Shown here in pieces: positions 1-64,000 of a stretch of DNA of 64,000 nt. Position 1 is the first letter of the stretch. Each line of letters starts with the position of its first letter. The DNA is from Bacteroidota bacterium (GTDB lineage: Bacteria > Bacteroidota > Bacteroidia > Flavobacteriales > Flavobacteriaceae). The notes beneath the pieces are model-generated. The model searched no databases and had not been told where the DNA came from. It saw only the letters and a program-made list of their open reading frames with translations. The DNA is taken from assembly GCA_027621175.1 (NCBI GenBank), contig JAQCCM010000001.1:62001-126000 (forward strand), read 5' to 3'. The position numbers and the translations under genes are program-made.

Positions 1-204
1 GGTGGAGCACCTAGCTGTTTTGACCGTGTTTTGGCTAGCCGTATGGGACTAAAAGCTGTGGAGGCACTTCTTGACGGAGTTTCTGGTAACATGGTTGGAA
101 TGTCCGATGGAAAAATGATTTTTACTCCTTTAAAGAAAGCAATAAAAGGAGAATCTAAAATTGATATGGAACTTGTTCGTTTATCAGAAATAATGAGACT
201 TTAA
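1..204 (+). CDS. pfkA: 6-phosphofructokinase, C-terminal fragment (5' end outside window)
   Basis: The first 67 codons read in frame from base 1 to a TAA at 202-204. They contain the conserved GG-x-P-x-x-FDR-x-LA-x-R-x-G block that lies near the C-terminus of ATP-dependent phosphofructokinases and helps bind fructose 6-phosphate. The enzyme makes fructose 1,6-bisphosphate in glycolysis. The gene lies 19 bp upstream of gapA in the same direction, so the two probably form a glycolytic operon. The catalytic and ATP-binding parts lie outside the window, so only family membership is supported. Confidence 0.88.
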   Translation, partial: GGAPSCFDRVLASRMGLKAVEALLDGVSGNMVGMSDGKMIFTPLKKAIKGESKIDMELVRLSEIMRL

Positions 205-220
205 ACTATAAATTATATAA

Positions 221-1225
<1,005 letters not shown>

Positions 1226-1230
1226 TATCT

Positions 1231-2082
1231 ATGAGACTTATTGTTGATAGTGGTTCAACCAAAACAGATTGGATTGCTCTTGATGCAAATAACGAGTTGT
1301 CTTTTGAAACCCAAACACAGGGTTTAAATCCTCAAGTGTTATCAGAGCAAATCATTGAAGAACGCATTGTTAACAATTACGATTTATATCGTCATCGAGA
1401 GGCGATTGAAAAAGTTTATTTCTATGGGGCTGGATGTGGTACGCGTCCACCCCGTGAAATTTTAAAACATCTTTTACAAGGTATTTTCACGAATGCACAA
1501 ATTGACGTAAAGGAAGATACGTATGCTGCTGTGTATGCCGCAACTAATCCTGGAGAGGAAAGTATTGTATGTATTTTAGGAACAGGCTCTAATTGCAGTT
1601 ATTTCGATGGGGCAGAAGTAGAACAACGTATTACATCGTTGGGTTATATTTTAATGGACGATGGCAGTGGAAATTATTACGGCCGTCAATTACTTCGTGA
1701 TTATTATTTCAATAAAATCCCTTCCGATTTAGCGAAAGTTTTTGAAGAATCTTTTGATTTATCTTCTGAAACGATTAAAACCAACTTATACAAAAAGCCG
1801 AATCCAAATACCTATTTGGCAAAATTCGCACGTTTTCTTATCGAAAATAAAGAAAATGAATACAGCCAAAACCTTATTAAAAAAGGATTTGATTTGTTTG
1901 CAAGGCATCAAATTATGCAATTTGAAAATGCAAAAAACCTACAGATTCATTTTATTGGATCTATTGCTTTTTACCTTCAAGACGAGTTGCGAGAAGTACT
2001 CGAAAATCTCGGACTTTCGTTTGGAAAAGTTTTAAAGAAGCCTATTGAAGGCTTGGTAGAACACCACAAGAAAAATGCTTAA
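1231..2082 (+). CDS. BadF/BadG/BcrA/BcrD-family ATPase, N-acetylglucosamine kinase-like
   Basis: The protein has 283 aa. Its N-terminal phosphate-1 loop D-S-G-S-T-K-T-D (residues 6-13) and central G-T-G-S-N-C (phosphate-2) mark the ASKHA sugar-kinase/BadF fold. Family members phosphorylate N-acetylglucosamine or related sugars; other BadF proteins are activases of radical enzymes, but no dehydratase gene is nearby. Its position 5 bp after gapA favours a sugar-kinase role, which is an inference. The last 4 bp overlap the convergent ridA gene. Confidence 0.8.
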   Translation: MRLIVDSGSTKTDWIALDANNELSFETQTQGLNPQVLSEQIIEERIVNNYDLYRHREAIEKVYFYGAGCGTRPPREILKHLLQGIFTNAQIDVKEDTYAAVYAATNPGEESIVCILGTGSNCSYFDGAEVEQRITSLGYILMDDGSGNYYGRQLLRDYYFNKIPSDLAKVFEESFDLSSETIKTNLYKKPNPNTYLAKFARFLIENKENEYSQNLIKKGFDLFARHQIMQFENAKNLQIHFIGSIAFYLQDELREVLENLGLSFGKVLKKPIEGLVEHHKKNA

Positions 2083-2459
2083 GCTATTGCTATAAGCGAA
2101 ATCTCAACGTTAACGTTTTTAGGCAATACAGATACTTGAACAGTTTCTCTCGCGGGTGCTGTTTCGTCATTAAAATACGAACCATATACTTGGTTGATTT
2201 CGCTAAAATCATTCATATCTGAAATAAAGATACTACACTTCACCACTTGTGAAAAATCCATATCCGCTGCATGAAGTACCGCAGCCAAATTTTCCATCAC
2301 TTGTTTGGTCTCCGCTTTGATATCTCCACTGATTAATTCATTTGTTTTTGGGTCAATGGCAATTTGACCACTTGCATAAAGCGTGTTCCCTTTCAATACC
2401 GCTTGATTGTAAGGCCCTATGGGAAGCGGCGCATCTGCCGTTTTGATTATTTTTTTCAT
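2079..2459 (-). CDS. ridA: RidA-family reactive intermediate deaminase
   Basis: The protein has 126 aa, the normal RidA length, when started at the ATG at 2457-2459; an ORF extension upstream has no family support. The substrate-binding arginine lies in A-R-E-T-V-Q-V, the block Y-A-S-G-Q-I-A-I-D is conserved, and the end (V-E-I-S-L-I-A) is typical. RidA hydrolyses 2-aminoacrylate and other enamine/imine by-products of PLP enzymes in the cytosol. The gene is 10 bp downstream of lptD and probably read with it, although the two functions are unrelated. Confidence 0.92.
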   Translation of the reverse strand: MKKIIKTADAPLPIGPYNQAVLKGNTLYASGQIAIDPKTNELISGDIKAETKQVMENLAAVLHAADMDFSQVVKCSIFISDMNDFSEINQVYGSYFNDETAPARETVQVSVLPKNVNVEISLIAIA

Positions 2460-2469
2460 TCGTATAATA

Positions 2470-5094
2470 TTAAAGTCTTTTATCTGGTTCACGACGCTTT
2501 TCGTATTTTAAATCACGTAACATCCCCGATTTGACGCCAATAAAAAAATACCACGATTGGCGGTAACCAAAAGGAGTCCAAGAAATATTCATATCCCAAC
2601 TATCTAAATCACGATTAATACCCAAATTGGTAAATGTGACTCCTTTGTTTTTAAAATCATATCCCGACGAAACATTCACTTTCCACTTAGGCGTGAGTGA
2701 CACGTTTGCGGAAGCCATAAGAGAATTATTACTGATTTGACGTTCTTGCCTGGCATTAGAATAGGTAAAGCTATGCCTTAAATTTATACTCCAGGGTATA
2801 TTGGTCGTGTAAAACCCAGCTTTTTTCGTGTCGGATTCACTTTTTTCTTCGTCTTTATTCATACCAATTCGACCTACTTGTTCATCAAGCCCCAGGTTAT
2901 TGTCTAAGCCCGGAATACTGTTTTGGTTTTCATTTTTTGAACTTGAATTGCCCTTACTTTTAAAGGTATGCCCCCAATTGATGTTGGCGCTCGTCATCCT
3001 AAACAATGGACCTCCATTTTCTATATTAAAGGTATTGATACGTTTGCCGGTATCATCAATGGCGTAAGGGTCAAATGTTGCTCCTAGATTTATGTTGAGC
3101 TTATTGTCTAAAATCGGGATAACCGTGGTCATTCTAACGGGACTCCATCGAAGGGAGTCTGCTGTAATGTTATAGTTTGTAGAAAAGTTAAGGTTGTTTA
3201 GAATTTTTACTTTTTTCAGCTCTGTTACGGTTGAATCTCTGTCTTTTACTTTTGCTTCTAGTGTATTGCGCAACGTAAACCCAACAGAACTGGACTTGCG
3301 GTTTCCGGGTCTTCCGTACAAGCCACCTTCGAAGCGTGTATATTCTCTTGTATTGGCTTCTGCATCAATGATGTATTCATCATAATACTGTTCAAAACTT
3401 GGACTATTGCTGTAGCTTACATTTGCATTGATGACATGTCGAAGGCTTTGAATTTTTTTATCCTGCTTAAAATTAAAAACGCCATATAGTGTAGTATTTG
3501 CCGCAGCATTAAAATTGTATTGTGCAAATCTATCAAAACCTCTTATGGTGTCTTGCGCTGGAAGTGCGTTTAATGCAATGTCATAATTGTTTTTCTTAAT
3601 GGTTTGATTCGACCAAACTTCGCTGTAATTCCCACCCACTGTAAAATTAAAATGCTTGGCCACTTTAAAATTTGTAGCAATAGGAATACTGTGATTCATC
3701 CCCGATTTAGCCCCGTAAAAAAGTCCTTTTGCTGCAATAATATCATCTGTACTGTTGATGCGATTATCACCACGCATGGTGTATTGAAAGTTCACATTCT
3801 GTAGTATTCCTTTTTTAATGCCATTTCGTTTAGCAAACGGATATATACGCTCCATGTTTGCCGTGAGTGAAGGCAAGGTCATATTCACAGATTGTGTTTG
3901 TGTGTTTTGACTGTGTGTCGCCGATAGGGAAAGATTAACGGATGGGTATTTGGGGAATGTTTTTGAATATGAAACAGATGAATTGAGTGTGTTATTTAAA
4001 AAATTATTGGTGTTGATTTGATTGAGCGACTCACGGAAATAAGAGCTCGTTCCTAAATTTACAGATGCAGAAAACCTACTATTGGGATTTGATTTACTGT
4101 CTTTACTGTGGGACCAACGCAAATTAAAAATAGTAGTTTTACTGTAGCTGGGAAGTCCACGCTCTCCATTTATTAGATTCTCGTATCTGAACGCAAAACT
4201 TCCTCTATACTTATAGCGTTTGTAATAATTATTTTCTACTCGAAACCCATAGCTGCCATTGGTATAATAATCACCCATAATGGCTACGTCTAAGTTGTCT
4301 GACAGAACAAAATAATATCCACCATTTTGAAGAAAATACCCTCTGTTAAAATTCTCGCCTATCGTAGGAAATAAAAACCCTGTTGCGCGTTTTTGTGTCA
4401 TGGGGAAATACGCAAAGGGAAAAAATAAAGGAGTGGGAACATCAGCAATATACATATTACTTAAACCTGCAATCATCTTTCTTTTCGGAACAAATTTTGC
4501 TGTTCGCACACGAATATAATATTCCGGATCATCCACATTTTCGGAAGTAGTTAATTTTGCATTACGCAAATAATAAACAGAATCGTTTTGTTTTTTTGTG
4601 GCAGTAGCTTTGACATTCATGCCTTGCTGCTCACTTCTTGAATTCCAAATGAGGGCTTTTTTGGTTTTAAAATTAAAGCGAATAGAATCAGGAAACACTT
4701 GATCGCCACCTTGTTTAAAGGACGGCGGTTGTGTCAACTCGCCAAGAGAATCTTTGATGCGTCCAGCGGAAACTTCATTGGTTTTATAGTCTAGTACAAT
4801 CACTCCAGACTTTAACTCAATATCTTGGTAATACAGTTCTGCACCATCATACATATAGAGTTTATTGTCCTTTCTGTCAATAACCATATAGCCATCAGCA
4901 TGTCGCTTGATTTTGTCCAAAAGAACAGGTTCTTTTTCTTGAATGGTATCTTGTGCTACGGCAGGTATACTGTCCGTAACAGTGGGTAATTCTTGCGCAT
5001 TTAAAAAAGATGAAACAGCAAAAAATGCACTAAGAAACAGCGCAAGAAAAGGGATGCCAGAATATTGTCTTATTTTTGACAAAGATTTCATCAT
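2470..5094 (-). CDS. lptD: LptD-like LPS-assembly outer-membrane protein
   Basis: The protein has about 874 aa from either of two adjacent ATGs (5094 or 5091). A signal peptide ending near L-N-A-Q is followed by an OstA/LptA-like beta-jellyroll region (kinds of V-x-D-G-Y and D-x-x-V-L-D-Y-K-T repeats), then the block F-F-P-F-A-Y-F-P-x-T (about residues 230-250) and a long C-terminal beta-barrel rich in alternating aromatics. With LptE, LptD inserts lipopolysaccharide into the outer leaflet. It is divergent from an amidase gene; the two start regions overlap and each carries its own TATTTTTG box. The extra N-terminal 51 codons in the open frame cross the promoter and are rejected. Confidence 0.88.
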   Translation of the reverse strand: MMKSLSKIRQYSGIPFLALFLSAFFAVSSFLNAQELPTVTDSIPAVAQDTIQEKEPVLLDKIKRHADGYMVIDRKDNKLYMYDGAELYYQDIELKSGVIVLDYKTNEVSAGRIKDSLGELTQPPSFKQGGDQVFPDSIRFNFKTKKALIWNSRSEQQGMNVKATATKKQNDSVYYLRNAKLTTSENVDDPEYYIRVRTAKFVPKRKMIAGLSNMYIADVPTPLFFPFAYFPMTQKRATGFLFPTIGENFNRGYFLQNGGYYFVLSDNLDVAIMGDYYTNGSYGFRVENNYYKRYKYRGSFAFRYENLINGERGLPSYSKTTIFNLRWSHSKDSKSNPNSRFSASVNLGTSSYFRESLNQINTNNFLNNTLNSSVSYSKTFPKYPSVNLSLSATHSQNTQTQSVNMTLPSLTANMERIYPFAKRNGIKKGILQNVNFQYTMRGDNRINSTDDIIAAKGLFYGAKSGMNHSIPIATNFKVAKHFNFTVGGNYSEVWSNQTIKKNNYDIALNALPAQDTIRGFDRFAQYNFNAAANTTLYGVFNFKQDKKIQSLRHVINANVSYSNSPSFEQYYDEYIIDAEANTREYTRFEGGLYGRPGNRKSSSVGFTLRNTLEAKVKDRDSTVTELKKVKILNNLNFSTNYNITADSLRWSPVRMTTVIPILDNKLNINLGATFDPYAIDDTGKRINTFNIENGGPLFRMTSANINWGHTFKSKGNSSSKNENQNSIPGLDNNLGLDEQVGRIGMNKDEEKSESDTKKAGFYTTNIPWSINLRHSFTYSNARQERQISNNSLMASANVSLTPKWKVNVSSGYDFKNKGVTFTNLGINRDLDSWDMNISWTPFGYRQSWYFFIGVKSGMLRDLKYEKRREPDKRL
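5071..5078 (+). promoter_or_regulatory. -7 box TATTTTTG for the amidase gene
   Basis: TATTTTTG followed by AC matches the Bacteroidota -7 consensus TAnnTTTG. It lies inside the first codons of lptD, 14 bp before an ATG at 5093 and about 50 bp before the preferred start at 5129. No clear -33 TTTG is seen at the right distance, so this is moderate evidence. Confidence 0.5.
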
Positions 5095-5103
5095 GATTGG
5101 GGT

Positions 5104-5111
5104 CAAAAATA
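5104..5111 (-). promoter_or_regulatory. -7 box TATTTTTG for lptD
   Basis: The minus strand reads TATTTTTGAC, identical over ten bases to the box serving the amidase on the other strand. Only 9 bp separate it from the lptD ATG at 5094, so the lptD mRNA would begin a few bases before its start codon. The two promoters face each other across 25 bp and their 5' ends would overlap. Confidence 0.55.
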
Positions 5112-5128
5112 CACATATTTTATCCAGT

Positions 5129-6223
5129 ATGCGCCTTGCACTGTCCATATCGCTTTTAACTTTCTTAACTTTTGTGTTTACGCACAAATTATATGCCCAA
5201 AACGATAAGCCTTTTACAGTGGTAATTGACGCTGGACATGGCGGCAAAGATCCTGGTAACAGAGGGAATAATTATTACGAAAAGAAAATTGTTTTAAATA
5301 TTGCTTTAAAAACGGGCGAATTACTTAAAAAAGAAAAAGGAGTAAAAGTGGTTTATACCCGAACATCTGATCGCTATATTACCCTAAACGGAAGAGCAAA
5401 TATTGCCAACAAGGCAAAAGCAGATTTATTTATTTCTATTCATTGCGATGCGCACAACTCAAACGCCTATGGCGCAGGAACTTTTGTGTTGGGTTTACAC
5501 CGAAACCAAGATAATTTCCGCATAGCTCAAAAAGAAAATGCTGTTATTTTTTTAGAGGATAATTATGAACAAGAATACGATGGTTTTGACCCCAATAACC
5601 CTGAATCTGTTATAAGTTTGGTGTTGATGCAAGAAGATTACCTCAATCAAAGTATAGAAGCTGCGAATTACATTCAACAGAGTTTTGTGCATAACCTAAA
5701 GCGTAAAAATCGTACTGTAAAACAAGCGGGTTTTTTAGTTCTACGTAACACGTATATGCCTAGTGTTTTGGTGGAAACAGGCTTTTTAACAAATGCCAAA
5801 GAAGGCGCGTATTTAAACTCAAAGCAAGGTCAAAGCGAAATAAGCCGTGCCATTGCGAACGCCGTAATGAAGTATAAATCGTCTTTGGATGGGACCTTGT
5901 TTACAGGTTTAGTAATGGAAGATGCGCCAACACAAATCACCACAACCTCCAAAAAAACATCTTCTTCAATAAGCTACAGAATACAAATTGCTGCAAGCAC
6001 AAATAAAATCAAACCTGTTTCCTATAATTTTAAAGGGCTCGCTCCAATCACTCGCATTAAAAAGGGGAGTTTGTATCGGTATTATTATGGTGATTTTACC
6101 TCCTATAAAGAAGCAATGGCGACTATGGCAACTGTTTTGGCTAAAGGGTACAAGGGAGCCTATGTCAAAGCATTTAAGGATAACACCGAAGTGTCAATAA
6201 CTGGTGAAATGAAATCTAAATAA
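5129..6223 (+). CDS. N-acetylmuramoyl-L-alanine amidase with SPOR-like C-terminus
   Basis: From the ATG at 5129 the 364-aa product begins with a good signal peptide (M-R-L-A-L-S-I-S to L-Y-A-Q), followed by an Amidase_3 domain. Zinc ligands are visible in D-A-G-H-G-G, in E of N-Y-Y-E-K-K and in S-I-H-C-D-A-H; the catalytic Glu is in V-L-V-E-T-G-F-L-T-N. The last 80 residues resemble a SPOR peptidoglycan-binding domain. It would cleave the bond between MurNAc and the stem peptide in the periplasm, typically at division. An in-frame ATG at 5093 gives a longer n-region and is the main alternative start. An MCE-family gene follows 50 bp downstream. Confidence 0.9.
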   Translation: MRLALSISLLTFLTFVFTHKLYAQNDKPFTVVIDAGHGGKDPGNRGNNYYEKKIVLNIALKTGELLKKEKGVKVVYTRTSDRYITLNGRANIANKAKADLFISIHCDAHNSNAYGAGTFVLGLHRNQDNFRIAQKENAVIFLEDNYEQEYDGFDPNNPESVISLVLMQEDYLNQSIEAANYIQQSFVHNLKRKNRTVKQAGFLVLRNTYMPSVLVETGFLTNAKEGAYLNSKQGQSEISRAIANAVMKYKSSLDGTLFTGLVMEDAPTQITTTSKKTSSSISYRIQIAASTNKIKPVSYNFKGLAPITRIKKGSLYRYYYGDFTSYKEAMATMATVLAKGYKGAYVKAFKDNTEVSITGEMKSK

Positions 6224-6227
6224 GGCG

Positions 6228-6257
6228 TTTAATCTCCCCAAATATTCCTTATTTTTG
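6228..6257 (+). promoter_or_regulatory. Candidate promoter TTTA-N18-TATTTTTG before the MCE gene
   Basis: TTTA at 6228-6231 and TATTTTTG at 6250-6257 fit the flavobacterial -33/-7 arrangement. The -7 box starts the same 10-base string (TATTTTTGAC) seen upstream of lptD and the amidase. The GTG start of the downstream gene is 16 bp after the box. Confidence 0.5.
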
Positions 6258-6273
6258 ACAAAATTGCTTTCAA

Positions 6274-7221
6274 GTGAATTTTTCTAACGAAGTAAAAACA
6301 GCATTGCTCTTTATCTTTGGAATCGCCCTATTCCTTATTGGTTTTAGCTACCTAAAATCGAACGACGTTTTTATTGCCGACAGGGTTTTTTATGGCATTT
6401 ACGATAACACCGAAGGTCTTATTAACGGAACTCCCGTAACCATAAATGGATATACTGTGGGTGCGGTAGAATCTAGCGAGTTATTACATCCATCTGGAAA
6501 GATACGCGTTACATTTAGAGTAGAAAATGATTTTCCTTTTTCCAAAAACAGTATTGCTCAAATTTATGAGTCAGGGTTGATTGGTGGAAAAGCACTTGCT
6601 GTTGTTCCTGCATCTGACAACGCCCCTTTGGCAGTACATCGCGATACGTTACAAACAAGTGTTGCCCCCGGATTAACAGATTTGGTTAATGAAAAACTTT
6701 CGCCCCTACAAGAAAAAATTGAAAGCATGATTGTTCATGCTGATTCGGTGTTAATCGCACTTGCCAATGTCCTTGACACCCAACGTCAGGAAGCGTTACG
6801 ACAATCGATAGATCAGTTTAACAAAACTACTACCGCATTAGCATCCTTGACAACATCGTTAGATAATAATTTAAATTCTTCTGATGGATCCTTAAACAAG
6901 ACCTTTGCTTCGCTTGAACGCATTTCAGCTAATGCAGTCTCCATAACGGATTCACTACAACAAGCTCCTTTGGGTGCAACCATCCGTTCGCTACAGCAAA
7001 CATCTGAAGACCTAGCGCTTATTACATCAAAAATCAGTGCTGGTGAAGGCTCGCTTGGTAAATTGATTCATAGCGATTCGCTCATTAATACCCTAAATCA
7101 AACCAGTAATCAAGCACAATTATTACTTGAAGATTTGCGTCTGAACCCAAAACGCTATGTACACTTTTCGTTGTTTGGTAAAAAAAATAAGGCCTACGAA
7201 CAACCAAAAAAGTCTGAGTAG
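6274..7221 (+). CDS. MCE (MlaD-family) lipid-transport protein
   Basis: The protein has 315 aa with a GTG start. A single N-terminal membrane anchor (about residues 9-29) is followed by an MCE domain (about 35-115) with the pattern G-L-x-x-G-T-P-V-x-I-x-G-Y-x-V-G, then a long helical region likely to form coiled coil, and a charged tail. MlaD-type proteins form rings on the inner membrane that shuttle phospholipids across the periplasm with an MlaEF ABC transporter. Those partner genes are not in the window. The gene lies between an envelope amidase and a redox operon, 2 bp before the latter. Confidence 0.87.
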   Translation: MNFSNEVKTALLFIFGIALFLIGFSYLKSNDVFIADRVFYGIYDNTEGLINGTPVTINGYTVGAVESSELLHPSGKIRVTFRVENDFPFSKNSIAQIYESGLIGGKALAVVPASDNAPLAVHRDTLQTSVAPGLTDLVNEKLSPLQEKIESMIVHADSVLIALANVLDTQRQEALRQSIDQFNKTTTALASLTTSLDNNLNSSDGSLNKTFASLERISANAVSITDSLQQAPLGATIRSLQQTSEDLALITSKISAGEGSLGKLIHSDSLINTLNQTSNQAQLLLEDLRLNPKRYVHFSLFGKKNKAYEQPKKSE

Positions 7222-7223
7222 CC

Positions 7224-8552
7224 ATGACTTCATATATTCCTAATATTGCATTTGCCGTTTTGTTTGTTGTTTTGGTTGGGCTTTTTACTCGAAACGTTCG
7301 CCGTATTATTCGAAACATTAAATTAGGAAAATCTGCAAACAGATTAGATCAGCCCAAAAAACGTTGGTTGCACATGGCACGTATTGCACTAGGTCAATCT
7401 AAAATGGTGCGCAAACCTCTCTCTGGTGCACTGCACGTGATTGTATATGTAGGCTTTGTTGTGATTAACATCGAATTGCTCGAAATTGTACTTGACGGAT
7501 TTTTAGGCACGCATCGCGTTTTTGCGCCCTTTTTAGGAAGTGTATATGATGCACTCATTTTTACTTTCGAAATTTTTGCTGCTCTTGTATTAATCAGTGT
7601 TTTTTTCTTTTGGACAAGACGAAATATTGTTCGAATCAAACGCTTTTGGAAACCCGAAATGAAAGGCTGGCCCAAATGGGATGCAGATATCATTTTATAT
7701 GCCGAAGTTGTACTCATGGGATTGTTTTTAACCATGAATGCTTCCGATTATTGGCTGCAAACTGTAGCACAAAATGAACATTATATACTGGCAGGAAGTT
7801 TTCCCGTTAGCCAATTGTTGCTTCCTCTTTTTGATGGGATGACAACACAACAAGTCATTGGGATTGAACGCACAACGTGGTGGTTACACATTAGTGGTAT
7901 CTTACTGTTTTTGAATTATTTATACTATTCTAAACATTTGCATATAATTCTTGCTTTTCCAAACACCTATTTTGCGAAGTTATCGCCTCAAGGCGAACTT
8001 TCTAATATGGAGGAGGTAACCAAAGAAGTAGCGCTGATGTTAGATCCAGAAGCAGATCCCTATGCAGCACCCCCTAACGATGCAACGCCAAGTACTTTTG
8101 GTGCAGCAGATGTTACTGATTTAAATTGGGTGCAACTTATGAATGCATACTCATGTACCGAATGTGGACGCTGTACGGATGAATGTCCCGCGAATCAAAC
8201 AGGTAAATTATTATCTCCTAGAAAAATCATGATGGATACACGGGATAGACTTACCGAGATAGGTTCTTATTTAAATAAGGGCGAAGAACCCAATCAAAAT
8301 ACGCTATTAGACACCTATATTTCAAGGGAGGAATTATGGGCATGTACTTCATGTAATGCTTGTGTAGAAGCCTGTCCAATTGCCATAGATCCGCTTTCTA
8401 TTATCATGGAAATGCGTAGGTATCTGGTAATGGAGCAATCTGCCGCTCCTAACGAATTAAATGTAATGATGACCAATGTAGAAAACAACGGTGCTCCTTG
8501 GCCATTTAATCAACAAGACCGTATTGCCTGGCGCGAAGAATTAATAACATAA
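7224..8552 (+). CDS. Membrane-bound 4Fe-4S oxidoreductase (HdrE/NarI-like membrane part fused to a dicluster domain)
   Basis: The protein has 442 aa. The N-terminal 240 residues contain several membrane helices with histidines suited to haem b or quinone binding. The C-terminal part has two CxxCxxCxxxCP clusters starting at Cys311 and Cys374, which bind two [4Fe-4S] centres. The next-but-one gene encodes a CCG-domain protein, so the pair resembles the split HdrD/GlpC/LutA-type quinone-linked oxidoreductases. The electron donor is unknown. The gene is a conserved flavobacterial type often annotated simply as Fe-S oxidoreductase. It is 2 bp from the MCE gene and 2 bp from the HAD gene, so an operon is likely. 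Confidence 0.85.
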   Translation: MTSYIPNIAFAVLFVVLVGLFTRNVRRIIRNIKLGKSANRLDQPKKRWLHMARIALGQSKMVRKPLSGALHVIVYVGFVVINIELLEIVLDGFLGTHRVFAPFLGSVYDALIFTFEIFAALVLISVFFFWTRRNIVRIKRFWKPEMKGWPKWDADIILYAEVVLMGLFLTMNASDYWLQTVAQNEHYILAGSFPVSQLLLPLFDGMTTQQVIGIERTTWWLHISGILLFLNYLYYSKHLHIILAFPNTYFAKLSPQGELSNMEEVTKEVALMLDPEADPYAAPPNDATPSTFGAADVTDLNWVQLMNAYSCTECGRCTDECPANQTGKLLSPRKIMMDTRDRLTEIGSYLNKGEEPNQNTLLDTYISREELWACTSCNACVEACPIAIDPLSIIMEMRRYLVMEQSAAPNELNVMMTNVENNGAPWPFNQQDRIAWREELIT

Positions 8553-8554
8553 AA

Positions 8555-9001
8555 ATGGATAAACAAAAAGTAGATCAACTACTCAAAGAGAAACTAGAAG
8601 ACGGAGAACACGTAAGTCCTGTACTTCCAGAAGGTGTCAAAAACTATTTGATAGATATTGACGGCACCATCTGTGATGATATTCCTAACGAAGAACCAGA
8701 GCGTATGGCAACGGCTGAATTATATCCCGATGCTCTAAAGACATTAAACAAGTGGTATGACGAAGGACACGTCATTTGTTTTTTTACTTCACGCACAGAA
8801 GAGCATCGCAATGTTACAGAAAAGTGGCTTAAAGAAAATGGATTTAATTACCATTCTCTTCTTATGGGTAAACCTCGTGGCGGAAACTACCACTGGGTAG
8901 ATAACCATTTGGTACGCGCAACACGATACAACGGTAAGTTTACCGATTTGGTAGAGAAAGAGGTAACCATTGAAGTTTTTGATGACGGCTTCCACGACTA
9001 A
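8555..9001 (+). CDS. HAD-superfamily phosphatase-like protein
   Basis: The protein has 148 aa. Motif I is D-I-D-G-T (nucleophile Asp and general acid Asp), motif II is F-F-T-S-R-T, and a later lysine and acidic residues fit motif III-IV positions (W-V-D-N). This suggests a small-molecule phosphatase of the LNS2/acid-phosphatase-like HAD group; the substrate cannot be read. Its 3' end overlaps the CCG protein start by 20 bp, which points to translational coupling with the Fe-S oxidoreductase pair. Flavobacterial homologues are sometimes mislabelled phosphoheptose isomerase; no SIS domain is present. Confidence 0.8.
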   Translation: MDKQKVDQLLKEKLEDGEHVSPVLPEGVKNYLIDIDGTICDDIPNEEPERMATAELYPDALKTLNKWYDEGHVICFFTSRTEEHRNVTEKWLKENGFNYHSLLMGKPRGGNYHWVDNHLVRATRYNGKFTDLVEKEVTIEVFDDGFHD

Positions 9002-9776
9002 CATTCCAACCATGTCTGAATTGGCGGCTCAGGGCAAACAGCCCGAGGTGCTTTTTTGGGTGGGATGCGCGGGCAGCTTTGACGAGCGTGCCAAAAAAAT
9101 CACCAAGGCATTTGTTAAACTTTTGATAAAAGCAGAGGTTTCCTTTGCCGTTCTTGGTCCTGAAGAAAGTTGTACTGGCGATCCTGCGAAGCGTGCTGGA
9201 AATGAGTTTTTATTCCAGATGCAAGCCATGACCAACATTGAAGTACTCAATGGTTATGAGGTGAAAAAGATAGTTACGGCTTGTCCGCATTGCTTTAATA
9301 CGCTAAAAAATGAATATCCAGGTTTGGGTGGAAGCTATGAAGTCATGCACCACACACAGTTTTTAAAACAGTTACTCAACGAAAAAAAATTAAAAGTGGA
9401 AGGCGGTTCGTTCAAAGGAAAACGGATCACGTTTCACGATCCATGTTATTTGGGAAGAGCCAATAACGAATACGAAGCGCCACGAGCTGTTTTATCAAAA
9501 CTTGAAAGTGAACTCATTGAAATGAAAAACTGTAAGGCGAAAGGACTATGTTGTGGGGCAGGTGGGGCGCAAATGTTTAAAGATGCCGAGCCTGGAAACA
9601 AGGAAATCAATATTGAACGTACCGATCAAGCCTTGGCAACAAAACCGGACATCATTGCAGCAGGATGCCCTTTTTGCAATACCATGATGACAGACGGTGT
9701 CAAAAATAAAGAGCAAGAGCATAAAGTTGCTGTTATGGATATTGCAGAACTTTTAGAACAGGCACAAGACTTATAA
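8982..9776 (+). CDS. CCG-domain (Fe-S)-binding oxidoreductase subunit
   Basis: The protein has about 264 aa. Two cysteine-rich CCG modules are visible: A-C-P-H-C-F-N-T-L with D-P-C-Y-L-G-R and C-C-G-A-G-G, plus A-G-C-P-F-C-N-T-M. Such modules hold the non-cubane or linked 4Fe-4S centre in HdrB/D, GlpC, LutA and SdhE-type subunits. The start at 8982 (M-T-A-S-T-T-N-I-P-T-M) is preferred because the sequence before the W-V-G-C-A-G-S-F-D block resembles that of flavobacterial homologues as I know them; ATG 9012 is the alternative. It is the likely catalytic partner of the membrane dicluster protein upstream. Confidence 0.84.
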   Translation: MTASTTNIPTMSELAAQGKQPEVLFWVGCAGSFDERAKKITKAFVKLLIKAEVSFAVLGPEESCTGDPAKRAGNEFLFQMQAMTNIEVLNGYEVKKIVTACPHCFNTLKNEYPGLGGSYEVMHHTQFLKQLLNEKKLKVEGGSFKGKRITFHDPCYLGRANNEYEAPRAVLSKLESELIEMKNCKAKGLCCGAGGAQMFKDAEPGNKEINIERTDQALATKPDIIAAGCPFCNTMMTDGVKNKEQEHKVAVMDIAELLEQAQDL

Positions 9777-9777
9777 T

Positions 9778-10260
9778 ATGTTCATACCCTTCGAGGAATT
9801 AGATAACGAAGCACGCATTTGGATTTATCCAGCAAGCCGTCCTTTTACCGATGCGGAAGTAGTTGAGATATCCCAAAAATTAGAAACCTTTTTAACGCAA
9901 TGGACCGCCCACGGCGCATCGCTGAACGCCAGTTTTTCGATGCCTTACAAACGTTTTATTGTAATTGGTTTAGATGAAAACACACAATCCGCTACCGGAT
10001 GTTCAATCGATGCTTCAGTACGTATTATACAAGAACTAGAAAAAACCTATAACGTAGTTCTCCTTGACAAAATGAACGTCAGCTTCAAACAAGGTGAATA
10101 TATTACGTACAAATCAATTACCGATTTTAAGGCAATGGTCAAAAGTAAATCAGTTACAGAAAACACACTTGTGTTTAATAATCTTGTACTAAACAAAGAC
10201 GAGTTTTTAAGGGAGTGGGAGGTGCCCGCTAAAGAAAGTTGGCACGCACGCTATTTTTAG
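9778..10260 (+). CDS. Conserved hypothetical protein of Bacteroidota (so-called ABC transporter ATPase)
   Basis: The protein has 160 aa, with no signal peptide or membrane segment. It begins M-F-I-P-F-E-E-L and has the pattern S-R-P-F-T followed later by W-x-x-H-G and F-I-V-I-G-L-D-E. Homologues in flavobacteria are often called ABC transporter ATPase, but no Walker A or signature motif is present, so that name is unsupported. It follows the CCG subunit by 1 bp, suggesting an accessory role in the same redox operon (inference). Function unknown. Confidence 0.78.
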   Translation: MFIPFEELDNEARIWIYPASRPFTDAEVVEISQKLETFLTQWTAHGASLNASFSMPYKRFIVIGLDENTQSATGCSIDASVRIIQELEKTYNVVLLDKMNVSFKQGEYITYKSITDFKAMVKSKSVTENTLVFNNLVLNKDEFLREWEVPAKESWHARYF

Positions 10261-10274
10261 CCTACCTTTAAGTT

Positions 10275-11876
10275 ATGCTTCGTGCCTTTTTATTGCTATT
10301 TTTTATTCCTATCTACTTATCTGCTCAGTCGCAACAGCAATGGGTAGATAGCATATATTCCAACATGTCTCTTGACCAAAAAATTGGTCAGCTTTTTATG
10401 GTAATGTCCTTTCCAGATGGGAATTCCACAAAGCAACAAAACACGATTCATCAGATTAACAAGTATCATATTGGCGGCGTTTTATTTTCTAAAGGCAGCT
10501 CACGGCAACAACAACAAGACACAAAACGATATCAGCGTTTTTCAGAAATACCGTTGCTTGTTGCTGCTGACGCAGAGTGGGGCATGGCAATGCGATTGCA
10601 AGATGTCACACCTTATCCTTATGCGATGACATTAGGCGCCTTACCCCACGATGAATTGGTATATACCCTTGCCAAGCGTATGGGCGAACGTAAACGTCAA
10701 ATGGGTGTACACGTTTCTTTTGCTCCTGTAGTAGATGTAAACTCTGAAGCTGATAACCCCATTATTGGCGTTCGTTCATTTGGTGACCATCCTGTTCGTG
10801 TGGCCAAAAAGGCACAAGCTTTTATGGAGGGTTTGCAAGATGCTGGCGTAATAGCAGTAGCCAAGCATTTTCCCGGTCATGGTGTGTCAATATACGATTC
10901 ACACAAAACACTTCCACGAATAAATCGCACAAAAGAGGCATTAGACAGCATAGATTTAGTTCCATTCAAACACTTGATTTCAAAGGGTTTAAAAGGGATT
11001 ATGGTAGGACATCTCGACATTCCATCAATTGATGATAGCGGTTTACCGGTATCCGCATCTCAAAACGTTGTAACCCAAATGTTACAACAACAATTGGGAT
11101 TTGATGGACTTATTTTTACCGACGCTTTGGATATGAAAGGGATAACTACTGCTGTTGATTCGCCTGCGTTAGCCGCTTTTCTGGCAGGCGCAGATGTGTT
11201 GGTTATGCCAGTACATCTAAAAAAAGCCATTTCAGCAATCAAGACGAGTTATGCCAATGGAGGCGTTACGGAAGCGCGATTAGCGCTCTCTGTGAAGAAG
11301 ATTTTGACTGCCAAACACACATTGGGATTACATCAAAGTAAAACAGTTGAAATAGCCAAAAACCCATTGACAAATACGTTTTATGACATGTATTTGCGAA
11401 AGCTCATTGCGGAACAAAGTATGGTAAAAGTACACACAAAAAAAGGCTCATTGCCGTTAAATTATGATGTGACTGCGTATTATATAGCTCTTGGGAAACC
11501 AGTATCAAGCGATTTTTTATATGCGATGCGTCAGCATACAGATATTGTTCAAATTCCTAATCATGAGATTATGTCAACAGAAATAACGGAGAAAACCATC
11601 GTTGTTGGCATTCATGCCAATACATTTTCCCCATGGACAAATCAATCCCTTTCTAGTAGTGATGTTGCTGTTCTAAAACACCTAAGTGGATACCCAAATA
11701 TTCATGTAGTTCTTTTTGCAAAACCCTATGTGCTAACGCAACTTCCAAACCCATCTTCTTTTACAAGTGTGTTGATGGCTCATGAGCAACAAACCGCGTT
11801 TGCTAGGGCAGCTGCACAAGTGCTTTTTGGTGAAATAGAGGCTTTGGGCGTTTTGCCTGTAAATATTAAAAGGTAA
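10275..11876 (+). CDS. Glycoside hydrolase family 3 beta-N-acetylhexosaminidase, NagZ-like, secreted
   Basis: The protein has 533 aa with a signal peptide ending near Y-L-S-A-Q. The catalytic domain has the GH3/NagZ marks K-H-F-P-G-H-G and D-S-H (the His/Asp acid-base dyad) and the nucleophile Asp in I-F-T-D-A-L-D-M. About 190 further residues follow. It should remove N-acetylhexosamine from muropeptides or glycans in the periplasm. Bacteroidota relatives often carry an additional C-terminal beta-lactamase domain of about 400 residues; this protein ends without it. The stop is followed by a 266-bp region without genes. Confidence 0.88.
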   Translation: MLRAFLLLFFIPIYLSAQSQQQWVDSIYSNMSLDQKIGQLFMVMSFPDGNSTKQQNTIHQINKYHIGGVLFSKGSSRQQQQDTKRYQRFSEIPLLVAADAEWGMAMRLQDVTPYPYAMTLGALPHDELVYTLAKRMGERKRQMGVHVSFAPVVDVNSEADNPIIGVRSFGDHPVRVAKKAQAFMEGLQDAGVIAVAKHFPGHGVSIYDSHKTLPRINRTKEALDSIDLVPFKHLISKGLKGIMVGHLDIPSIDDSGLPVSASQNVVTQMLQQQLGFDGLIFTDALDMKGITTAVDSPALAAFLAGADVLVMPVHLKKAISAIKTSYANGGVTEARLALSVKKILTAKHTLGLHQSKTVEIAKNPLTNTFYDMYLRKLIAEQSMVKVHTKKGSLPLNYDVTAYYIALGKPVSSDFLYAMRQHTDIVQIPNHEIMSTEITEKTIVVGIHANTFSPWTNQSLSSSDVAVLKHLSGYPNIHVVLFAKPYVLTQLPNPSSFTSVLMAHEQQTAFARAAAQVLFGEIEALGVLPVNIKR

Positions 11877-11909
11877 TTTGGAGGATTTATGTGCGTTTAA
11901 GAGTCGTAA

Positions 11910-11957
11910 GTTTGAGTGAATTTTATAAATATATGTGTAAAATTTGTATCGAAAACT
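11910..11957 (+). repeat. Diverged copy of palindromic repeat module H1
   Basis: The string begins GTTTGAGTGAATTTT and ends TTTGTATCGAAAACT. It matches, with substitutions, the reverse complement of the modules at 20326-20357 and 20773-20813 (GTTCGAGTGATTTTC ... TATCGAGAACT). The centre has drifted. It is followed after 18 bp by module H2. Confidence 0.5.
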
Positions 11958-11975
11958 GATTTTTCTATGTTGAAT

Positions 11976-12019
11976 ACTTCTCGATACATCCCATCAAATT
12001 GTTGGGCCACTCGAAGTGA
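11976..12019 (+). repeat. Palindromic repeat module H2 (44 bp)
   Basis: Begins ACTTCTCGATACATCCC and ends CACTCGAAGTGA; the ends are inverted repeats (ACTTC/GAAGT plus inner TCG pairs). The same 44-bp module, opposite strand, occurs at 20408-20451 with a different centre. This is a hairpin-forming intergenic repeat. Confidence 0.65.
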
Positions 12020-12142
12020 TTTTAAATTGTGGAATAAAATTAAGAAGATGCAAAACACATTTGCGATTTTTCACGTCAATCTTTTCTCATACTTTTGTGA
12101 GATGCGAATAAAATCTAATTCCTCTCAAAACCACTGCTTCGT

Positions 12143-13264
12143 ATGAAAATTGCCATTGTGTGTTATCCCACTTACGGAGGGAGTGGTGTTGTGGCTACCG
12201 AACTTGGTATTTCCTTAGCCGATAGAGGTCACGAAGTACATTTTGTGAGTTATAAGCAGCCTGTACGTTTACAATCCTTAGCAGGAAATCTTCACTTTCA
12301 CGAAGTCCATGTTCCACGATATCCTTTGTTTCATTTTCAACCTTATGAATTGGCGCTGTCAAGTATGTTGGTAGAAATGGTTAAGCTGCATCAAATTGAA
12401 TTATTACACGTGCATTATGCCATTCCACATGCTTATGCAGCTTATATGGCAAAGCAGATGCTTAAGGAGTCTGGGATTGACATTCCCGTGGTAACTACGC
12501 TACACGGGTCAGATATTACACTTGTTGGGAATCATCCGTTTTACAAACCCGCAGTGACTTTTAGCATTAATAATTCGGATGTCGTTACGGCTGTTTCGAA
12601 AGATTTACAAAAAGATACGTTTAGCTTTTTTAAAGTTCACAAAGAAATTCACGTAGTGCCAAATTTCATCAATGTGGCACGTTATGATAAAATTCGCATC
12701 CATTGCGAACGCGATTCTGTTGCAAAGCCCAACGAGGCTATCATTACCCATGTAAGTAATTTTAGACCTGTAAAACGCGTGCTTGATGTCGTAGAAACTT
12801 TTGCACGTGTTCGTGATAAAATGCCTGCAAAACTGATGATGGTAGGGGATGGGCCTGATCGAATGACTGCGGAATCACGTTGCCGCGAATTAAATATTTG
12901 GGATGATGTGGTTTTCTATGGTAAAACCAACGCGGTGAGTAGTATTTTATGTTTTTCAGATTTGATGTTATTGCCTTCGCAAACCGAGAGTTTTGGTTTG
13001 GCAGCTTTGGAAGCTATGGTGGCTGCAACACCTGTTATTTCTTCAAATACAGGCGGATTACCTGAAGTGAATATTCACGGAGAAACAGGCTATCTGACTG
13101 ATGTAGGTGACGTAGAAGCAATGGCTTCGTTTGCGATAAAGCTATTGTCAGACAAAGAACAATTGACTGCCTTTAAGCAGCAGGCCTATGCGCACGCTTG
13201 CCAATTTGACGTTGATAAAATAGTTCCGCAGTACGAGGCATTATACCAACAAGCATTACAGTAA
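12143..13264 (+). CDS. bshA: N-acetyl-alpha-D-glucosaminyl L-malate synthase
   Basis: The protein has 373 aa, a GT-B fold family 4 glycosyltransferase. The start [20 protein letters not shown] is characteristic of BshA, and the C-terminal [11 protein letters not shown] donor-binding motif is present. BshA joins GlcNAc to L-malate, the first step of bacillithiol synthesis; bshB and bshC are not in the window. It is convergent with the carboxyltransferase gene, with no gap between stops. Confidence 0.93.
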
Positions 13265-14866
13265 TTACATTCGAAATACCCCAAAAGCATCGCTGCCTTT
13301 AATGGGCGCATTGTTTATAGTAGCCAAACATAGGCTTAGGTGTTTACGTGTGTTTCGTGGATCAATAATGCCGTCGTCCCAAAGTTCAGACGTGGCGTGC
13401 CACACACTTGCTTTTTGTTGTGCGTCTTGGAATATAGCGTCTTTTTCTTTTTTTAATTGCTTTTCATCAACCGCTTTATTTAGTGACGCTGCCGACTGCC
13501 GTTTGACAATTTCCATCACTCCTGAAATTTGTTCTGCACCCATAACGCCAGATTGTACGTTGGGGTAGGAGAATAAAAAACGAGGTTGGAACGAACGACC
13601 ACACATGGCGTAATTCCCAGCGCCGTATGAATTTCCAATCAACAAACTAATGTGCGGAACTGTACTGCCAGAAACCGCGTGAATAAGTTGTGCACCGCTG
13701 TTAATCATCCCTTTTTGTTCATACTGTTTCCCTACCATAAAGCCTGTGGTATTGTGAACAAATAGTATAGGTGTATTCGATTTGTTTGCCAGTTGTATAA
13801 ACTGTGTTGCTTTTTGTGCAGCCTCGGCAAAAATGACCCCATTGTTGGCAATAATTGCTACACGATATCCATCAATATTTGCCCAACAGCATACCATGGT
13901 AATGCCGTAATTGGTTTTAAATTCGGTAAATTCGGAATTGTCGACAATTCGCACAATAACCTCTCTGATGTCAATGGCACGTTTTAGGTTGGCAGGTACA
14001 ATACCCAGAAGCTCATCTGCGCTGTATCTTGGAGGGACAATAGGTTTACTTTGTACTGCATGCGTTTCTGCTGGTTTTAGCGTTTTAACGACATCTCTGG
14101 CAATACTTATTGCATCTTGCTCATCGTCTGCTAAAAAATCGGCTACCCCCGAAATACGACTATGCATGTTGGCTCCGCCGAGTTCTTCATCGTTGGCAAT
14201 TTCGTTGGTTGCCATTTTTACTAATGGAGGACCCGCTAAAAATACTTTTGCCGCATCTTTTTGCATGATGGTATAATCTGACATGCCCGGTACGTAAGCA
14301 CCACCTGCGGTGGCATTTCCAAACACGATAGAAATGGTAGGAATCCCCAGTTTTGAGCGTCTTGACATTTCCCTAAACGACGCCCCGTAATTGTTAAATA
14401 CACGGTCTTGATCGGGAAGGTTAGCGCCTCCGCTTTCTACCATATTGATGGTGGGTAATTTGTTTTCTAGGGCGATTTCACCCAATCGCAATATTTTTAA
14501 ACTCGTGGCATAATCTACAGCCCCGCCTTTGCGTGTACCGAGGTTGGCATTGATCAAACATAGACGTTTATTTACATAGCCAATTCCCGCTACGGTTGTC
14601 CCTCCAGGACCAAAACCACCCTGATGCGTTAGTCCGGCTAAGGGCATAAGCTCCAAAAACGGACTGTCTTTATCTAATAATAGCGTAATACGTTCCCGTG
14701 CTAAAAATTTACCTCGCTTGCGAGCACGGGAAATAGAGGCTTCAGTACCTTGATTTTGGCTTTTTGCCAAATGCTCTTGAAGTTCCTGAACCAATTTTTC
14801 CATTTCAGCGTAGTTTTCTTTATAACTCGCTTTTTTGGTATGGATAGATGATTTAAACGGTCTCAT
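13265..14866 (-). CDS. Acyl-CoA carboxylase carboxyltransferase (beta) subunit, methylcrotonyl-CoA carboxylase-like
   Basis: The protein has about 533 aa from the ATG at 14864-14866. The N-terminal A-R-E-R-I-T-L-L-L-D, central G-G-A-N-L-P-D-Q and A-G-G-A-Y-V-P-G-M-S-D oxyanion-hole region, and A-G-P-P-L-V-K are typical of biotin-dependent carboxyltransferases. The signature L-G-G-A-N-M-H-S-R-I-S-G-V is closer to methylcrotonyl/geranyl-CoA carboxylase than to propionyl-CoA carboxylase. It transfers CO2 from carboxybiotin to the acyl-CoA. The biotin carboxylase partner is not in the window. A 49-codon upstream extension of the open frame is rejected. Confidence 0.88.
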   Translation of the reverse strand: MRPFKSSIHTKKASYKENYAEMEKLVQELQEHLAKSQNQGTEASISRARKRGKFLARERITLLLDKDSPFLELMPLAGLTHQGGFGPGGTTVAGIGYVNKRLCLINANLGTRKGGAVDYATSLKILRLGEIALENKLPTINMVESGGANLPDQDRVFNNYGASFREMSRRSKLGIPTISIVFGNATAGGAYVPGMSDYTIMQKDAAKVFLAGPPLVKMATNEIANDEELGGANMHSRISGVADFLADDEQDAISIARDVVKTLKPAETHAVQSKPIVPPRYSADELLGIVPANLKRAIDIREVIVRIVDNSEFTEFKTNYGITMVCCWANIDGYRVAIIANNGVIFAEAAQKATQFIQLANKSNTPILFVHNTTGFMVGKQYEQKGMINSGAQLIHAVSGSTVPHISLLIGNSYGAGNYAMCGRSFQPRFLFSYPNVQSGVMGAEQISGVMEIVKRQSAASLNKAVDEKQLKKEKDAIFQDAQQKASVWHATSELWDDGIIDPRNTRKHLSLCLATINNAPIKGSDAFGVFRM

Positions 14867-14928
14867 AGTATTCTTTGCGTGGTAAAAGTACGATTTCGCT
14901 TTAATATCTAACTTTCGATATATTATTT

Positions 14929-14936
14929 TAATTTTG
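14929..14936 (+). promoter_or_regulatory. -7 box TAATTTTG for the small ORF
   Basis: It matches TAnnTTTG and lies 24 bp before the ATG of the 46-aa ORF. It supports that ORF being a real gene. The -33 element is not clear. Confidence 0.45.
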
Positions 14937-14960
14937 CCATTACACACATAAAACCTATTT

Positions 14961-15101
14961 ATGAATGAAAACCAGACCATTTCCGAACTCTTACAGATTC
15001 TAGAATATCGCATTGAAAACGGAGAATATAAAGACTCCGTACATAAGATAACATTGATGACTACCCTCGAGACTGTTCAGAGAATGCTCAACGGTAAATA
15101 G
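14961..15101 (+). CDS. Small conserved-looking hypothetical protein, 46 aa
   Basis: An ATG at 14961 opens a 46-codon frame to TAG at 15099-15101, starting M-N-E-N-Q-T-I-S-E-L-L. The product is soluble, helix-prone (acidic, with leucine heptad-like spacing) and has normal codon use. A TAnnTTTG box lies upstream and the frame fills the gap between two divergent promoters. I do not recognise a family. It could regulate or be cotranscribed with the sterol-desaturase gene, though that gene has its own box. Confidence 0.6.
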   Translation: MNENQTISELLQILEYRIENGEYKDSVHKITLMTTLETVQRMLNGK

Positions 15102-15112
15102 CGTAAAATCAA

Positions 15113-15120
15113 TATATTTG
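15113..15120 (+). promoter_or_regulatory. -7 box TATATTTG, start codon 4 bp downstream
   Basis: It is a perfect TAnnTTTG match. The GTG of the downstream gene begins at 15125, so transcription would start at or next to the start codon, implying a leaderless mRNA. If the box is not used, the gene would be read from further upstream with the 46-aa ORF. Confidence 0.5.
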
Positions 15121-15124
15121 GGAT

Positions 15125-15964
15125 GTGGAAAATCTGATTTTATATTTCGAAAGCATTCCTTCCTTGCACCGGAGTATCATACTGGTAGGCGGTATTTCCT
15201 TTTTTTGGTTGCTCGAGGGCTTGTTGCCCTTACGCAAACTAACCTATAAAAAATGGCAACACGCCTTGCCCAATTTCTTTTTTACCATAACCTCCATATT
15301 GGTAAATTTTAGTTTGGCGTTTTTGTTGCTCACTACCGCAGATTGGGTGAACACCAATCAATTTGGTTTGTTACACCTTGTCCAACTTCCTTTTTGGCTT
15401 TATGTATTTTTGGGTGTCTTGTTTCTTGATTTTATTGGGGCTTATTTGGCGCATTGGACCGAACACAGAATTAAGCCGCTCTGGATGGTGCATTTGGTCC
15501 ACCATTCCGATCATCATGTAGATACCACAACTGCCAACCGCCACCACCCGTTAGAGAGCGTAGTGCGCTTTACGTTTACGCTAGTGGCTGTTTTTGTATT
15601 GGGAACACCTATTGGCGTTGTGATGCTGTATCAGTCGCTTTCTGTAGTGCTTAGTCAGTTTACTCATGCGAATATCCAATTGCCTAAACAAGTAGATGCC
15701 GTTTTGAGCTACATCCTTGTAACGCCACATATGCATAAAGTACACCACCATTATGTGTTGCCCTATACCGATAGCAATTTCGGCAATATTTTTGCGATTT
15801 GGGATCGACTGTTTGGGACATATATGCATTTGGCTGCTGAAAAAATTGTGTATGGCGTGGATGTATTTCCCAACGAAACGGAGAACAGTAGGGTAGTGCC
15901 GCTGCTAAAACAACCTTTTCAATCCTACCAAAAACCAACCACACAACCTGTATCTGTAGAATGA
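15125..15964 (+). CDS. Sterol desaturase / fatty acid hydroxylase family membrane protein
   Basis: The protein has 279 aa with a GTG start. Four or more membrane helices surround the three histidine clusters H-W-T-E-H-R, H-L-V-H-H-S-D-H-H and H-M-H-K-V-H-H-H-Y that hold the di-iron centre. Members hydroxylate or desaturate lipids or carotenoids in the membrane; the substrate is not evident. The stop overlaps the Kazal-lipoprotein start by 4 bp (ATGA), so the two are translationally coupled. Confidence 0.88.
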   Translation: MENLILYFESIPSLHRSIILVGGISFFWLLEGLLPLRKLTYKKWQHALPNFFFTITSILVNFSLAFLLLTTADWVNTNQFGLLHLVQLPFWLYVFLGVLFLDFIGAYLAHWTEHRIKPLWMVHLVHHSDHHVDTTTANRHHPLESVVRFTFTLVAVFVLGTPIGVVMLYQSLSVVLSQFTHANIQLPKQVDAVLSYILVTPHMHKVHHHYVLPYTDSNFGNIFAIWDRLFGTYMHLAAEKIVYGVDVFPNETENSRVVPLLKQPFQSYQKPTTQPVSVE

Positions 15965-16170
15965 AAAAACTAATTTGTTTGGGATTATTACTCCTTTCGT
16001 TTCAATGTGAAGACGATATTTTAATCGATTGTATGACGTCTCCCAAGCCCGATACCGCTTGTACCCGTGAATACGACCCGGTTTGTGGTTGTGACGGTAC
16101 GACTTACGGCAATGCATGCGCTGCCGATGCCGCAGGTGTTTTGGAATGGACGCAGGGCGCATGTGAGTAA
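15961..16170 (+). CDS. Small lipoprotein with a Kazal-type protease-inhibitor domain
   Basis: The protein has 69 aa. A short hydrophobic signal ends L-L-L-L-S-F-Q-C, a lipobox-like site with an unusual Gln before Cys, so it may be a lipoprotein. The remainder carries the Kazal spacing with C-T-R-E-Y-D-P-V-C-G-C-D-G-T-T-Y-G-N-A-C. Kazal domains inhibit serine proteases. It is coupled by ATGA to the sterol-desaturase-like gene. Its target is unknown; defence against host or neighbour proteases is a guess. Confidence 0.8.
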   Translation: MKKLICLGLLLLSFQCEDDILIDCMTSPKPDTACTREYDPVCGCDGTTYGNACAADAAGVLEWTQGACE

Positions 16171-16232
16171 TCGTGCTTTTTTAAGATAGACACGTTGGTG
16201 CGCTAGTGGGGAAAAGATGCTATACTTTTTTG

Positions 16233-16240
16233 TATATTTG
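16233..16240 (+). promoter_or_regulatory. -7 box TATATTTG upstream of the antitoxin
   Basis: It matches TAnnTTTG and lies 20 bp before the ATG at 16261. No good -33 element is seen within 19-22 bp. Confidence 0.45.
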
Positions 16241-16260
16241 AAATAAACCCACAAATTACA

Positions 16261-16506
16261 ATGGGAACAGCAGAACTTAGAGATAAAATAATCCAACTGT
16301 TAGATACTGATAATGTAAGTTATCTTGAAGATGTTTTTGATTTTGCAAAAAACAAAAGAATAGAGACTGGCGATTCATTTCTTGAACTTCCCACTGAAAT
16401 TCAAGAACTTTTACATGAAAGTATAGAGCAGGCTGCTCGAGGTGAAGTAACACCTCATGCAGAAGTAATGGCAGAAGTTCGTAAAAAATACAATCTTGCC
16501 AAATAA
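16261..16506 (+). CDS. Antitoxin-like protein of a ParE/RelE-type module
   Basis: The protein has 81 aa, acidic and helical, beginning M-G-T-A-E-L-R-D-K-I. The second half has the layout L-P-T-E-I-Q-E-L-L-x-x-S-I-E-Q-A followed by H-A-E-V-M-A-E-V-R-K-K-Y, common in flavobacterial antitoxins next to ParE-like toxins. Three bases after its stop an ATG opens a frame that matches only the beginning of such a toxin. The antitoxin itself looks intact. Call rests on recalled family layout plus the neighbour. Confidence 0.68.
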   Translation: MGTAELRDKIIQLLDTDNVSYLEDVFDFAKNKRIETGDSFLELPTEIQELLHESIEQAARGEVTPHAEVMAEVRKKYNLAK

Positions 16507-16509
16507 CTT

Positions 16510-16653
16510 ATGTCTATAGCAGTTTTGTGGACGACTTTTGCTAAGATTACCTATTACGAAGAAATTGATTTTATAGATAAAAAATGGACAATCAAAGAAG
16601 GGCAATATGTCTTTTTACATCTGCAAGTGAAAGCAGCTTGTAGTCATTTTTAA
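16510..16653 (+). pseudogene. Truncated ParE/RelE-family toxin, 3' end lost
   Basis: The ATG at 16510 starts a frame reading M-S-I-A-V-L-W-T-T-F-A-K-I-T-Y-Y-E-E-I-D, then F-I-D-K-K-W-T-I-K-E, the N-terminal helix hairpin of plasmid-stabilisation toxins. After codon 30 (about 16599) it continues for 17 codons in sequence that is antisense to the C-terminus of the gene on the other strand, and stops at 16651-16653. A functional toxin has about 95-100 residues, so the beta-sheet and catalytic part are missing. The break coincides with the broken C-terminus of the convergent gene, pointing to a single deletion or recombination joint near 16600. Confidence 0.7.
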
Positions 16654-17770
16654 ACACATAGTCGGGCCAGTTTTCGATTTCCACCTTAATTTCCTGAGCG
16701 CGGATTTTGCCGTTTATGGAAAGTTTTTCTCTGGGGGTTGTAGTTCCAATGCCAACGTTTCCGTTCCCTTTTATAGTCATTCTAAAATCTGCTGAATTTC
16801 CTGTTCTAAAATGGATGTCATCTTGGTCTCTGTTTGTTATTAAATGAAAATGATTATTTATTGATCTTAGCACAGAGTTCGCTGGATCATCGTAGAGAAT
16901 TAATCCTTTATTAACACCAAATCTTGCAGAACCAAAAACATCTAATTTATGTTCTGGGGTTGTGGTGCCAATGCCAACGTTGCCAGAAGCTTTTCTGATA
17001 ACTAACCTTTTATTTGAGTTATCTCCAATATGAAAAAAGTCTCCACCGCCATTTCCAATCCCCATAAACCAATGTGTTGGACCATCAGCACCAAATTGTA
17101 ATATTTTTGAGTAATTTGAATTGTTATTTAATGTTAGTCTTGTACCAGGGTTTGTGGTGCCAATACCAACGTTGCCAGAAGCTTTTCTGATAACTAACCT
17201 TTTGTTTGAGTTATCTCCAATATGAAAAAAGTCGCCACCGCCATTTCCAATCCCCATAAACCAATGTGTTGGGCCATCAGCACCAAATTGTAAGATTTTT
17301 GAGAAATCTAAATTGTTATTCAATGTTAATCTTGTACCAGGATTTGTAGTACCAATGTCAACGTTGCCAGTTTGCCCATCAATAGTCATGCGTTCTAGCC
17401 CACAACAGGCCACAGTTCCTCCAACACGAAAGCGCATTTTAGCTGGATAATTTCCTTTCGAAAAAATACCAGTAGAATACGTTTCAATACGTCCAATTTG
17501 GACATGATTTTTCCCGTCATATCCATTGAAAATGAGTGAGCTGAGAATAACATTATTGGGTGTAGCACTTTTGTTTGAAGCTTTTCCGCCGTAATTCCCC
17601 ATTGACAAATAAGGATGCCCTCCACTAAATAAACCTTGATAATTATATACCCCAAATCCAGGGTATTTACTAGACTTTTGATTTATAGTAAAATGGTCGT
17701 TAGTGGAATTTTGCGCCACCCCCCAAGTACTTACCAAAACAAAAGAAAGCGTGTAAAGTAATGTTTTCAT
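16592..17770 (-). pseudogene. Secreted repeat-containing tail-fibre/adhesin-like protein, C-terminus truncated
   Basis: The product has 392 aa with a signal peptide (to V-A-Q). It has repeated N-V-G-I-G-T-T-x-P segments typical of tail-fibre/endosialidase-chaperone-type surface proteins of Bacteroidota, including two nearly identical 64-residue units. The end reads D-Y-K-L-L-S-L-A-D-V-K-R-H-I then A-L-L-stop. Relatives as I know them continue after H-I with about 60-80 residues including a G-H-L-P motif and a coiled coil. The natural C-terminus is therefore missing, cut at about 16603, exactly where the toxin gene is cut. It may still be expressed. Confidence 0.7.
16974..17357 (-). repeat. 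Tandem duplication, 2 x 192 bp, inside the adhesin-like gene
   Basis: Two in-frame copies, 16974-17165 and 17166-17357, encode the same 64-residue block with few substitutions (N-L-D-F versus N-S-N-Y near position 18). High DNA identity suggests recent duplication and a site for copy-number change by recombination. Confidence 0.85.
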
Positions 17771-17817
17771 AATATAAGATTTGTTGCCACTAACGTAGTA
17801 AAAATCTTAACGAAAAA

Positions 17818-17825
17818 CAAACCTA
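17818..17825 (-). promoter_or_regulatory. -7 box TAGGTTTG for the adhesin-like gene
   Basis: It is a TAnnTTTG match on the minus strand, 47 bp before the ATG at 17770. The rest of the 126-bp gap to the next gene is AT-rich with nothing else recognised. Confidence 0.4.
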
Positions 17826-17896
17826 ACTATTTGATAATAAGTGTTTTAAATTTAAATAAATCTTTTTATTCGCATCTAGAAGCGAGCAGTAAAACC

Positions 17897-18847
17897 CTAA
17901 AACCGAAGTAAAATACTAAACAATCGCAACGGATTTAGCCTATGTTTTCGTGCTTGGAAGGTAGTCCGAAAACGTTCAGAAAAAGTGTCATAGGCACGTA
18001 TAATGGCATGCACATTATCGAACTTAAGTTGCAGCATAAAATACAACACGAGCGTGGTGTCAAATGCCGCACGAACCACATAAAGCCATAGCAGTGGGAG
18101 TAGGGCTAGGTTTTTGGTATAGGTCAATAAGGAATTGCGAATGTTGTAATACAATTTCCGTGGACTTTCTGCGGCTAATGAACCACCACCCAAATGCAGC
18201 ACTTCGCTAGTACCTACCGCCCAAACCTGATAACCCTCTCCTTGTGCGCGTAAGCATAAATCAATTTCCTCAAAATGCATAAAAAACGAAGGATCAAAAC
18301 CACCGAGTGTAGTAAATGCCGCTTTTCGAACAAACAAACAAGCACCGCTAGCCCAAGTAACTTGAACCGTATCGTTGTATTGCCCCGTATCCCGCTCACA
18401 GGTTTTGCCCACTCTGCCACGGCAATAGGGAAGTCCCATAAGGTCTAAATAACCGCCTGCTGCGCCTGCATATTCAAAATAATCCGGCTTGTTTAGGTCC
18501 TTAATCTTTGGTTGCGCCATCGCCGCTAAGGGCTGCGCGTCAAAAAGGGCGACCATTGGAGTAGTCCAATCAGGTCTAACTTCCACGTCGGAATTTAGCA
18601 AGCAAATAAGGGGTTCGTCAATTTGGGTAATACCCTTGTTATAGCCCTCGGCATAGCCGTAGTTTTGGTCTAAACCAATCCATTTTACCGATGGGAAATC
18701 AGCCTCTAAAAGGTCTTTTGAATGGTCCGTTGAGGCGTTGTCAATCACGTAAATGGTAGCAGTCCCCGAATGCTGTAGTACACCAGGCAAAAACCGCTTT
18801 AACAAGTCGGCACCGTTGTAATTCAGTATGGCAATGGCAAGACTCAT
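17897..18847 (-). CDS. Glycosyltransferase family 2 protein
   Basis: The protein has 316 aa from the ATG at 18845-18847. The GT-A core begins L-A-I-A-I-L-N-Y-N-G, with D-N-A-S-T-D, the metal-binding L-N-S-D-V-E-V and a later W-A-S-G-A-C-L-F-V-R-K. It resembles rhamnosyl/galactofuranosyl-type transferases of cell-surface polysaccharide synthesis; donor and acceptor are unknown. The C-terminal portion is hydrophobic and may touch the membrane. It overlaps the upstream gene by ATGA. This gene pair next to holA is a flavobacterial arrangement I recall as recurrent. Confidence 0.86.
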   Translation of the reverse strand: MSLAIAILNYNGADLLKRFLPGVLQHSGTATIYVIDNASTDHSKDLLEADFPSVKWIGLDQNYGYAEGYNKGITQIDEPLICLLNSDVEVRPDWTTPMVALFDAQPLAAMAQPKIKDLNKPDYFEYAGAAGGYLDLMGLPYCRGRVGKTCERDTGQYNDTVQVTWASGACLFVRKAAFTTLGGFDPSFFMHFEEIDLCLRAQGEGYQVWAVGTSEVLHLGGGSLAAESPRKLYYNIRNSLLTYTKNLALLPLLWLYVVRAAFDTTLVLYFMLQLKFDNVHAIIRAYDTFSERFRTTFQARKHRLNPLRLFSILLRF

Positions 18848-19293
18848 AGCTGCAGTTGGTTTAGGGGAAATTCTTCTATAAACCGATAGGTTTCGTTCTC
18901 CGTGTCTATCTGACAATATACGTGTTGTAGCCCATTAGTAAGCATCAAAAAAGAGGCGTTTAAGGCCAATTGATAGCGTGCAATCTGGTCAAAAGTGTTT
19001 TGTGTGATTTGTATGGAGGGTGCTTTACATTCCACCAATAAATGGATAGTAGCATTTTTTCCCGCCACGACCACATCAAAACGTTTTTGTTGTCCCATCA
19101 CATCAAATTGTTTTTCCACACTAAGGCGTGTTTTACTAATGCCCTTTTGCAGTAAGTCTTGTACCACGTGTTGGCGCACCCATTCTTCGGGAGTAAGAAC
19201 CACAAACTTTTTTCGAATGGGATCAAAAATAGTGCGTTTGTTTTCGTTACTTTTGGTTTTAAAGCTAAAAGATGGAAATGCCAACTGTTGCAT
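18844..19293 (-). CDS. PD-(D/E)XK nuclease-fold protein (HsdR N-terminal-like domain)
   Basis: The protein has 149 aa from the ATG at 19291-19293. The block I-R-K-K-F-V-V-L-T-P-E-E-W-V-R-Q-H is followed by F-D-V-V-V and V-E-C-K-A-P, forming the D-x(n)-E-x-K active site of type I restriction HsdR N-terminal domains. There are no helicase, methylase or specificity genes nearby, so it is not part of a restriction system here. It may be a stand-alone nuclease or DNA-end-binding protein. It is coupled by ATGA to the glycosyltransferase and divergent from holA with 29 bp between starts. Confidence 0.8.
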   Translation of the reverse strand: MQQLAFPSFSFKTKSNENKRTIFDPIRKKFVVLTPEEWVRQHVVQDLLQKGISKTRLSVEKQFDVMGQQKRFDVVVAGKNATIHLLVECKAPSIQITQNTFDQIARYQLALNASFLMLTNGLQHVYCQIDTENETYRFIEEFPLNQLQL

Positions 19294-19322
19294 AACCACA
19301 AAAGTGCTAAAATTATTTTTCA

Positions 19323-20324
19323 TTGGACGCATACGCATCGGTAAAGAGTGCTATTTCGCAGCGAAATTTTTCGCCTATTTATTTTTTAATGGGTGATGAG
19401 CCTTTTTTTATTGATGAAATAAGCAAGCTGCTCACCGAAACCGTCTTACCCGAAGACCAACGTGATTTTAATCAAACCATATTGTATGGAAAAGATACAT
19501 CCATAGAAGAAATTGTTTCGGTGTGCAAGCGGTTCCCTATGATGGCAGACTACCAATTGGTAGTGGTGCGAGAAGCACATGAACTCAGTCGTACTATCGA
19601 GCAGTTAACGGCCTATGCCGAGCAGCCACAACCTACAACGGTTTTGGTGATATGTTATAAAAATAAGAAGTTAGATAAGCGTAAAAAACTCTCAAAAGCC
19701 ATTCAAAAAAATGGAACGATTGTAGAAACGAAAAAGCTTTATGACAACAAACTGCCTTCGTGGATAGAACAGCGTGTACATGCTATGAAACGCAGTATCG
19801 ACTACAAAGCGGCGGCGGTGTTGGCAGAAAGCGTAGGGGCGGATTTGGGTACGCTAAACAATCAATTAGATAAGCTATGCCTTGTAGTTGCAGCGGGGGA
19901 TACCATTTCTACGGATCATATCGAACAACATGTGGGTATTAGCAAAGAGTACAATAATTTTGAGTTGCGCAAAGCCTTAGGCACAGGGAATGTGGCACAG
20001 GCATATAAAATTGCACATTACTTTGGGAGGCATCCAAAACAACATCCACTTTTGGGAACCATCAATAGCTTATATGCCTTTTATATGCAGTTGTTGACTT
20101 ACCACGGCTTACCCTCAAAGAACCCGGATACGGCTGCAAAAGCGTTGGGTGTTCATCCGTTTTTTATGAAAGAAGTTGAACAGGCAGCACGACGTTATCC
20201 GCTTAAGTCAATCGTTCCTATTTTGGGGGTTATTAAAAAAGCAGATTTGGCAGCCAAAGGCGTTGATGCCGTTCCAATTTCAGAAGGGGAGGCCTTACAG
20301 CAATTGCTTAGTAAAGTGGCTTAG
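19323..20324 (+). CDS. holA: DNA polymerase III subunit delta
   Basis: The protein has 333 aa. The N-terminus S-P-I-Y-F-L-M-G-D-E-P-F-F-I-D is typical of the clamp-loader delta subunit, which opens the beta clamp. The start is TTG at 19323, because no ATG lies between the divergent gene and the conserved region. Domains follow the AAA+ module I-II plus helical collar order. Its stop is followed within 2 bp by repeat module H1. Confidence 0.9.
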   Translation: MDAYASVKSAISQRNFSPIYFLMGDEPFFIDEISKLLTETVLPEDQRDFNQTILYGKDTSIEEIVSVCKRFPMMADYQLVVVREAHELSRTIEQLTAYAEQPQPTTVLVICYKNKKLDKRKKLSKAIQKNGTIVETKKLYDNKLPSWIEQRVHAMKRSIDYKAAAVLAESVGADLGTLNNQLDKLCLVVAAGDTISTDHIEQHVGISKEYNNFELRKALGTGNVAQAYKIAHYFGRHPKQHPLLGTINSLYAFYMQLLTYHGLPSKNPDTAAKALGVHPFFMKEVEQAARRYPLKSIVPILGVIKKADLAAKGVDAVPISEGEALQQLLSKVA

Positions 20325-20325
20325 C

Positions 20326-20386
20326 AGTTCTCGATACAATTTTCTATCGAAAATCACCTGTCTGCCGACAGGTAGGCTCGAACTGA
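20326..20386 (+). repeat. Repeat module H1 with an inserted small palindrome
   Basis: Begins AGTTCTCGATACAATTTTCT and runs to TATCGAAAATCAC at 20357; this 32-bp part is identical to 20773-20804. At that point 20 bp (20358-20377) are inserted, then the module resumes TCGAACTGA. The insert together with the preceding C forms the hairpin CCTGTC-TGCC-GACAGG (20357-20372). Confidence 0.8.
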
Positions 20387-20407
20387 TAAGGTTTAGATGT
20401 GGTACTG

Positions 20408-20451
20408 TCACTTCGAGTATTCCGGCGGTACGTCGGGATGTATCGAGAAGT
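20408..20451 (-). repeat. Palindromic repeat module H2 (44 bp)
   Basis: On the minus strand it begins ACTTCTCGATACATCCC and ends ATACTCGAAGTGA, the same 44-bp module as 11976-12019 with a different centre (GACGTACCGCCGG). It lies 20 bp after module H1. Confidence 0.75.
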
Positions 20452-20482
20452 TTACGTACAATTTGTACATTTAAATTATAAA

Positions 20483-20771
20483 ATGTTATCATGTTTATAT
20501 ATTAAAGTGTGCAGATAACACCTATTACACAGGTATAACATCAGATTTAGAAAAAAGAATCTCTGAACATGAATCAGGAGCGTATAAAAATAGTTACACC
20601 TACTTTAGGCGACCCGTTGAGCTTGTATTTTTTGCTGAATTTACAAATGTAGATTTAGCTATAGCCATGGAAAAACAGATAAAGAAATGGTCACGAGTTA
20701 AAAAGGAGGCACTGATAAATGGAACGTTTGCTCATTTACCGAATTTGTCTAAAAAGAATTTTAAAAAATAG
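20483..20771 (+). pseudogene. GIY-YIG endonuclease-family gene with a one-base shift after its start codon
   Basis: From 20487 the frame reads Y-H-V-Y-I-L-K-C-A-D-N-T-Y-Y-T-G-I, then T-S-D-L-E-K-R-I-S-E-H and on to a TAG at 20769-20771, about 95 residues, the usual size. V-Y-I and Y-Y-T-G-I are the GIY-YIG signature, with Arg and His of the next helix and a later Glu in E-K-Q-I-K-K-W. No ATG, GTG or TTG precedes it in frame after TAA at 20472. An ATG lies at 20483-20485, out of frame by one T (20486); removing it gives M-Y-H-V-Y-I-L-K. So either the start is broken, a sequencing error is present, or a rare ATT/ATA start is used. Copies of repeat module H1 lie on both sides. Confidence 0.72.
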
Positions 20772-20772
20772 T

Positions 20773-20813
20773 AGTTCTCGATACAATTTTCTATCGAAAA
20801 TCACTCGAACTGA
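20773..20813 (+). repeat. Repeat module H1, uninterrupted copy
   Basis: Begins AGTTCTCGATACAATTTTCT, continues TATCGAAAATCACTCGAACTGA and ends at 20813-20814. It can fold as a hairpin (ATTTTC/GAAAAT around TATC, outer TTCTCGA/TCGAA). It starts 1 bp after the GIY-YIG stop codon. Confidence 0.8.
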
Positions 20814-20819
20814 CAACTA

Positions 20820-20880
20820 GCCTAACTACTACTGCCTATTGCCTAATCACTATTGCCTATTGCCTAACAACTATTGCCTC
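20820..20880. repeat. Short direct repeats of the type TATTGCCTA
   Basis: Seven imperfect units of A-C-T-A-(A/T)-T-G-C-C-T-A type occur in about 60 bp, ending next to the E1 stop codon. A similar array is at 48921-48983 beside the hisIE stop. No coding potential is seen. Confidence 0.65.
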
Positions 20881-20882
20881 TC

Positions 20883-23291
20883 CTACAGTGCAGGAAACTG
20901 ATTTGGTTTTGCCTCGTGCATGATGGCATATACCGCTTCTACAATGTCCTCAACAGAAGGTTTTGAGAAATAATCTCCATCCGTGCCGTATGCTGGGCGA
21001 TGGTCTTTGGCGGTTAGCAATGTGGGTTGGCTATCTAAATGCTGATATATATGTTGTTTTGCTAGTAATTGACTTAGAATATAGGCGCTTCCACCGCCAG
21101 GAACATCCTCATCTACGATGAGTAAACGATTCGTTTTTTGGACACTCGCTCCAATAACTGCGGTTGAGTCGAATGGAATGAGCGATTGTACATCGACTAC
21201 TTCAGCGTTAATGTCCATTTTCATCAATTTTTCTACTGCGGATTGTACCAGGCGTAGGGTAGAGCCGTAGGATACAATGGTAATATCTGTACCTGTGCGT
21301 AACTGTTCAGCTACGCCAATAGGGACGGTAAACTCGCCAAAGTTTTCCGGTTGTTTTTCTTTAAGTCGATAGCCGTTAAGTGGCTCAATAACTAGGGCAG
21401 GATCACGACCTTGTAGGAGTGTATTGTACATGCCACTTGCTTGGGTGAGGTTTCGCGGTACTAATATATACATCCCTCGTAGTAAACTCACCAATCCACC
21501 CATAGGTGATCCCGAGTGCCAAATCCCTTCTAAACGATGTCCACGTGTCCTAATAATTAGCGGAGCGGCTTGTTTCCCTCTTGTACGATAATGCAATGTT
21601 GCCAAATCATCGGACATGAGTTGTAGGGCATAGAGCACGTAATCTAAGTATTGAATTTCAGCAATCGGACGTAAGCCCCTAAATGCCATCCCGATACCTT
21701 CGCCAATGATGGTTGCTTCACGAATACCTCGATCGGCTACACGTTCCTCCCCATAAATTTCTTGCAGCCCCTCAAGCCCTTGGTTTACATCGCCAATTTT
21801 TCCACTGTCTTCTCCAAAAACAAGCATTTTTGGATGTTTTTTTAGCAATGCATTAAAATTATCACGCAGCACCACACGTCCGTCAACCAAAGCGGTTTCA
21901 TCAGCGTATTTTGCAGGAATTGTACTAACGTTTAAAGATGAATTTTCAAACGTATTGTAAAGCGAATCGCTATATAATGCTTGGGTTTCTTGTTGTTTGT
22001 TTTTCCACCAATCGGCTAGTGCAGACCTTGCTTGGGTGTTTTTTCCTTTAGTCAAAAATAAGGTCTCACGAACTGCAGTATAGATAGACTTTCGATAAAC
22101 TAGGCTCTTTTTGCTCAGCGATGATGCTAGGGCTGTAAGGGTATTCGTGTCTGGGAATTCCTGCGCTACTTGCTGTAACAAAATTTGCGCATCTTTTTGT
22201 TCTGCCTGAATGGGAGCTAAATAGGCATCCCAAGCGGATGTTTTGGCTTCTCTTACCGCTGTTATTGCTTTCTCTTCAAGAGCTATAATTTCGGATTCTG
22301 TAGCCATGTTTTGAGCAATAATCCATTTTCTAAAGGTAGTATTACAATCAAACTCCTTTTCCCATGACAATCGCTCACTAGACTTATAGCGTTCATGCGA
22401 ACCAGATGTGGAATGCCCAAGGGGTTGTGTGAGTTCAGTAACGTGTACCAAAACAGGGACGTGTTCTGTTCGTGCTACATTACTTGCCCGTGTATAAGCA
22501 TTGATAAGAGCAGGATAATCCCAACCCACAACCTCTATGATTTCAAGTCCTTTGGCATTTTCGTTACGCTGCATGCCTGCCATAGCTTTTGAAATGCTTT
22601 CTTTAACCGTTTGAAAAGAATTGTCAACAGAAATGCCGTATCCATCGTCCCAAACGCTAATCACCAACGGCACCTGCAACACGCCTGCAGCGTTTAGGGT
22701 TTCAAAAAACAAGCCTTCACTAGTACTAGCATTTCCAATGGTGCCCCATGCGACTTCATTTCCATCATTCGAGAGGGAACTGTCTTGCATGCAAGCTACC
22801 TTTCGAAAAAGTTTTGATGCATGCGCTAATCCAAGTAAACGAGGCATTTGAGCTGCTGTACATGAAACATCTGAATAGGAATTTTTTGTTTCAACCAGCG
22901 GAAGTAAATTTCCTTTACTGTCAAGCGTATCTGTGTTAAAATGACCCACCATTTGCCTTCCTGAAGACATGGGCTCAGCAATGGGGTCGGCGTGACCATA
23001 TACACTTGCAAAAATATGATTGGGCTTGAGGGCGCCAATCGCCATCATAAAGGTTTGATCACGGTAGTACCCCGATCTAAAATCACCATTTTGAAAGACT
23101 TTTGCCATGGCAATTTGTGCGAGTTCTTTGCCGTCGCCAAAAATGCCAAATTTACCTTTTCCGGAAAGCACTTCTTTTCTGCCCAATATACTTACCTGAC
23201 GACTCAACGAAGCAATATAGAAATCGTTTAAGATATCTTTTTTAAAATCGTCAAAGGTGCCTTTAGAGGAGGCAAGGTTTACGCTTTTCAT
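20883..23291 (-). CDS. 2-oxoacid dehydrogenase E1 component, fused alpha and beta subunits
   Basis: The protein has 802 aa from the ATG at 23289-23291; an upstream TTG falls inside the -7 box and is rejected. Residues 1-400 are the E1 alpha part (G-T-I-G-N-A-S-T-S-E-G, thiamine diphosphate site, and G-H-S-T-S-G phosphorylation-loop-like motif). Residues 470-800 are the beta part (F-G-E-D-S-G, R-G-I-R-E-A-T-I-I-G-E-G). It decarboxylates a branched-chain 2-oxoacid or pyruvate and passes the acyl group to an E2. E2 and E3 genes are not nearby, so the substrate is not settled. Confidence 0.9.
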   Translation of the reverse strand: MKSVNLASSKGTFDDFKKDILNDFYIASLSRQVSILGRKEVLSGKGKFGIFGDGKELAQIAMAKVFQNGDFRSGYYRDQTFMMAIGALKPNHIFASVYGHADPIAEPMSSGRQMVGHFNTDTLDSKGNLLPLVETKNSYSDVSCTAAQMPRLLGLAHASKLFRKVACMQDSSLSNDGNEVAWGTIGNASTSEGLFFETLNAAGVLQVPLVISVWDDGYGISVDNSFQTVKESISKAMAGMQRNENAKGLEIIEVVGWDYPALINAYTRASNVARTEHVPVLVHVTELTQPLGHSTSGSHERYKSSERLSWEKEFDCNTTFRKWIIAQNMATESEIIALEEKAITAVREAKTSAWDAYLAPIQAEQKDAQILLQQVAQEFPDTNTLTALASSLSKKSLVYRKSIYTAVRETLFLTKGKNTQARSALADWWKNKQQETQALYSDSLYNTFENSSLNVSTIPAKYADETALVDGRVVLRDNFNALLKKHPKMLVFGEDSGKIGDVNQGLEGLQEIYGEERVADRGIREATIIGEGIGMAFRGLRPIAEIQYLDYVLYALQLMSDDLATLHYRTRGKQAAPLIIRTRGHRLEGIWHSGSPMGGLVSLLRGMYILVPRNLTQASGMYNTLLQGRDPALVIEPLNGYRLKEKQPENFGEFTVPIGVAEQLRTGTDITIVSYGSTLRLVQSAVEKLMKMDINAEVVDVQSLIPFDSTAVIGASVQKTNRLLIVDEDVPGGGSAYILSQLLAKQHIYQHLDSQPTLLTAKDHRPAYGTDGDYFSKPSVEDIVEAVYAIMHEAKPNQFPAL

Positions 23292-23300
23292 AAAGTATGG

Positions 23301-23308
23301 CAAATTTA
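23301..23308 (-). promoter_or_regulatory. -7 box TAAATTTG for the E1 gene
   Basis: It matches TAnnTTTG and lies 9 bp before the ATG at 23291, so the mRNA leader would be only a few bases. It decides against the TTG start at 23303. Confidence 0.5.
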
Positions 23309-23336
23309 CGAAAAATGCACGTATGCTAAGGTTAAC

Positions 23337-26075
23337 TTAAAACCAACTTCTTGAAAAAAGTTGAACTAAGGTAGCGGGCCGCAAGGACAGTTGAAATCGG
23401 ATCTGCTTTGGGTAAGCATTTTTTGACATTAAATTTCCTGTTGCATCATATATTGGGAAATGCACCTCGAAAAAGTCTGGAATTAAGTTAAACGATATGC
23501 CGGTACCCCAATGGGTATATGTTTTTTTTGTGCTGTTTTTAATCCAGCCAACTTCTGCATAGCCTTCTATCCAACGCCAAAGAGTCGTTGAGGCCTGAGC
23601 TGTAATAAGCCATTTGTTAGCACTGTCAACAGCACCAGTAGTTCGCAAAGCTCCCTCAGCCTTAATATATTGTTGTGAGAAAAAACCCTCTGTTTCGGAA
23701 CGGCCATATAAATCATATTGAAACAAATAATCATTTACACGTGAGCTATTATAATCGAAATAGCTGTCATCCAATTTATTTTGAAAAAAGCCACCAGCAA
23801 AAACACGAAATGTTAGTCTTCTGTTGGGTAAATAATACCTAATATACTCCGTTTCTGCGCTAAGCTTTTTAAATGCATTTGCCCATTGAAATTCTGTTCT
23901 GTAGGAAATATTTTGTAACGCATCACCGCTTTTAGATTCAAAGGATGCCAAACTTACTCCATAATTTCTCCGACTGTCATCTTCTGGTAAATCTTCAAGA
24001 CGTACCGAAATATAACGAATCAATAAGGAAGTGCGATCTTTTTGCTGTATGCCATTTGGTCGAAAATAAAACTGTATTGATGGACTGAAAGTGCTATATC
24101 TTTTATTAGGGGTGTAATTATAAGACGATCCAAAAAGCGTTGACCGTGTGAGATAATGCGATTTGTTTTCATAGTACTTATTCCAAATAAGATAGCCCAT
24201 CCCATTCGATTGACCACTTTTTATACCTAATTGAGGGCTTAGCTTAAATCTAAAATTAGTACTCAGCAAACTACTGTTTCCAAAAGATAACCCAGTTAAA
24301 AGTCCATCATAGACGTTGTAGCCAAATTCTGGTGACAACAATAGAACTGAGTTGCCGCTTTTTGGAATATCTTGAAACAATCTCAAACGCAAATTATTTC
24401 TAAAAAACCTTTTGTTTAGGTTATAACTGTTGTTGTTTAGCGATAACTCTGGGATTAAATGATTTTTATTTACGGTTAGCTCTTTGATACTTTTCTTGTC
24501 AAAAATCTTGCGATAAGGCAACGAACTAGCTAAAATCCATAGCGTGTTTTCTTCATTATTTTGAGTTGTAATAGACAAAGGAACAGCGGTGTTTTCTTTT
24601 GTGCTATTTATAGTCAATTCGTATTTTTCTTTTGCTATTTTTTTTGCAGAAATAGATAGATCACCATTGTTGTTTTGGGTTATGTAGTGATCAAAAAACC
24701 AGTCGATTGGCTTCGCTGTTCTTTTTGATAATTCGTTACGTAATGCTGTGTCTAATCTGGGCGTTACGGGTATTGTTTTCAATGCTTCTAGAACGCTGTT
24801 ATTTTCTAGATACGAGCTCAAGTAGAGCAGCGCTAATCCTGCTCGGTATGGGTTGGCAACCCTGCGGTTGTAACGTGTGAGTTTGTCATTATTTGTGTTT
24901 AATGCCTGTCCTCTGTTGTTATTTGCTGATACGTTGGCTGCAATTTCCCAGCTTCTATAATATGGCGCTTGTGTGAAATGGTAATTCTTGATGAAGGGCA
25001 AGGAATTCAGATTCCCTGTCATTTTTAAATTTGGGTAATATTTGTTTACATATTCTTGCCACAGAAAATACGGCAATCCGGCTGTTACCCAATGTGTATT
25101 CTGTTGTTGCAAACCAAAGCGATTTTGAACAGCGTGTTCTAAAATTGCTTTTAATAATTTTAATTCCACAAGCTGGTTTTTATCAAATGCGCCTATAAAT
25201 TGTGGTATGGATTCTAATACTAAAAGTGGTTTTTGTGCGTAATCTTTCTGAAGCGCCCACAATACTTGTGGGTCATTATGCGGAAATATACGCTCCATAA
25301 AAGATGAAATACGCTTTAATTCAAGCTGAAAACCACTGTTTTCGTTTGATGGTAACATATCCGTTATAAGCTCGGATTTCCCAAAGGCAATTTGCTTATA
25401 CGTGTCTTTTGTTGTTAAAAGAATGGGGGAGTAGCCTGTGTTGTTTTTTGTTGGAAGAATTTGATTGATATCTTCGGGAATATCAAAGCGATAATTTATT
25501 TTGGCGCTAGACACCTCTGGATAGCCAATACCTAAATTACTCTCCTTAACCCAAGTACCATCTGGGTTTTGCATAGCAAGTACTAGATGCCAATGCTGTG
25601 CGTACAATTCTTTTTTTGAGATTCCGTATTTGAAGAGTGATTCATTTGGTAATTGAACGGTGTAATGAATTGTAAAAGAAAAGGATGTGTTTGGCGCAAT
25701 TGATTTTGGTAGCGATATTTCAACAATATCCATAGCATTTGACAAGCGCTTCCAATTCAGCACATCTTTTTGATGACGTACTTCTGAGATAGATGTGATG
25801 CCTCTGTTTTTTTTATTCGATCGAATTAATTTGTAATCGTAATCATTTGCTAAAAACATTCCCAAAGGACTGCGTTCCGATGCATATGCATGATTCCAAT
25901 CTAATAACGTGATTGTATCAACGGAAACATCACTAGTGTTTGACCAATGAATTTCTTGCGATATATGAAGGGGATTCGAAGTCCCATTCCAACGCACTTC
26001 TATGTCGTAACTGTTTTGCCCAAAGGCAAAAGCAACACAGCACAACAAACAAGAAATGAGGAGTTTTTGAGGCAT
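23337..26075 (-). CDS. M1-peptidase-like periplasmic domain fused to an outer-membrane beta-barrel
   Basis: The protein has 912 aa with a signal peptide ending A-F-G-Q. Residues 20-480 follow the M1 aminopeptidase pattern (N-terminal beta domain, then helical domain ending K-P-I-D-W-F-F-D-H-Y). The zinc motif HExxH is missing: the corresponding helix reads L-E-H-A-V-Q-N-R-F. Residues 560-912 alternate polar and aromatic residues as in a beta-barrel and end in W-F, a usual last strand. It is probably an inactive, surface-anchored relative with a binding role (inference). A LOG gene starts upstream without any gap. Confidence 0.75.
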   Translation of the reverse strand: MPQKLLISCLLCCVAFAFGQNSYDIEVRWNGTSNPLHISQEIHWSNTSDVSVDTITLLDWNHAYASERSPLGMFLANDYDYKLIRSNKKNRGITSISEVRHQKDVLNWKRLSNAMDIVEISLPKSIAPNTSFSFTIHYTVQLPNESLFKYGISKKELYAQHWHLVLAMQNPDGTWVKESNLGIGYPEVSSAKINYRFDIPEDINQILPTKNNTGYSPILLTTKDTYKQIAFGKSELITDMLPSNENSGFQLELKRISSFMERIFPHNDPQVLWALQKDYAQKPLLVLESIPQFIGAFDKNQLVELKLLKAILEHAVQNRFGLQQQNTHWVTAGLPYFLWQEYVNKYYPNLKMTGNLNSLPFIKNYHFTQAPYYRSWEIAANVSANNNRGQALNTNNDKLTRYNRRVANPYRAGLALLYLSSYLENNSVLEALKTIPVTPRLDTALRNELSKRTAKPIDWFFDHYITQNNNGDLSISAKKIAKEKYELTINSTKENTAVPLSITTQNNEENTLWILASSLPYRKIFDKKSIKELTVNKNHLIPELSLNNNSYNLNKRFFRNNLRLRLFQDIPKSGNSVLLLSPEFGYNVYDGLLTGLSFGNSSLLSTNFRFKLSPQLGIKSGQSNGMGYLIWNKYYENKSHYLTRSTLFGSSYNYTPNKRYSTFSPSIQFYFRPNGIQQKDRTSLLIRYISVRLEDLPEDDSRRNYGVSLASFESKSGDALQNISYRTEFQWANAFKKLSAETEYIRYYLPNRRLTFRVFAGGFFQNKLDDSYFDYNSSRVNDYLFQYDLYGRSETEGFFSQQYIKAEGALRTTGAVDSANKWLITAQASTTLWRWIEGYAEVGWIKNSTKKTYTHWGTGISFNLIPDFFEVHFPIYDATGNLMSKNAYPKQIRFQLSLRPATLVQLFSRSWF

Positions 26076-26750
26076 TTAGAAATTTGGCGTAAAGGTATTT
26101 TTAGTATGGAATCGCACAACATGAGCAACCGCTTCATCAACATCATCAACCACTTTGATTAAATCTAAATCTTCAGGGCTAATATTTTCATACTCATTCA
26201 AAATTGTTTTTTTAATCCAATCCATCATACCAGACCAAAAGTCAGAACCGAAGAGTACAATGGGAAATTTTTTAATTTTTTCAGTTTGAATTAACGTTAA
26301 AGCCTCAAAAAGCTCATCCAAAGTACCAAAGCCACCCGGCATCACAACAAAAGCTTGCGAATATTTGATGAACATCACTTTTCTAACAAAGAAATAGTCA
26401 AAATTTATGAGTTTGTCTTTATCGACATGAGGGTTGTTTTTTTGCTCAAAAGGCAATTCAATATTAAGTCCCACTGAAGTTCCGCCTCCTTGTTGTGCAC
26501 CTTTGTTGGCGGCTTCCATAAGACCAGGACCACCACCAGTAATGACGCCAAAACCGTGTTTTACAATTTTTTCTGCAATAACAACTGTTTGTTGATATAC
26601 AGGGTGATCGGGTTTGGTACGCGCCGATCCAAAAATAGATACGCAAGGGCCGATAACCCCCATTTGCTCAAATCCGTTTACAAACTCGCCCATGATTTTA
26701 AACAACAACCAAGAGTTGCTTGATTTCATTTCAGTCCAGGCTTTTTCCAT
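26076..26750 (-). CDS. LOG-family nucleotide 5'-monophosphate phosphoribohydrolase
   Basis: The protein has 224 aa. Lysine-decarboxylase-like LOG motifs G-G-G-P-G-L-M-E-A and P-G-G-F-G-T-L-D-E-L-F-E are complete, the latter with the catalytic Glu/Arg pair region. The family cleaves nucleoside monophosphates or cytokinin ribotides to base and ribose 5-phosphate. Five bases separate it from the uvrA stop, and it directly adjoins the M1-like gene, so the three may share a transcript. Confidence 0.9.
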   Translation of the reverse strand: MEKAWTEMKSSNSWLLFKIMGEFVNGFEQMGVIGPCVSIFGSARTKPDHPVYQQTVVIAEKIVKHGFGVITGGGPGLMEAANKGAQQGGGTSVGLNIELPFEQKNNPHVDKDKLINFDYFFVRKVMFIKYSQAFVVMPGGFGTLDELFEALTLIQTEKIKKFPIVLFGSDFWSGMMDWIKKTILNEYENISPEDLDLIKVVDDVDEAVAHVVRFHTKNTFTPNF

Positions 26751-26755
26751 AAGCT

Positions 26756-29581
26756 TTATCCTTTTAGTTCTTTTCGTAAAAATCTTGCAGTATGACTTGA
26801 TTTGTGGTTAGAAACTTCCTCTGGTGTCCCCGTACAGCAAATTTCTCCGCCCTTAGATCCTCCTTCGGGTCCTATGTCTACAATATAGTCCATTTGTTTG
26901 ATGACATCCAAATTATGTTCAATGATAATCATGGTGTTTCCCTTTTCCACTAACTTATTTAAAACATTCATCAGTACCCGAATATCTTCAAAATGCAAGC
27001 CTGTGGTTGGCTCATCCAAAATATACAGCGTTTGCCCTGTGTCTTTTTTTGATAGTTCTGTTGCTAATTTTATGCGCTGTGCTTCGCCGCCAGATAGGGT
27101 AGTGGACTGTTGCCCAAGTGTAATATATCCAAGCCCAACATCTTGAATGGTTTTTAATTTCCGATAAATTTTCGGGTAGGGTTCAAAAAATCTACAGGCA
27201 TCATTGATGGTCATCTCCAAAACATCGTTAATACTTTTGTTGCGATAGCGTATTTCCAGCGTTTCCTTGTTGAAGCGTTTGCCGTAGCAATCATCACATT
27301 GCACATACACATCTGGCAGGAAATTCATTTCAATGGTTTTAACACCCGCCCCTTGACAAGTTTCACACCTACCGCCTTTTACATTAAAGCTAAATCGTCC
27401 GGGTTTATATCCACGAATCATCGCCTCGGGTGTTTTGGTAAACAATTGACGAATTTCCCCAAAAACCCCCGTGTAAGTCACGGGGTTACTCCGTGGTGTT
27501 CTGCCAATGGGTGCTTGGTTGATATCAATAACTTTATCAATGTATTCTAAGCCTTTTAATGATGTGTAAGGCAGTGGTTTTTTAACGGCTTTAAAGAAAT
27601 GCTGATTTAATATGGGATAAAGCGTTTCATTTATCAAGGTTGACTTTCCGCTTCCCGAAACACCTGTTACGCCAATCATACTTCCCAAAGGCAAGGTTAA
27701 ACTAACATTTTTCAGATTGTTTCCTGTGCAACCTTTAAGTATAAGCTTTTTGCCATTTCCTTTACGTCTTTGTGCGGGTATTTCAATTCGTTTTTTTCCT
27801 GTGAGATAAGCTGCTGTATCTGTCTTTAGGGTTATTATTTTCTGTGGGGAAGAAGCTGCAACCACCTCACCACCATGACGGCCTGCGCCAGGTCCCATAT
27901 CAATGAGATAATCCGATTTAAGCATGATGTCTTTGTCGTGCTCCACTACAATTACAGAGTTTCCAATATCACGTAATTGCATGAGGGATTCAATGAGTTT
28001 TTCATTGTCACGCTGATGTAAGCCAATGCTAGGTTCATCTAAAATATAAAGTACACCAACGAGCTGCGCACCAATTTGTGTAGCCAATCTGATGCGTTGC
28101 GCTTCGCCACCAGAAAGTGATTTTGCACTGCGGTTAAGTGATAAATATTCCAATCCGACATCTAATAAAAACGTCAAGCGTTTTTCAATTTCTACCAATA
28201 CTTCGTGCGCAATAGCAAGTTGCTTTTCGGATAGTTTTTTGCGAATTACCTTAACCCATTGGTGTAAGGCAGCAATATCCATTTGTGTTAAGTCGGAAAT
28301 GCTTTTGTCGTCAATTCTAAAAAATAAGGCTTCTTTTCGCAGTCGTGCGCCATGACATTCTGGACAAGAGATTTCATCCATAAATCCTTTAGCCCAACGT
28401 TTTAGCGCATTGGTATGCCCCTCGTTATATTGATGCTCCAAAAAGGGAACAACTCCGTCGTAGTCAATGCTATATTCGCGGGTGATCCCCAACGACTTTG
28501 AAGCTACTGAAAAACGTTCCTTTCCTCCATATAAAATAACGTCTAGCGCTTCTTCTGGAATGGATTTTAATGCATTTGCAAGCGAAAATCGATAACGCTC
28601 CGCAATGCTGTTCATCTGTTTAAACGTCCAGTTGTTTTTTTCTGTACCAATGGGAGCAATACCTCCAGACTTGATTGAAACGCCGTCGTCTGGAATCACC
28701 TTTTTTAGGTTTACTTCATGTTTTAACCCTAAACCGTTACAGGAAGGACACATGCCCTTTGGTGAGTTAAAAGAGAAGGTATTTGGCTCAGGCTCTGCAT
28801 AGGAAATACCCGTACTTGGACACATCAATTTCCGACTAAAAAACCGTGCTTTTTCCGTGTCAAAATCATACACCATAAGCATGTCATTGCCGTGATACAT
28901 GGCGGTTTCTATGGAATCTGCAAGTCGCTTGTTGTCGTTTTCACTTTCTTTTACCGCAAGTCGGTCAATGACAATTTCAATGTCGTGTATTTTATAACGG
29001 TCTAACTTGAAGTTAGGTGATAATTCTACAAATTCTCCATCGGCACGAACGCGTGTAAAACCCTGCTTGGCAATGGAAGCAAAGAGTTCACGGTAATGCC
29101 CTTTGCGTGACTGTATCACAGGTGCAAGAATGGCGATTTTTTTGCCCAAATAGGTTTTAAGGATACTTTCTTGTATTTCGGCATCGGTGTATTGCACCAT
29201 TTTCTCATTCGTCTGGAAACTGTAGGCATCTGCAGCACGTGCAAACAGCAAGCGTAAAAAATCATACACTTCTGTGATGGTACCTACGGTGGAGCGTGGA
29301 CTTTTTCCTGTGGTTTTTTGCTCAATGGCAATCACAGGGGATAAGCCGTCAATTTTATCGACATCGGGGCGTTCCAATCCGCCCAGAAACTGCCGTGCAT
29401 AGGCAGAAAAGGTTTCAATATAACGGCGTTGCCCCTCGGCGTAAATGGTGTCAAAAGCCAAGGAGGATTTGCCACTTCCTGAGAGCCCAGTAATCACGAC
29501 CAGCTCGTTCCGTGGAATGGTAACATCAATATCTTTTAGGTTATGTACGCGTGTTCCTTGTACAACAATAGCATCTTTCAT
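26756..29581 (-). CDS. uvrA: Excinuclease ABC subunit A
   Basis: The protein has 941 aa from the ATG at 29579-29581 (a TTG two codons earlier is unlikely). Two ABC modules are visible: Walker [11 protein letters not shown] near residue 37 and [10 protein letters not shown], each with L-S-G-G-E-A-Q-R-I signature. The second zinc module C-E-T-C ... C-D-D-C is complete. The first reads C-P-S-T ... C-P-S-C, lacking one cysteine, as in some Bacteroidota UvrA proteins. UvrA finds DNA lesions and loads UvrB. Confidence 0.96.
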
Positions 29582-29591
29582 AGTCAATCGT

Positions 29592-29621
29592 CGAATATAG
29601 GCGATATTTCAATAAAAACAA
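29592..29621 (-). promoter_or_regulatory. Candidate uvrA promoter TTG-N19-TATATTCG
   Basis: On the minus strand TTG (29619-29621) is 19 bp from TATATTCG (29592-29599), close to the TTG / TAnnTTTG pair with one substitution. The ATG follows 10 bp downstream. The remaining intergenic sequence to 29792 shows nothing coding; a short inverted repeat TTACAAC/GTTGTAA lies at 29662-29687. Confidence 0.5.
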
Positions 29622-29792
29622 TTGCTGCACACCTCTTTTTCTGTGATTTTCAAAAGCAGTTTTACAACATGTTTTTTTTGGTTGTAAGGATTTTCTTATA
29701 TGGTTTTTTGTCTTCATTTACCCTTTTTGCGTGCATCTGCGGCGCGTGCCATTTGAAAAAAGTAGGGTAGGTCTAAAGTTTTAAGATTCTTT

Positions 29793-30365
29793 CTATTTAA
29801 AGGCGTCACAATACTGTTGCAAACAGGGATAAAAACGCTCAAACCCACTCTGTAAGGTGTTGTAATGTATTGCTAAACTTTTTGCGCCATCTGCTAGTTC
29901 GGTCAACCCGCTGCGATGAGCCATTTTTTGTAAAATATGCGCAATGCCCTCTTGGGTTTGGTATTTTGCCAACCAATCCTGTGAAACCATTCCCGCCAGA
30001 TAACGTTGTGCCGTATGTGGTAAAACGGATTCGTGTTTTTGAAGCATGGGCTGCACCTCTGCAATAAACGCCAAGAGTGACATTTCGTGATATGCATCAA
30101 AATGCTTTGCTAAAAAATGGTCGTAAAATACATCCATAAGCACACGTGCCAAATGGCGGTGTTTGGAAAAAAGCAACTGCCGTAGTGCTATGGTAACAGC
30201 GTGTTTATCTGTAAAACTGTCAATATTTCTATGCATGGCAACACCCACTTGAATAGCTTCAGTAAACGCAGGTAAATCTTTATTTTTTACATGATCCCCA
30301 ATAAAATTCCCAACCACCAATCCCACGTTGGGATAGGCTAGGGCGAGGTGTGCTAAATAATTCAT
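29793..30365 (-). CDS. acpH: Acyl-carrier-protein phosphodiesterase (AcpH family)
   Basis: The protein has 190 aa, of normal length. The start M-N-Y-L-A-H-L-A-L-A and G-N-F-I-G-D-H-V-K, M-H-R-N-I-D-S-F-T-D and V-L-M-D-V-F-Y-D-H-F blocks hold the HD-like metal residues of AcpH. It removes the 4'-phosphopantetheine group from holo-ACP. It is divergent from glmM with 38 bp between start codons. Confidence 0.88.
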   Translation of the reverse strand: MNYLAHLALAYPNVGLVVGNFIGDHVKNKDLPAFTEAIQVGVAMHRNIDSFTDKHAVTIALRQLLFSKHRHLARVLMDVFYDHFLAKHFDAYHEMSLLAFIAEVQPMLQKHESVLPHTAQRYLAGMVSQDWLAKYQTQEGIAHILQKMAHRSGLTELADGAKSLAIHYNTLQSGFERFYPCLQQYCDAFK

Positions 30366-30382
30366 CGGTGCGGGCTTATGTG

Positions 30383-30390
30383 TATATTTG
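30383..30390 (+). promoter_or_regulatory. -7 box TATATTTG for glmM
   Basis: It is a perfect TAnnTTTG match, 13 bp before the ATG at 30404. It supports that start over one at 30350 inside acpH. Confidence 0.55.
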
Positions 30391-30403
30391 CCAAAACAAA
30401 AGT

Positions 30404-31792
30404 ATGACTTTAATTGCGTCTGTTTCGGGAATTCGTGGTACCATTGGTGGCGAAGTAAAAAATAACCTTACACCTGTAGATGTTGTAGCATTTGCGGCAG
30501 CTTATGGTACTTGGTTGGTTTCAACCACAAACACCGACTGTAGGGTTGTAGTGGGTCGTGATGCGCGTATTTCGGGCCCGATGGTGCAGCAGTTGGTACA
30601 ACAAACGCTTATCGGATTAGGAATCGATGTGATTGATGTGGGGCTTTCTACCACACCCACCGTAGAAATGGAAGTGGTGCGTCAAAAAGCGCAAGGCGGT
30701 ATTATCCTTACGGCGAGTCATAACCCAAAACAATGGAACGCATTAAAATTACTGAACAGTAAAGGAGAATTCATCAGCAGCGATGACGGAAAAGCCCTTA
30801 TGCAACATCTTGAGAAACAGTCTTATGACTTTGCTTCGGTGGATGATCTTGGTACCATATCAACCATTGACGATGCACTGGAAGCCCATATTGACGCGAT
30901 TTTAGCCTTAGACTTGGTGGATGTTGATGCGATTCAGGCCGCCCAATTTTCGGTAGTGGTTGACGGTGTGAATTCTTCTGGAGGTATTGCCGTACCCATG
31001 TTATTGGACAAACTAGGCGTAAAGACGACCAAAATTCACTGCACACCAAACGGCGAATTTCCACATAACCCTGAGCCATTAAAAGAACATTTAACAGATT
31101 TAACAGCTGCGGTTTTAGAGAACAAAGCAGATATTGGTATTGCCGTTGACCCCGATGTAGATCGGTTGGTGTTTATGGATGAAAGCGGGGTGCTTTTTGG
31201 TGAAGAATATACCTTGGTCGCATGTGCAGATTATGTGCTTGCCCATCAAAAAGGGGCGGTAGTTTCTAACCTTTCTTCTAGTAGAGCCTTGGCTGATTTG
31301 GCGGGGCAACATGGAGTGGATTATCATGCTAGCGCAGTAGGTGAGGTGCATGTGGTAGAAAAAATGAAAGCCGAAAATGCCGTTATTGGTGGCGAAGGGA
31401 ATGGTGGTATTATATTACCTGAGTTGCATTATGGTAGAGATGCCCTTGTTGGCATTGCCTTATTTCTTAGTTTTTTAGCCAAAGCGCGGGAAACAGTTTC
31501 ATCACTTAAAAAAAGATATAGCCATTATGTTATGGCTAAGAAAAAAATTCAGCTATCGGAAGCATGGGACACAGATGCCTTGCTGGTAGCTGTTGCGGAT
31601 ACATTTAAAAATGAGCGGGTTACGACCATCGATGGTGTAAAAATTGATTTTGAAGATTCATGGATTCATTTGCGGAAATCCAACACGGAGCCTATCATCC
31701 GTCTGTATGCAGAAGCGTCTGATGAACAACGCATACAAGCACAAGTAGAAAAAATAGAAAAGGCTATTGCGGATTTTGTTGCATCAATTTAA
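30404..31792 (+). CDS. glmM: Phosphoglucosamine mutase / phosphohexomutase
   Basis: The protein has 462 aa from the ATG at 30404. The catalytic serine is Ser105 in T-A-S-H-N-P; the metal loop is D-P-D-V-D-R; the sugar loop is G-E-G-N-G-G; and R-K-S-N-T-E-P-I-I-R binds phosphate. It interconverts glucosamine 6-phosphate and 1-phosphate, or other hexose phosphates, for cell-wall and LPS precursors. The glucosamine assignment follows Bacteroidota annotation practice; phosphomannomutase activity is possible. The 3' end overlaps the convergent acyltransferase by 29 bp. Confidence 0.87.
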   Translation: MTLIASVSGIRGTIGGEVKNNLTPVDVVAFAAAYGTWLVSTTNTDCRVVVGRDARISGPMVQQLVQQTLIGLGIDVIDVGLSTTPTVEMEVVRQKAQGGIILTASHNPKQWNALKLLNSKGEFISSDDGKALMQHLEKQSYDFASVDDLGTISTIDDALEAHIDAILALDLVDVDAIQAAQFSVVVDGVNSSGGIAVPMLLDKLGVKTTKIHCTPNGEFPHNPEPLKEHLTDLTAAVLENKADIGIAVDPDVDRLVFMDESGVLFGEEYTLVACADYVLAHQKGAVVSNLSSSRALADLAGQHGVDYHASAVGEVHVVEKMKAENAVIGGEGNGGIILPELHYGRDALVGIALFLSFLAKARETVSSLKKRYSHYVMAKKKIQLSEAWDTDALLVAVADTFKNERVTTIDGVKIDFEDSWIHLRKSNTEPIIRLYAEASDEQRIQAQVEKIEKAIADFVASI

Positions 31793-32645
31793 AGCGATTG
31801 TGCGTCCAGAAGTATAGGGAAGGATCTTCTTTAATTTGTTCCTCTAGGGCTTCATAAAACGCATCTGTAATCTGAAAATCGTCCATTTCTTTTGGTTTTT
31901 CAGTGAGTATGCTAAATGTAGTTTTATAATACCCCCGCTTTATGCGTTTCACTTTAGCCATGACTATAGGTACATTAAAGCGTTTCCCTAGGCGTTCAGC
32001 CCCTGTAAATACAGGAACTTCATGTCCAAAAAAGCTTCGGTAGTAGTTTTTACTTTTTCGCTGGGGAGACTGATCGGCTGCAAATCCCACCAACGTCAAC
32101 TTATTATTACGTTGTGAAGCAGCAAATTCTTCAGAGAATTTTTTTCGTGAAATCAACGCTGAATTGTGCTTTGAGCGTACTTTTTTGAAGTAATTATCAA
32201 AGTATTCATTTTGCAAAGGGGTATATATAGCAACGGGTTTTAAGGAAACGTAGTACCCCAGCGCCAGGAGCCATTCAAAGTTTGCATAGTGTCCTGTCAT
32301 GACAAACACCGATTTTCCCTGCTTGGCAAAATCCTCAACAAGCTCAGGGTTGGTGACCGTAAAGCGTTTTAACATTTGCTTTTTGGACATGCCTTTTACC
32401 TTTATGGCTTCTAAAAAGAAATCACATAAATACCGATAAAAATCACGTTCAATCTGCCTTTGCGTTTCTGGTTTTTTGGCAAAACCACATAAGGCTAAGT
32501 TTTTGCGAACAACTTTTTTTCGGTAACCAATAATGCGGTAAACAAGAAAATAAAAAAGGTTAGAAAGCTGGTATAGCAACCAAAAAGGAAGTTTTGATAT
32601 AATAAAAAGTAGCGGTGCTACTACAATATAAATCAGTAGATTCAT
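31764..32645 (-). CDS. Lipid A biosynthesis acyltransferase (LpxL/HtrB family)
   Basis: The protein has 293 aa. An N-terminal membrane segment is followed by the acyltransferase motif H-Y-A-N-F-E (HX4E) near residue 119 and a later D-Q-S-P-Q substrate loop. It adds secondary acyl chains to lipid A at the inner membrane. Neighbouring genes encode a thioredoxin-like lipoprotein and an LpxH-like enzyme, consistent with an envelope group. Confidence 0.88.
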   Translation of the reverse strand: MNLLIYIVVAPLLFIISKLPFWLLYQLSNLFYFLVYRIIGYRKKVVRKNLALCGFAKKPETQRQIERDFYRYLCDFFLEAIKVKGMSKKQMLKRFTVTNPELVEDFAKQGKSVFVMTGHYANFEWLLALGYYVSLKPVAIYTPLQNEYFDNYFKKVRSKHNSALISRKKFSEEFAASQRNNKLTLVGFAADQSPQRKSKNYYRSFFGHEVPVFTGAERLGKRFNVPIVMAKVKRIKRGYYKTTFSILTEKPKEMDDFQITDAFYEALEEQIKEDPSLYFWTHNRFKLMQQNPQ

Positions 32646-32670
32646 TAGTCGTTATACGCTTTACGCTGAA

Positions 32671-33801
32671 CTACAGAAGATTTTCTTTAATTATTGGTAA
32701 AATATTACCTATGTAATGATCCTTAGCTACAACTTTGCCGTTTTCGTCAAGTAAAAAGAGTTGTGGAATAGAGGTAACGCCATACTGTGCAGCGATAGGA
32801 TCTTCCCAACGTTTAAGGTGCGACACATGATTCCAGTTAAGATTATCATTCTCAATAGCTTTTCTCCAACTTGCATCACTTTTATCTAAGGAAACACTAA
32901 GAATAGTCAGGCCTTTTTCTCTGTACGTATTGTACGTTTCAACCAATTTAGGACTTTCTACGCGACAAGGTCCACACCAGGACGCCCAAAAATCAACCAA
33001 CGTGTATTTCCCTAATGTAGCGTATAAGCGTTGTGGATTTCCATCTAAATTTGGTGCTGTGAAATCAGGAGCAATTGACCCCACATTTACTTCAGCATCA
33101 TCGTCACTTTTTGTTTCTTCTTTTTTTTCTTCAACCGGGAAAAGTATTTTTTCAATTTTTAATCCAGCATTTGTTTTTTTAATTGTGCTACTAAAGCCAT
33201 TAAAAATGGTTTGTGCTTCGTCTTCTTCAACTCCTTTATTTAGAATAAGTTGCTCCAAAATGAGGGTAGATATATAAGAATCCGAGTTAGTTGATACGAA
33301 ATCCACTTGAAAGTCTGTGAATTTTGTTTGCATGTTGGTTAACTGTTCTTGCAGATCAACAAAAGCGAGGCTATCTCTAGAAATCATCGCATTTCGCATT
33401 TCGTTTTGAATGCCAAATAAATCTTCAATTAAGGGTGTAGAATTCTTGATGTAACTTCTAAAATCTCTATTTGATTTGGTACCACTAGCTTTGGAAGAAC
33501 GTATACTGTCTTTATAGATTTCAACTGTAATTTCACCTGGTTCTAACACAACTGGAACTACATCACGGTTGCCATCTAAAAGTAAGTAGTGCATTTCGGG
33601 CAATTCGATACTGCCTGTGTAGCTCGCAACGCCGCCTTGTATGGCGAGTGTATCTAAGGTTTGAGGTTGATTGTTGTCGTCTAATGCAATCAGAAAAACA
33701 TTGTTGTTGTCTTCAACATCAGCGGAAATATTTAATGTGTAATCTGTGGTTTGACAAGAAGCTAAAAATAGCATTAGGGCAAACAGGGTTAATAATCGCA
33801 T
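32671..33801 (-). CDS. TlpA/ResA-like thioredoxin-domain lipoprotein with DUF4369
   Basis: The protein has about 376 aa from the ATG at 33799-33801 (33819 is possible). The lipobox L-A-S-C follows a hydrophobic core. Residues 30-120 look like DUF4369, the middle is helical, and the C-terminal 130 residues are a TlpA thioredoxin fold with W-A-S-W-C-G-P-C. It would reduce or isomerise disulfides, for example in cytochrome c maturation, tethered to the periplasmic face of a membrane. Confidence 0.88.
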   Translation of the reverse strand: MRLLTLFALMLFLASCQTTDYTLNISADVEDNNNVFLIALDDNNQPQTLDTLAIQGGVASYTGSIELPEMHYLLLDGNRDVVPVVLEPGEITVEIYKDSIRSSKASGTKSNRDFRSYIKNSTPLIEDLFGIQNEMRNAMISRDSLAFVDLQEQLTNMQTKFTDFQVDFVSTNSDSYISTLILEQLILNKGVEEDEAQTIFNGFSSTIKKTNAGLKIEKILFPVEEKKEETKSDDDAEVNVGSIAPDFTAPNLDGNPQRLYATLGKYTLVDFWASWCGPCRVESPKLVETYNTYREKGLTILSVSLDKSDASWRKAIENDNLNWNHVSHLKRWEDPIAAQYGVTSIPQLFLLDENGKVVAKDHYIGNILPIIKENLL

Positions 33802-33851
33802 GAGAGATATTTTCGACAAATTTAGGAAAAAAAACGTGGCTATTGAGGATG

Positions 33852-34685
33852 TTAATGGTTTTTTAAGCTCACCATAATTCCATTTACCAACTCATTGTAG
33901 TCCATGGTTTTAAAATCTTCGTCGGCAAAAAATGCTTTAAGCTTGTCAGTATGGTAGTCATAAATTTTCCACCTCTTGTTCTGATATTCCAACGCAGTTA
34001 GATTTTCAATCCAATCACCAGAATTCAGATACAAACAACGTCCTTTTTTATTTTTAAGAATTCGCTTTTGTGGCTGATGAATATGGCCGCATACCACATA
34101 GTCATAACCTTGATCAATAGCCAGGTCAGCAGCAATTTGCTCAAAATCATTAATGAATTTTACTGCTTTTTTGACACTATTCTTGATTTTTTTTGACAAC
34201 GAGTATTTTTCTTTTCCGAATTTGAGCAACCACCAATTAATAAATCGGTTAATCAAAATTAGCATGTCGTAACCCCAACCACCAAGTTTTGCAATCCATT
34301 TTGAATGCTGTACCGTAGCATCAAAAATATCTCCGTGGAATATCCATGTTTTTTTTCCATCGAGATCTAAAATGAGTTTATCAACGACTTGAATATTACC
34401 TAAATCAATATCAGTAAATCTGCGCAGCAATTCATCGTGATTGCCCGTGATATAGAATACTTTTGTACCGTTGGTTGCCATAGCAATAATTTTCTTTACA
34501 ACCTTTAAATGGCTTTTAGGAAAGTAGCGTTTACGGAATTGCCAAATGTCTATAATATCGCCGTTAAGTATCAGGGTTTTGGGACGAATACTCGATAAGT
34601 AATTGAGTAATTCATCTGCATGACATCCATACGTACCTAAATGGACATCAGAAATAACGGCTACGTCTAGTTTTCTTTTTTTCAC
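33852..34685 (-). CDS. Metallophosphoesterase, UDP-2,3-diacylglucosamine diphosphatase (LpxH)-like
   Basis: The protein has 277 aa with a GTG start at 34683-34685. The calcineurin-like metal motifs D-V-H-L-G, N-G-D-I-I-D, G-N-H-D, F-H-G-D and G-H-I-H are all present. LpxH hydrolyses UDP-2,3-diacylglucosamine to lipid X in lipid A synthesis. An in-frame TTG at 34692-34694 is disfavoured because it lies within a TACATTTG box; with the GTG the mRNA would be essentially leaderless. Divergent from aroC. Confidence 0.85.
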   Translation of the reverse strand: MKKRKLDVAVISDVHLGTYGCHADELLNYLSSIRPKTLILNGDIIDIWQFRKRYFPKSHLKVVKKIIAMATNGTKVFYITGNHDELLRRFTDIDLGNIQVVDKLILDLDGKKTWIFHGDIFDATVQHSKWIAKLGGWGYDMLILINRFINWWLLKFGKEKYSLSKKIKNSVKKAVKFINDFEQIAADLAIDQGYDYVVCGHIHQPQKRILKNKKGRCLYLNSGDWIENLTALEYQNKRWKIYDYHTDKLKAFFADEDFKTMDYNELVNGIMVSLKNH

Positions 34686-34691
34686 GATATA

Positions 34692-34699
34692 CAAATGTA
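34692..34699 (-). promoter_or_regulatory. -7 box TACATTTG for the LpxH-like gene
   Basis: It is a TAnnTTTG match on the minus strand with 6 bp between it and the GTG start, so the transcript would begin at or beside the start codon. Confidence 0.5.
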
Positions 34700-34778
34700 T
34701 AATCGCTACTTTTCCTGAACATTAAGCACATTTATGTAAACTCTTAACAAATGGTTACTAAATTGTTACGATCAACAA

Positions 34779-34810
34779 TTTAAAAGGATGTGTTAATATT
34801 CGTATTTTTG
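34779..34810 (+). promoter_or_regulatory. aroC promoter TTTA-N20-TATTTTTG
   Basis: TTTA at 34779-34782 and TATTTTTG at 34803-34810 fit the flavobacterial promoter pattern. The ATG at 34825 is 14 bp after the box. Confidence 0.55.
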
Positions 34811-34824
34811 AAAAAAAATAATCC

Positions 34825-35889
34825 ATGTCTGGAAATACTTTTGGCAAATCTTTTACATTAACAACCTATGGAGAGTCACATGGCCCAGCCCTTGGCGGCG
34901 TTATTGATGGTTGTCCCGCAGGTGTTCCGATTAACATAGAAACCATTCAAAAAGATTTGGATAGGAGAAAGCCAGGTCAGTCGGCTATAGTAACCCAACG
35001 TAAAGAGCCTGATACGGTTGAAGTTTACTCTGGTGTATTTGATGGAAAATCTACGGGAACACCGATTGGGTTTGTCATTCACAACACGAATCAAAAATCA
35101 AAAGATTACACCCACATCAAAGACAGTTACCGTCCTTCACATGCCGATTATGTGTATGATCAAAAATACGGCTTCCGTGACTACCGGGGAGGTGGCAGAA
35201 GTTCTGCTCGTGAAACCGCATCACGTGTCGTTGCTGGGAGTATTGCCAAACAACTTATAGCACCTATTCAAATACAGGCTTTTGTGTCTGCCGTTGGGGA
35301 ATTGAGATTGCCACATCCAGAGACGATTTCAGATTTTTCTTTTATTGAGGAAAATCCAGTACGCTGCCCAGATATGGCAATGGCAGCGAAAATGGAAGCT
35401 TACATCAAGCAAGTTCGCAAAGATGGCGATACTGTTGGGGGTGTAATTACTTGTGTGGCTAAAAACGTGCCTGTGGGCTTAGGTGAACCTGTTTTTGATA
35501 AACTACACGCGGTTCTGGGCCAAGCCATGCTTTCCATTAATGCTGTAAAAGGTTTTGAATACGGAAGTGGTTTTGCAGGCGCTGCCCTACGTGGAAGTGC
35601 ACACAACGACCTGTACAACGAAGACGGTACTACAAAAACCAACAATTCAGGAGGAGTACAAGGCGGTATCAGCAACGGAATGGATATTTATTTTAATGTC
35701 GCTTTTAAGCCTGTTGCGACCATCATGCAATCACAAGAAACGATAGACAACAAAGGGGAAATGGTTACCATGGAAGGCAAAGGACGTCACGATCCTTGCG
35801 TAGTGCCAAGAGCTGTTCCTATTGTTGAAGCCATGACCGCTTTGGTGTTGGCGGATTTTACACTTCGCAATAAAAACGCTAAATTGTAG
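34825..35889 (+). CDS. aroC: Chorismate synthase
   Basis: The protein has 354 aa. Family signatures G-E-S-H-G-P-A-L-G near the start, R-P-S-H-A-D-Y and R[10 protein letters not shown] are present, as is the late G-R-H-D-P-C. It converts EPSP to chorismate with reduced FMN, the last step of the shikimate pathway. A symporter gene follows after 1 bp. Confidence 0.97.
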
Positions 35890-35890
35890 C

Positions 35891-37195
35891 ATGCGAAAAC
35901 TAGCGCTCCATTGGCAAATATTATTAGGAATGTTTTTTGGCGTTCTTTTTGGTTTGCTGTGTAGCCAGTTTGACTGGGGAAAGTCATTAGTTGTAGATTG
36001 GATCAAACCCTTTGGAACGATTTTTATTAATGCGTTAAAGCTTATTGCCGTTCCGCTGATTCTCGCATCGCTTATAAAAGGGGTTTCCGATTTAAAAAAC
36101 ATCACCCAACTTTCCAATATGGGTGGTCGAACGATTGGTTTGTATTTACTTACTACACTAACGGCAGTTACGATTGGCTTGACCATTGTGAATCTGATAA
36201 AACCTGGAGAATCTCTTTCAGACGAAACTAGAACGGAGCTTCTCGCTTCCTATGCTACAGATGCTGCGGCAAAACAATCGGTTGCAGCGGCACAAAAAGA
36301 AGCTGGCCCACTACAAGCCTTGGTAGATTTAGTACCTTCTAACATTTTTGCTGCCATGCAAGACAACGGCAATATGTTACAAGTCATTTTCTTTGCTATA
36401 TTTTTTGGGGTAGGATTGGTGTTGATACCCAAACAAAAAGCAAAAGCTGTAAAAGACTTTTTTGATGGGCTTAATGAGGTCATTCTCAAACTTATTGATT
36501 TGATTATGATTGCTGCCCCTTATGGTGTTTTTGCACTATTGGCGGCACTTATCGCTGAAGCGCCGTCAGCAGATTTATTTAAAGCACTTGGGTTATACAC
36601 CTTGACGGTATTAATAGGTCTGTTAACCATGATCATCTTTTACATTGTACTTATACGCATTTTTACTCGAAAAAAAACGGGGTTTTTCTTAAAAGGAATT
36701 TCTCCAGCACAATTATTAGCGTTTTCTACAAGTTCGTCAGCCGCTACACTTCCTGTTACCATGGAGCGGGTGCACGAACATCTTGGTGTGGAAGAAGAAG
36801 TAAGCAGTTTTGTGTTGCCTATTGGCGCAACCATTAATATGGATGGCACAAGTTTATACCAGGCGGTAGCTGCTGTTTTTATTGCACAAGCGTTTGGTAT
36901 GGATTTAAGCCTTTCAGCACAATTGGGGATTATTGCCACGGCAACCTTGGCGTCTATCGGTTCTGCTGCAGTACCGGGTGCAGGCATGGTAATGCTCGTT
37001 ATTGTTTTGGCACAAGCAGGAATCCCAGAAGCGGGATTGGCACTTATTTTTGCTGTTGACAGACCTTTGGATATGTGTCGTACTGCCGTCAACGTTACTG
37101 GTGATGCTTCTGTATCGATGTTGGTAGCCAAATGGCTAGGAAAACTAGGTAAGCCAAAAGCCAAAAATTGGAATGATCATTACCCTAAGAAATAA
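35891..37195 (+). CDS. Dicarboxylate/amino acid:cation symporter (DAACS family)
   Basis: The protein has 434 aa with eight or more hydrophobic segments. The serine-rich hairpin S-T-S-S-S-A-A-T-L-P and the N-M-D-G-T motif (helix 7) are the substrate and sodium/proton sites of GltP/DctA carriers. D-R-P-L-D-M-C-R-T and N-V-T-G-D lie in helix 8. It imports glutamate, aspartate or C4-dicarboxylates. It appears cotranscribed with aroC, with no clear functional link. Its last 11 bp overlap the convergent DCC gene. Confidence 0.92.
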   Translation: MRKLALHWQILLGMFFGVLFGLLCSQFDWGKSLVVDWIKPFGTIFINALKLIAVPLILASLIKGVSDLKNITQLSNMGGRTIGLYLLTTLTAVTIGLTIVNLIKPGESLSDETRTELLASYATDAAAKQSVAAAQKEAGPLQALVDLVPSNIFAAMQDNGNMLQVIFFAIFFGVGLVLIPKQKAKAVKDFFDGLNEVILKLIDLIMIAAPYGVFALLAALIAEAPSADLFKALGLYTLTVLIGLLTMIIFYIVLIRIFTRKKTGFFLKGISPAQLLAFSTSSSAATLPVTMERVHEHLGVEEEVSSFVLPIGATINMDGTSLYQAVAAVFIAQAFGMDLSLSAQLGIIATATLASIGSAAVPGAGMVMLVIVLAQAGIPEAGLALIFAVDRPLDMCRTAVNVTGDASVSMLVAKWLGKLGKPKAKNWNDHYPKK

Positions 37196-37556
37196 ACCGG
37201 TTTTTATGTGCTTTGGCAAGAGTACATTGCGTACTCCCAAAAACCCGGTTTCTATTTTTTGCTACAATCTTATATACGCCTCTTTGAATAAAATTTGGCG
37301 TTATCCAAAAAAGGAACAACATCCATTTAAATTTAGGCAGCTCCTGAATAATAAATCGTACTGCGTGTTGGTGTGTTATTATTTTTCTAGACACAAAAAC
37401 CACAACAGTTTCTGATGGAAGGTTAAGGTCTTTTGCGAAATTTGAGGACAATGATGCAAATTGAAAATATTGAAGAGTATCATGTTTAAGAACAAACCGA
37501 ACAAAAGTGCTGCACATTAGGCATTCACTATCATAAAAAATAACGGCTTGATTCAC
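37185..37556 (-). CDS. DCC-family (DUF393) thiol-disulfide oxidoreductase-like protein
   Basis: The protein has 123 aa with a GTG start that overlaps the mutS2 stop (GTGA). The motif D-S-E-C-L-M-C corresponds to the D-x-x-C-x-x-C of the DCC family, with a small central hydrophobic patch and the C-terminal region typical of DUF393. Role unknown; a thioredoxin-like redox function is the family suggestion. Confidence 0.85.
   Translation of the reverse strand: MNQAVIFYDSECLMCSTFVRFVLKHDTLQYFQFASLSSNFAKDLNLPSETVVVFVSRKIITHQHAVRFIIQELPKFKWMLFLFWITPNFIQRGVYKIVAKNRNRVFGSTQCTLAKAHKNRFIS
37194..37251 (+). terminator. Possible bidirectional terminator inside the DCC gene end
   Basis: AAACC-GGTTTTT (37194-37205) pairs with AAAAACCCGGTTT (37239-37251) with one bulge, followed by a T-rich run. 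It lies at the symporter stop and within the last codons of the convergent gene. Long loop, so modest support. Confidence 0.35.
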
Positions 37557-39724
37557 TTTTTCTTTCGTTCAACTAGTTCGAGTGCTTCAACGTTTACTTG
37601 TGTGGTAAAAACACCATAATTAACAATGGCTTTGTTTTTCTCCAATGTATCAACAGTACCCACCGCTTTTCCGTCATACATTCTGACCTTGTCGCCAATA
37701 TGAAATGTAATTTTTGGACGTGGTTTTACTTTGGGTTTTGGGTCAGGGTTTTTCTTTTTCTCCTCTCGTACTACTTCAACTTTTTTGGAAACTTCTTCTT
37801 TTAATGCCTTTTTCTGTTGCTGCTCTTTTTTATGTTCCGCTACAGATTTGCGTTTACGCTTGGCATTTTCTTCTTCCACAACACGGAGTAGATCCGCAAT
37901 TAACGGACGTTTTTTATTGTTAATAAAATACCGTTCTGCTGCATCATTTACCTTGTTACCCAAAGCAATCATACGCTGCTCTTGGTCGTAGAGTTCTTGA
38001 TATCGCTCAAGCTTCAATTTTACTTTTGCATTAAGCGATTCTAACTTTTCATTTTCCCTTTTGTTTTTGATAGATGCCTCTTGCAATTCTTTTGAGGTTT
38101 TACTCATAGAGGCGCGTTCTTTCTGTAGTTTAGCAATACTGGCGTCAAATCGTACTTTACCACGCTCAATCTTCTTTTTTGCTCTGTTTATTAGGCTATA
38201 CGGAATACCATTTTTTTCAGCTACCTCAAAAGTGAATGAACTTCCAGCTTCGCCAGATACCAAATGAAACGTGGGTTGTAAACTCTTGCCGTCAAACTGC
38301 ATGTTGGCATTGGTCATATTTGGCAACTCGTTGGCAAGAAGTTTTAGATTGGAATAATGGGTGGTAATGGCTCCAAAAGACTCGCGTTCATAAAAAACTT
38401 CCAAAAATATTTCTGCCAATGCGCCTCCCAATTCAGGGTCAGAACCGGTTCCAAATTCGTCAATTAAAAACAAGGTTTTATCATCGCATTTTTTTAAAAA
38501 ACGCTGCATATTCATTAAGCGATAACTGTACGTACTCAATTCGTTTTCGATAGATTGATTATCTCCAATATCAGTCAAAATACGCTCAAAAACGCCTATG
38601 TGGCTTTGTTCGTGAACGGGAATCAAAAAACCGCTTTGCAACATTAATTGCAAAAGCCCAATCGTTTTTAAGGTGATGCTTTTACCTCCCGCATTTGGTC
38701 CTGAAATAACCATGATGCGGTTGTCGGGGTGTAGGTGTATATTTTGCGGAAAGGTCTTATTCTTTTTCCTTTTGTTGCTTAAATAGAGTAGGGGATGGTA
38801 TGCGTTTTTTAAATCAATTTCTTGGGTTTCGCAAAGCTTAGGTAACACAGCGTTCATCTCTTTGGCGTAATATGCTTTTGCAGCATGCGTGTCTATCAAT
38901 GTTAGAAAACTGGAAAAGGTCCTAAAATCAGCTTCAAATGGACGCATAAAATCGGTCAACGCGCGTAAAATAGAATCGATTTCTTCTTTCTCGTCATACA
39001 ATAGATTTTGCAGTTCTTGGGTGTATTGCAAGGTCGTTTCGGGTTCGATATATACGATACTTCCCGTTTTACTACTGCCGTGAATTACCCCTTTGACTTT
39101 ACGGCGATACATGGCTTTTACTGCCAGCACACGTCTGCTACCAATAACCGTTTCTCGAATTTCATCTAAAAAACCAGACCCGTGATAGGTGCTTAGTGCA
39201 GCACCAAAACTTTGACTGATTTTTGAGCGCACGCCATACATCTGTCTACGAATACTAAAGAGTTTATCCGATGCACGGTCTTTTAACTCCCCGAACTTAT
39301 CAACGATGCGGTGAATTTCTTCAGAAATTTCTTTAACGGGTGTTTGCCCATTTGTGGATTTAAATAGACTAGGGTAGCGGTCTTTATTCTTTTTAAGAAA
39401 TGCAAGAAGCGTATTTGCTGTTTCAGAAAGTAACAATAACCGTCTAAAACCATCGATTTCAATTTTACTATTTTCCACGGATAGTAAAGAAACTTCTTTT
39501 GTTATATCTTCAAAGCCGTGATTTGGAATGGGTTTTTCTTCTGTAAAAGAAGATAAATATTCGTTTGTACGGCGTAAAGTGCCTTGCACTGCACGAAAAC
39601 TTGTGTCGGGTGAGGTTTCCAACATCTGCACTTTTCCCGATTCGGTGGCACAGCGTGCGGCAGCCTGTTCTAGGACTACTCCAAACTCCAAATCATCAAG
39701 CGTTTTCTGCGCAATTATTTTCAT
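37553..39724 (-). CDS. mutS2: MutS2-type ATPase without Smr domain
   Basis: The protein has 723 aa from the ATG at 39722-39724, giving the usual start M-K-I-I-A-Q-K-T-L-D-D-L-E-F. The MutS ATPase has Walker A G-P-N-A-G-G-K-S and Walker B L-I-D-E-F-G-T-G-S-D-P. A long basic coiled coil and a KOW-like end (H-I-G-D-K-V-R-M) follow. The C-terminal Smr endonuclease domain of Bacillus MutS2 is absent. MutS2 acts in ribosome rescue and suppresses recombination in other bacteria. It has its own promoter box. Confidence 0.9.
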   Translation of the reverse strand: MKIIAQKTLDDLEFGVVLEQAAARCATESGKVQMLETSPDTSFRAVQGTLRRTNEYLSSFTEEKPIPNHGFEDITKEVSLLSVENSKIEIDGFRRLLLLSETANTLLAFLKKNKDRYPSLFKSTNGQTPVKEISEEIHRIVDKFGELKDRASDKLFSIRRQMYGVRSKISQSFGAALSTYHGSGFLDEIRETVIGSRRVLAVKAMYRRKVKGVIHGSSKTGSIVYIEPETTLQYTQELQNLLYDEKEEIDSILRALTDFMRPFEADFRTFSSFLTLIDTHAAKAYYAKEMNAVLPKLCETQEIDLKNAYHPLLYLSNKRKKNKTFPQNIHLHPDNRIMVISGPNAGGKSITLKTIGLLQLMLQSGFLIPVHEQSHIGVFERILTDIGDNQSIENELSTYSYRLMNMQRFLKKCDDKTLFLIDEFGTGSDPELGGALAEIFLEVFYERESFGAITTHYSNLKLLANELPNMTNANMQFDGKSLQPTFHLVSGEAGSSFTFEVAEKNGIPYSLINRAKKKIERGKVRFDASIAKLQKERASMSKTSKELQEASIKNKRENEKLESLNAKVKLKLERYQELYDQEQRMIALGNKVNDAAERYFINNKKRPLIADLLRVVEEENAKRKRKSVAEHKKEQQQKKALKEEVSKKVEVVREEKKKNPDPKPKVKPRPKITFHIGDKVRMYDGKAVGTVDTLEKNKAIVNYGVFTTQVNVEALELVERKKK

Positions 39725-39751
39725 ATCAATTTTTTCTACCTTGAGGCTTCG

Positions 39752-39759
39752 CAAAAATA
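39752..39759 (-). promoter_or_regulatory. -7 box TATTTTTG for mutS2
   Basis: It is a perfect TAnnTTTG match, 27 bp before the mutS2 ATG and only 9 bp from the start of the divergent ung gene. Confidence 0.5.
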
Positions 39760-39768
39760 GCTTTTTTC

Positions 39769-40434
39769 ATGCAGGTTAAATTAGAAAAATCTTGGCAAAA
39801 TCAATTGGCTTCACAGTTTGAGGCACCTTATTTTAAGGAACTTACCCATTTTGTGCGTCAAGAATATGAGCAATTTACTTGTTTTCCTCCAGCAAAAGAT
39901 ATATTTAACGCATTGGAAGCTACGCCTTTTGATAGTACTCGTGTGGTTATTTTAGGACAAGATCCATATCACGGAGATGGACAAGCGCATGGGCTTTCAT
40001 TTTCTGTTCCAGACGGTGTGTCACACCCGCCATCACTCATTAATATTTTAAAAGAATTAAAAAATGATATCGGAAAACCTTACCCAGAAAGCGGATCGCT
40101 TATTTCGTGGGCAAAACAAGGCGTCTTACTTTTAAACGCAACACTTAGCGTTCGATCTGGGCAGGCTGGCAGCCATCAGAAAAAAGGATGGGAGCCATTT
40201 ACAGATGCGGTTATCAGATCGCTTTCAGAAAATAAAAAAGGGATTGTGTTTATGCTTTGGGGGAATTATGCCAAGAAAAAGGGGAAGCACATAGACCGAT
40301 TAAAGCATTTGGTTTTGGAAGCTGGGCACCCTTCGCCCTTGAGTGCAAACCGTGGTTTGTGGTTTGGGAATGCGCATTTTAGTCAAGCAAATGTGTATTT
40401 AATACAACAAGGATACACTCCTGTTAATTGGTAA
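39769..40434 (+). CDS. ung: Uracil-DNA glycosylase, family 1
   Basis: The protein has 221 aa. The catalytic motif G-Q-D-P-Y-H-G-D-G-Q-A-H-G-L-S-F-S-V and the H-P-S-P-L-S insertion loop are intact. It removes uracil from DNA in base-excision repair. It converges with the thiolase gene with no bases between stops. Confidence 0.97.
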   Translation: MQVKLEKSWQNQLASQFEAPYFKELTHFVRQEYEQFTCFPPAKDIFNALEATPFDSTRVVILGQDPYHGDGQAHGLSFSVPDGVSHPPSLINILKELKNDIGKPYPESGSLISWAKQGVLLLNATLSVRSGQAGSHQKKGWEPFTDAVIRSLSENKKGIVFMLWGNYAKKKGKHIDRLKHLVLEAGHPSPLSANRGLWFGNAHFSQANVYLIQQGYTPVNW

Positions 40435-41562
40435 TTACACTGACTTAACCAATAAAGCACTTGCTAATCCGCCTGCTCCCGCTATAGCAGCCAACCCTGT
40501 TTCTTTGGTGTTTTTAAGTGAGTGAAACAAGCGCACCGCCAATACCGCACCGGAAGCACCGATAGGATGTCCACAAGCTATGGCCCCTCCATACAGATTG
40601 ATTTTATTCATGGGCGCACCACTGAGTTTTGCACATAAGATTGCCTGAACTGCATAGGCTTCCATTAGTGCTATTTTGTTCACATCACTCCAATTTAGCA
40701 TATTTTGCTCAAGAATTTGTTTCATTGCTTTCGCTGGTAGTATGGGGAATGCTTTTGGGTCACCACCGATGGTGAAACCATCATTAATTTCAATGCAATA
40801 CACAGGATTTATTTTTTTAAGCATTTCTTCCGAAGCCACTGCTACAAAGGCAGCACCATCGGCTTTTGGTGCCGTATTGCAAGGATGTGTATGTCCATAG
40901 GTTGCTTGTGCTTTTTGATAGACTTCTTTACTGATCTCTCTTGCAAAAGGATCGATTGGGTCATGTGCCGTGAGGGACACGATTTCGGCAGATGTAACGG
41001 ATTTATTGGCTAAGGCTTTTTTATGACTGTTTTGCACCCATTCAAACTCCGCTTCATCAAAAATGTCATATATTTCCTTTAATGATTTTATTGCATCTCC
41101 TAACGGGATTGTTGCATCATCAGTAGGGTAGAACCGGGGTCTTTCCAAGGGGGTAGGTTTTTTATTCCATTGTATGGGGTAGTGTCGTTCTGGTCTAAGG
41201 GAAAAAGATTCTACACCACCCGCCAAAATGAGATGTGCCTGACCGAGTTGAATTTGTTTAAAAGCTTGAATAATCGCATCCAAGCCGCCAACGCATTGCC
41301 GATCTATAGAAGTACCTAATAATGTTGTTGGAAACCCTGCCTTAAGAGCACAAAGTCTTGCTATATTTCCACCACCGCCTATGGCATTAGAAACAAAAAT
41401 ATCATCGACTTCGGAGGAGTCAACATCAAGCTGCTTTAAAATATTGGTAAGCACGGCTGCAGCCATATCTTCTATATGGATATCACGCAGAAAACCCCCT
41501 ACCGGGGAAATTGTTGTTCTGGAACCAGCAATCAAAAAAACTTTTTTGGAGGTTACAGCCAT
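40435..41562 (-). CDS. Divergent thiolase-family protein
   Basis: The protein has 375 aa, a thiolase fold. The acyl-accepting Cys90 is in D-R-Q-C-V-G-G and the His in G-H-P-I-G-A-S-G. Two usual catalytic positions differ: N-E-A-F is M-E-A-Y, and the C-terminal C-x-G-G-G is A-G-A-G-G, so the second catalytic cysteine is lost. It is therefore doubtful as an ordinary acetyl-CoA acetyltransferase and may act as a synthase-like or altered enzyme. It overlaps the AMP-ligase gene upstream by 10 bp; the pairing recalls staphylococcal vraA/vraB. Confidence 0.83.
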   Translation of the reverse strand: MAVTSKKVFLIAGSRTTISPVGGFLRDIHIEDMAAAVLTNILKQLDVDSSEVDDIFVSNAIGGGGNIARLCALKAGFPTTLLGTSIDRQCVGGLDAIIQAFKQIQLGQAHLILAGGVESFSLRPERHYPIQWNKKPTPLERPRFYPTDDATIPLGDAIKSLKEIYDIFDEAEFEWVQNSHKKALANKSVTSAEIVSLTAHDPIDPFAREISKEVYQKAQATYGHTHPCNTAPKADGAAFVAVASEEMLKKINPVYCIEINDGFTIGGDPKAFPILPAKAMKQILEQNMLNWSDVNKIALMEAYAVQAILCAKLSGAPMNKINLYGGAIACGHPIGASGAVLAVRLFHSLKNTKETGLAAIAGAGGLASALLVKSV

Positions 41563-42785
41563 TTCATAAGGGTTTTTATATCTGTTTTTCCATTTGCAAG
41601 CATCGGCCAGATATCACAAAAGACCCATTTTTTTGGAACACCCTGTGGACCCAAAGTATCGTGAGCCTTCTTTTTTAGGCTTTGCCATTCTTCAGCAGAT
41701 TTTTTTTCATTTGTTAACAAGACGATTATGTTTTCTTTTAGTTCATTGGGCATAGACAGTAAAATGAGTGTTTCTGTATCTAACAGTTCTTTGTACCAAG
41801 ATTCAAGTGCATCAAGATCAATAATATGCCCACTTACGGAAATATGACGATCTGGTCTTCCACTAAAAAATAAACGGTTTTTATACCCAATATGTCCTTT
41901 ATCTTTTGTTGAGATAAAACCATCTAATTCATTTGTTTTAAATGATTTTTGAAGGTATGATGTAAACATATCTTTGCTTTTTACCCAAATGGTTCCATTG
42001 GTGTGATTAGGAACTTTTTGGTTGTACTCATCCAATATTGCGACTTCTACATTTTTACAAATTCCTCCTACACTTTTATTGTTTTCAGTTGGGTGTTTAA
42101 GAGTAACAAAACTGGTTTCAGAAGCACCATAAAAACTATAAATTTTTGCATTTGGAAATACGTGTTGCACTTTATTGCGCTGTTTATTAGAGAATTTTGC
42201 GCCTCCCACAAAAACATAACGAACAGCATGTATAGGTTCCATCTGCTTTTTGGCACATGCTTTCACAAAAAACATACAATGCAAAGGTGTTGCCCAGAGC
42301 ATATAGTTTTGATTTGATGCTAGTTTTGCAAAGTGTCTTATTTCGTGATTGGGAAATACTTGGGGTTGTTGTCCGCGTTGTAAAGATTCCATAGCACCAA
42401 ATAGCGAAAGCGAGTAGGGGAGCGCGCCCATTACGATTCCCTTTACATCTGGAAAAGCAGTAATTTGATCCGCTATAAGCGCAAAACTATTTTTCCAACT
42501 TTCAAACGAACGTACAATGCCTTTTTGATGGTTTTTAGTTCCACTGGAAAAACACAAAATAGATGGTTTTTTTACTTCGTGTTTGGTTGTATAAACACCA
42601 TCAATAGCTGTTTTGTTTACGGTTATCCCTAACGATTTTATAATGGAAGAAGAGATGGCTCCGACGCTTATTCCAGATTGAATAAGCGGCGTCGCGTACT
42701 TTAGAAAAAGAGGATGTTGGGTTTCGTCAAAAAGCAGAAATGTATTTTTTGGAGCTGAAACAATATGTTGAAGGGTCGACATCAT
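41553..42785 (-). CDS. AMP-binding acyl-CoA synthetase-like protein, short N-terminus
   Basis: The protein has 410 aa (ATG 42785 or 42782), some 100 residues shorter than typical ligases. P-loop S-S-G-T-K-N-H-Q-K-G, Y-G-A-S-E, S-G-R-P-D-R-H-I-S-V-S-G and catalytic Lys in L-A-N-G-K-T-D are present, so adenylation is likely. The missing N-terminal part is seen in small, specialised ligases. The product may load an acyl substrate used by the coupled thiolase. Confidence 0.82.
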   Translation of the reverse strand: MMSTLQHIVSAPKNTFLLFDETQHPLFLKYATPLIQSGISVGAISSSIIKSLGITVNKTAIDGVYTTKHEVKKPSILCFSSGTKNHQKGIVRSFESWKNSFALIADQITAFPDVKGIVMGALPYSLSLFGAMESLQRGQQPQVFPNHEIRHFAKLASNQNYMLWATPLHCMFFVKACAKKQMEPIHAVRYVFVGGAKFSNKQRNKVQHVFPNAKIYSFYGASETSFVTLKHPTENNKSVGGICKNVEVAILDEYNQKVPNHTNGTIWVKSKDMFTSYLQKSFKTNELDGFISTKDKGHIGYKNRLFFSGRPDRHISVSGHIIDLDALESWYKELLDTETLILLSMPNELKENIIVLLTNEKKSAEEWQSLKKKAHDTLGPQGVPKKWVFCDIWPMLANGKTDIKTLMKWL

Positions 42786-42794
42786 AGGCTAAAA

Positions 42795-43130
42795 TTAACC
42801 GCCAACTCGTTTCACATGGTGACCTTCATTACGAAGCACCTCCATGACTTTCTCCCGCACATTTCCTTGAATGATGATTTCGTTGTCTTTTACTGAACCT
42901 CCAACACTACAATGTTGCTTGATTTTTTTAGCTAAGGCTTTCAACTGTTTCTCATCAACCTGAAATCCCTTTATTACAGTTACTGTTTTTCCACCACGCC
43001 CTTTGGTGCTAAAGTGGGCTTCTAGATCTTGTTTTGCTAATTCTTTTGGTGCTTCTGGTGTTGGAACATAGGTTCCTTCCGCTTCTGGAAAAAGCTTTTT
43101 TAAATCTGATAAATCATGCAGTTTAGCCAT
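42795..43130 (-). CDS. SUI1/YciH-family translation factor
   Basis: The protein has 111 aa. The C-terminal 75 residues form the SUI1 fold with G-R-G-G-K-T-V-T-V-I-K-G and H-C-S-V-G-G-S-V-K-D. It is related to eukaryotic eIF1 and E. coli YciH, which discriminate start codons. The start shares its last base with the oxygenase stop. Confidence 0.9.
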   Translation of the reverse strand: MAKLHDLSDLKKLFPEAEGTYVPTPEAPKELAKQDLEAHFSTKGRGGKTVTVIKGFQVDEKQLKALAKKIKQHCSVGGSVKDNEIIIQGNVREKVMEVLRNEGHHVKRVGG

Positions 43131-44080
43131 TATTTTTTTAGTAATCCAAGGTCTATAAGTCTTTCACGAAGAAAATCTCCTGCTGAAATGTCATCAAACT
43201 GTTTGGGGTTTTCTTCTGATACACAATGCGGTAACACATTTAAGGGCATATTCGCCACCGGGTGCATAAAGAAGGGGATAGAGTAGCGTGAGGTTCCCCA
43301 TAATTCTTTTGGTGGGTTTACGACACGGTGAATGGTCGATTTTAGCGTGTTGTTGGTATGGCGAGATAGCATATCACCCACATTTACCATCAGTTCGTTT
43401 TCTCCAGCAATGGCGTCAATCCATTCGTTGTTTCTATTTAATACTTGCAATCCTTTTCCATGTGCGCCCATAAGTAGGGTTATGAGGTTTATATCGCCAT
43501 GCGCAGCAGCACGCTCTGCATTCTTTGGGGCTGTTTGGATAGGTGGATAATGAATAGGGCGAAGGATGCTGTTCCCCGTAGCGACAAAATCATCAAAATA
43601 ATGTGTATCCAAATTCAGATAAAGAGCAATGGCTTGCAACAAGGCAACACCCGTTTTTTCCAACGCCTTGAAAACGGTCTCACCAACTTCGTTAAAAGCA
43701 GGGATTTCGTCAACAATTACATTGGGTGGATAATGTGCCTTGAGTGCTTCAGCTACTTGAGCATACTGTCCAAAATGCCAAAATTCTTTTAAATCTCCTT
43801 CCTTCTTGCCTTTAGCGTGTTCTTTACCAAAAGAAGTATAACCACGTTGCCCGCCACCACCTTCGATTTCATATTTCTTTTTCACGGACTCGGGTAAATC
43901 AAAAAAAGCTTTAATTTGATCATACAATTCTTGTATAAGTTCTTCAGACAAGAAATGTCCAGAGACAGCTACAAAGCCAATTTCTTCATAGGCGCGGCCC
44001 AAATCTGAAACAAATTGATTGCGTTGTATTTGGGTTCCAGAAGTGAATTTTTGAAGATCTAATGATGGGATTTTATTCAT
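43130..44080 (-). CDS. Isopenicillin N synthase-like 2-oxoglutarate/Fe(II) oxygenase
   Basis: The protein has about 316 aa from M-N-K-I-P-S-L-D-L (ATG 44078-44080); an ATG at 44099-44101 overlaps the ald stop as ATGA and is possible. The iron triad H-x-D in A-A-H-G-D-I-N and His in S-T-I-H-R-V-V, and the 2OG-binding R-Y-S-I-P, are present. Substrate unknown; the family includes ethylene-forming, gibberellin and small-molecule oxidases. Confidence 0.85.
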   Translation of the reverse strand: MNKIPSLDLQKFTSGTQIQRNQFVSDLGRAYEEIGFVAVSGHFLSEELIQELYDQIKAFFDLPESVKKKYEIEGGGGQRGYTSFGKEHAKGKKEGDLKEFWHFGQYAQVAEALKAHYPPNVIVDEIPAFNEVGETVFKALEKTGVALLQAIALYLNLDTHYFDDFVATGNSILRPIHYPPIQTAPKNAERAAAHGDINLITLLMGAHGKGLQVLNRNNEWIDAIAGENELMVNVGDMLSRHTNNTLKSTIHRVVNPPKELWGTSRYSIPFFMHPVANMPLNVLPHCVSEENPKQFDDISAGDFLRERLIDLGLLKK

Positions 44081-44097
44081 TCCTGCAAGATAAGAAT

Positions 44098-45201
44098 TCA
44101 ATCTAAAATATTTGATAATGGGGTGTAGGGAAGTTGGAACGCCTGCGCAACCTCTTTGTTGGTAATATGTCCTTTATAGGTGTTTATGCCCTTTTTAAAC
44201 ATATCATCTAAGTTATTTAATGATGTGGATAGCAATTCCATTAGGTATGGAAACGTTGCTCTGGAGAGTGCTTTCGTTGACGTATAAGGAACGGCGCCGG
44301 GCATATTGGCAACCGCATAGTGCAAGATATTATCAACCGTATAGGTTGGATTTTCGTGTGTTGTTGGGCGGGTAGTTTCAAAGCAACCGCCTTGATCCAC
44401 CGCAACATCAACCAGTACTGTATGTGGACGCATAAGTGATAGCATTTTTTTGGATATAAGTTTTGGTGCTTTTGCGCCTTTAACCAAAACAGCGCCAATT
44501 ACTGCATCCATTTGAGGGAGATATTTCTCGATATTTTCTTTGTTGGCGATCACAGGTGTAATTTTTCTATCAAAAAGAGAAACCAATTCATCAAGACGAT
44601 TTTCGCTAATATCAAATACAAATACATCTGCTCGCATACCAACCAACACATCTGTGGCATTTGTTCCTACCACACCGCCACCTAAAACCATGATTTTAGC
44701 TGGAGGAACACCAGTAACACCCCCAACAAGAATCCCACTACCACCCTGTGGCTTCTCTAAGTATTTGGCCGCCTGCTGACCAGCTAAACGTCCTGCAACC
44801 TCAGACATAGGAGTAAGAAGTGGTAGATTTCCCGCCGTATTTTCAACGGTTTCGTATGCAATACACGTTGCGCCGCTTTGTTGCATGGCGCGTGTTAGCG
44901 TTTCCGATGAAGCGAAATGAAAAAAGGTGAAAATGGTATGTTTTGCCTGAATGAAAGGATATTCTTCTGGCAATGGTTCTTTTACTTTAACAATGAGGTC
45001 TGCATAATCGTATACTTCTTTGATTGTTTCTACAAGAGTAGCACCCGCATCTTTGTACGCGATATCGCTAAAACCAGAACCAATTCCTGCACCTTGTTGT
45101 ACAATGATTTTATGTAACGTACTGAGAATAGCAACGTGTTCAGGAGTTAGGCTAACTCGATATTCATTGTTTTTAATTTCTTTAGGTATTCCAATCGTCA
45201 T
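44098..45201 (-). CDS. ald: Alanine dehydrogenase
   Basis: The protein has 367 aa. The start M-T-I-G-I-P-K-E-I-K-N-N-E-Y-R-V, the catalytic K/H positions in that region, and NAD-binding V-L-G-G-G-V-V-G-T-N-A mark alanine dehydrogenase. It interconverts alanine and pyruvate plus ammonia. A 174-bp AT-rich gap separates it from the divergent small-protein gene; a weak TAACTTCG box is in it. Confidence 0.95.
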   Translation of the reverse strand: MTIGIPKEIKNNEYRVSLTPEHVAILSTLHKIIVQQGAGIGSGFSDIAYKDAGATLVETIKEVYDYADLIVKVKEPLPEEYPFIQAKHTIFTFFHFASSETLTRAMQQSGATCIAYETVENTAGNLPLLTPMSEVAGRLAGQQAAKYLEKPQGGSGILVGGVTGVPPAKIMVLGGGVVGTNATDVLVGMRADVFVFDISENRLDELVSLFDRKITPVIANKENIEKYLPQMDAVIGAVLVKGAKAPKLISKKMLSLMRPHTVLVDVAVDQGGCFETTRPTTHENPTYTVDNILHYAVANMPGAVPYTSTKALSRATFPYLMELLSTSLNNLDDMFKKGINTYKGHITNKEVAQAFQLPYTPLSNILD

Positions 45202-45375
45202 AGTAGGAGTATTTAAATCACTAAAACGAAGTTAGTTATTTTGAAGAAAAATCACACAATTTAACATAACATAAATTATCGTTCTTTTGAGAATGTTAAA
45301 AATATATGGATAACTAAGACAATGTAAATCATATTTCAGATCAAACCTTACTATTTTTAAATAAATAACTAAACA

Positions 45376-45771
45376 ATGAATGACAGGCATAATGACCTAC
45401 TTCGCATTCGTCCCGAAATAAAAAAACATCAAACGTTCGACAATATGTCGGATGAGGAACGTTTTCAAAACGCTACTATGCGTCCCATTCTTAAATTGCA
45501 AAACTCCTTGCTTATAGCAGCTTTTATCAATTATGCCAACAAACACAAAGGCGTGTTTTACGAGCTTTCCATAGAAAAACGCATACATTATATTGAAACA
45601 GCCATCTACAAAGACCAGAAATTTCGCAATTTACTCAAAGGCATGCTGATTGGTCAATTTACCATAGATGAATATCATGTTTACATTGACAATTCATCGA
45701 AACTCAACAAACGTATGATGCATTTGGTCATTGCCAGGCTTCAAGACCAAGTCCAACTTTTGACGCCTTAA
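45376..45771 (+). CDS. Conserved hypothetical protein of flavobacteria, 131 aa
   Basis: It is soluble, helical and rich in charged residues, with the order N-M-S-D-E-E-R-F-Q-N, then R-P-I-L-K-L-Q-N, and G-M-L-I-G-Q-F-T ... L-N-K-R-M-M-H near the end. I recognise the pattern from flavobacterial genomes, where it is often mislabelled glyoxalase; no metal-site pattern of glyoxalases is seen. Function unknown. It stands alone between ald and membrane-protein genes. Confidence 0.75.
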   Translation: MNDRHNDLLRIRPEIKKHQTFDNMSDEERFQNATMRPILKLQNSLLIAAFINYANKHKGVFYELSIEKRIHYIETAIYKDQKFRNLLKGMLIGQFTIDEYHVYIDNSSKLNKRMMHLVIARLQDQVQLLTP

Positions 45772-45880
45772 AACACGACAATGTCAACACAGGTTAATAT
45801 TTAAATAATTATTAGATTTTTTATTGTTTTATTCTTTTTTTGAAGATAAAATATATAATTTAGTGTCAAATTATCAAAAT

Positions 45881-46255
45881 ATGAATAAATCCATTATTTA
45901 TTCGACCATTACAGGAACCATCGTGTATTTTTTACTCGGATGGTTATTTTACGGCGTCCTTTTTACCGATTTATACCCTGAATCAAATTCCATGTTATTT
46001 ATCGTTTTGGGAGCTTTGTTTTACGTCCTTGTTTTTTCAATTATATATGCACGTTGGGCACACATAAGCACATTTAAAACCGGAGCTAAAGCAGGTTTCA
46101 TTCTCGGCTTATTATACAGTTTAAGCATGAGTTTTTATATGGCTGCATCTGGAGTACTAGATGTAGAACGCCTAATAACCGAGGCGTTTATAAATGCTGT
46201 TTCTGCCGCTATTATGGGTGGCGTTGTTGGGCTTACCATTGGTAAAACCAAATAA
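45881..46255 (+). CDS. Four-helix membrane protein of unknown function
   Basis: The protein has 124 aa from the ATG at 45881 (the frame extends 19 codons upstream through AT-rich sequence). Four hydrophobic segments are separated by short loops, with L-G-W-L-F-Y-G-V-L and G-G-V-V-G-L-T-I-G. It is reminiscent of DUF1761-type small membrane proteins but not convincingly so. A hairpin repeat follows its stop. Confidence 0.72.
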   Translation: MNKSIIYSTITGTIVYFLLGWLFYGVLFTDLYPESNSMLFIVLGALFYVLVFSIIYARWAHISTFKTGAKAGFILGLLYSLSMSFYMAASGVLDVERLITEAFINAVSAAIMGGVVGLTIGKTK

Positions 46256-46272
46256 TTTTTAGATAAAAGAAG

Positions 46273-46349
46273 CTGTCTAAAAAGCTACATTCTGATCTTG
46301 CCTGCAGCAGACAGATTCAACATAACAGGTTTACATACTTTTTAGACAG
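46273..46349. repeat. MITE-like or REP-like element with 12-bp terminal inverted repeats
   Basis: CTGTCTAAAAAG (46273-46284) and CTTTTTAGACAG (46338-46349) are perfect inverted repeats with 53 bp between them. The interior contains TGCCTGCAGCAGACAG-like sequence. As RNA it would form a long hairpin followed by T-rich sequence, so it may also terminate transcription. There is no ORF inside. Confidence 0.75.
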
Positions 46350-46388
46350 TCTCTTTTTTATCTCCTTTTTTAGTAACTGCCCCTATCA

Positions 46389-46586
46389 ATGGAATTCTTT
46401 AATCAATCGAAAGAGCACAAAAAATCATTGCCAAAACGCGCATATGTACCTTGGAACGAAATCGATGATGCCATACTGTTACGCATGCACAAATGTAAAA
46501 TAGCCAAAACTCGAATGGTGTGTTTTTTTGAGCGCTCCGTAGGTGCTATCAATTCACGTATAAAAAAACTAACAGAAGAAATGTAA
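46389..46586 (+). CDS. Small SANT/Myb-like or HTH-like protein, 65 aa
   Basis: The protein has 65 aa, basic. The second half (P-W-N-E-I-D-D-A-I-L-L then S-V-G-A-I-N-S-R-I-K-K-L) has the tryptophan-plus-acidic start and A-I-x-S-R-I-K-K-L end of a three-helix SANT/HTH unit found at the end of some helicases and phage regulators. It is probably a DNA-binding protein. Stand-alone status is unusual. Confidence 0.6.
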   Translation: MEFFNQSKEHKKSLPKRAYVPWNEIDDAILLRMHKCKIAKTRMVCFFERSVGAINSRIKKLTEEM

Positions 46587-46597
46587 TACTCCTGCTT

Positions 46598-46771
46598 GTG
46601 GAACTATTTTTTGTAATTGCTATTTTTTATATTGTGTATTTGGCGTTAAAAGAAAAATACGAAATTAAATCCTATGCTCTTCCCGGTTGTATGGGATTAC
46701 TTGAGATGCTGTTTTGGATCATTTTGCCTATTGTTGTATTGATTGTCATCATAGCCCTGATTGCAGGCTAA
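46598..46771 (+). CDS. Possible small membrane protein, 57 aa
   Basis: A GTG at 46598 opens 57 codons with two hydrophobic segments (V-I-A-I-F-Y-I-V-Y-L-A-L and W-I-I-L-P-I-V-V-L-I-V). It starts 12 bp after the SANT-like gene stop. There is no ATG and no recognisable family. Confidence 0.45.
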   Translation: MELFFVIAIFYIVYLALKEKYEIKSYALPGCMGLLEMLFWIILPIVVLIVIIALIAG

Positions 46772-47016
46772 AAAGTTTTTGATCTATGACTGTTTTTTTT
46801 ATACATTAGTTGTTGAATTATCCCTAAACAAATTCGGAATACCGCTTGACCTACACTTAGCATATTTTTACCGAGTACTTGGGGCAAATAAAGTTTTATG
46901 CCCACAAACGCCAATAGTAACCTGCACACAGCTAAAAAAAACAAAGATTCTCTTTTTAGTTATATCAAAAACATTAATCGATTATATGTTCAAGGACGTA
47001 AATAAAAACAATCCCC
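46772..47016. other. Non-coding interval
   Basis: It is AT-rich and without repeats. An overlapping 137-codon open frame (46761-47174) has poor protein-like composition and is not accepted. Confidence 0.5.
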
Positions 47017-47199
47017 ATGAAATCCACTACCTACACTTTTATCAAAACCTTTGTTCTTTTATATGGCGTTGCCTTATTAGCAACTTGGGGCATATCCGAA
47101 TACAATCAAGAAGCTTTTGTATTGAAATATACGCGCTTCTTTTTGATTATTGCCTTGGTATTGGCGTGGGCTAAAAGCAAACGTTCAAAGAAGTCCTAA
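47017..47199 (+). CDS. Small two-helix membrane protein, 60 aa
   Basis: Its ATG is at 47017. Two hydrophobic segments, T-F-V-L-L-Y-G-V-A-L-L-A and F-L-I-I-A-L-V-L-A-W-A, are joined by a polar loop, and the tail is basic (A-K-S-K-R-S-K-K-S). No family recognised. Confidence 0.55.
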   Translation: MKSTTYTFIKTFVLLYGVALLATWGISEYNQEAFVLKYTRFFLIIALVLAWAKSKRSKKS

Positions 47200-47497
47200 A
47201 CGTTCAAATACTTAGCCATGTTTAACATACTAATTGGCATTTTCTTTTTCCAACTCTTTTATAAAAGTGTAACCAAATATTGATATGATTTTACTCTAAC
47301 TATTTATACTTATTGTTTTTTATATTATTGTAGACATTTTTTATAGGTAGATTCTGATTGAATCTTAAATTGTAATTTTATTTCAGCAATAATACGCTTT
47401 AGAATTGTGTGTTTTTACACATACAACGTCAGCATCAGCCGTGGACAGCACAATTTCACGGAAATGGGCTGGCGTTGTTATTATAGGATGTAAAAAC
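47200..47497. other. 298-bp intergenic region with one structured element
   Basis: No gene is seen. It is AT-rich except for the last 80 bp, which contains the 56-bp hairpin at 47423-47478. Confidence 0.5.
47423..47478. repeat. Two-level hairpin, attC/REP-like
   Basis: ACAACGTCAGC (47423-47433) pairs with GCTGGCGTTGT (47468-47478) over 11 positions, with one U-G wobble in RNA. Inside, CCGTG pairs with CACGG. GC content is well above its surroundings. It resembles the ACAACG/CGTTGT elements common after small genes in Bacteroidota. Confidence 0.6.
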
Positions 47498-48166
47498 CTA
47501 AACCAAACGCTCCCCATCCGCATTGGTGGTCAGCACGGCGCTCATATAGTCCACAAAGGGGCGTACGGCTTGTAGGGCGGTGTCTAAGCGGTCTAAAAAG
47601 TCTTCGGCGGCAACATCTTTCTCTGTATAGCGTACCATAAAGATATGCTGCTTATGGCGGAGTAAATCAATATTTGGGTGGTCTTTGGCGTAGCCTTTGG
47701 GTGCGGTTTTTACGGCATCGCCTTGGAGTTCGCCCCAAATGCGTTTAAAGTTGGGTTCGTTAATGATGTCGCGGTATTCATCAGCGTCCATGTCTATTTC
47801 TTGTCTGATACGCTTTAGGTCTGCTGGGTTAGGATCCCAAAACCCACAGGCCAAAAAGATGTCATTAGGTTTTAGGTGCAAATAATAGCCGCCCCTGTAT
47901 TCGGGTTTGGTGCGGTGCCAAGCCATGCCAAAATGCGTTTTATAGGGCGTTTTATCTTTAGAAAAGCGCACATCACGATAAACACGAAAAAGCTTAAAGC
48001 GGTCAATGCTATCGTGTTGGTTGAGTTGGTCTTTAAGAGCTTCGCCAAATTGTTTCACTTTTGCTTCAAGTGCTTTAAACTCGGGTTTTTGTTGTTCAAA
48101 CCACTCGCGGTTGTTGTTTTTCCCAAGCTGCTCAAAAAACCTAAATATCGCGGAATCTAATTGCAT
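47498..48166 (-). CDS. DUF2461 (TIGR02453) family protein
   Basis: The protein has 222 aa. Hallmarks are F-F-E-Q-L-G-K-N-N-N-R-E-W-F, R-V-Y-R-D-V-R-F-S-K-D-K-T-P-Y-K-T-H and G-Y-Y-L-H-L. It is a widespread family of unknown function, cytosolic. Adjacent minus-strand genes do not suggest a role. Confidence 0.9.
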   Translation of the reverse strand: MQLDSAIFRFFEQLGKNNNREWFEQQKPEFKALEAKVKQFGEALKDQLNQHDSIDRFKLFRVYRDVRFSKDKTPYKTHFGMAWHRTKPEYRGGYYLHLKPNDIFLACGFWDPNPADLKRIRQEIDMDADEYRDIINEPNFKRIWGELQGDAVKTAPKGYAKDHPNIDLLRHKQHIFMVRYTEKDVAAEDFLDRLDTALQAVRPFVDYMSAVLTTNADGERLV

Positions 48167-48183
48167 GAGATAAAAGTATAAAA

Positions 48184-48212
48184 AAAATGGGAGGCTTAAC
48201 CTCCCATTTGAT
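48184..48212 (-). terminator. Intrinsic terminator of the lipoprotein gene
   Basis: AAATGGGAGG-TTAAG-CCTCCCATTT reads on the minus strand, followed by a run of T. The perfect 10-bp stem overlaps the last codons of the open frame at 48196, which suggests the original stop codon lay upstream. Confidence 0.75.
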
Positions 48213-48688
48213 CACTTAAATTAGGGCTTACAAATACAAACACGTTTAAAAACGAGTCCGTAATACTATGTTTTTTTGAATACAATTTTATGGCTAATAT
48301 TATCCCTTTTTCCTTCCAAAGTAAGTTTTCCGTATTAATGGAATAGGTATAGGTTGTTGTTGTACCGCCATCCTCAACACTGTCGGTAATCGTGAGTTTA
48401 TCGCCTTCTGCTTTCCAAGTTCCTTTAGCCTCACTTTTAGAGCAAACATCATTTTTTGTCAAATAGTTTGTGCTAGTTAAAGTGTTATCGGCCTTGATGT
48501 TGAATGTTGTTTTTTTATAACAATCATCAGCTGCATCAACGCCACCAATAAACAATTGTTCTATCTGCCAGACACCGGTTAATGTATTATCCGTTGTAGT
48601 GGTCTTCTTTGGAGTGTCATCGTCTTTTTTGCAAGATGTTGACAACGTGATAGCAATAAATAATAGGGATATATAAGTAGTTTTTCAT
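48196..48688 (-). pseudogene. Lipocalin-like lipoprotein gene with a shift after the start codon
   Basis: The frame 48196-48645 encodes S-T-S-C-K-K-D-D-D and a lipocalin-like domain (T-G-V-W-Q-I-E-Q-L-F ... G-T-W-K-A-E-G-D-K-L-T-I-T-D). In the same frame upstream the codons read K-T-T-Y-I-S-L-L-F-I-A-I-T-L-S-T-S-C, a normal lipoprotein signal, but the initiating ATG at 48686-48688 is out of frame by one base in an A5 run. The C-terminus also appears extended: in an A7 run near 48271-48277 one more A would give ...K-L-Y-S-K-K-T-stop. It is either a decayed gene or a sequence with two homopolymer errors. If intact it would be an outer-membrane lipoprotein of unknown ligand. Confidence 0.65.
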
Positions 48689-48920
48689 AAATTTAAAATT
48701 TGAGTTCATTGCAAATATAGAAAGAAATTTATTATTAATCGTTTTTTTTAAAAAAATTGTTATAATACTAACCTGAAGTTTTTCTTATATAATTGTGCGA
48801 TTAAAACTTTCCAAAAAGGGATATTAGAGGATGTATATATATGTCCGTGAGTGTATTCAATATCAAATTCTTGTAGTGTTGTTGTGGAATGATTCTAATC
48901 CATATTACCCAATTAATTAG

Positions 48921-48983
48921 TTTCTATTGCCCAGTAAATCTACTGTTTATTGCCTAATTAACTATTCCCTAATCACTACTGCC
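48921..48983. repeat. Short direct repeats of the type TATTGCCTA
   Basis: Imperfect units ending ATTGCC(T/C)A recur (CTATTGCCCAG, TTTATTGCCTAA, CTATTCCCTAA, CTACTGCC), overlapping the hisIE stop codon. The array parallels 20820-20880. The rest of 48689-48920 is AT-rich and without recognised features. Confidence 0.6.
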
Positions 48984-49569
48984 TTTTCTCCAAAACATCC
49001 ACCACATCTTGTAGGGTATAGCCTTTGGCTTGTAGTAAAATCAACAGGTGAAAGAGTAAATCAGCGCTTTCGTTAAGGAATAAGCCTTCGTCATTGTCTT
49101 TGGCTTCGATCACAGTTTCTACCGCCTCTTCGCCTACTTTTTGTGCAATTTTATTGATGCCCTTGGCAAACAAACTTGCCACGTAGCTTTTGTCTGTGGG
49201 GTTATTTTTACGATCTGCAATAATGTTTTCCAACACTGATAAAAACCCGTAATCAGGTTTGTTTTCTTTATTCCAACAGCTATCACTTCCCGTGTGGCAT
49301 GTTGGGCCGTTTGGTGTCGCTTGAATCAGTAGGGTGTCTTTGTCGCAATCTACTGCCATTTCAACCAAGGTCAAAAAATAACCGCTCTCCTCCCCTTTTG
49401 TCCAAAGGCGGTTTTTGCTACGACTAAAAAACGTTACTTGCTTGCTTTCTAGCGTTTTAGCCACGGCTTCGGCATTCATATAGCCAAGCATCAGTACCGT
49501 TTTTGTTTGTGCGTCTTGCACTATGGCAGGAACCAGTCCGTCTGGGTGTTTGCTGTAATCTATTGTCAT
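48976..49569 (-). CDS. hisIE: Phosphoribosyl-AMP cyclohydrolase / phosphoribosyl-ATP pyrophosphatase
   Basis: The protein has 197 aa. An N-terminal HisI domain (metal Cys and Asp in D-C-D-K-D-T-L-L and S-C-W-N) is followed by a HisE domain ([12 protein letters not shown]). The fused enzyme does steps 2 and 3 of histidine synthesis. It is the last gene of the operon, overlapping hisF by 4 bp. The stop codon lies in a direct-repeat array. Confidence 0.96.
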
Positions 49570-50318
49570 CGTACGGGAATTTGATTGTTTCGTAAAACGG
49601 ATTTTAGTTCAGGGATACTTATTTCTTTAAAGTGAAATACACTCGCTGCCAAAGCAGCATCTGCATTTCCCAGGGAAAAGGTATCTATAAAATGCTGTAC
49701 AGAACCCGCTCCGCCTGAAGCGATTACAGGAACAGAAACGGTTTCACTTAGTTGCCTTAAGGCTTTGTTGGCAAAACCTTGCTTGGTACCGTCATGATCC
49801 ATAGAGGTAAATAAGAGTTCGCCTGCACCTCGGTCAACGGCCTCAGTGGCCCATTCAAATAGTTTGTGCTCCGTAGGTACTTTTCCACCTACCAGATGTA
49901 CCACCCACTCGTTTTCAATTAGTTTGGCGTCAATGGCAACGACAATACATTGCGTACCAAATTTTTGTGCCAATTCGCTTATAAGTTCTGGTCGGCGCAC
50001 AGCAGCGGAGTTAATAGATACCTTATCCGCACCGTTTTCTAACAAAATACCTACATCTTCCACAGAACTAATACCACCGCCCACCGTAAACGGAATGTCA
50101 ATCGCATGTGCCACGTTACGAACCAATTGCGCCAAGGTTTTACGCTTTTCTTCTGAGGCAGAAATATCCAAAAACACCAGCTCGTCTGCGCCCTCATCGG
50201 CATAGCGTTGTGCCAATTCCACGGGATCGCCCGCATCACGGAGCGAAACAAAGTTTACACCCTTTACAGTACGTCCATCTTTGATGTCTAAACACGGAAT
50301 AATTCGTTTGGTGAGCAT
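49566..50318 (-). CDS. hisF: Imidazole glycerol phosphate synthase, cyclase subunit
   Basis: The protein has 250 aa, a (beta/alpha)8 barrel. The start [20 protein letters not shown] has catalytic Asp; the second Asp lies in S-M-D-H-D-G-T. With HisH it forms IGP and AICAR. 1 bp downstream of hisA. Confidence 0.97.
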
Positions 50319-50319
50319 A

Positions 50320-51048
50320 TTACATTTGTTCCGTTTGATAGCGTTCCAACTCCTTTAGAGACAGTTTGTTCTCGTAAATAGCCTTTCCAATAATGGCGGC
50401 GGTACAACCCAATTCTGCACACTGATAAATATCGTCCATGGTGGTTACGCCCCCAGAAGCAACCAGCGAAAGTTCAGGTAACTGTTCTAAAATTTCATAA
50501 TACAATTCCAACGATGGTCCTGCCAGCATACCATCTTTGGCAACATCTGTGCAAAGGACATATTCAAATCCTTTATGTGCATAATCTTGTATAAAGTCTA
50601 TGACATCCAATCCCGAATCTTGTTCCCAACCGTGCGTGGCAATCCGTCTGTTTTTGGCATCTGCACCTAAAATAAGATGCTCTGATCCAAATTTATCCAG
50701 CCATTCAAGAACTAAATCAGGTTCGCTAACTGCAATACTACCCAGTGTAACCTGTGAAGCGCCGCAATCAAACGCCGTTTGTAAATCGGTTTCAGATTTA
50801 ATTCCACCGCCAAAATCGACCTGTAAGGAGGTTTGCGTGGCAATTTGCTCCAATACCTTTGCATTTACAATATGCTTGGCACGCGCACCGTCTAAGTCAA
50901 CGACATGCACGTGCGTAAGTCCAGCCCCTTCAAAGGCCTTGGCCACTTCCACAGGCGATTCGTTATACATTTTTTTGGTGTCGTAATCGCCTTTGGTAAG
51001 GCGAACACATTGTCCATTAATGATATCTATTGCCGGTACGAGAATCAT
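50320..51048 (-). CDS. hisA: 1-(5-phosphoribosyl)-5-[(5-phosphoribosylamino)methylideneamino]imidazole-4-carboxamide isomerase
   Basis: The protein has 242 aa, a barrel homologous to HisF. Catalytic Asp is in V-P-A-I-D-I-I-N-G and the other acid in L-C-T-D-V-A-K-D-G. It performs the Amadori isomerisation of ProFAR. It overlaps hisH by 4 bp. Confidence 0.97.
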
Positions 51049-51623
51049 AGATTTAAAAAATTTTGTAATAGTTGTACGCCCACAGCACCACTTTTTTCAG
51101 GGTGAAATTGGGTGCCATAAAAATTGTCACGTGCCAGTGCTGCACTAAACGACAGGTCATACATACAGGTTGCATTGGTGTCATCACAGCATTTGGCGTA
51201 ATAACTATGTACCAAATAAAAATGACTGTTTTGTGGAATATTAGAAAATAGCTTTCCTGTGCTATTAACCGTATTCCATCCCATATGCGGTACATTTAAA
51301 TTGGTATTAAAACGCACCACTTCTGTGTCGAAAATCCCCAAGCCTTTTGTGTCTCCTTCTTCCGAAGCGTGACACATCAATTGCATGCCTAAACATATAC
51401 CCAATACAGGTTGCTTGAGGGTCGGAATAACAGTATCCAGCCCTGTGTCTTGCAATTTTTTCATGGCAGAACTCGCCTCGCCTACTCCTGGAAAAATAAC
51501 ATGGGAGGCTTGGCGAATTTCATCCGCATCATGGGATAGTACAGCCGTAGCACCCAAACGCTCCAATGCGAAACGAATACTCTGAATATTGCCTGCACCG
51601 TAATCTATAATGACTACTTTCAT
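51045..51623 (-). CDS. hisH: Imidazole glycerol phosphate synthase, glutaminase subunit
   Basis: The protein has 192 aa. Class I glutamine amidotransferase: nucleophile Cys in G-I-C-L-G-M-Q, and His and Glu in T-Q-F-H-P-E-K-S. It supplies ammonia to HisF. It overlaps its neighbours by 4 bp on each side. Confidence 0.97.
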
Positions 51624-52744
51624 AGCTGACCTTTAGTTGAAGGTAATATTAGTTTATCCGCATCACGTTTGATGGCCATTTTTATTGCTTTGGCAAACGC
51701 TTTAAAAATCGCTTCAATTTTGTGGTGTTCGTTGTGTCCTTCCGCCTTGATATTCAGGTTTGCTTTGGCGCCGTCTGCAAAAGATTTAAAAAAGTGAAAA
51801 AACATTTCTGTTGGCATTTTTCCAATCATTTCACGCTTAAACTTTGCGTCCCACATGAGCCATGCGCGTCCGCCGAAATCTATGGCTACTTGCGCCAAGC
51901 AATCATCCATAGGCAAACAAAAACCATAGCGTTCCATGCCAAGTTTATTACCTAAAGCCTGTGCAAAAGCCTCTCCCAAGGCAATGGCTGTGTCTTCAAT
52001 GGTGTGGTGCTCATCGACTTCCAAATCCCCTTTGGTTATTAATACAATATCAACACCACCGTGGCGTGCCAACTGGTCTAACATATGATCGAAAAAGACA
52101 ATGCCTGTATCGATAGTGCTTTGTCCAGTACCGTCCAAATTAAGTTCTATTTGGATGTCCGTTTCTTTTGTAGTGCGCACATGTGTAGCACATCTCTCAC
52201 CTGCTTTTAAAAGCGTATAAACACCTTCCCAGGATTGCGTTTGCAATGAAATGATGGGTTTAAGTTCCGCAGAAATATCTTGTGCCATACGTGAATCGTA
52301 TTGTAACAATATCCCTTTTGCGCCAAGATTTTGTGCCAATTCCATATCGCTCATTCTATCGCCAATCACATAGGAATTTGCCAAATCATATTCGTTATTG
52401 TCCAAATATGCCGTTAGCATGCCTGTTTTGGGCTTACGTGTGGGTGCATTGTCTTCGGGCATGCTTTTATCGATAAAGATTTGATCAAATACAATACCTT
52501 CATTTTTGAGAGATGTGAGCATAAAATCATGCGTTGGCCAAAACGTATCTTCAGGAAAACTTGCTGTTCCCAACCCGTCCTGATTGGTAACCATGACCAA
52601 TTCATAATCCATTTCTTTGGCAATACGTCCCAAATACTGAAACACACCCGGATAGAATTCGAGTTTGTTTAATGCATCTAATTGATAGTCTTTTGGCTCT
52701 AATGCCAAGGTCCCATCTCTATCTATAAATAATACTTTTTTCAT
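51620..52744 (-). CDS. hisB: Bifunctional histidinol-phosphatase / imidazoleglycerol-phosphate dehydratase
   Basis: The protein has 374 aa. The N-terminal HAD phosphatase has D-R-D-G-T, and the C-terminal IGPD has metal sites H-H-T-I-E-D-T and H-N-E-H-H-K-I-E. The fused form is typical of Enterobacteria and Bacteroidota. It carries out steps 6 and 8 of the pathway. It overlaps hisC and hisH by 4 bp each. Confidence 0.97.
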
Positions 52745-53793
52745 TTGGATAATGATTTACATGCAGCAATAAGATTATCATTTTCTTGTGGTGTGCCCAC
52801 GCTAATTCGGATGCAGTTTTCGCAATTCTCCTGCGAAGAACGATTCCGTGTAACAATGTGTTGATTTAATAATTCAGTATATCGTCTTGAAGCATCATCA
52901 ACTTGAATGAGTAAAAAATTGGCATCTGATGGGTATATTGTAACTACCCACGAAAAAGCATTTAATTCTTGCGCTAATCGTTTCCGTTCTGCAATACTTT
53001 CTACAATTTGTGCATTTACTGCTTTTGTATCACGAAGGACTGTCATGGCATGTTGCTGACTTAGCGTATTGATATTATATGGCGGTTTGATGCGCTTTAA
53101 CAAGGCAATAATTTCAGGGCTGGCAATGGCAATTCCCAAACGCAAACCCGCTAAGCCAAAAGCTTTGGAAAGCGTTTGAGTTACGATAAGATTAGGGTAG
53201 TCGGATAGTTTTTCAGACCAACTTGGGATTTCAGTGAAATCGATATAGGCTTCATCAATAACAATAATTCCGTCAAAATTATCCAACAACGCTTTAATAT
53301 CATCAGCGTTAAATGCATTTCCGCTTGGATTGTTCGGACTACAAAAGAAGATCGCTTTCGTATTTGGTGTAACTGCAGCAAGAATTTCCTTTGGTTTTAG
53401 CTGAAAAGTAGCGTCAAGTGGCACTTCAATCAAGCCAACGCTGTTAATATCTGCCAATACCGCATACATACCATAAGTTGGTGGCATGATTACCATTTCG
53501 TCCTTATGTGGCGTGCAAAACGCTCGAACAATAAGATCTAAAACTTCATCGCTCCCGTTACCGATTAAAAGCTGGTCTTCGTTACAACCTCGAAGATTGG
53601 CAAAAATATTTTTTAATTCCGTTTGATTCGGATCTGGATAACGGTGTACAACTGTGCTGTTTGGATTTTCATTGGCATCCAAAAACGTCCACTCCCCCTC
53701 CGTAGCGGTAAAGGTATCTCGTGCCGAAGTATAGGGTTTTAATGCCAACATTTCTGGGCGTGCCCATTGCGATAAATCGAAATTTCTAGCCAT
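52741..53793 (-). CDS. hisC: Histidinol-phosphate aminotransferase
   Basis: The protein has 350 aa, fold-type I PLP enzyme. The PLP lysine is in T-L-S-K-A-F-G, the PLP-phosphate arginine in G-L-R-L-G, and N-P-S-G-N and D-E-A-Y-I are present. It transaminates imidazole acetol phosphate. It overlaps hisD by 8 bp. Confidence 0.96.
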
Positions 53794-55072
53794 TTTTCAA
53801 ATCATTTAAACGAAGGGTTACCGCGTTTTTGTGTGCAAATAGTCCTTCTGCTTCTGCCATAGCTTCGATACTTGGTCCTAATTTTTGGATGCCATCTGGG
53901 CTAATCCGCTGATAGGTAATCGCTTTGGTAAATGCATCGAGATTTACCCCGCTATATTGTTTGGTATATCCGTTGGTCGGAAGAGTGTGGTTGGTGCCAG
54001 AGGCATAATCACCAGCACTTTCTGGTGTATAATTCCCAATAAACACAGACCCTGCATTTAGAATACCATCAACAAAAACTGTTTCATTTCGTGTACAAAC
54101 AATATAATGTTCAGGTCCATACATATTGATAAAATCCAAGGCCGTTAATTCGTCATCAAAATATACCGCTAACGAATTGTCAAGTGCCTTCTCTGCGATT
54201 TCCTTTCGAGGTAAGCGTTGTAATTGTTTTTGTAATTCTTCTTGCACAGACTTGATTAAAGGATTGTCTGTTGCAACCAAAATCACTTGACTGTCTACGC
54301 CGTGTTCGGCTTGGGATAGCAGGTCTGCCGCTACATAGGCAGGATTTGCTGAAGCATCTGCTACAACCAATAATTCAGACGGCCCAGCCGGCATATCGAT
54401 TGCCGTTTGATATTGCGTTGCTTTTTGTTTGGCTACAGTAACAAATTGATTACCAGGACCAAATATTTTATACACTTTCGGAATAGATGCTGTTCCAAAA
54501 GTCATGGCTGCAATGGCTTGAATACCCCCAATTTGTGCCACTATCGTAACGCCACATTTAAATGCTGCATAACGAATTGCCGCAGGAACACCAGAGCTGC
54601 CTGGAGGTGTGCAAAGCACAATTTGTTGGCATCCTGCAATCTGAGCAGGGATAGCCAACATCAGTACTGTTGAAAATAATGGCGCGGTGCCACCAGGAAT
54701 ATAGATGCCTACTTTTTCAATAGGTTTTTTGGCTTGCCAACAGGAAACACCATCCATGGTTTCTACATGAACAGAAGTTGTTTCTTGTGCTTTATGGAAC
54801 CTGTATATGTTATCGTAAGCTATATCAATAGCATTGACAAGTTCAGATGGCAATTCACTTTTTGCGTTTGATAAGTCTTGTGATGAAACAATAAAATTAT
54901 CCACCTTAACCTTATCAAATTTTTGACAGTATGTACGAGCAGCCTCATCGCCTTTTGCTTTAACTGCGTTAAAAACCTCGTCCACAATAGGTTCAACTGC
55001 CGCAAAATCTGCCGTTGGGCGTTTTGTCAACGACTCCCAATTATTCCGATCTGGATTACTAACAATACGCAT
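53786..55072 (-). CDS. hisD: Histidinol dehydrogenase
   Basis: The protein has 428 aa from the ATG at 55070-55072, which overlaps the hisG stop as TAATG; an ATG 9 codons earlier lies within hisG. Markers include G-I-Y-I-P-G-G-T-A-P-L-F and A-G-P-S-E-L-L-V, with zinc-site E/H in Q-A-E-H-G-V-D-S-Q and P-E-H-Y-I. It oxidises histidinol to histidine in two NAD-dependent steps. Confidence 0.96.
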   Translation of the reverse strand: MRIVSNPDRNNWESLTKRPTADFAAVEPIVDEVFNAVKAKGDEAARTYCQKFDKVKVDNFIVSSQDLSNAKSELPSELVNAIDIAYDNIYRFHKAQETTSVHVETMDGVSCWQAKKPIEKVGIYIPGGTAPLFSTVLMLAIPAQIAGCQQIVLCTPPGSSGVPAAIRYAAFKCGVTIVAQIGGIQAIAAMTFGTASIPKVYKIFGPGNQFVTVAKQKATQYQTAIDMPAGPSELLVVADASANPAYVAADLLSQAEHGVDSQVILVATDNPLIKSVQEELQKQLQRLPRKEIAEKALDNSLAVYFDDELTALDFINMYGPEHYIVCTRNETVFVDGILNAGSVFIGNYTPESAGDYASGTNHTLPTNGYTKQYSGVNLDAFTKAITYQRISPDGIQKLGPSIEAMAEAEGLFAHKNAVTLRLNDLKNG

Positions 55073-55938
55073 TACTGAATCATTCGTTCGATTGGACATA
55101 CTAAAATATCACGGGCACCTGCCGCTTTTAACTCATCTACCATTTCCCAAAATGTATTTTTGTTTACCACTGAGTGCAACGAACTCCATCCTTCTTCCAC
55201 TAATGGCATTACGGTTGGACTTTTGAGTACAGGTAGCATATTTGAAACATGTGTGATAGCATCGTTAGGAACATTCATAATCACATAACGCGAATTTTTT
55301 CCTGCCAACACAGCACGAATACGAAACAATAAGGTTTCAAGGAGTTCCTTTTTTTGATCGGTCAAGTCATTGCCACTAACCAAAACGGCTTCAGATTGAA
55401 ACATGACTTCAACTTCCTTAAGGTTGTTTTTAAATAGCGTAGAGCCGCTAGAAACAATGTCGCAAATGGCATCTGAAAGTCCAATGTTTGGTGCAATTTC
55501 TACCGATCCGTTGATGATGTGTAAATCAGCTTCAATGCCCCATTGCTTTAGGTAATTTTGTACCGTTTTTGGATAAGAAGTAGCAATGCGCTTCCCGGCT
55601 AAATCTTCAATACCGTTATAAGTAGCCTCTTTAGGAAACGCCATCGAAACACGGCATTTTGAAAAGCCCAAATGCTCCAATATATTTATATCCTCGCCTT
55701 TTTCAATCAATAAGTTTTCGCCAATAATAGCCAAATCCACAACTCCATCACGAAGGTATTGTGGAATATCTCCGTTGCGTAAATAGTAAATTTCCATTGG
55801 AAAATTCGACGCTGTGGTTTTGAGTTGGTCTTTTCCATTATTGATGGAAATGCCGCAGTCCTTGAGTAATTTCAAAGAATCTTCATTAAGTCTTCCTGAC
55901 TTTTGAATGGCAATACGTATGTTTTCTTTCTTCATCAT
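55072..55938 (-). CDS. hisG: ATP phosphoribosyltransferase, long form
   Basis: The protein has 288 aa, so it has the C-terminal ACT-like regulatory domain (R-Y-V-I-M-N-V-P) and needs no HisZ. Catalytic-domain motifs include R-I-A-I-Q-K-S-G-R-L and D-L-A-I-I-G-E-N, and the PRPP loop region D-I-V-S-S-G-S-T-L. It starts at 55938 or 55935, just 6 bp after the U-tract of the attenuator. It catalyses the first, feedback-inhibited step. Confidence 0.96.
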   Translation of the reverse strand: MMKKENIRIAIQKSGRLNEDSLKLLKDCGISINNGKDQLKTTASNFPMEIYYLRNGDIPQYLRDGVVDLAIIGENLLIEKGEDINILEHLGFSKCRVSMAFPKEATYNGIEDLAGKRIATSYPKTVQNYLKQWGIEADLHIINGSVEIAPNIGLSDAICDIVSSGSTLFKNNLKEVEVMFQSEAVLVSGNDLTDQKKELLETLLFRIRAVLAGKNSRYVIMNVPNDAITHVSNMLPVLKSPTVMPLVEEGWSSLHSVVNKNTFWEMVDELKAAGARDILVCPIERMIQ

Positions 55939-55944
55939 TGATAC

Positions 55945-55977
55945 AAAAAAACCCGTTTGAGTTGCTTCAAACGGGTT
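55945..55977 (-). terminator. his attenuator terminator
   Basis: On the minus strand AACCCGTTTGA, AAGCAAC-type loop, then TCAAACGGGTT and seven T. The 11-bp GC-rich stem plus U-run is a full intrinsic terminator immediately before hisG. Confidence 0.92.
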
Positions 55978-55991
55978 AGTCGGTTATGGAT

Positions 55992-56039
55992 ACACCTCAC
56001 CTAGTTCGTTTGAAACGATGACTTTTCGTGGTGATGTGT
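55992..56039 (-). promoter_or_regulatory. his leader pause hairpin and antiterminator segment
   Basis: On the minus strand ACACATCACC (56030-56039), which includes His codons of the leader peptide, pairs 9 of 10 with GGTGAGGTGT (55992-56001) just after the leader stop. Between them TTCAAACG (56007-56014) is perfectly complementary to CGTTTGAA of the terminator 5' arm (55966-55973). This gives the alternative pairings needed for attenuation. Confidence 0.8.
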
Positions 56040-56054
56040 ATGTGTTGTTTTCAT
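56001..56054 (-). CDS. hisL: his operon leader peptide
   Basis: An ATG at 56052-56054 starts a 17-codon frame M-K-T-T-H-T-H-H-H-E-K-S-S-F-Q-T-N ending TAG at 56001-56003. Four of five codons at positions 5-9 are His. Ribosome stalling at these codons when histidyl-tRNA is scarce would cover segment 1 (56030-56039), free TTCAAACG to pair with the terminator arm, and let transcription continue into hisG. The leader is absent from standard ORF lists because of its size. Confidence 0.88.
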   Translation of the reverse strand: MKTTHTHHHEKSSFQTN

Positions 56055-56087
56055 TTAAGTGCAAATATCGAACTTTTTTTTCAAATA

Positions 56088-56906
56088 TTACTGATTTCCT
56101 AAAATTAGTGGTAAACCATCTTTGCCATTGCCTACAATAACAATTTTTGTATTAGGAGATTCTGCAAGTTTTATGGTAGCTTCAATTCCTTTATCTTTTA
56201 AGATATTGGGAGTCAATGATGCTGCTAGAATACGGTTTGCTACTGCCTTTCCTTCTGCATCAATACGTACTTTTTCAGCTTCTTGACGTGCTTTTTCTAG
56301 TCGGAATTCGTATTCTAATGCTTCTTGCTCTTGGGTAAGCTTACGTTGAATAGCTTCTTTAATCGATATAGGAAGTGTAACATCACGAACCAATACCGAG
56401 TTTAGTTGTACGTGCTGTTCTTCTACTTTTCGTCTGGTTTCTTCAAAAATTTCATTTTGAATGGCATCTCGTTTTGTGGAATATAATTGCTCTGGTGTAT
56501 AGCGTCCAATTACCGAACGTGCAACGGCACGAATTTCAGGCGCAATAACAATATTAAGGTAATTTTCTCCTTTGGTTTTGTGTAACAAGCCCAACTCGTC
56601 AATTTTTGGCTGATACAACACCGAAACATCCAACGATATTTCTAATCCATTAGAAGAAAGAACACGCATGCCACTTTCAAATTCTTCTTGTTGTTTAATG
56701 TTATAAATATAAACGCGATTCCACGGTGCAATGATGTGGAAACCTTCACTTAATGGAGCTTCGTCAGTAACAACTCCCCCTCCGAAAGTTTTAAACAATA
56801 CTCCCGCTTCACCGGATCCGATGTTTACAGAAGATTTTGCAATAAAAATAATACTTACTAGAATGAGGACTACGACAGGTAGTCCGATTTTTGGAACTTT
56901 ATTCAT
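56088..56906 (-). CDS. Prohibitin/SPFH-domain membrane protein
   Basis: The protein has 272 aa. One N-terminal membrane helix (about 7-24) is followed by an SPFH/Band 7 domain (V-N-I-G-S-G-E-A-G-V-L-F ... Y-S-T-K-R-D-A-I-Q-N-E-I) and a coiled coil. Such proteins form large ring assemblies in the inner membrane and modulate proteases such as FtsH. It follows fabG in the same direction after 11 bp. Confidence 0.9.
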   Translation of the reverse strand: MNKVPKIGLPVVVLILVSIIFIAKSSVNIGSGEAGVLFKTFGGGVVTDEAPLSEGFHIIAPWNRVYIYNIKQQEEFESGMRVLSSNGLEISLDVSVLYQPKIDELGLLHKTKGENYLNIVIAPEIRAVARSVIGRYTPEQLYSTKRDAIQNEIFEETRRKVEEQHVQLNSVLVRDVTLPISIKEAIQRKLTQEQEALEYEFRLEKARQEAEKVRIDAEGKAVANRILAASLTPNILKDKGIEATIKLAESPNTKIVIVGNGKDGLPLILGNQ

Positions 56907-56917
56907 GATATAAAAAA

Positions 56918-57664
56918 TTAGGTTAACATACCGCCGTCAACGTTTAAGACTTGTCCTGTAATATACGCAGATAAATCGGAGGCTAAAAATAAACAAGCGT
57001 TGGCAACATCTTCAGGAGAACCGCCACGCTTTAGCGGAATACCAGCACGCCATTGTGCAACTACATCTTCAGGAAGTTTTCCTGTCATTTCAGTTTCTAT
57101 GAAACCTGGCGCAATTACGTTTGAACGAATATTTCTTGAGCCCAATTCCAATGCAACTGATTTGGAAAAACCAATAATACCCGCTTTAGAGGCTGCATAA
57201 TTCGATTGACCCGCATTTCCTTTTACACCCACCACAGAACTCATGTGAATAAGACTTCCGTGACGTTGTTTAAGCATGGTGCGTTGTACTGCTTTGGTCA
57301 TATTAAAAACAGATTTTAAGTTTACTTCAATGACCTTGTCAAAATCCGCTTCAGAGATGCGCATTAACAAGTTGTCTTTGGTAATACCAGCGTTATTGAT
57401 AAGGACGTCTATACTTCCAAATTCATTTAAAACATCGGTAGCTAATTGCTGTGCTGATTCAAAATCGGCTGCATTAGACTGATAGGCTTTTGCCTTAATG
57501 CCCATCGCGGTTAATTCCTGTTCTAAATCCTCTGCAGGACCTGCAGACGAACTGTAAGTGAAAGCAATATTTGCACCATTTTTCGCAAATGCATGTGCAA
57601 TTCCTTTTCCGATGCCTCTACTGGCACCAGTAATAAGAACGTTTTTTCCTTTGACTAATTCCAT
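56918..57664 (-). CDS. fabG: 3-oxoacyl-[acyl-carrier-protein] reductase
   Basis: The protein has 248 aa, a short-chain dehydrogenase. NADPH motif G-A-S-R-G-I-G, N-N-A-G, and catalytic Ser-Tyr-Lys in S-S-V-V-G ... Y-A-A-S-K are present, and N-V-D-G-G-M closes the protein. It reduces 3-oxoacyl-ACP in fatty-acid elongation. Its place among lpx genes is functionally coherent. Confidence 0.94.
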   Translation of the reverse strand: MELVKGKNVLITGASRGIGKGIAHAFAKNGANIAFTYSSSAGPAEDLEQELTAMGIKAKAYQSNAADFESAQQLATDVLNEFGSIDVLINNAGITKDNLLMRISEADFDKVIEVNLKSVFNMTKAVQRTMLKQRHGSLIHMSSVVGVKGNAGQSNYAASKAGIIGFSKSVALELGSRNIRSNVIAPGFIETEMTGKLPEDVVAQWRAGIPLKRGGSPEDVANACLFLASDLSAYITGQVLNVDGGMLT

Positions 57665-57666
57665 AG

Positions 57667-58539
57667 TTATGCTAATGCTTGAGCAACGGTTTTTCCAATA
57701 GCAGCAGGTGAATCTACCACGTGAATCCCACAGGCTTTCATAATTGCCTTTTTGGCTTCGGCAGTATCTTCAGCACCACCAACAATAGCACCAGCGTGCC
57801 CCATGGTACGCCCTTTAGGCGCTGTTTCACCAGCGATAAATCCTACAACAGGTTTAGGGTTTCCTTGCGCTTTTATCCAATTTGCCGCATCGGCTTCTAG
57901 TTGTCCACCAATTTCGCCAATCATGACAATACACTCTGTTTCGTCATCTTCCATAAGTAATTGAACGGCGTCTTTTGTTGTTGTACCAATAATGGGATCA
58001 CCGCCAATTCCAATCGCTGTGGTAATACCAAAACCCTCTTTAACTACCTGATCCGCAGCCTCGTAAGTAAGTGTTCCTGATTTTGAAACAATGCCCACAT
58101 TTCCTTTTTTGAAAACAAAGCCGGGCATAATCCCCACTTTTGCTTCTTCGGGAGAAATTACTCCAGGACAATTTGGTCCAATCATGCGACAATCCTTGTC
58201 TTTTAAGTACTGCATTACCTTAGCCATGTCATTTACAGGAATACCTTCTGTTATGGTAATAATCACTTTGATGCCCGCTTCTGCAGCTTCCATTACAGCA
58301 TCAGCTGCAAATGCTGGGGGTACAAAAATAATTGATGTGTCTGCTTGTACTTTTTCTACTGCCTCAGCAACCGTGTTAAACACTGGTTTACCGAGGTGTG
58401 TTTGCCCGCCTTTTCCTGGCGTTACTCCACCAACAACGTTAGTGCCGTAGTCAATCATTTGACTGGCATGAAAGGTTCCTTCACTTCCTGTGAATCCTTG
58501 TACAATTATTTTGGATGATTTGTTTACTAATACGCTCAT
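57667..58539 (-). CDS. sucD: Succinyl-CoA synthetase, alpha subunit
   Basis: The protein has 290 aa. The CoA-binding N-terminus has [10 protein letters not shown], followed by G-P-N-C-P-G and the phosphorylated His in G-H-A-G-A-I-V-G-G. It converts succinyl-CoA to succinate with NTP formation. The beta gene sucC is not in the window. It is 1 bp from efp. Confidence 0.95.
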
Positions 58540-58540
58540 G

Positions 58541-59107
58541 TTATGATTTAACTCGTTCTATATATGTTCCCTTTTCGGTATCTACTTTAATTTTATCTCC
58601 TTCATTGATAAATAGCGGTACATTGATTGTAGCACCTGTTTCTGCAGTAGCAGGTTTTGTAGCATTGGTTGCCGTATTTCCTTTTACGCCTGGCTCTGCG
58701 TGTGTAATTTCTAAAACAACGCTAGCAGGCATTTCTACAGAAAGTGGGCTGTTATCTTCAGTATTAATCATTACTGTTACGATCTCCCCTTCTTTCATCA
58801 ATTTGGGTTGGTCTAAAATACTTTCTTGAAGTTCAATTTGATTATAGTCTTCTGTATTCATAAAATGATACATAACGCCTTCAGCATACAAAAACTGGTA
58901 TTTTCGTGTTTCTACACGAACATCCTCAATTTTATGCCCTGCGGAAAACGTGTTATCAACCACTTTACCTGACGTAACACTTTTTAATTTTGTTCGCACA
59001 AAAGCCGGGCCTTTACCGGGTTTAACATGTAAGAATTCAATGACTTTATAAATGTCGTTATTAAAATGAATACATAATCCTTTTCGGATATCTGATGTTG
59101 ATGCCAT
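58541..59107 (-). CDS. efp: Elongation factor P
   Basis: The protein has 188 aa, normal length. The KOW-like first domain has [11 protein letters not shown] with the loop lysine that is modified in some bacteria; OB domains follow. EF-P relieves stalling at polyproline. No EpmA/YmfI-type modification gene is nearby. The gene is 2 bp from lpxA. Confidence 0.95.
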
Positions 59108-59109
59108 AA

Positions 59110-59892
59110 TTAATTTTGTAAATATCCTTTCATAATACCACGCTGTGATTGTCTAATAAACTGTAAAATATCATCGCGTTCTGTTGAGGCTTCCATTTCG
59201 GCTTCAATTATTTGTGTAGCCTGTGAATTATTAAAATTCTTTTGATACAGTATACGGTAAATACTTTGAATTTCTTTGATTTTATCTGAATCAAATCCTC
59301 TTCGTCGCAGTCCAACAGAGTTAACGCCTGCGTAAGAAAGGGGTTCACGAGCTGCTTTTACAAACGGTGGAATATCTTTTCTCACCAAAGATCCACCCGC
59401 TACAAATGCGTGGTCACCAATAGAACAAAATTGATGGACCGCAGTCATTCCAGCTAAAATAACGTGTGTGCCTACAGTAATGTGGCCGGCTAACGTACTA
59501 TTGTTTGAAAAAATACAATAATCTCCAACGAAACAATCATGAGCTATGTGAGAATAAGCCATGATAAGGCAATTACTTCCGATACTTGTTTTACCCCTAG
59601 AATTCGTTCCACGGTTGATGGTAACACACTCGCGTATGGTCGTATTGTCTCCAATTACAGCGGTGGTATTTTCTCCATTAAATTTTAAATCTTGTGGTAC
59701 GGCACTAATGACAGAACCTGGAAAAATATTACAATTCTTTCCAATTCGAGCACCTTCCATGATAGTCACATTTGGGCCAATCCATGTCCCCTCCCCTATA
59801 ACAACATTTTTGTCTATTGTTGTAAAGGGTTCGATGACCACATTTTTGGCAATTTTGGCATCAGAATGCACATACGCTAACGGTTGATTCAT
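59110..59892 (-). CDS. lpxA: UDP-N-acetylglucosamine acyltransferase
   Basis: The protein has 260 aa, with left-handed beta-helix hexapeptide repeats. The catalytic His is in M-A-Y-S-H-I-A-H-D-C. The C-terminus is the helical domain of LpxA. It begins lipid A synthesis by 3-O-acylating UDP-GlcNAc. It overlaps lpxC-fabZ by 4 bp. Confidence 0.96.
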   Translation of the reverse strand: MNQPLAYVHSDAKIAKNVVIEPFTTIDKNVVIGEGTWIGPNVTIMEGARIGKNCNIFPGSVISAVPQDLKFNGENTTAVIGDNTTIRECVTINRGTNSRGKTSIGSNCLIMAYSHIAHDCFVGDYCIFSNNSTLAGHITVGTHVILAGMTAVHQFCSIGDHAFVAGGSLVRKDIPPFVKAAREPLSYAGVNSVGLRRRGFDSDKIKEIQSIYRILYQKNFNNSQATQIIEAEMEASTERDDILQFIRQSQRGIMKGYLQN

Positions 59893-61289
59893 ACTTTTAC
59901 TTGATCTTTTCTTACAATTTGAGCCATCATTTCGGCTTCAGTTGTAATTCTTCCTCTGGAGTAGGCTGTGGCCTGCATATGGCATATTCCACGTCTTATT
60001 GGGGACAATAATTCCATTTTAAAGACCAATGTATCTCCCGGAACAACGGGTTTTTTAAACTTGGCATTTTCAATTTTCATAAAAAAAGTAAGGTAGTTTT
60101 CAGGGTCAGGCACGGTACTAAGAACCAATACGCCACCTGCTTGTGCCATTGCTTCTATTTGCAACACACCTGGCATAACAGGTTGTCCTGGAAAATGTCC
60201 TTCAAAATATGGCTCATTCATGGTGATACTTTTCACACCAACGATGTGTCTATCGCTTAGCTCTAAGATTTTATCAACCAATAAAAATGGAGGTCTGTGT
60301 GGGATCACATCCATGATCGCATTTACATCCATAAGCGGTTCTGCATCGAGATCAAATGTTGGAATGCGATTTCTCTTTTCTTGCTTAATAATTTTGGCTA
60401 ATTTTTTTGCAAAATCAGTATTTAAGGCATGACCTGGTTTATTGGCAATCACCTTTCCTCGAATACGACAACCTACCAAAGCCAAATCTCCAATAACATC
60501 AAGAAGCTTATGGCGTGCCGCCTCATTTGGGTATTTGAGCGTTAGATTGTCTAAAATACCATTTGGTTTTACCGCTATTGAATCTCTGTTAAAGGCAGTA
60601 CACAATCTTTGCATGGTTTCCTCGGATAGCTCTTTGTCCACATATACAATAGCATTGTTTAGGTCACCGCCCTTTATGAGCCCTTCCGCCAAAAGCATTT
60701 CAATTTCATGTAAAAAACTAAATGTTCTGGCATGAGCAAAATCATCTTTAAAATCTGATATATTCTTCAAAGTTGCATTTTGGGTTCCCAATACTTTGGT
60801 GCCAAAATCCACCATGGTGGTTACCTGATAAGAGTCGGCAGGAATAACGGTGATTTCACTACCAGTTTCTTCGTCAACAAAAGAAATATTTTCGTGCACT
60901 ACATATTCGTATCGCTCAGCATCCTGTTCCGTGATACCAGCTTGTAGTAAAGCATCAACAAAAAACTTGGAGGAGCCATCCATAATCGGCGGCTCTGATG
61001 CATCTAGTTCAATTAAAACATTATCAATTTCTAGGCCTACAAGAGCAGCTAAAACGTGTTCAGATGTTTGGATATTAACTCCGTTTTTTTGCAAATTCGT
61101 ACCCCTTTGGGTGTTTACAACAAGATTAGCATCTGCTTCAATAATTGGCTTGCCCTCTAAATCAACTCTGCAAAAAGCATAGCCGTGATCTACGGGAGCA
61201 GGCTTAAAGGTTAATGTCACTTCTTTTCCAGTATGAATACCTACACCATTTAAAGAAATGGGCTTTGAGATAGTCGTTTGTTTACTCAT
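59889..61289 (-). CDS. lpxC-fabZ: Fused LpxC deacetylase and FabZ dehydratase
   Basis: The protein has 466 aa from the ATG at 61287-61289 (a TTG at 61295 also possible). LpxC part: zinc ligands in T-S-E-H-V-L-A-A and R-H-K-L-L-D-V-I-G-D. FabZ part from about residue 320: H-R-P-P-F-L-L-V-D and F-P-G-Q-P-V-M-P-G-V. It deacetylates UDP-3-O-acyl-GlcNAc and dehydrates 3-hydroxyacyl-ACP. The fusion is known in Bacteroidota and balances lipid A and phospholipid use of hydroxyacyl-ACP. Confidence 0.96.
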   Translation of the reverse strand: MSKQTTISKPISLNGVGIHTGKEVTLTFKPAPVDHGYAFCRVDLEGKPIIEADANLVVNTQRGTNLQKNGVNIQTSEHVLAALVGLEIDNVLIELDASEPPIMDGSSKFFVDALLQAGITEQDAERYEYVVHENISFVDEETGSEITVIPADSYQVTTMVDFGTKVLGTQNATLKNISDFKDDFAHARTFSFLHEIEMLLAEGLIKGGDLNNAIVYVDKELSEETMQRLCTAFNRDSIAVKPNGILDNLTLKYPNEAARHKLLDVIGDLALVGCRIRGKVIANKPGHALNTDFAKKLAKIIKQEKRNRIPTFDLDAEPLMDVNAIMDVIPHRPPFLLVDKILELSDRHIVGVKSITMNEPYFEGHFPGQPVMPGVLQIEAMAQAGGVLVLSTVPDPENYLTFFMKIENAKFKKPVVPGDTLVFKMELLSPIRRGICHMQATAYSRGRITTEAEMMAQIVRKDQVKV

Positions 61290-62310
61290 GGTCAAGCTTC
61301 TTTTTTAGGGTTTGTAAATCTGTGATATGTGTGTGTAAATTACGGAAATGAACGTATGCTTTGCTAAATGCAGCGTAATCAAAAGCAGGGTATCCCATTA
61401 CTTTTGAACCGTCCTTAATATTTTTTAAAATTCCTGATTTGGCTTGAATACCTACATGGTTACCTATGGTCAAATGTCCGCTAATACCTACTTGACCTCC
61501 AATTTGGCAATGCGTTCCTATTTTAGTAGAACCTGCTACACCCGTTTGGGCAGCAATTACGGTATGCTCACCAATTTCAACATTATGCCCAATTTGAATA
61601 AGGTTATCCAATTTCACTCCCTGTCCAATTTTAGTGGATCCTAGTGTGGCGCGGTCAATGGTTGTATTTGCGCCTACATCAACGTAGTCACCAAGCACAA
61701 CATTACCTGTTTGTGGTACCTTTTCATATGTGCCGTTTTCATTTGGCGCCCATCCAAATCCATCCGCACCAATTACCGCATTATTATGAATAACACAATT
61801 TTTGCCGATTATGGTGCCATCCAGAATTCTAGCACCCGAATGAATTGTTGAATTTGCTCCAATGAATACATTATTGCCCAAATATACATTTGGTTGTATA
61901 ACGACTCGGTCTTCAATCGTAGTTTTTGTACCCACCTGTGTATAGTCACCAATAAATGCAGAAGTAGCTACAGTTGCATTTTGAGAAACGATAGCTGTTT
62001 GCGCAATACCAGAAGGATACTGCTGCTGGATCTGATTGTAATGCTCTAATAGTTTAGAAAATGCATCATAGGGGTCCTCCACCCGAATAAGGGTTGTTTT
62101 AAATTCTTTTTCAGCTATAAAAGAATCACGAACCAAGGTTATTGTGGCATCAGTAGTATATAAATAAGGAGTGTATTTTGGATTTGCCAAGAAAGACAAA
62201 CTGCCTTTCTCACCCTCCTCAATTTTGGAAAGCCTATTGACCTCTGCGTTATTGTTTCCCTCAACCGTTCCAGAAACTAACTCGGCTATTTGAGAGGCTG
62301 TGAAATTCAT
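61282..62310 (-). CDS. lpxD: UDP-3-O-(3-hydroxyacyl)glucosamine N-acyltransferase
   Basis: The protein has 342 aa from the ATG at 62308-62310 (start M-N-F-T-A-S-Q-I-A-E-L is the family start; a frame extension of 10 codons is rejected). An N-terminal uridine-binding domain is followed by hexapeptide repeats with His in N-L-I-Q-I-G-H-N-V-E. It adds the second acyl chain of lipid A. Its 3' end overlaps lpxC-fabZ by 8 bp. Confidence 0.95.
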   Translation of the reverse strand: MNFTASQIAELVSGTVEGNNNAEVNRLSKIEEGEKGSLSFLANPKYTPYLYTTDATITLVRDSFIAEKEFKTTLIRVEDPYDAFSKLLEHYNQIQQQYPSGIAQTAIVSQNATVATSAFIGDYTQVGTKTTIEDRVVIQPNVYLGNNVFIGANSTIHSGARILDGTIIGKNCVIHNNAVIGADGFGWAPNENGTYEKVPQTGNVVLGDYVDVGANTTIDRATLGSTKIGQGVKLDNLIQIGHNVEIGEHTVIAAQTGVAGSTKIGTHCQIGGQVGISGHLTIGNHVGIQAKSGILKNIKDGSKVMGYPAFDYAAFSKAYVHFRNLHTHITDLQTLKKKLDHE

Positions 62311-62320
62311 AACTGCAAAA

Positions 62321-63538
62321 TTAAGAAAAATATCCGTCACCCTTTGGAAAAGCCAAGAAGTACTTCGTGTCTTTTTTAGTCAGAGTATGTAGATGTGCTG
62401 TATCTGGCGAAGTGTCAAATAACGAACATACCCCGTTTTGACTGCATAATTGAATTGGATTTTCCTTTTGCTGATACCCTTGAATTTCTAAACTCCCAGA
62501 GAAAACAAAATAAGAAACTTCTTCGCTAGAAAGCCCGTGATTTGCTGAGATTTCTGATCTACGCAAATCAATTTCTGCATTAGAAAAAGGTTCATATCCC
62601 AATTTAATTTTTGGAAACTTACGATTTAAAAGCATTTTAGCTATAGAGGACAACACTACGTCTTTATTGGAAACGGCATTTTTTATCAGCATCCAAACAT
62701 CGGCATCGTCTAATTGAATAAATGAATTTATTTTTGTCTTAACATCGACATCCAGATGTTGTAAGAAATAACCTAGAGCCTCGCTCATATGTACCTTTTT
62801 CCCCGATTGAATACATTTTATGGCTCGTTCAAAAAAGTGCACCAAAAGTTCCTCTGCCACAAAACTCGTCTTATGCAAATAAACCGACATGTACATCATT
62901 CTCCGTGCCAATAGAAACTTTTCGATAGAATACACCGCCTTTGTATTAAAAACCAATTGGTTGTCATGCACATGCATCATAGAAATAAGGCGTTCTGAAT
63001 TGATATTACCCTCTGTTACACCCGAATAAAAACTATCACGCTTTAGGTAATCTAACCTGTCGAGGTCGATATGTGAGGAAATCAATTGATGAAAAAATTG
63101 TCGTGGATAAGTGTTTGTAAACATACGTATGGCCAAATCGAGCGATCCGTCAAACGCTATGTTTAACTTTTCCATCAATGCGAAAGACATATCTTCATGT
63201 GAGTTTTTGGGGAATAATACGTGCTCCAATGCGTGCGAAAAAGGTCCGTGTCCAAGGTCGTGAAGCAACATGCAAGCATATAAAGCCTCTGCCTCTTCGT
63301 CGCTGATTTCAACCCCTTGTTGACGTAACGCAAAGACTGCTTTTGTTGCCAAATGCATGGCTCCTAAAGCATGTTGAAACCTGGTGTGTTCGGTTGAAGG
63401 AAATACTAAAAACGACAAACCCATTTGTTTGATACGGCGAAGCCGTTGCACATAAGGATGATTGACAAGTTTAGCAATAAAAGGAGTTGGGATTGTAATA
63501 AATCCGTAAATTGGGTCGTTGTATTGGGTGAGCTTCAA
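62321..63538 (-). CDS. HD-domain phosphohydrolase (dNTPase-like)
   Basis: The protein has about 405 aa from a TTG at 63536-63538; an ATG at 63566-63568 gives 415 aa. The TTG is preferred because a TATCTTTG -7 box lies between the two, and because family members begin close to K-L-x-x-x-N-D-P-I-Y-G-F-I. The HD motif is L-L-H-D-L-G-H-G-P-F-S-H-A-L-E-H. Homologues hydrolyse dNTPs or related nucleotides. It is the first gene of the lpx cluster and lies head to head with porX. Confidence 0.84.
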   Translation of the reverse strand: MKLTQYNDPIYGFITIPTPFIAKLVNHPYVQRLRRIKQMGLSFLVFPSTEHTRFQHALGAMHLATKAVFALRQQGVEISDEEAEALYACMLLHDLGHGPFSHALEHVLFPKNSHEDMSFALMEKLNIAFDGSLDLAIRMFTNTYPRQFFHQLISSHIDLDRLDYLKRDSFYSGVTEGNINSERLISMMHVHDNQLVFNTKAVYSIEKFLLARRMMYMSVYLHKTSFVAEELLVHFFERAIKCIQSGKKVHMSEALGYFLQHLDVDVKTKINSFIQLDDADVWMLIKNAVSNKDVVLSSIAKMLLNRKFPKIKLGYEPFSNAEIDLRRSEISANHGLSSEEVSYFVFSGSLEIQGYQQKENPIQLCSQNGVCSLFDTSPDTAHLHTLTKKDTKYFLAFPKGDGYFS

Positions 63539-63555
63539 CTTAATAAAATTACGCC

Positions 63556-63563
63556 CAAAGATA
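63556..63563 (-). promoter_or_regulatory. -7 box TATCTTTG for the lpx cluster
   Basis: It matches TAnnTTTG on the minus strand, 17 bp before the proposed TTG start. It lies 6 bp from the porX ATG on the other strand. Confidence 0.45.
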
Positions 63564-63568
63564 AGCAT

Positions 63569-64000
63569 ATGCAGCAGATTGAACTTTTATGGATTGATGA
63601 TGAAATAGATTTACTCCAAGCACACATTCTTTTTCTTTCTCAAAAAGGGTATAACGTCCATAAAGCACACAGTGGTCAAGACGCCATGACACTCGTTAAA
63701 GAACGTCCTTTTGATGTTGTGCTGTTAGACGAAAACATGCCAGGTATGTCAGGATTGGAGGTTTTAGGTGAGCTCAAGCAACTATTCCCATCACTACCCA
63801 TTATCATGATCACCAAAAGTGAAGAGGAAAATATCATGGAAGAGGCTATTGGTGCTAAAATTGCCGACTATCTAATTAAGCCTGTTAATCCCAATCAGAT
63901 ATTACTAGCACTAAAGAAAAACTTAGATGCCACAAAATTGGTAACCGAAAAAACCATTTCAAGTTATCAGCGCTCTTTTCAAGAACTAAACGGCTTGCTC
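63569..64000 (+). CDS. porX: PorX-type response regulator with PglZ-like effector, N-terminal 144 residues (3' end outside window)
   Basis: The ATG at 63569 opens a frame to the window end. The receiver domain has W-I-D-D-E-I-D, phospho-acceptor Asp in V-V-L-L-D-E-N-M-P-G, Thr in M-I-T-K-S-E-E-E and Lys in Y-L-I-K-P-V-N-P-N-Q-I-L, matching PorX. In Porphyromonas and Flavobacterium, PorX with PorY controls type IX secretion and gliding; its C-terminal half is a PglZ-type phosphodiesterase. Only the receiver and linker helices are seen here. Confidence 0.9.
   Translation, partial: MQQIELLWIDDEIDLLQAHILFLSQKGYNVHKAHSGQDAMTLVKERPFDVVLLDENMPGMSGLEVLGELKQLFPSLPIIMITKSEEENIMEEAIGAKIADYLIKPVNPNQILLALKKNLDATKLVTEKTISSYQRSFQELNGLL

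Follow-up and report, generated by a model that had tools for sequence, protein, structure and literature searches.

A GIY-YIG nuclease gene framed by hairpin repeats in Flavobacteriaceae: association and co-variation of enzyme and repeat suggest a small selfish element

Why should a small nuclease gene sit between copies of a palindromic repeat? The question is raised by a GIY-YIG gene of 97-98 codons (20478-20771, forward strand) in a 64,000-nucleotide stretch of a Flavobacteriaceae genome, the whole of which we call the window. The initial annotation had described direct copies of a palindromic module on both sides of this gene, a second palindrome between the left copy and the gene, and solo modules elsewhere, and it had likened the layout to REP-associated elements. 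The observation as a whole was confirmed, and the interpretation is partly supported. Two module copies do flank the gene, as direct repeats of 36 nt that are 97% identical (20322-20357 and 20769-20804); their 32-bp core is identical, and its right copy begins at 20773, 1 bp past the stop codon (20769-20771).

The left copy is part of a G-type module in reverse orientation (module A-left, 20327-20388, reverse strand, GTTCTCGATAC...CTCGAACTGA, delimited by sequence, repeat search and folding). It has a degenerate head, TGATAA, and is split at about 20358-20376 by another palindrome, CTGTCTGCCGACAGGTAGG; a congener (G001) carries a near-identical interrupted copy on its own at the same site. Palindromes of this CCTGCCTGCC...GGCAGGCAGG type sit within other hairpin modules at window positions 20358-20376, at locus L006 and at the same site in G001. 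The second palindrome is a C-type module in forward orientation (module B, 20406-20450, forward strand, C28:82407-82449, TGTCACTTCGAGT...GTATCGAGAAG, delimited by sequence, pattern search and folding), with a hairpin of -17.3 kcal/mol, and it is the upstream partner of the gene. The downstream partner, module A-right (20774-20814, reverse strand), is of G type and starts 1-2 bp past the stop codon. The whole arrangement lies between a holA-like gene (DNA polymerase III delta; 19323-20324, forward strand), named by sequence resemblance, and a 2-oxoacid dehydrogenase-like gene (20883-23303, reverse strand). A short array of 21-bp tandem repeats (GCCTAACTACTACTGCCTATT) occupies 20820-20882, and its relatives persist in several congeners at an otherwise gene-less holA site. 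Further upstream, a 192-bp tandem repeat (16956-17339) lies in frame within the open reading frame at 16592-17770, which encodes a predicted protein.

The solo modules exist, but they are diverged relatives in an inverted pair (11903-12019) rather than copies of the 32-mer. A degenerate G-type forward module (11903-11957, forward strand, from sequence and folding) and a C-type reverse module (11977-12019, reverse strand, from sequence, repeat search and folding) form a gene-less dimer, which folding places tail-to-tail with heads outward, leaving about 20 bp where a gene would sit. In the window's genome, a draft of 1.73 Mb that is 86% complete and in which repeats were counted by pattern searches, the 30-mer recurs only at C38:119 and C38:282; each of these copies has one mismatch, and both belong to a gene-less cluster.

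The open reading frame matches PF01541 at 5e-18 (65.6 bits against a cut-off of 22.6), and the residues that are invariant in the family (Y7, Y17, R27, H31 and E65) are all intact in the window copy, which places it in the GIY-YIG superfamily. Its predicted fold agrees with GIY-YIG structures (AlphaFold model, pLDDT 84). The best matches in sequence and fold are UPF0213 proteins (YhbQ-like; PDB 1ZG2 and 1YWL), with Slx1 also among the best; NCBIfam has no model for the window protein. The window reading frame has no ATG, GTG or TTG start, and its first codon would be ATA at 20478 or ATT at 20475, where the congener G003 has ATG at the codon read as ATA in the window. Because the ATG start is lost, the window copy is probably poorly expressed, and it may be silent. 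Purifying selection on the protein is seen in one clean pair (L117/L122, dN/dS 0.028), and the window copy differs from that of G003 by few non-synonymous changes (pN 0.15), with synonymous sites saturated (pS 0.80). Another locus in the window's genome (L010, G000:C9:1342-1542) holds a GIY-YIG pseudogene with two internal stops that adjoins a tRNA-like sequence.

The framing of the nuclease gene by repeats is not local chance. A profile built from 13 relatives recovered 80 loci, mostly in Flavobacteriaceae, and a locus was scored as positive when 12-mers were common to both 500-bp flanks of the gene. Such repeats were found in 66 of the 76 relatives with both flanks available, against 40 of 3063 control windows (1.3%) in the same loci, an excess of roughly 65-fold; the other 10 homologues had no shared repeats within the test distance. 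Among unselected short GIY-YIG genes from 60 genera, 53 of 89 were positive (three of the 89 come from the window's own genome), compared with 0 of 20 uvrC genes and, on viral contigs, 1 of 34 relatives. Three GIY-YIG loci (L226, L234 and L258) have on each side a duplicated stretch resembling the start of an NAD-binding epimerase gene.

The modules themselves follow the gene closely, at 3.3 per kb within 500 bp of it and 0.12 per kb farther out. Taking at least 120 bits as the mark of a close homologue, strict modules occurred in 17 of the 18 genomes with one (median 8.5) versus 32 of the 101 without (median 0; p = 5e-9). The tie between repeats and GIY-YIG genes beyond the window, on which the initial annotation had staked its reading, is strong, and a set of repeats unlinked to such genes was not what we saw. 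Ten of the 101 genomes without a close homologue carry at least 10 modules, and a gene-less congener (G010) carries 13. Since modules can be abundant in gene-less genomes, they do not depend on the gene to persist, and they probably outlast it after gene loss.

In relatives the module has the consensus YGTCA-S-TTCGAGTG, a variable inner stem, and GTATCGAGAA-S'. The head is TGTC on modules B and A-right of the window and CGTC or TGTC in relatives, the inner segment varies from 20 to 51 nt (5th-95th percentile), the tail is GAAC or GAAG, and modules fold best when the head is 5'. The outermost pair S..S' is G..C in 158 modules, C..G in 138 and G..G in none; this flip mainly reflects two old subfamilies, and the rarer variants are mostly uncompensated. 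The inner stems are diverse (280 distinct among 338) and their complementarity is kept, with at least 7 of 8 pairs formed in 44% of modules versus 2.5% after halves were swapped between modules. Neighbouring head-to-head modules are of opposite type in 50 cases and of the same type in 8. Bracketing by direct copies holds in the window but is not the rule elsewhere: among 53 relatives with a close module on each side, the inverted heads-out order is the commonest (25), the two direct orders account for 14 and 10, and the other inverted order for 4. The single exception among the 18 genomes with a close homologue (G069) has a strict module count of 0, its modules having a CGTTG head; around its locus L347, every nearby module shares CGTTG in place of CGTCA, as if copies evolve in concert.

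Does each enzyme have its own repeat? Repeat labels were assigned from flanking DNA alone, using neither proteins nor tree, with patterns that were written after inspection of the flanks, which is a weakness of the procedure. When 12 labels for 102 genes were placed on the protein tree, 16 changes were needed, where the minimum is 11 and shuffled labels gave a mean of 67.7 (0 of 200 shuffles as low). To remove the effect of species, the shuffling of labels was confined to paralogues of the same genome: the observed changes numbered 14 versus 35.7 expected, the lowest of 1000 shuffles being 28 (0 of 1000 as low), and leaving out the tRNA label gave 13 versus 28.2. In one genome (G080) each of the seven GIY-YIG paralogues has a palindrome of its own, and the window's own genome has three paralogues with three kinds of flank. 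Because repeat type and enzyme co-vary, we infer that the enzyme recognises the repeats; that each nuclease branch has its own repeat suggests, on these sequence comparisons, that the pair forms a small selfish element. As an association, the proposal of the initial annotation that a GIY-YIG gene takes the place of a Y1 transposase in a REP-style element is strongly supported by the flank enrichment, the tree and the paralogue shuffles. Genes of a sister GIY-YIG clade (L007 at G000:C28:52885, L219, L231, L237, L239, L242 and L255) are located within tRNA genes or next to them, accompanied by partial tRNA duplications; they often form tandem pairs spaced by about 310-360 bp.

The window site, a gap between the convergent holA-like and dehydrogenase-like genes, was compared in 17 congeners. 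In 8 of the 17 the site is closed, the two stop codons overlapping by 4 nt with nothing between. Modules plus the gene are present in the window's genome (G000) and in G003; G014 has a remnant, G002, G006 and G009 a short scar with the tandem array, and G013 the array alone. The gene-less site with a single repeat unit that the initial annotation had anticipated was found in G001, whose one module is split like the left copy of the window, and G010 has a gene-less site with two. Most of the genomes compared are drafts, and repeats that collapsed during assembly could have introduced errors; at the closed sites, however, the sequence runs straight from one stop codon into the next. These states are interleaved on the holA/dehydrogenase tree, which implies repeated gain, repeated loss or both, and vertical loss and repeated gain at this site cannot be told apart with the present data. 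The site of the solo pair, upstream of a bshA-like gene, also varies: G000 and G006 carry the pair within an insert of about 185 bp, in 10 congeners the pair is missing and the gap measures 67-84 bp, and in G003 the module array is a different one. Two Flavobacterium species share a 424-bp module-gene-module block that is 92% identical and bounded by module heads; it is found on one side of a neighbour gene in one species and on the other side of that gene in the other. More broadly, the nuclease gene is patchy within the genus, and the 80 loci have 56 distinct pairs of neighbours, with a few sites common within or between genera.

We think it probable that the locus pairs a small site-specific nuclease with the repeats that it targets. 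This single-domain protein of 97 aa would recognise the hairpin module that frames its gene, most likely in single-stranded form or as an extruded hairpin, and would then nick it. In the core unit the gene would stand between a forward and a reverse module, with heads outward, and the gene-less module pairs would be scattered dependent copies. Breaks at modules, mended by recombination between modules, would lead to the unit being copied, deleted and shuffled, and in this manner we infer that the nuclease moves the gene. The recognition step is common to another reading, a domesticated role like that of Ssn, in which the repeats would be cut in incoming or replicating single-stranded DNA, tuning DNA uptake or recombination, and mobility would be incidental; purpose and spread are where the two differ. 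We hold this second reading as a tentative possibility. The strong purifying selection is consistent with it, as are the framing of a Neisseria gonorrhoeae homologue from the same GIY-YIG group by dRS3-like CGTC repeats and the control of transformation that a Ssn nuclease reportedly exerts in Neisseria, whereas the patchy presence in the genus, the 56 neighbourhoods and the lost start codon point to a dispensable, moving unit.

The remaining alternatives appear improbable to us. REP-like hairpins and small selfish genes could gather passively in tolerant intergenic gaps, with an enzyme that is inert toward the repeats, and modules do occur far from GIY-YIG genes and in genomes without a close homologue; yet this account, which we doubt strongly, predicts neither the enrichment relative to control windows of these loci nor the different palindromes that paralogues of one genome carry in accordance with their protein clade, and is already strained. 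It is equally unlikely that the hairpins serve the nuclease transcript as RNA signals (terminator, stabiliser or leader). In the window and many relatives one hairpin shortly precedes the start and another directly follows the stop, which would suit such a role, as would the better folding with the head 5', but modules occur in both orientations and in many-copy gene-less arrays, and a search of Rfam gave no match. Little speaks, finally, for a classical GIY-YIG homing endonuclease whose repeats are homing scars: the fold would fit, and so would the sister clade associated with tRNA genes and their partial duplications, but homing endonucleases interrupt, and hence protect, their own target, and here intact copies of the putative target lie on both sides of a gene that is intergenic rather than inside an intron or another gene.

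How does the element proposed here compare with known systems? The nearest in sequence and fold are the UPF0213/YhbQ-like proteins, of which B. subtilis yazA, a GIY-YIG gene recovered by the same protein search, differs in having no flanking hairpins. The Ssn nucleases, reportedly described in Nat Commun in 2025, are said to cut single-stranded DNA at repeats in Neisseria and to control transformation there. As with Ssn, a small stand-alone GIY-YIG protein is surrounded by repeated, here putative, target sites that co-vary with the enzyme; the flavobacterial module differs in its greater length, its variable stem and its two types of end, which are complementary to each other. The N. gonorrhoeae homologue, which may be Ssn, is 49.5% identical to L246, a member of the TTCCTGC clade that is the sister group of the window clade, and its framing hairpin is dRS3-like (CGTCATTCCCGCGCAGGCGGGAATC). 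Among the papers available to our literature search, none linked GIY-YIG genes to REPs in Flavobacteria; the claim to novelty is limited by the Ssn study, which may already cover part of these findings.

A second comparison is with the CGTC-tagged REPs, hairpins in which the head, CGTC or TGTC, is unpaired; they occur in dimers in Bacteroidetes, Neisseria and alpha-Proteobacteria, are said to lack a dedicated enzyme and are not associated with transposase genes (Di Nocera, 2013, PMC3733652). Neisseria CGTC-1 has been equated with dRS3 in the same work (Di Nocera, 2013, PMC3733652). The unpaired head of families 1-4 (CGTC, TGTC or CCTC) is present in the window and its relatives; their stem of 8-9 bp, loop of 4-5 nt and CCA-like tail are not, the window modules being 41-62 nt long, with an inner segment outside the stated stem and loop and no CCA tail. 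In four Proteobacterial genera, GIY-YIG genes are likewise framed by CGTC- or CCTC-headed hairpins (Neisseria, with N. gonorrhoeae; Azospirillum, with A. lipoferum; Sinorhizobium, with S. meliloti; and Novosphingobium), a handful of cases that carry no control count. Matched enzyme-repeat pairs in 60 genera of one family and four Proteobacteria provide a candidate enzyme for CGTC REPs. It is conceivable, if doubtful, that GIY-YIG nucleases are the missing enzymes of these REPs, which would then be autonomous hairpin elements without a transposase, spread by cuts in their own repeats and subsequent repair, with gene-less heads-out dimers as dependents. The roughly eleven distinct enzyme-repeat pairs that occur naturally, as many as seven of them in one genome, lend themselves to tests of cleavage and specificity; if the enzymes cut, they would make up a natural set of small nucleases specific for a sequence or a hairpin. 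The last comparison is with REPtrons, which join REPs to a RAYT tyrosine transposase. The sole gene between the window repeats encodes an enzyme of GIY-YIG fold and not a Y1/HUH transposase, and its mobility is conditional on the reading given above; what the two systems have in common is that hairpin REPs frame an enzyme gene, that the enzymes are, here putatively, repeat-specific, and that dimers without the enzyme lie scattered in the genome.
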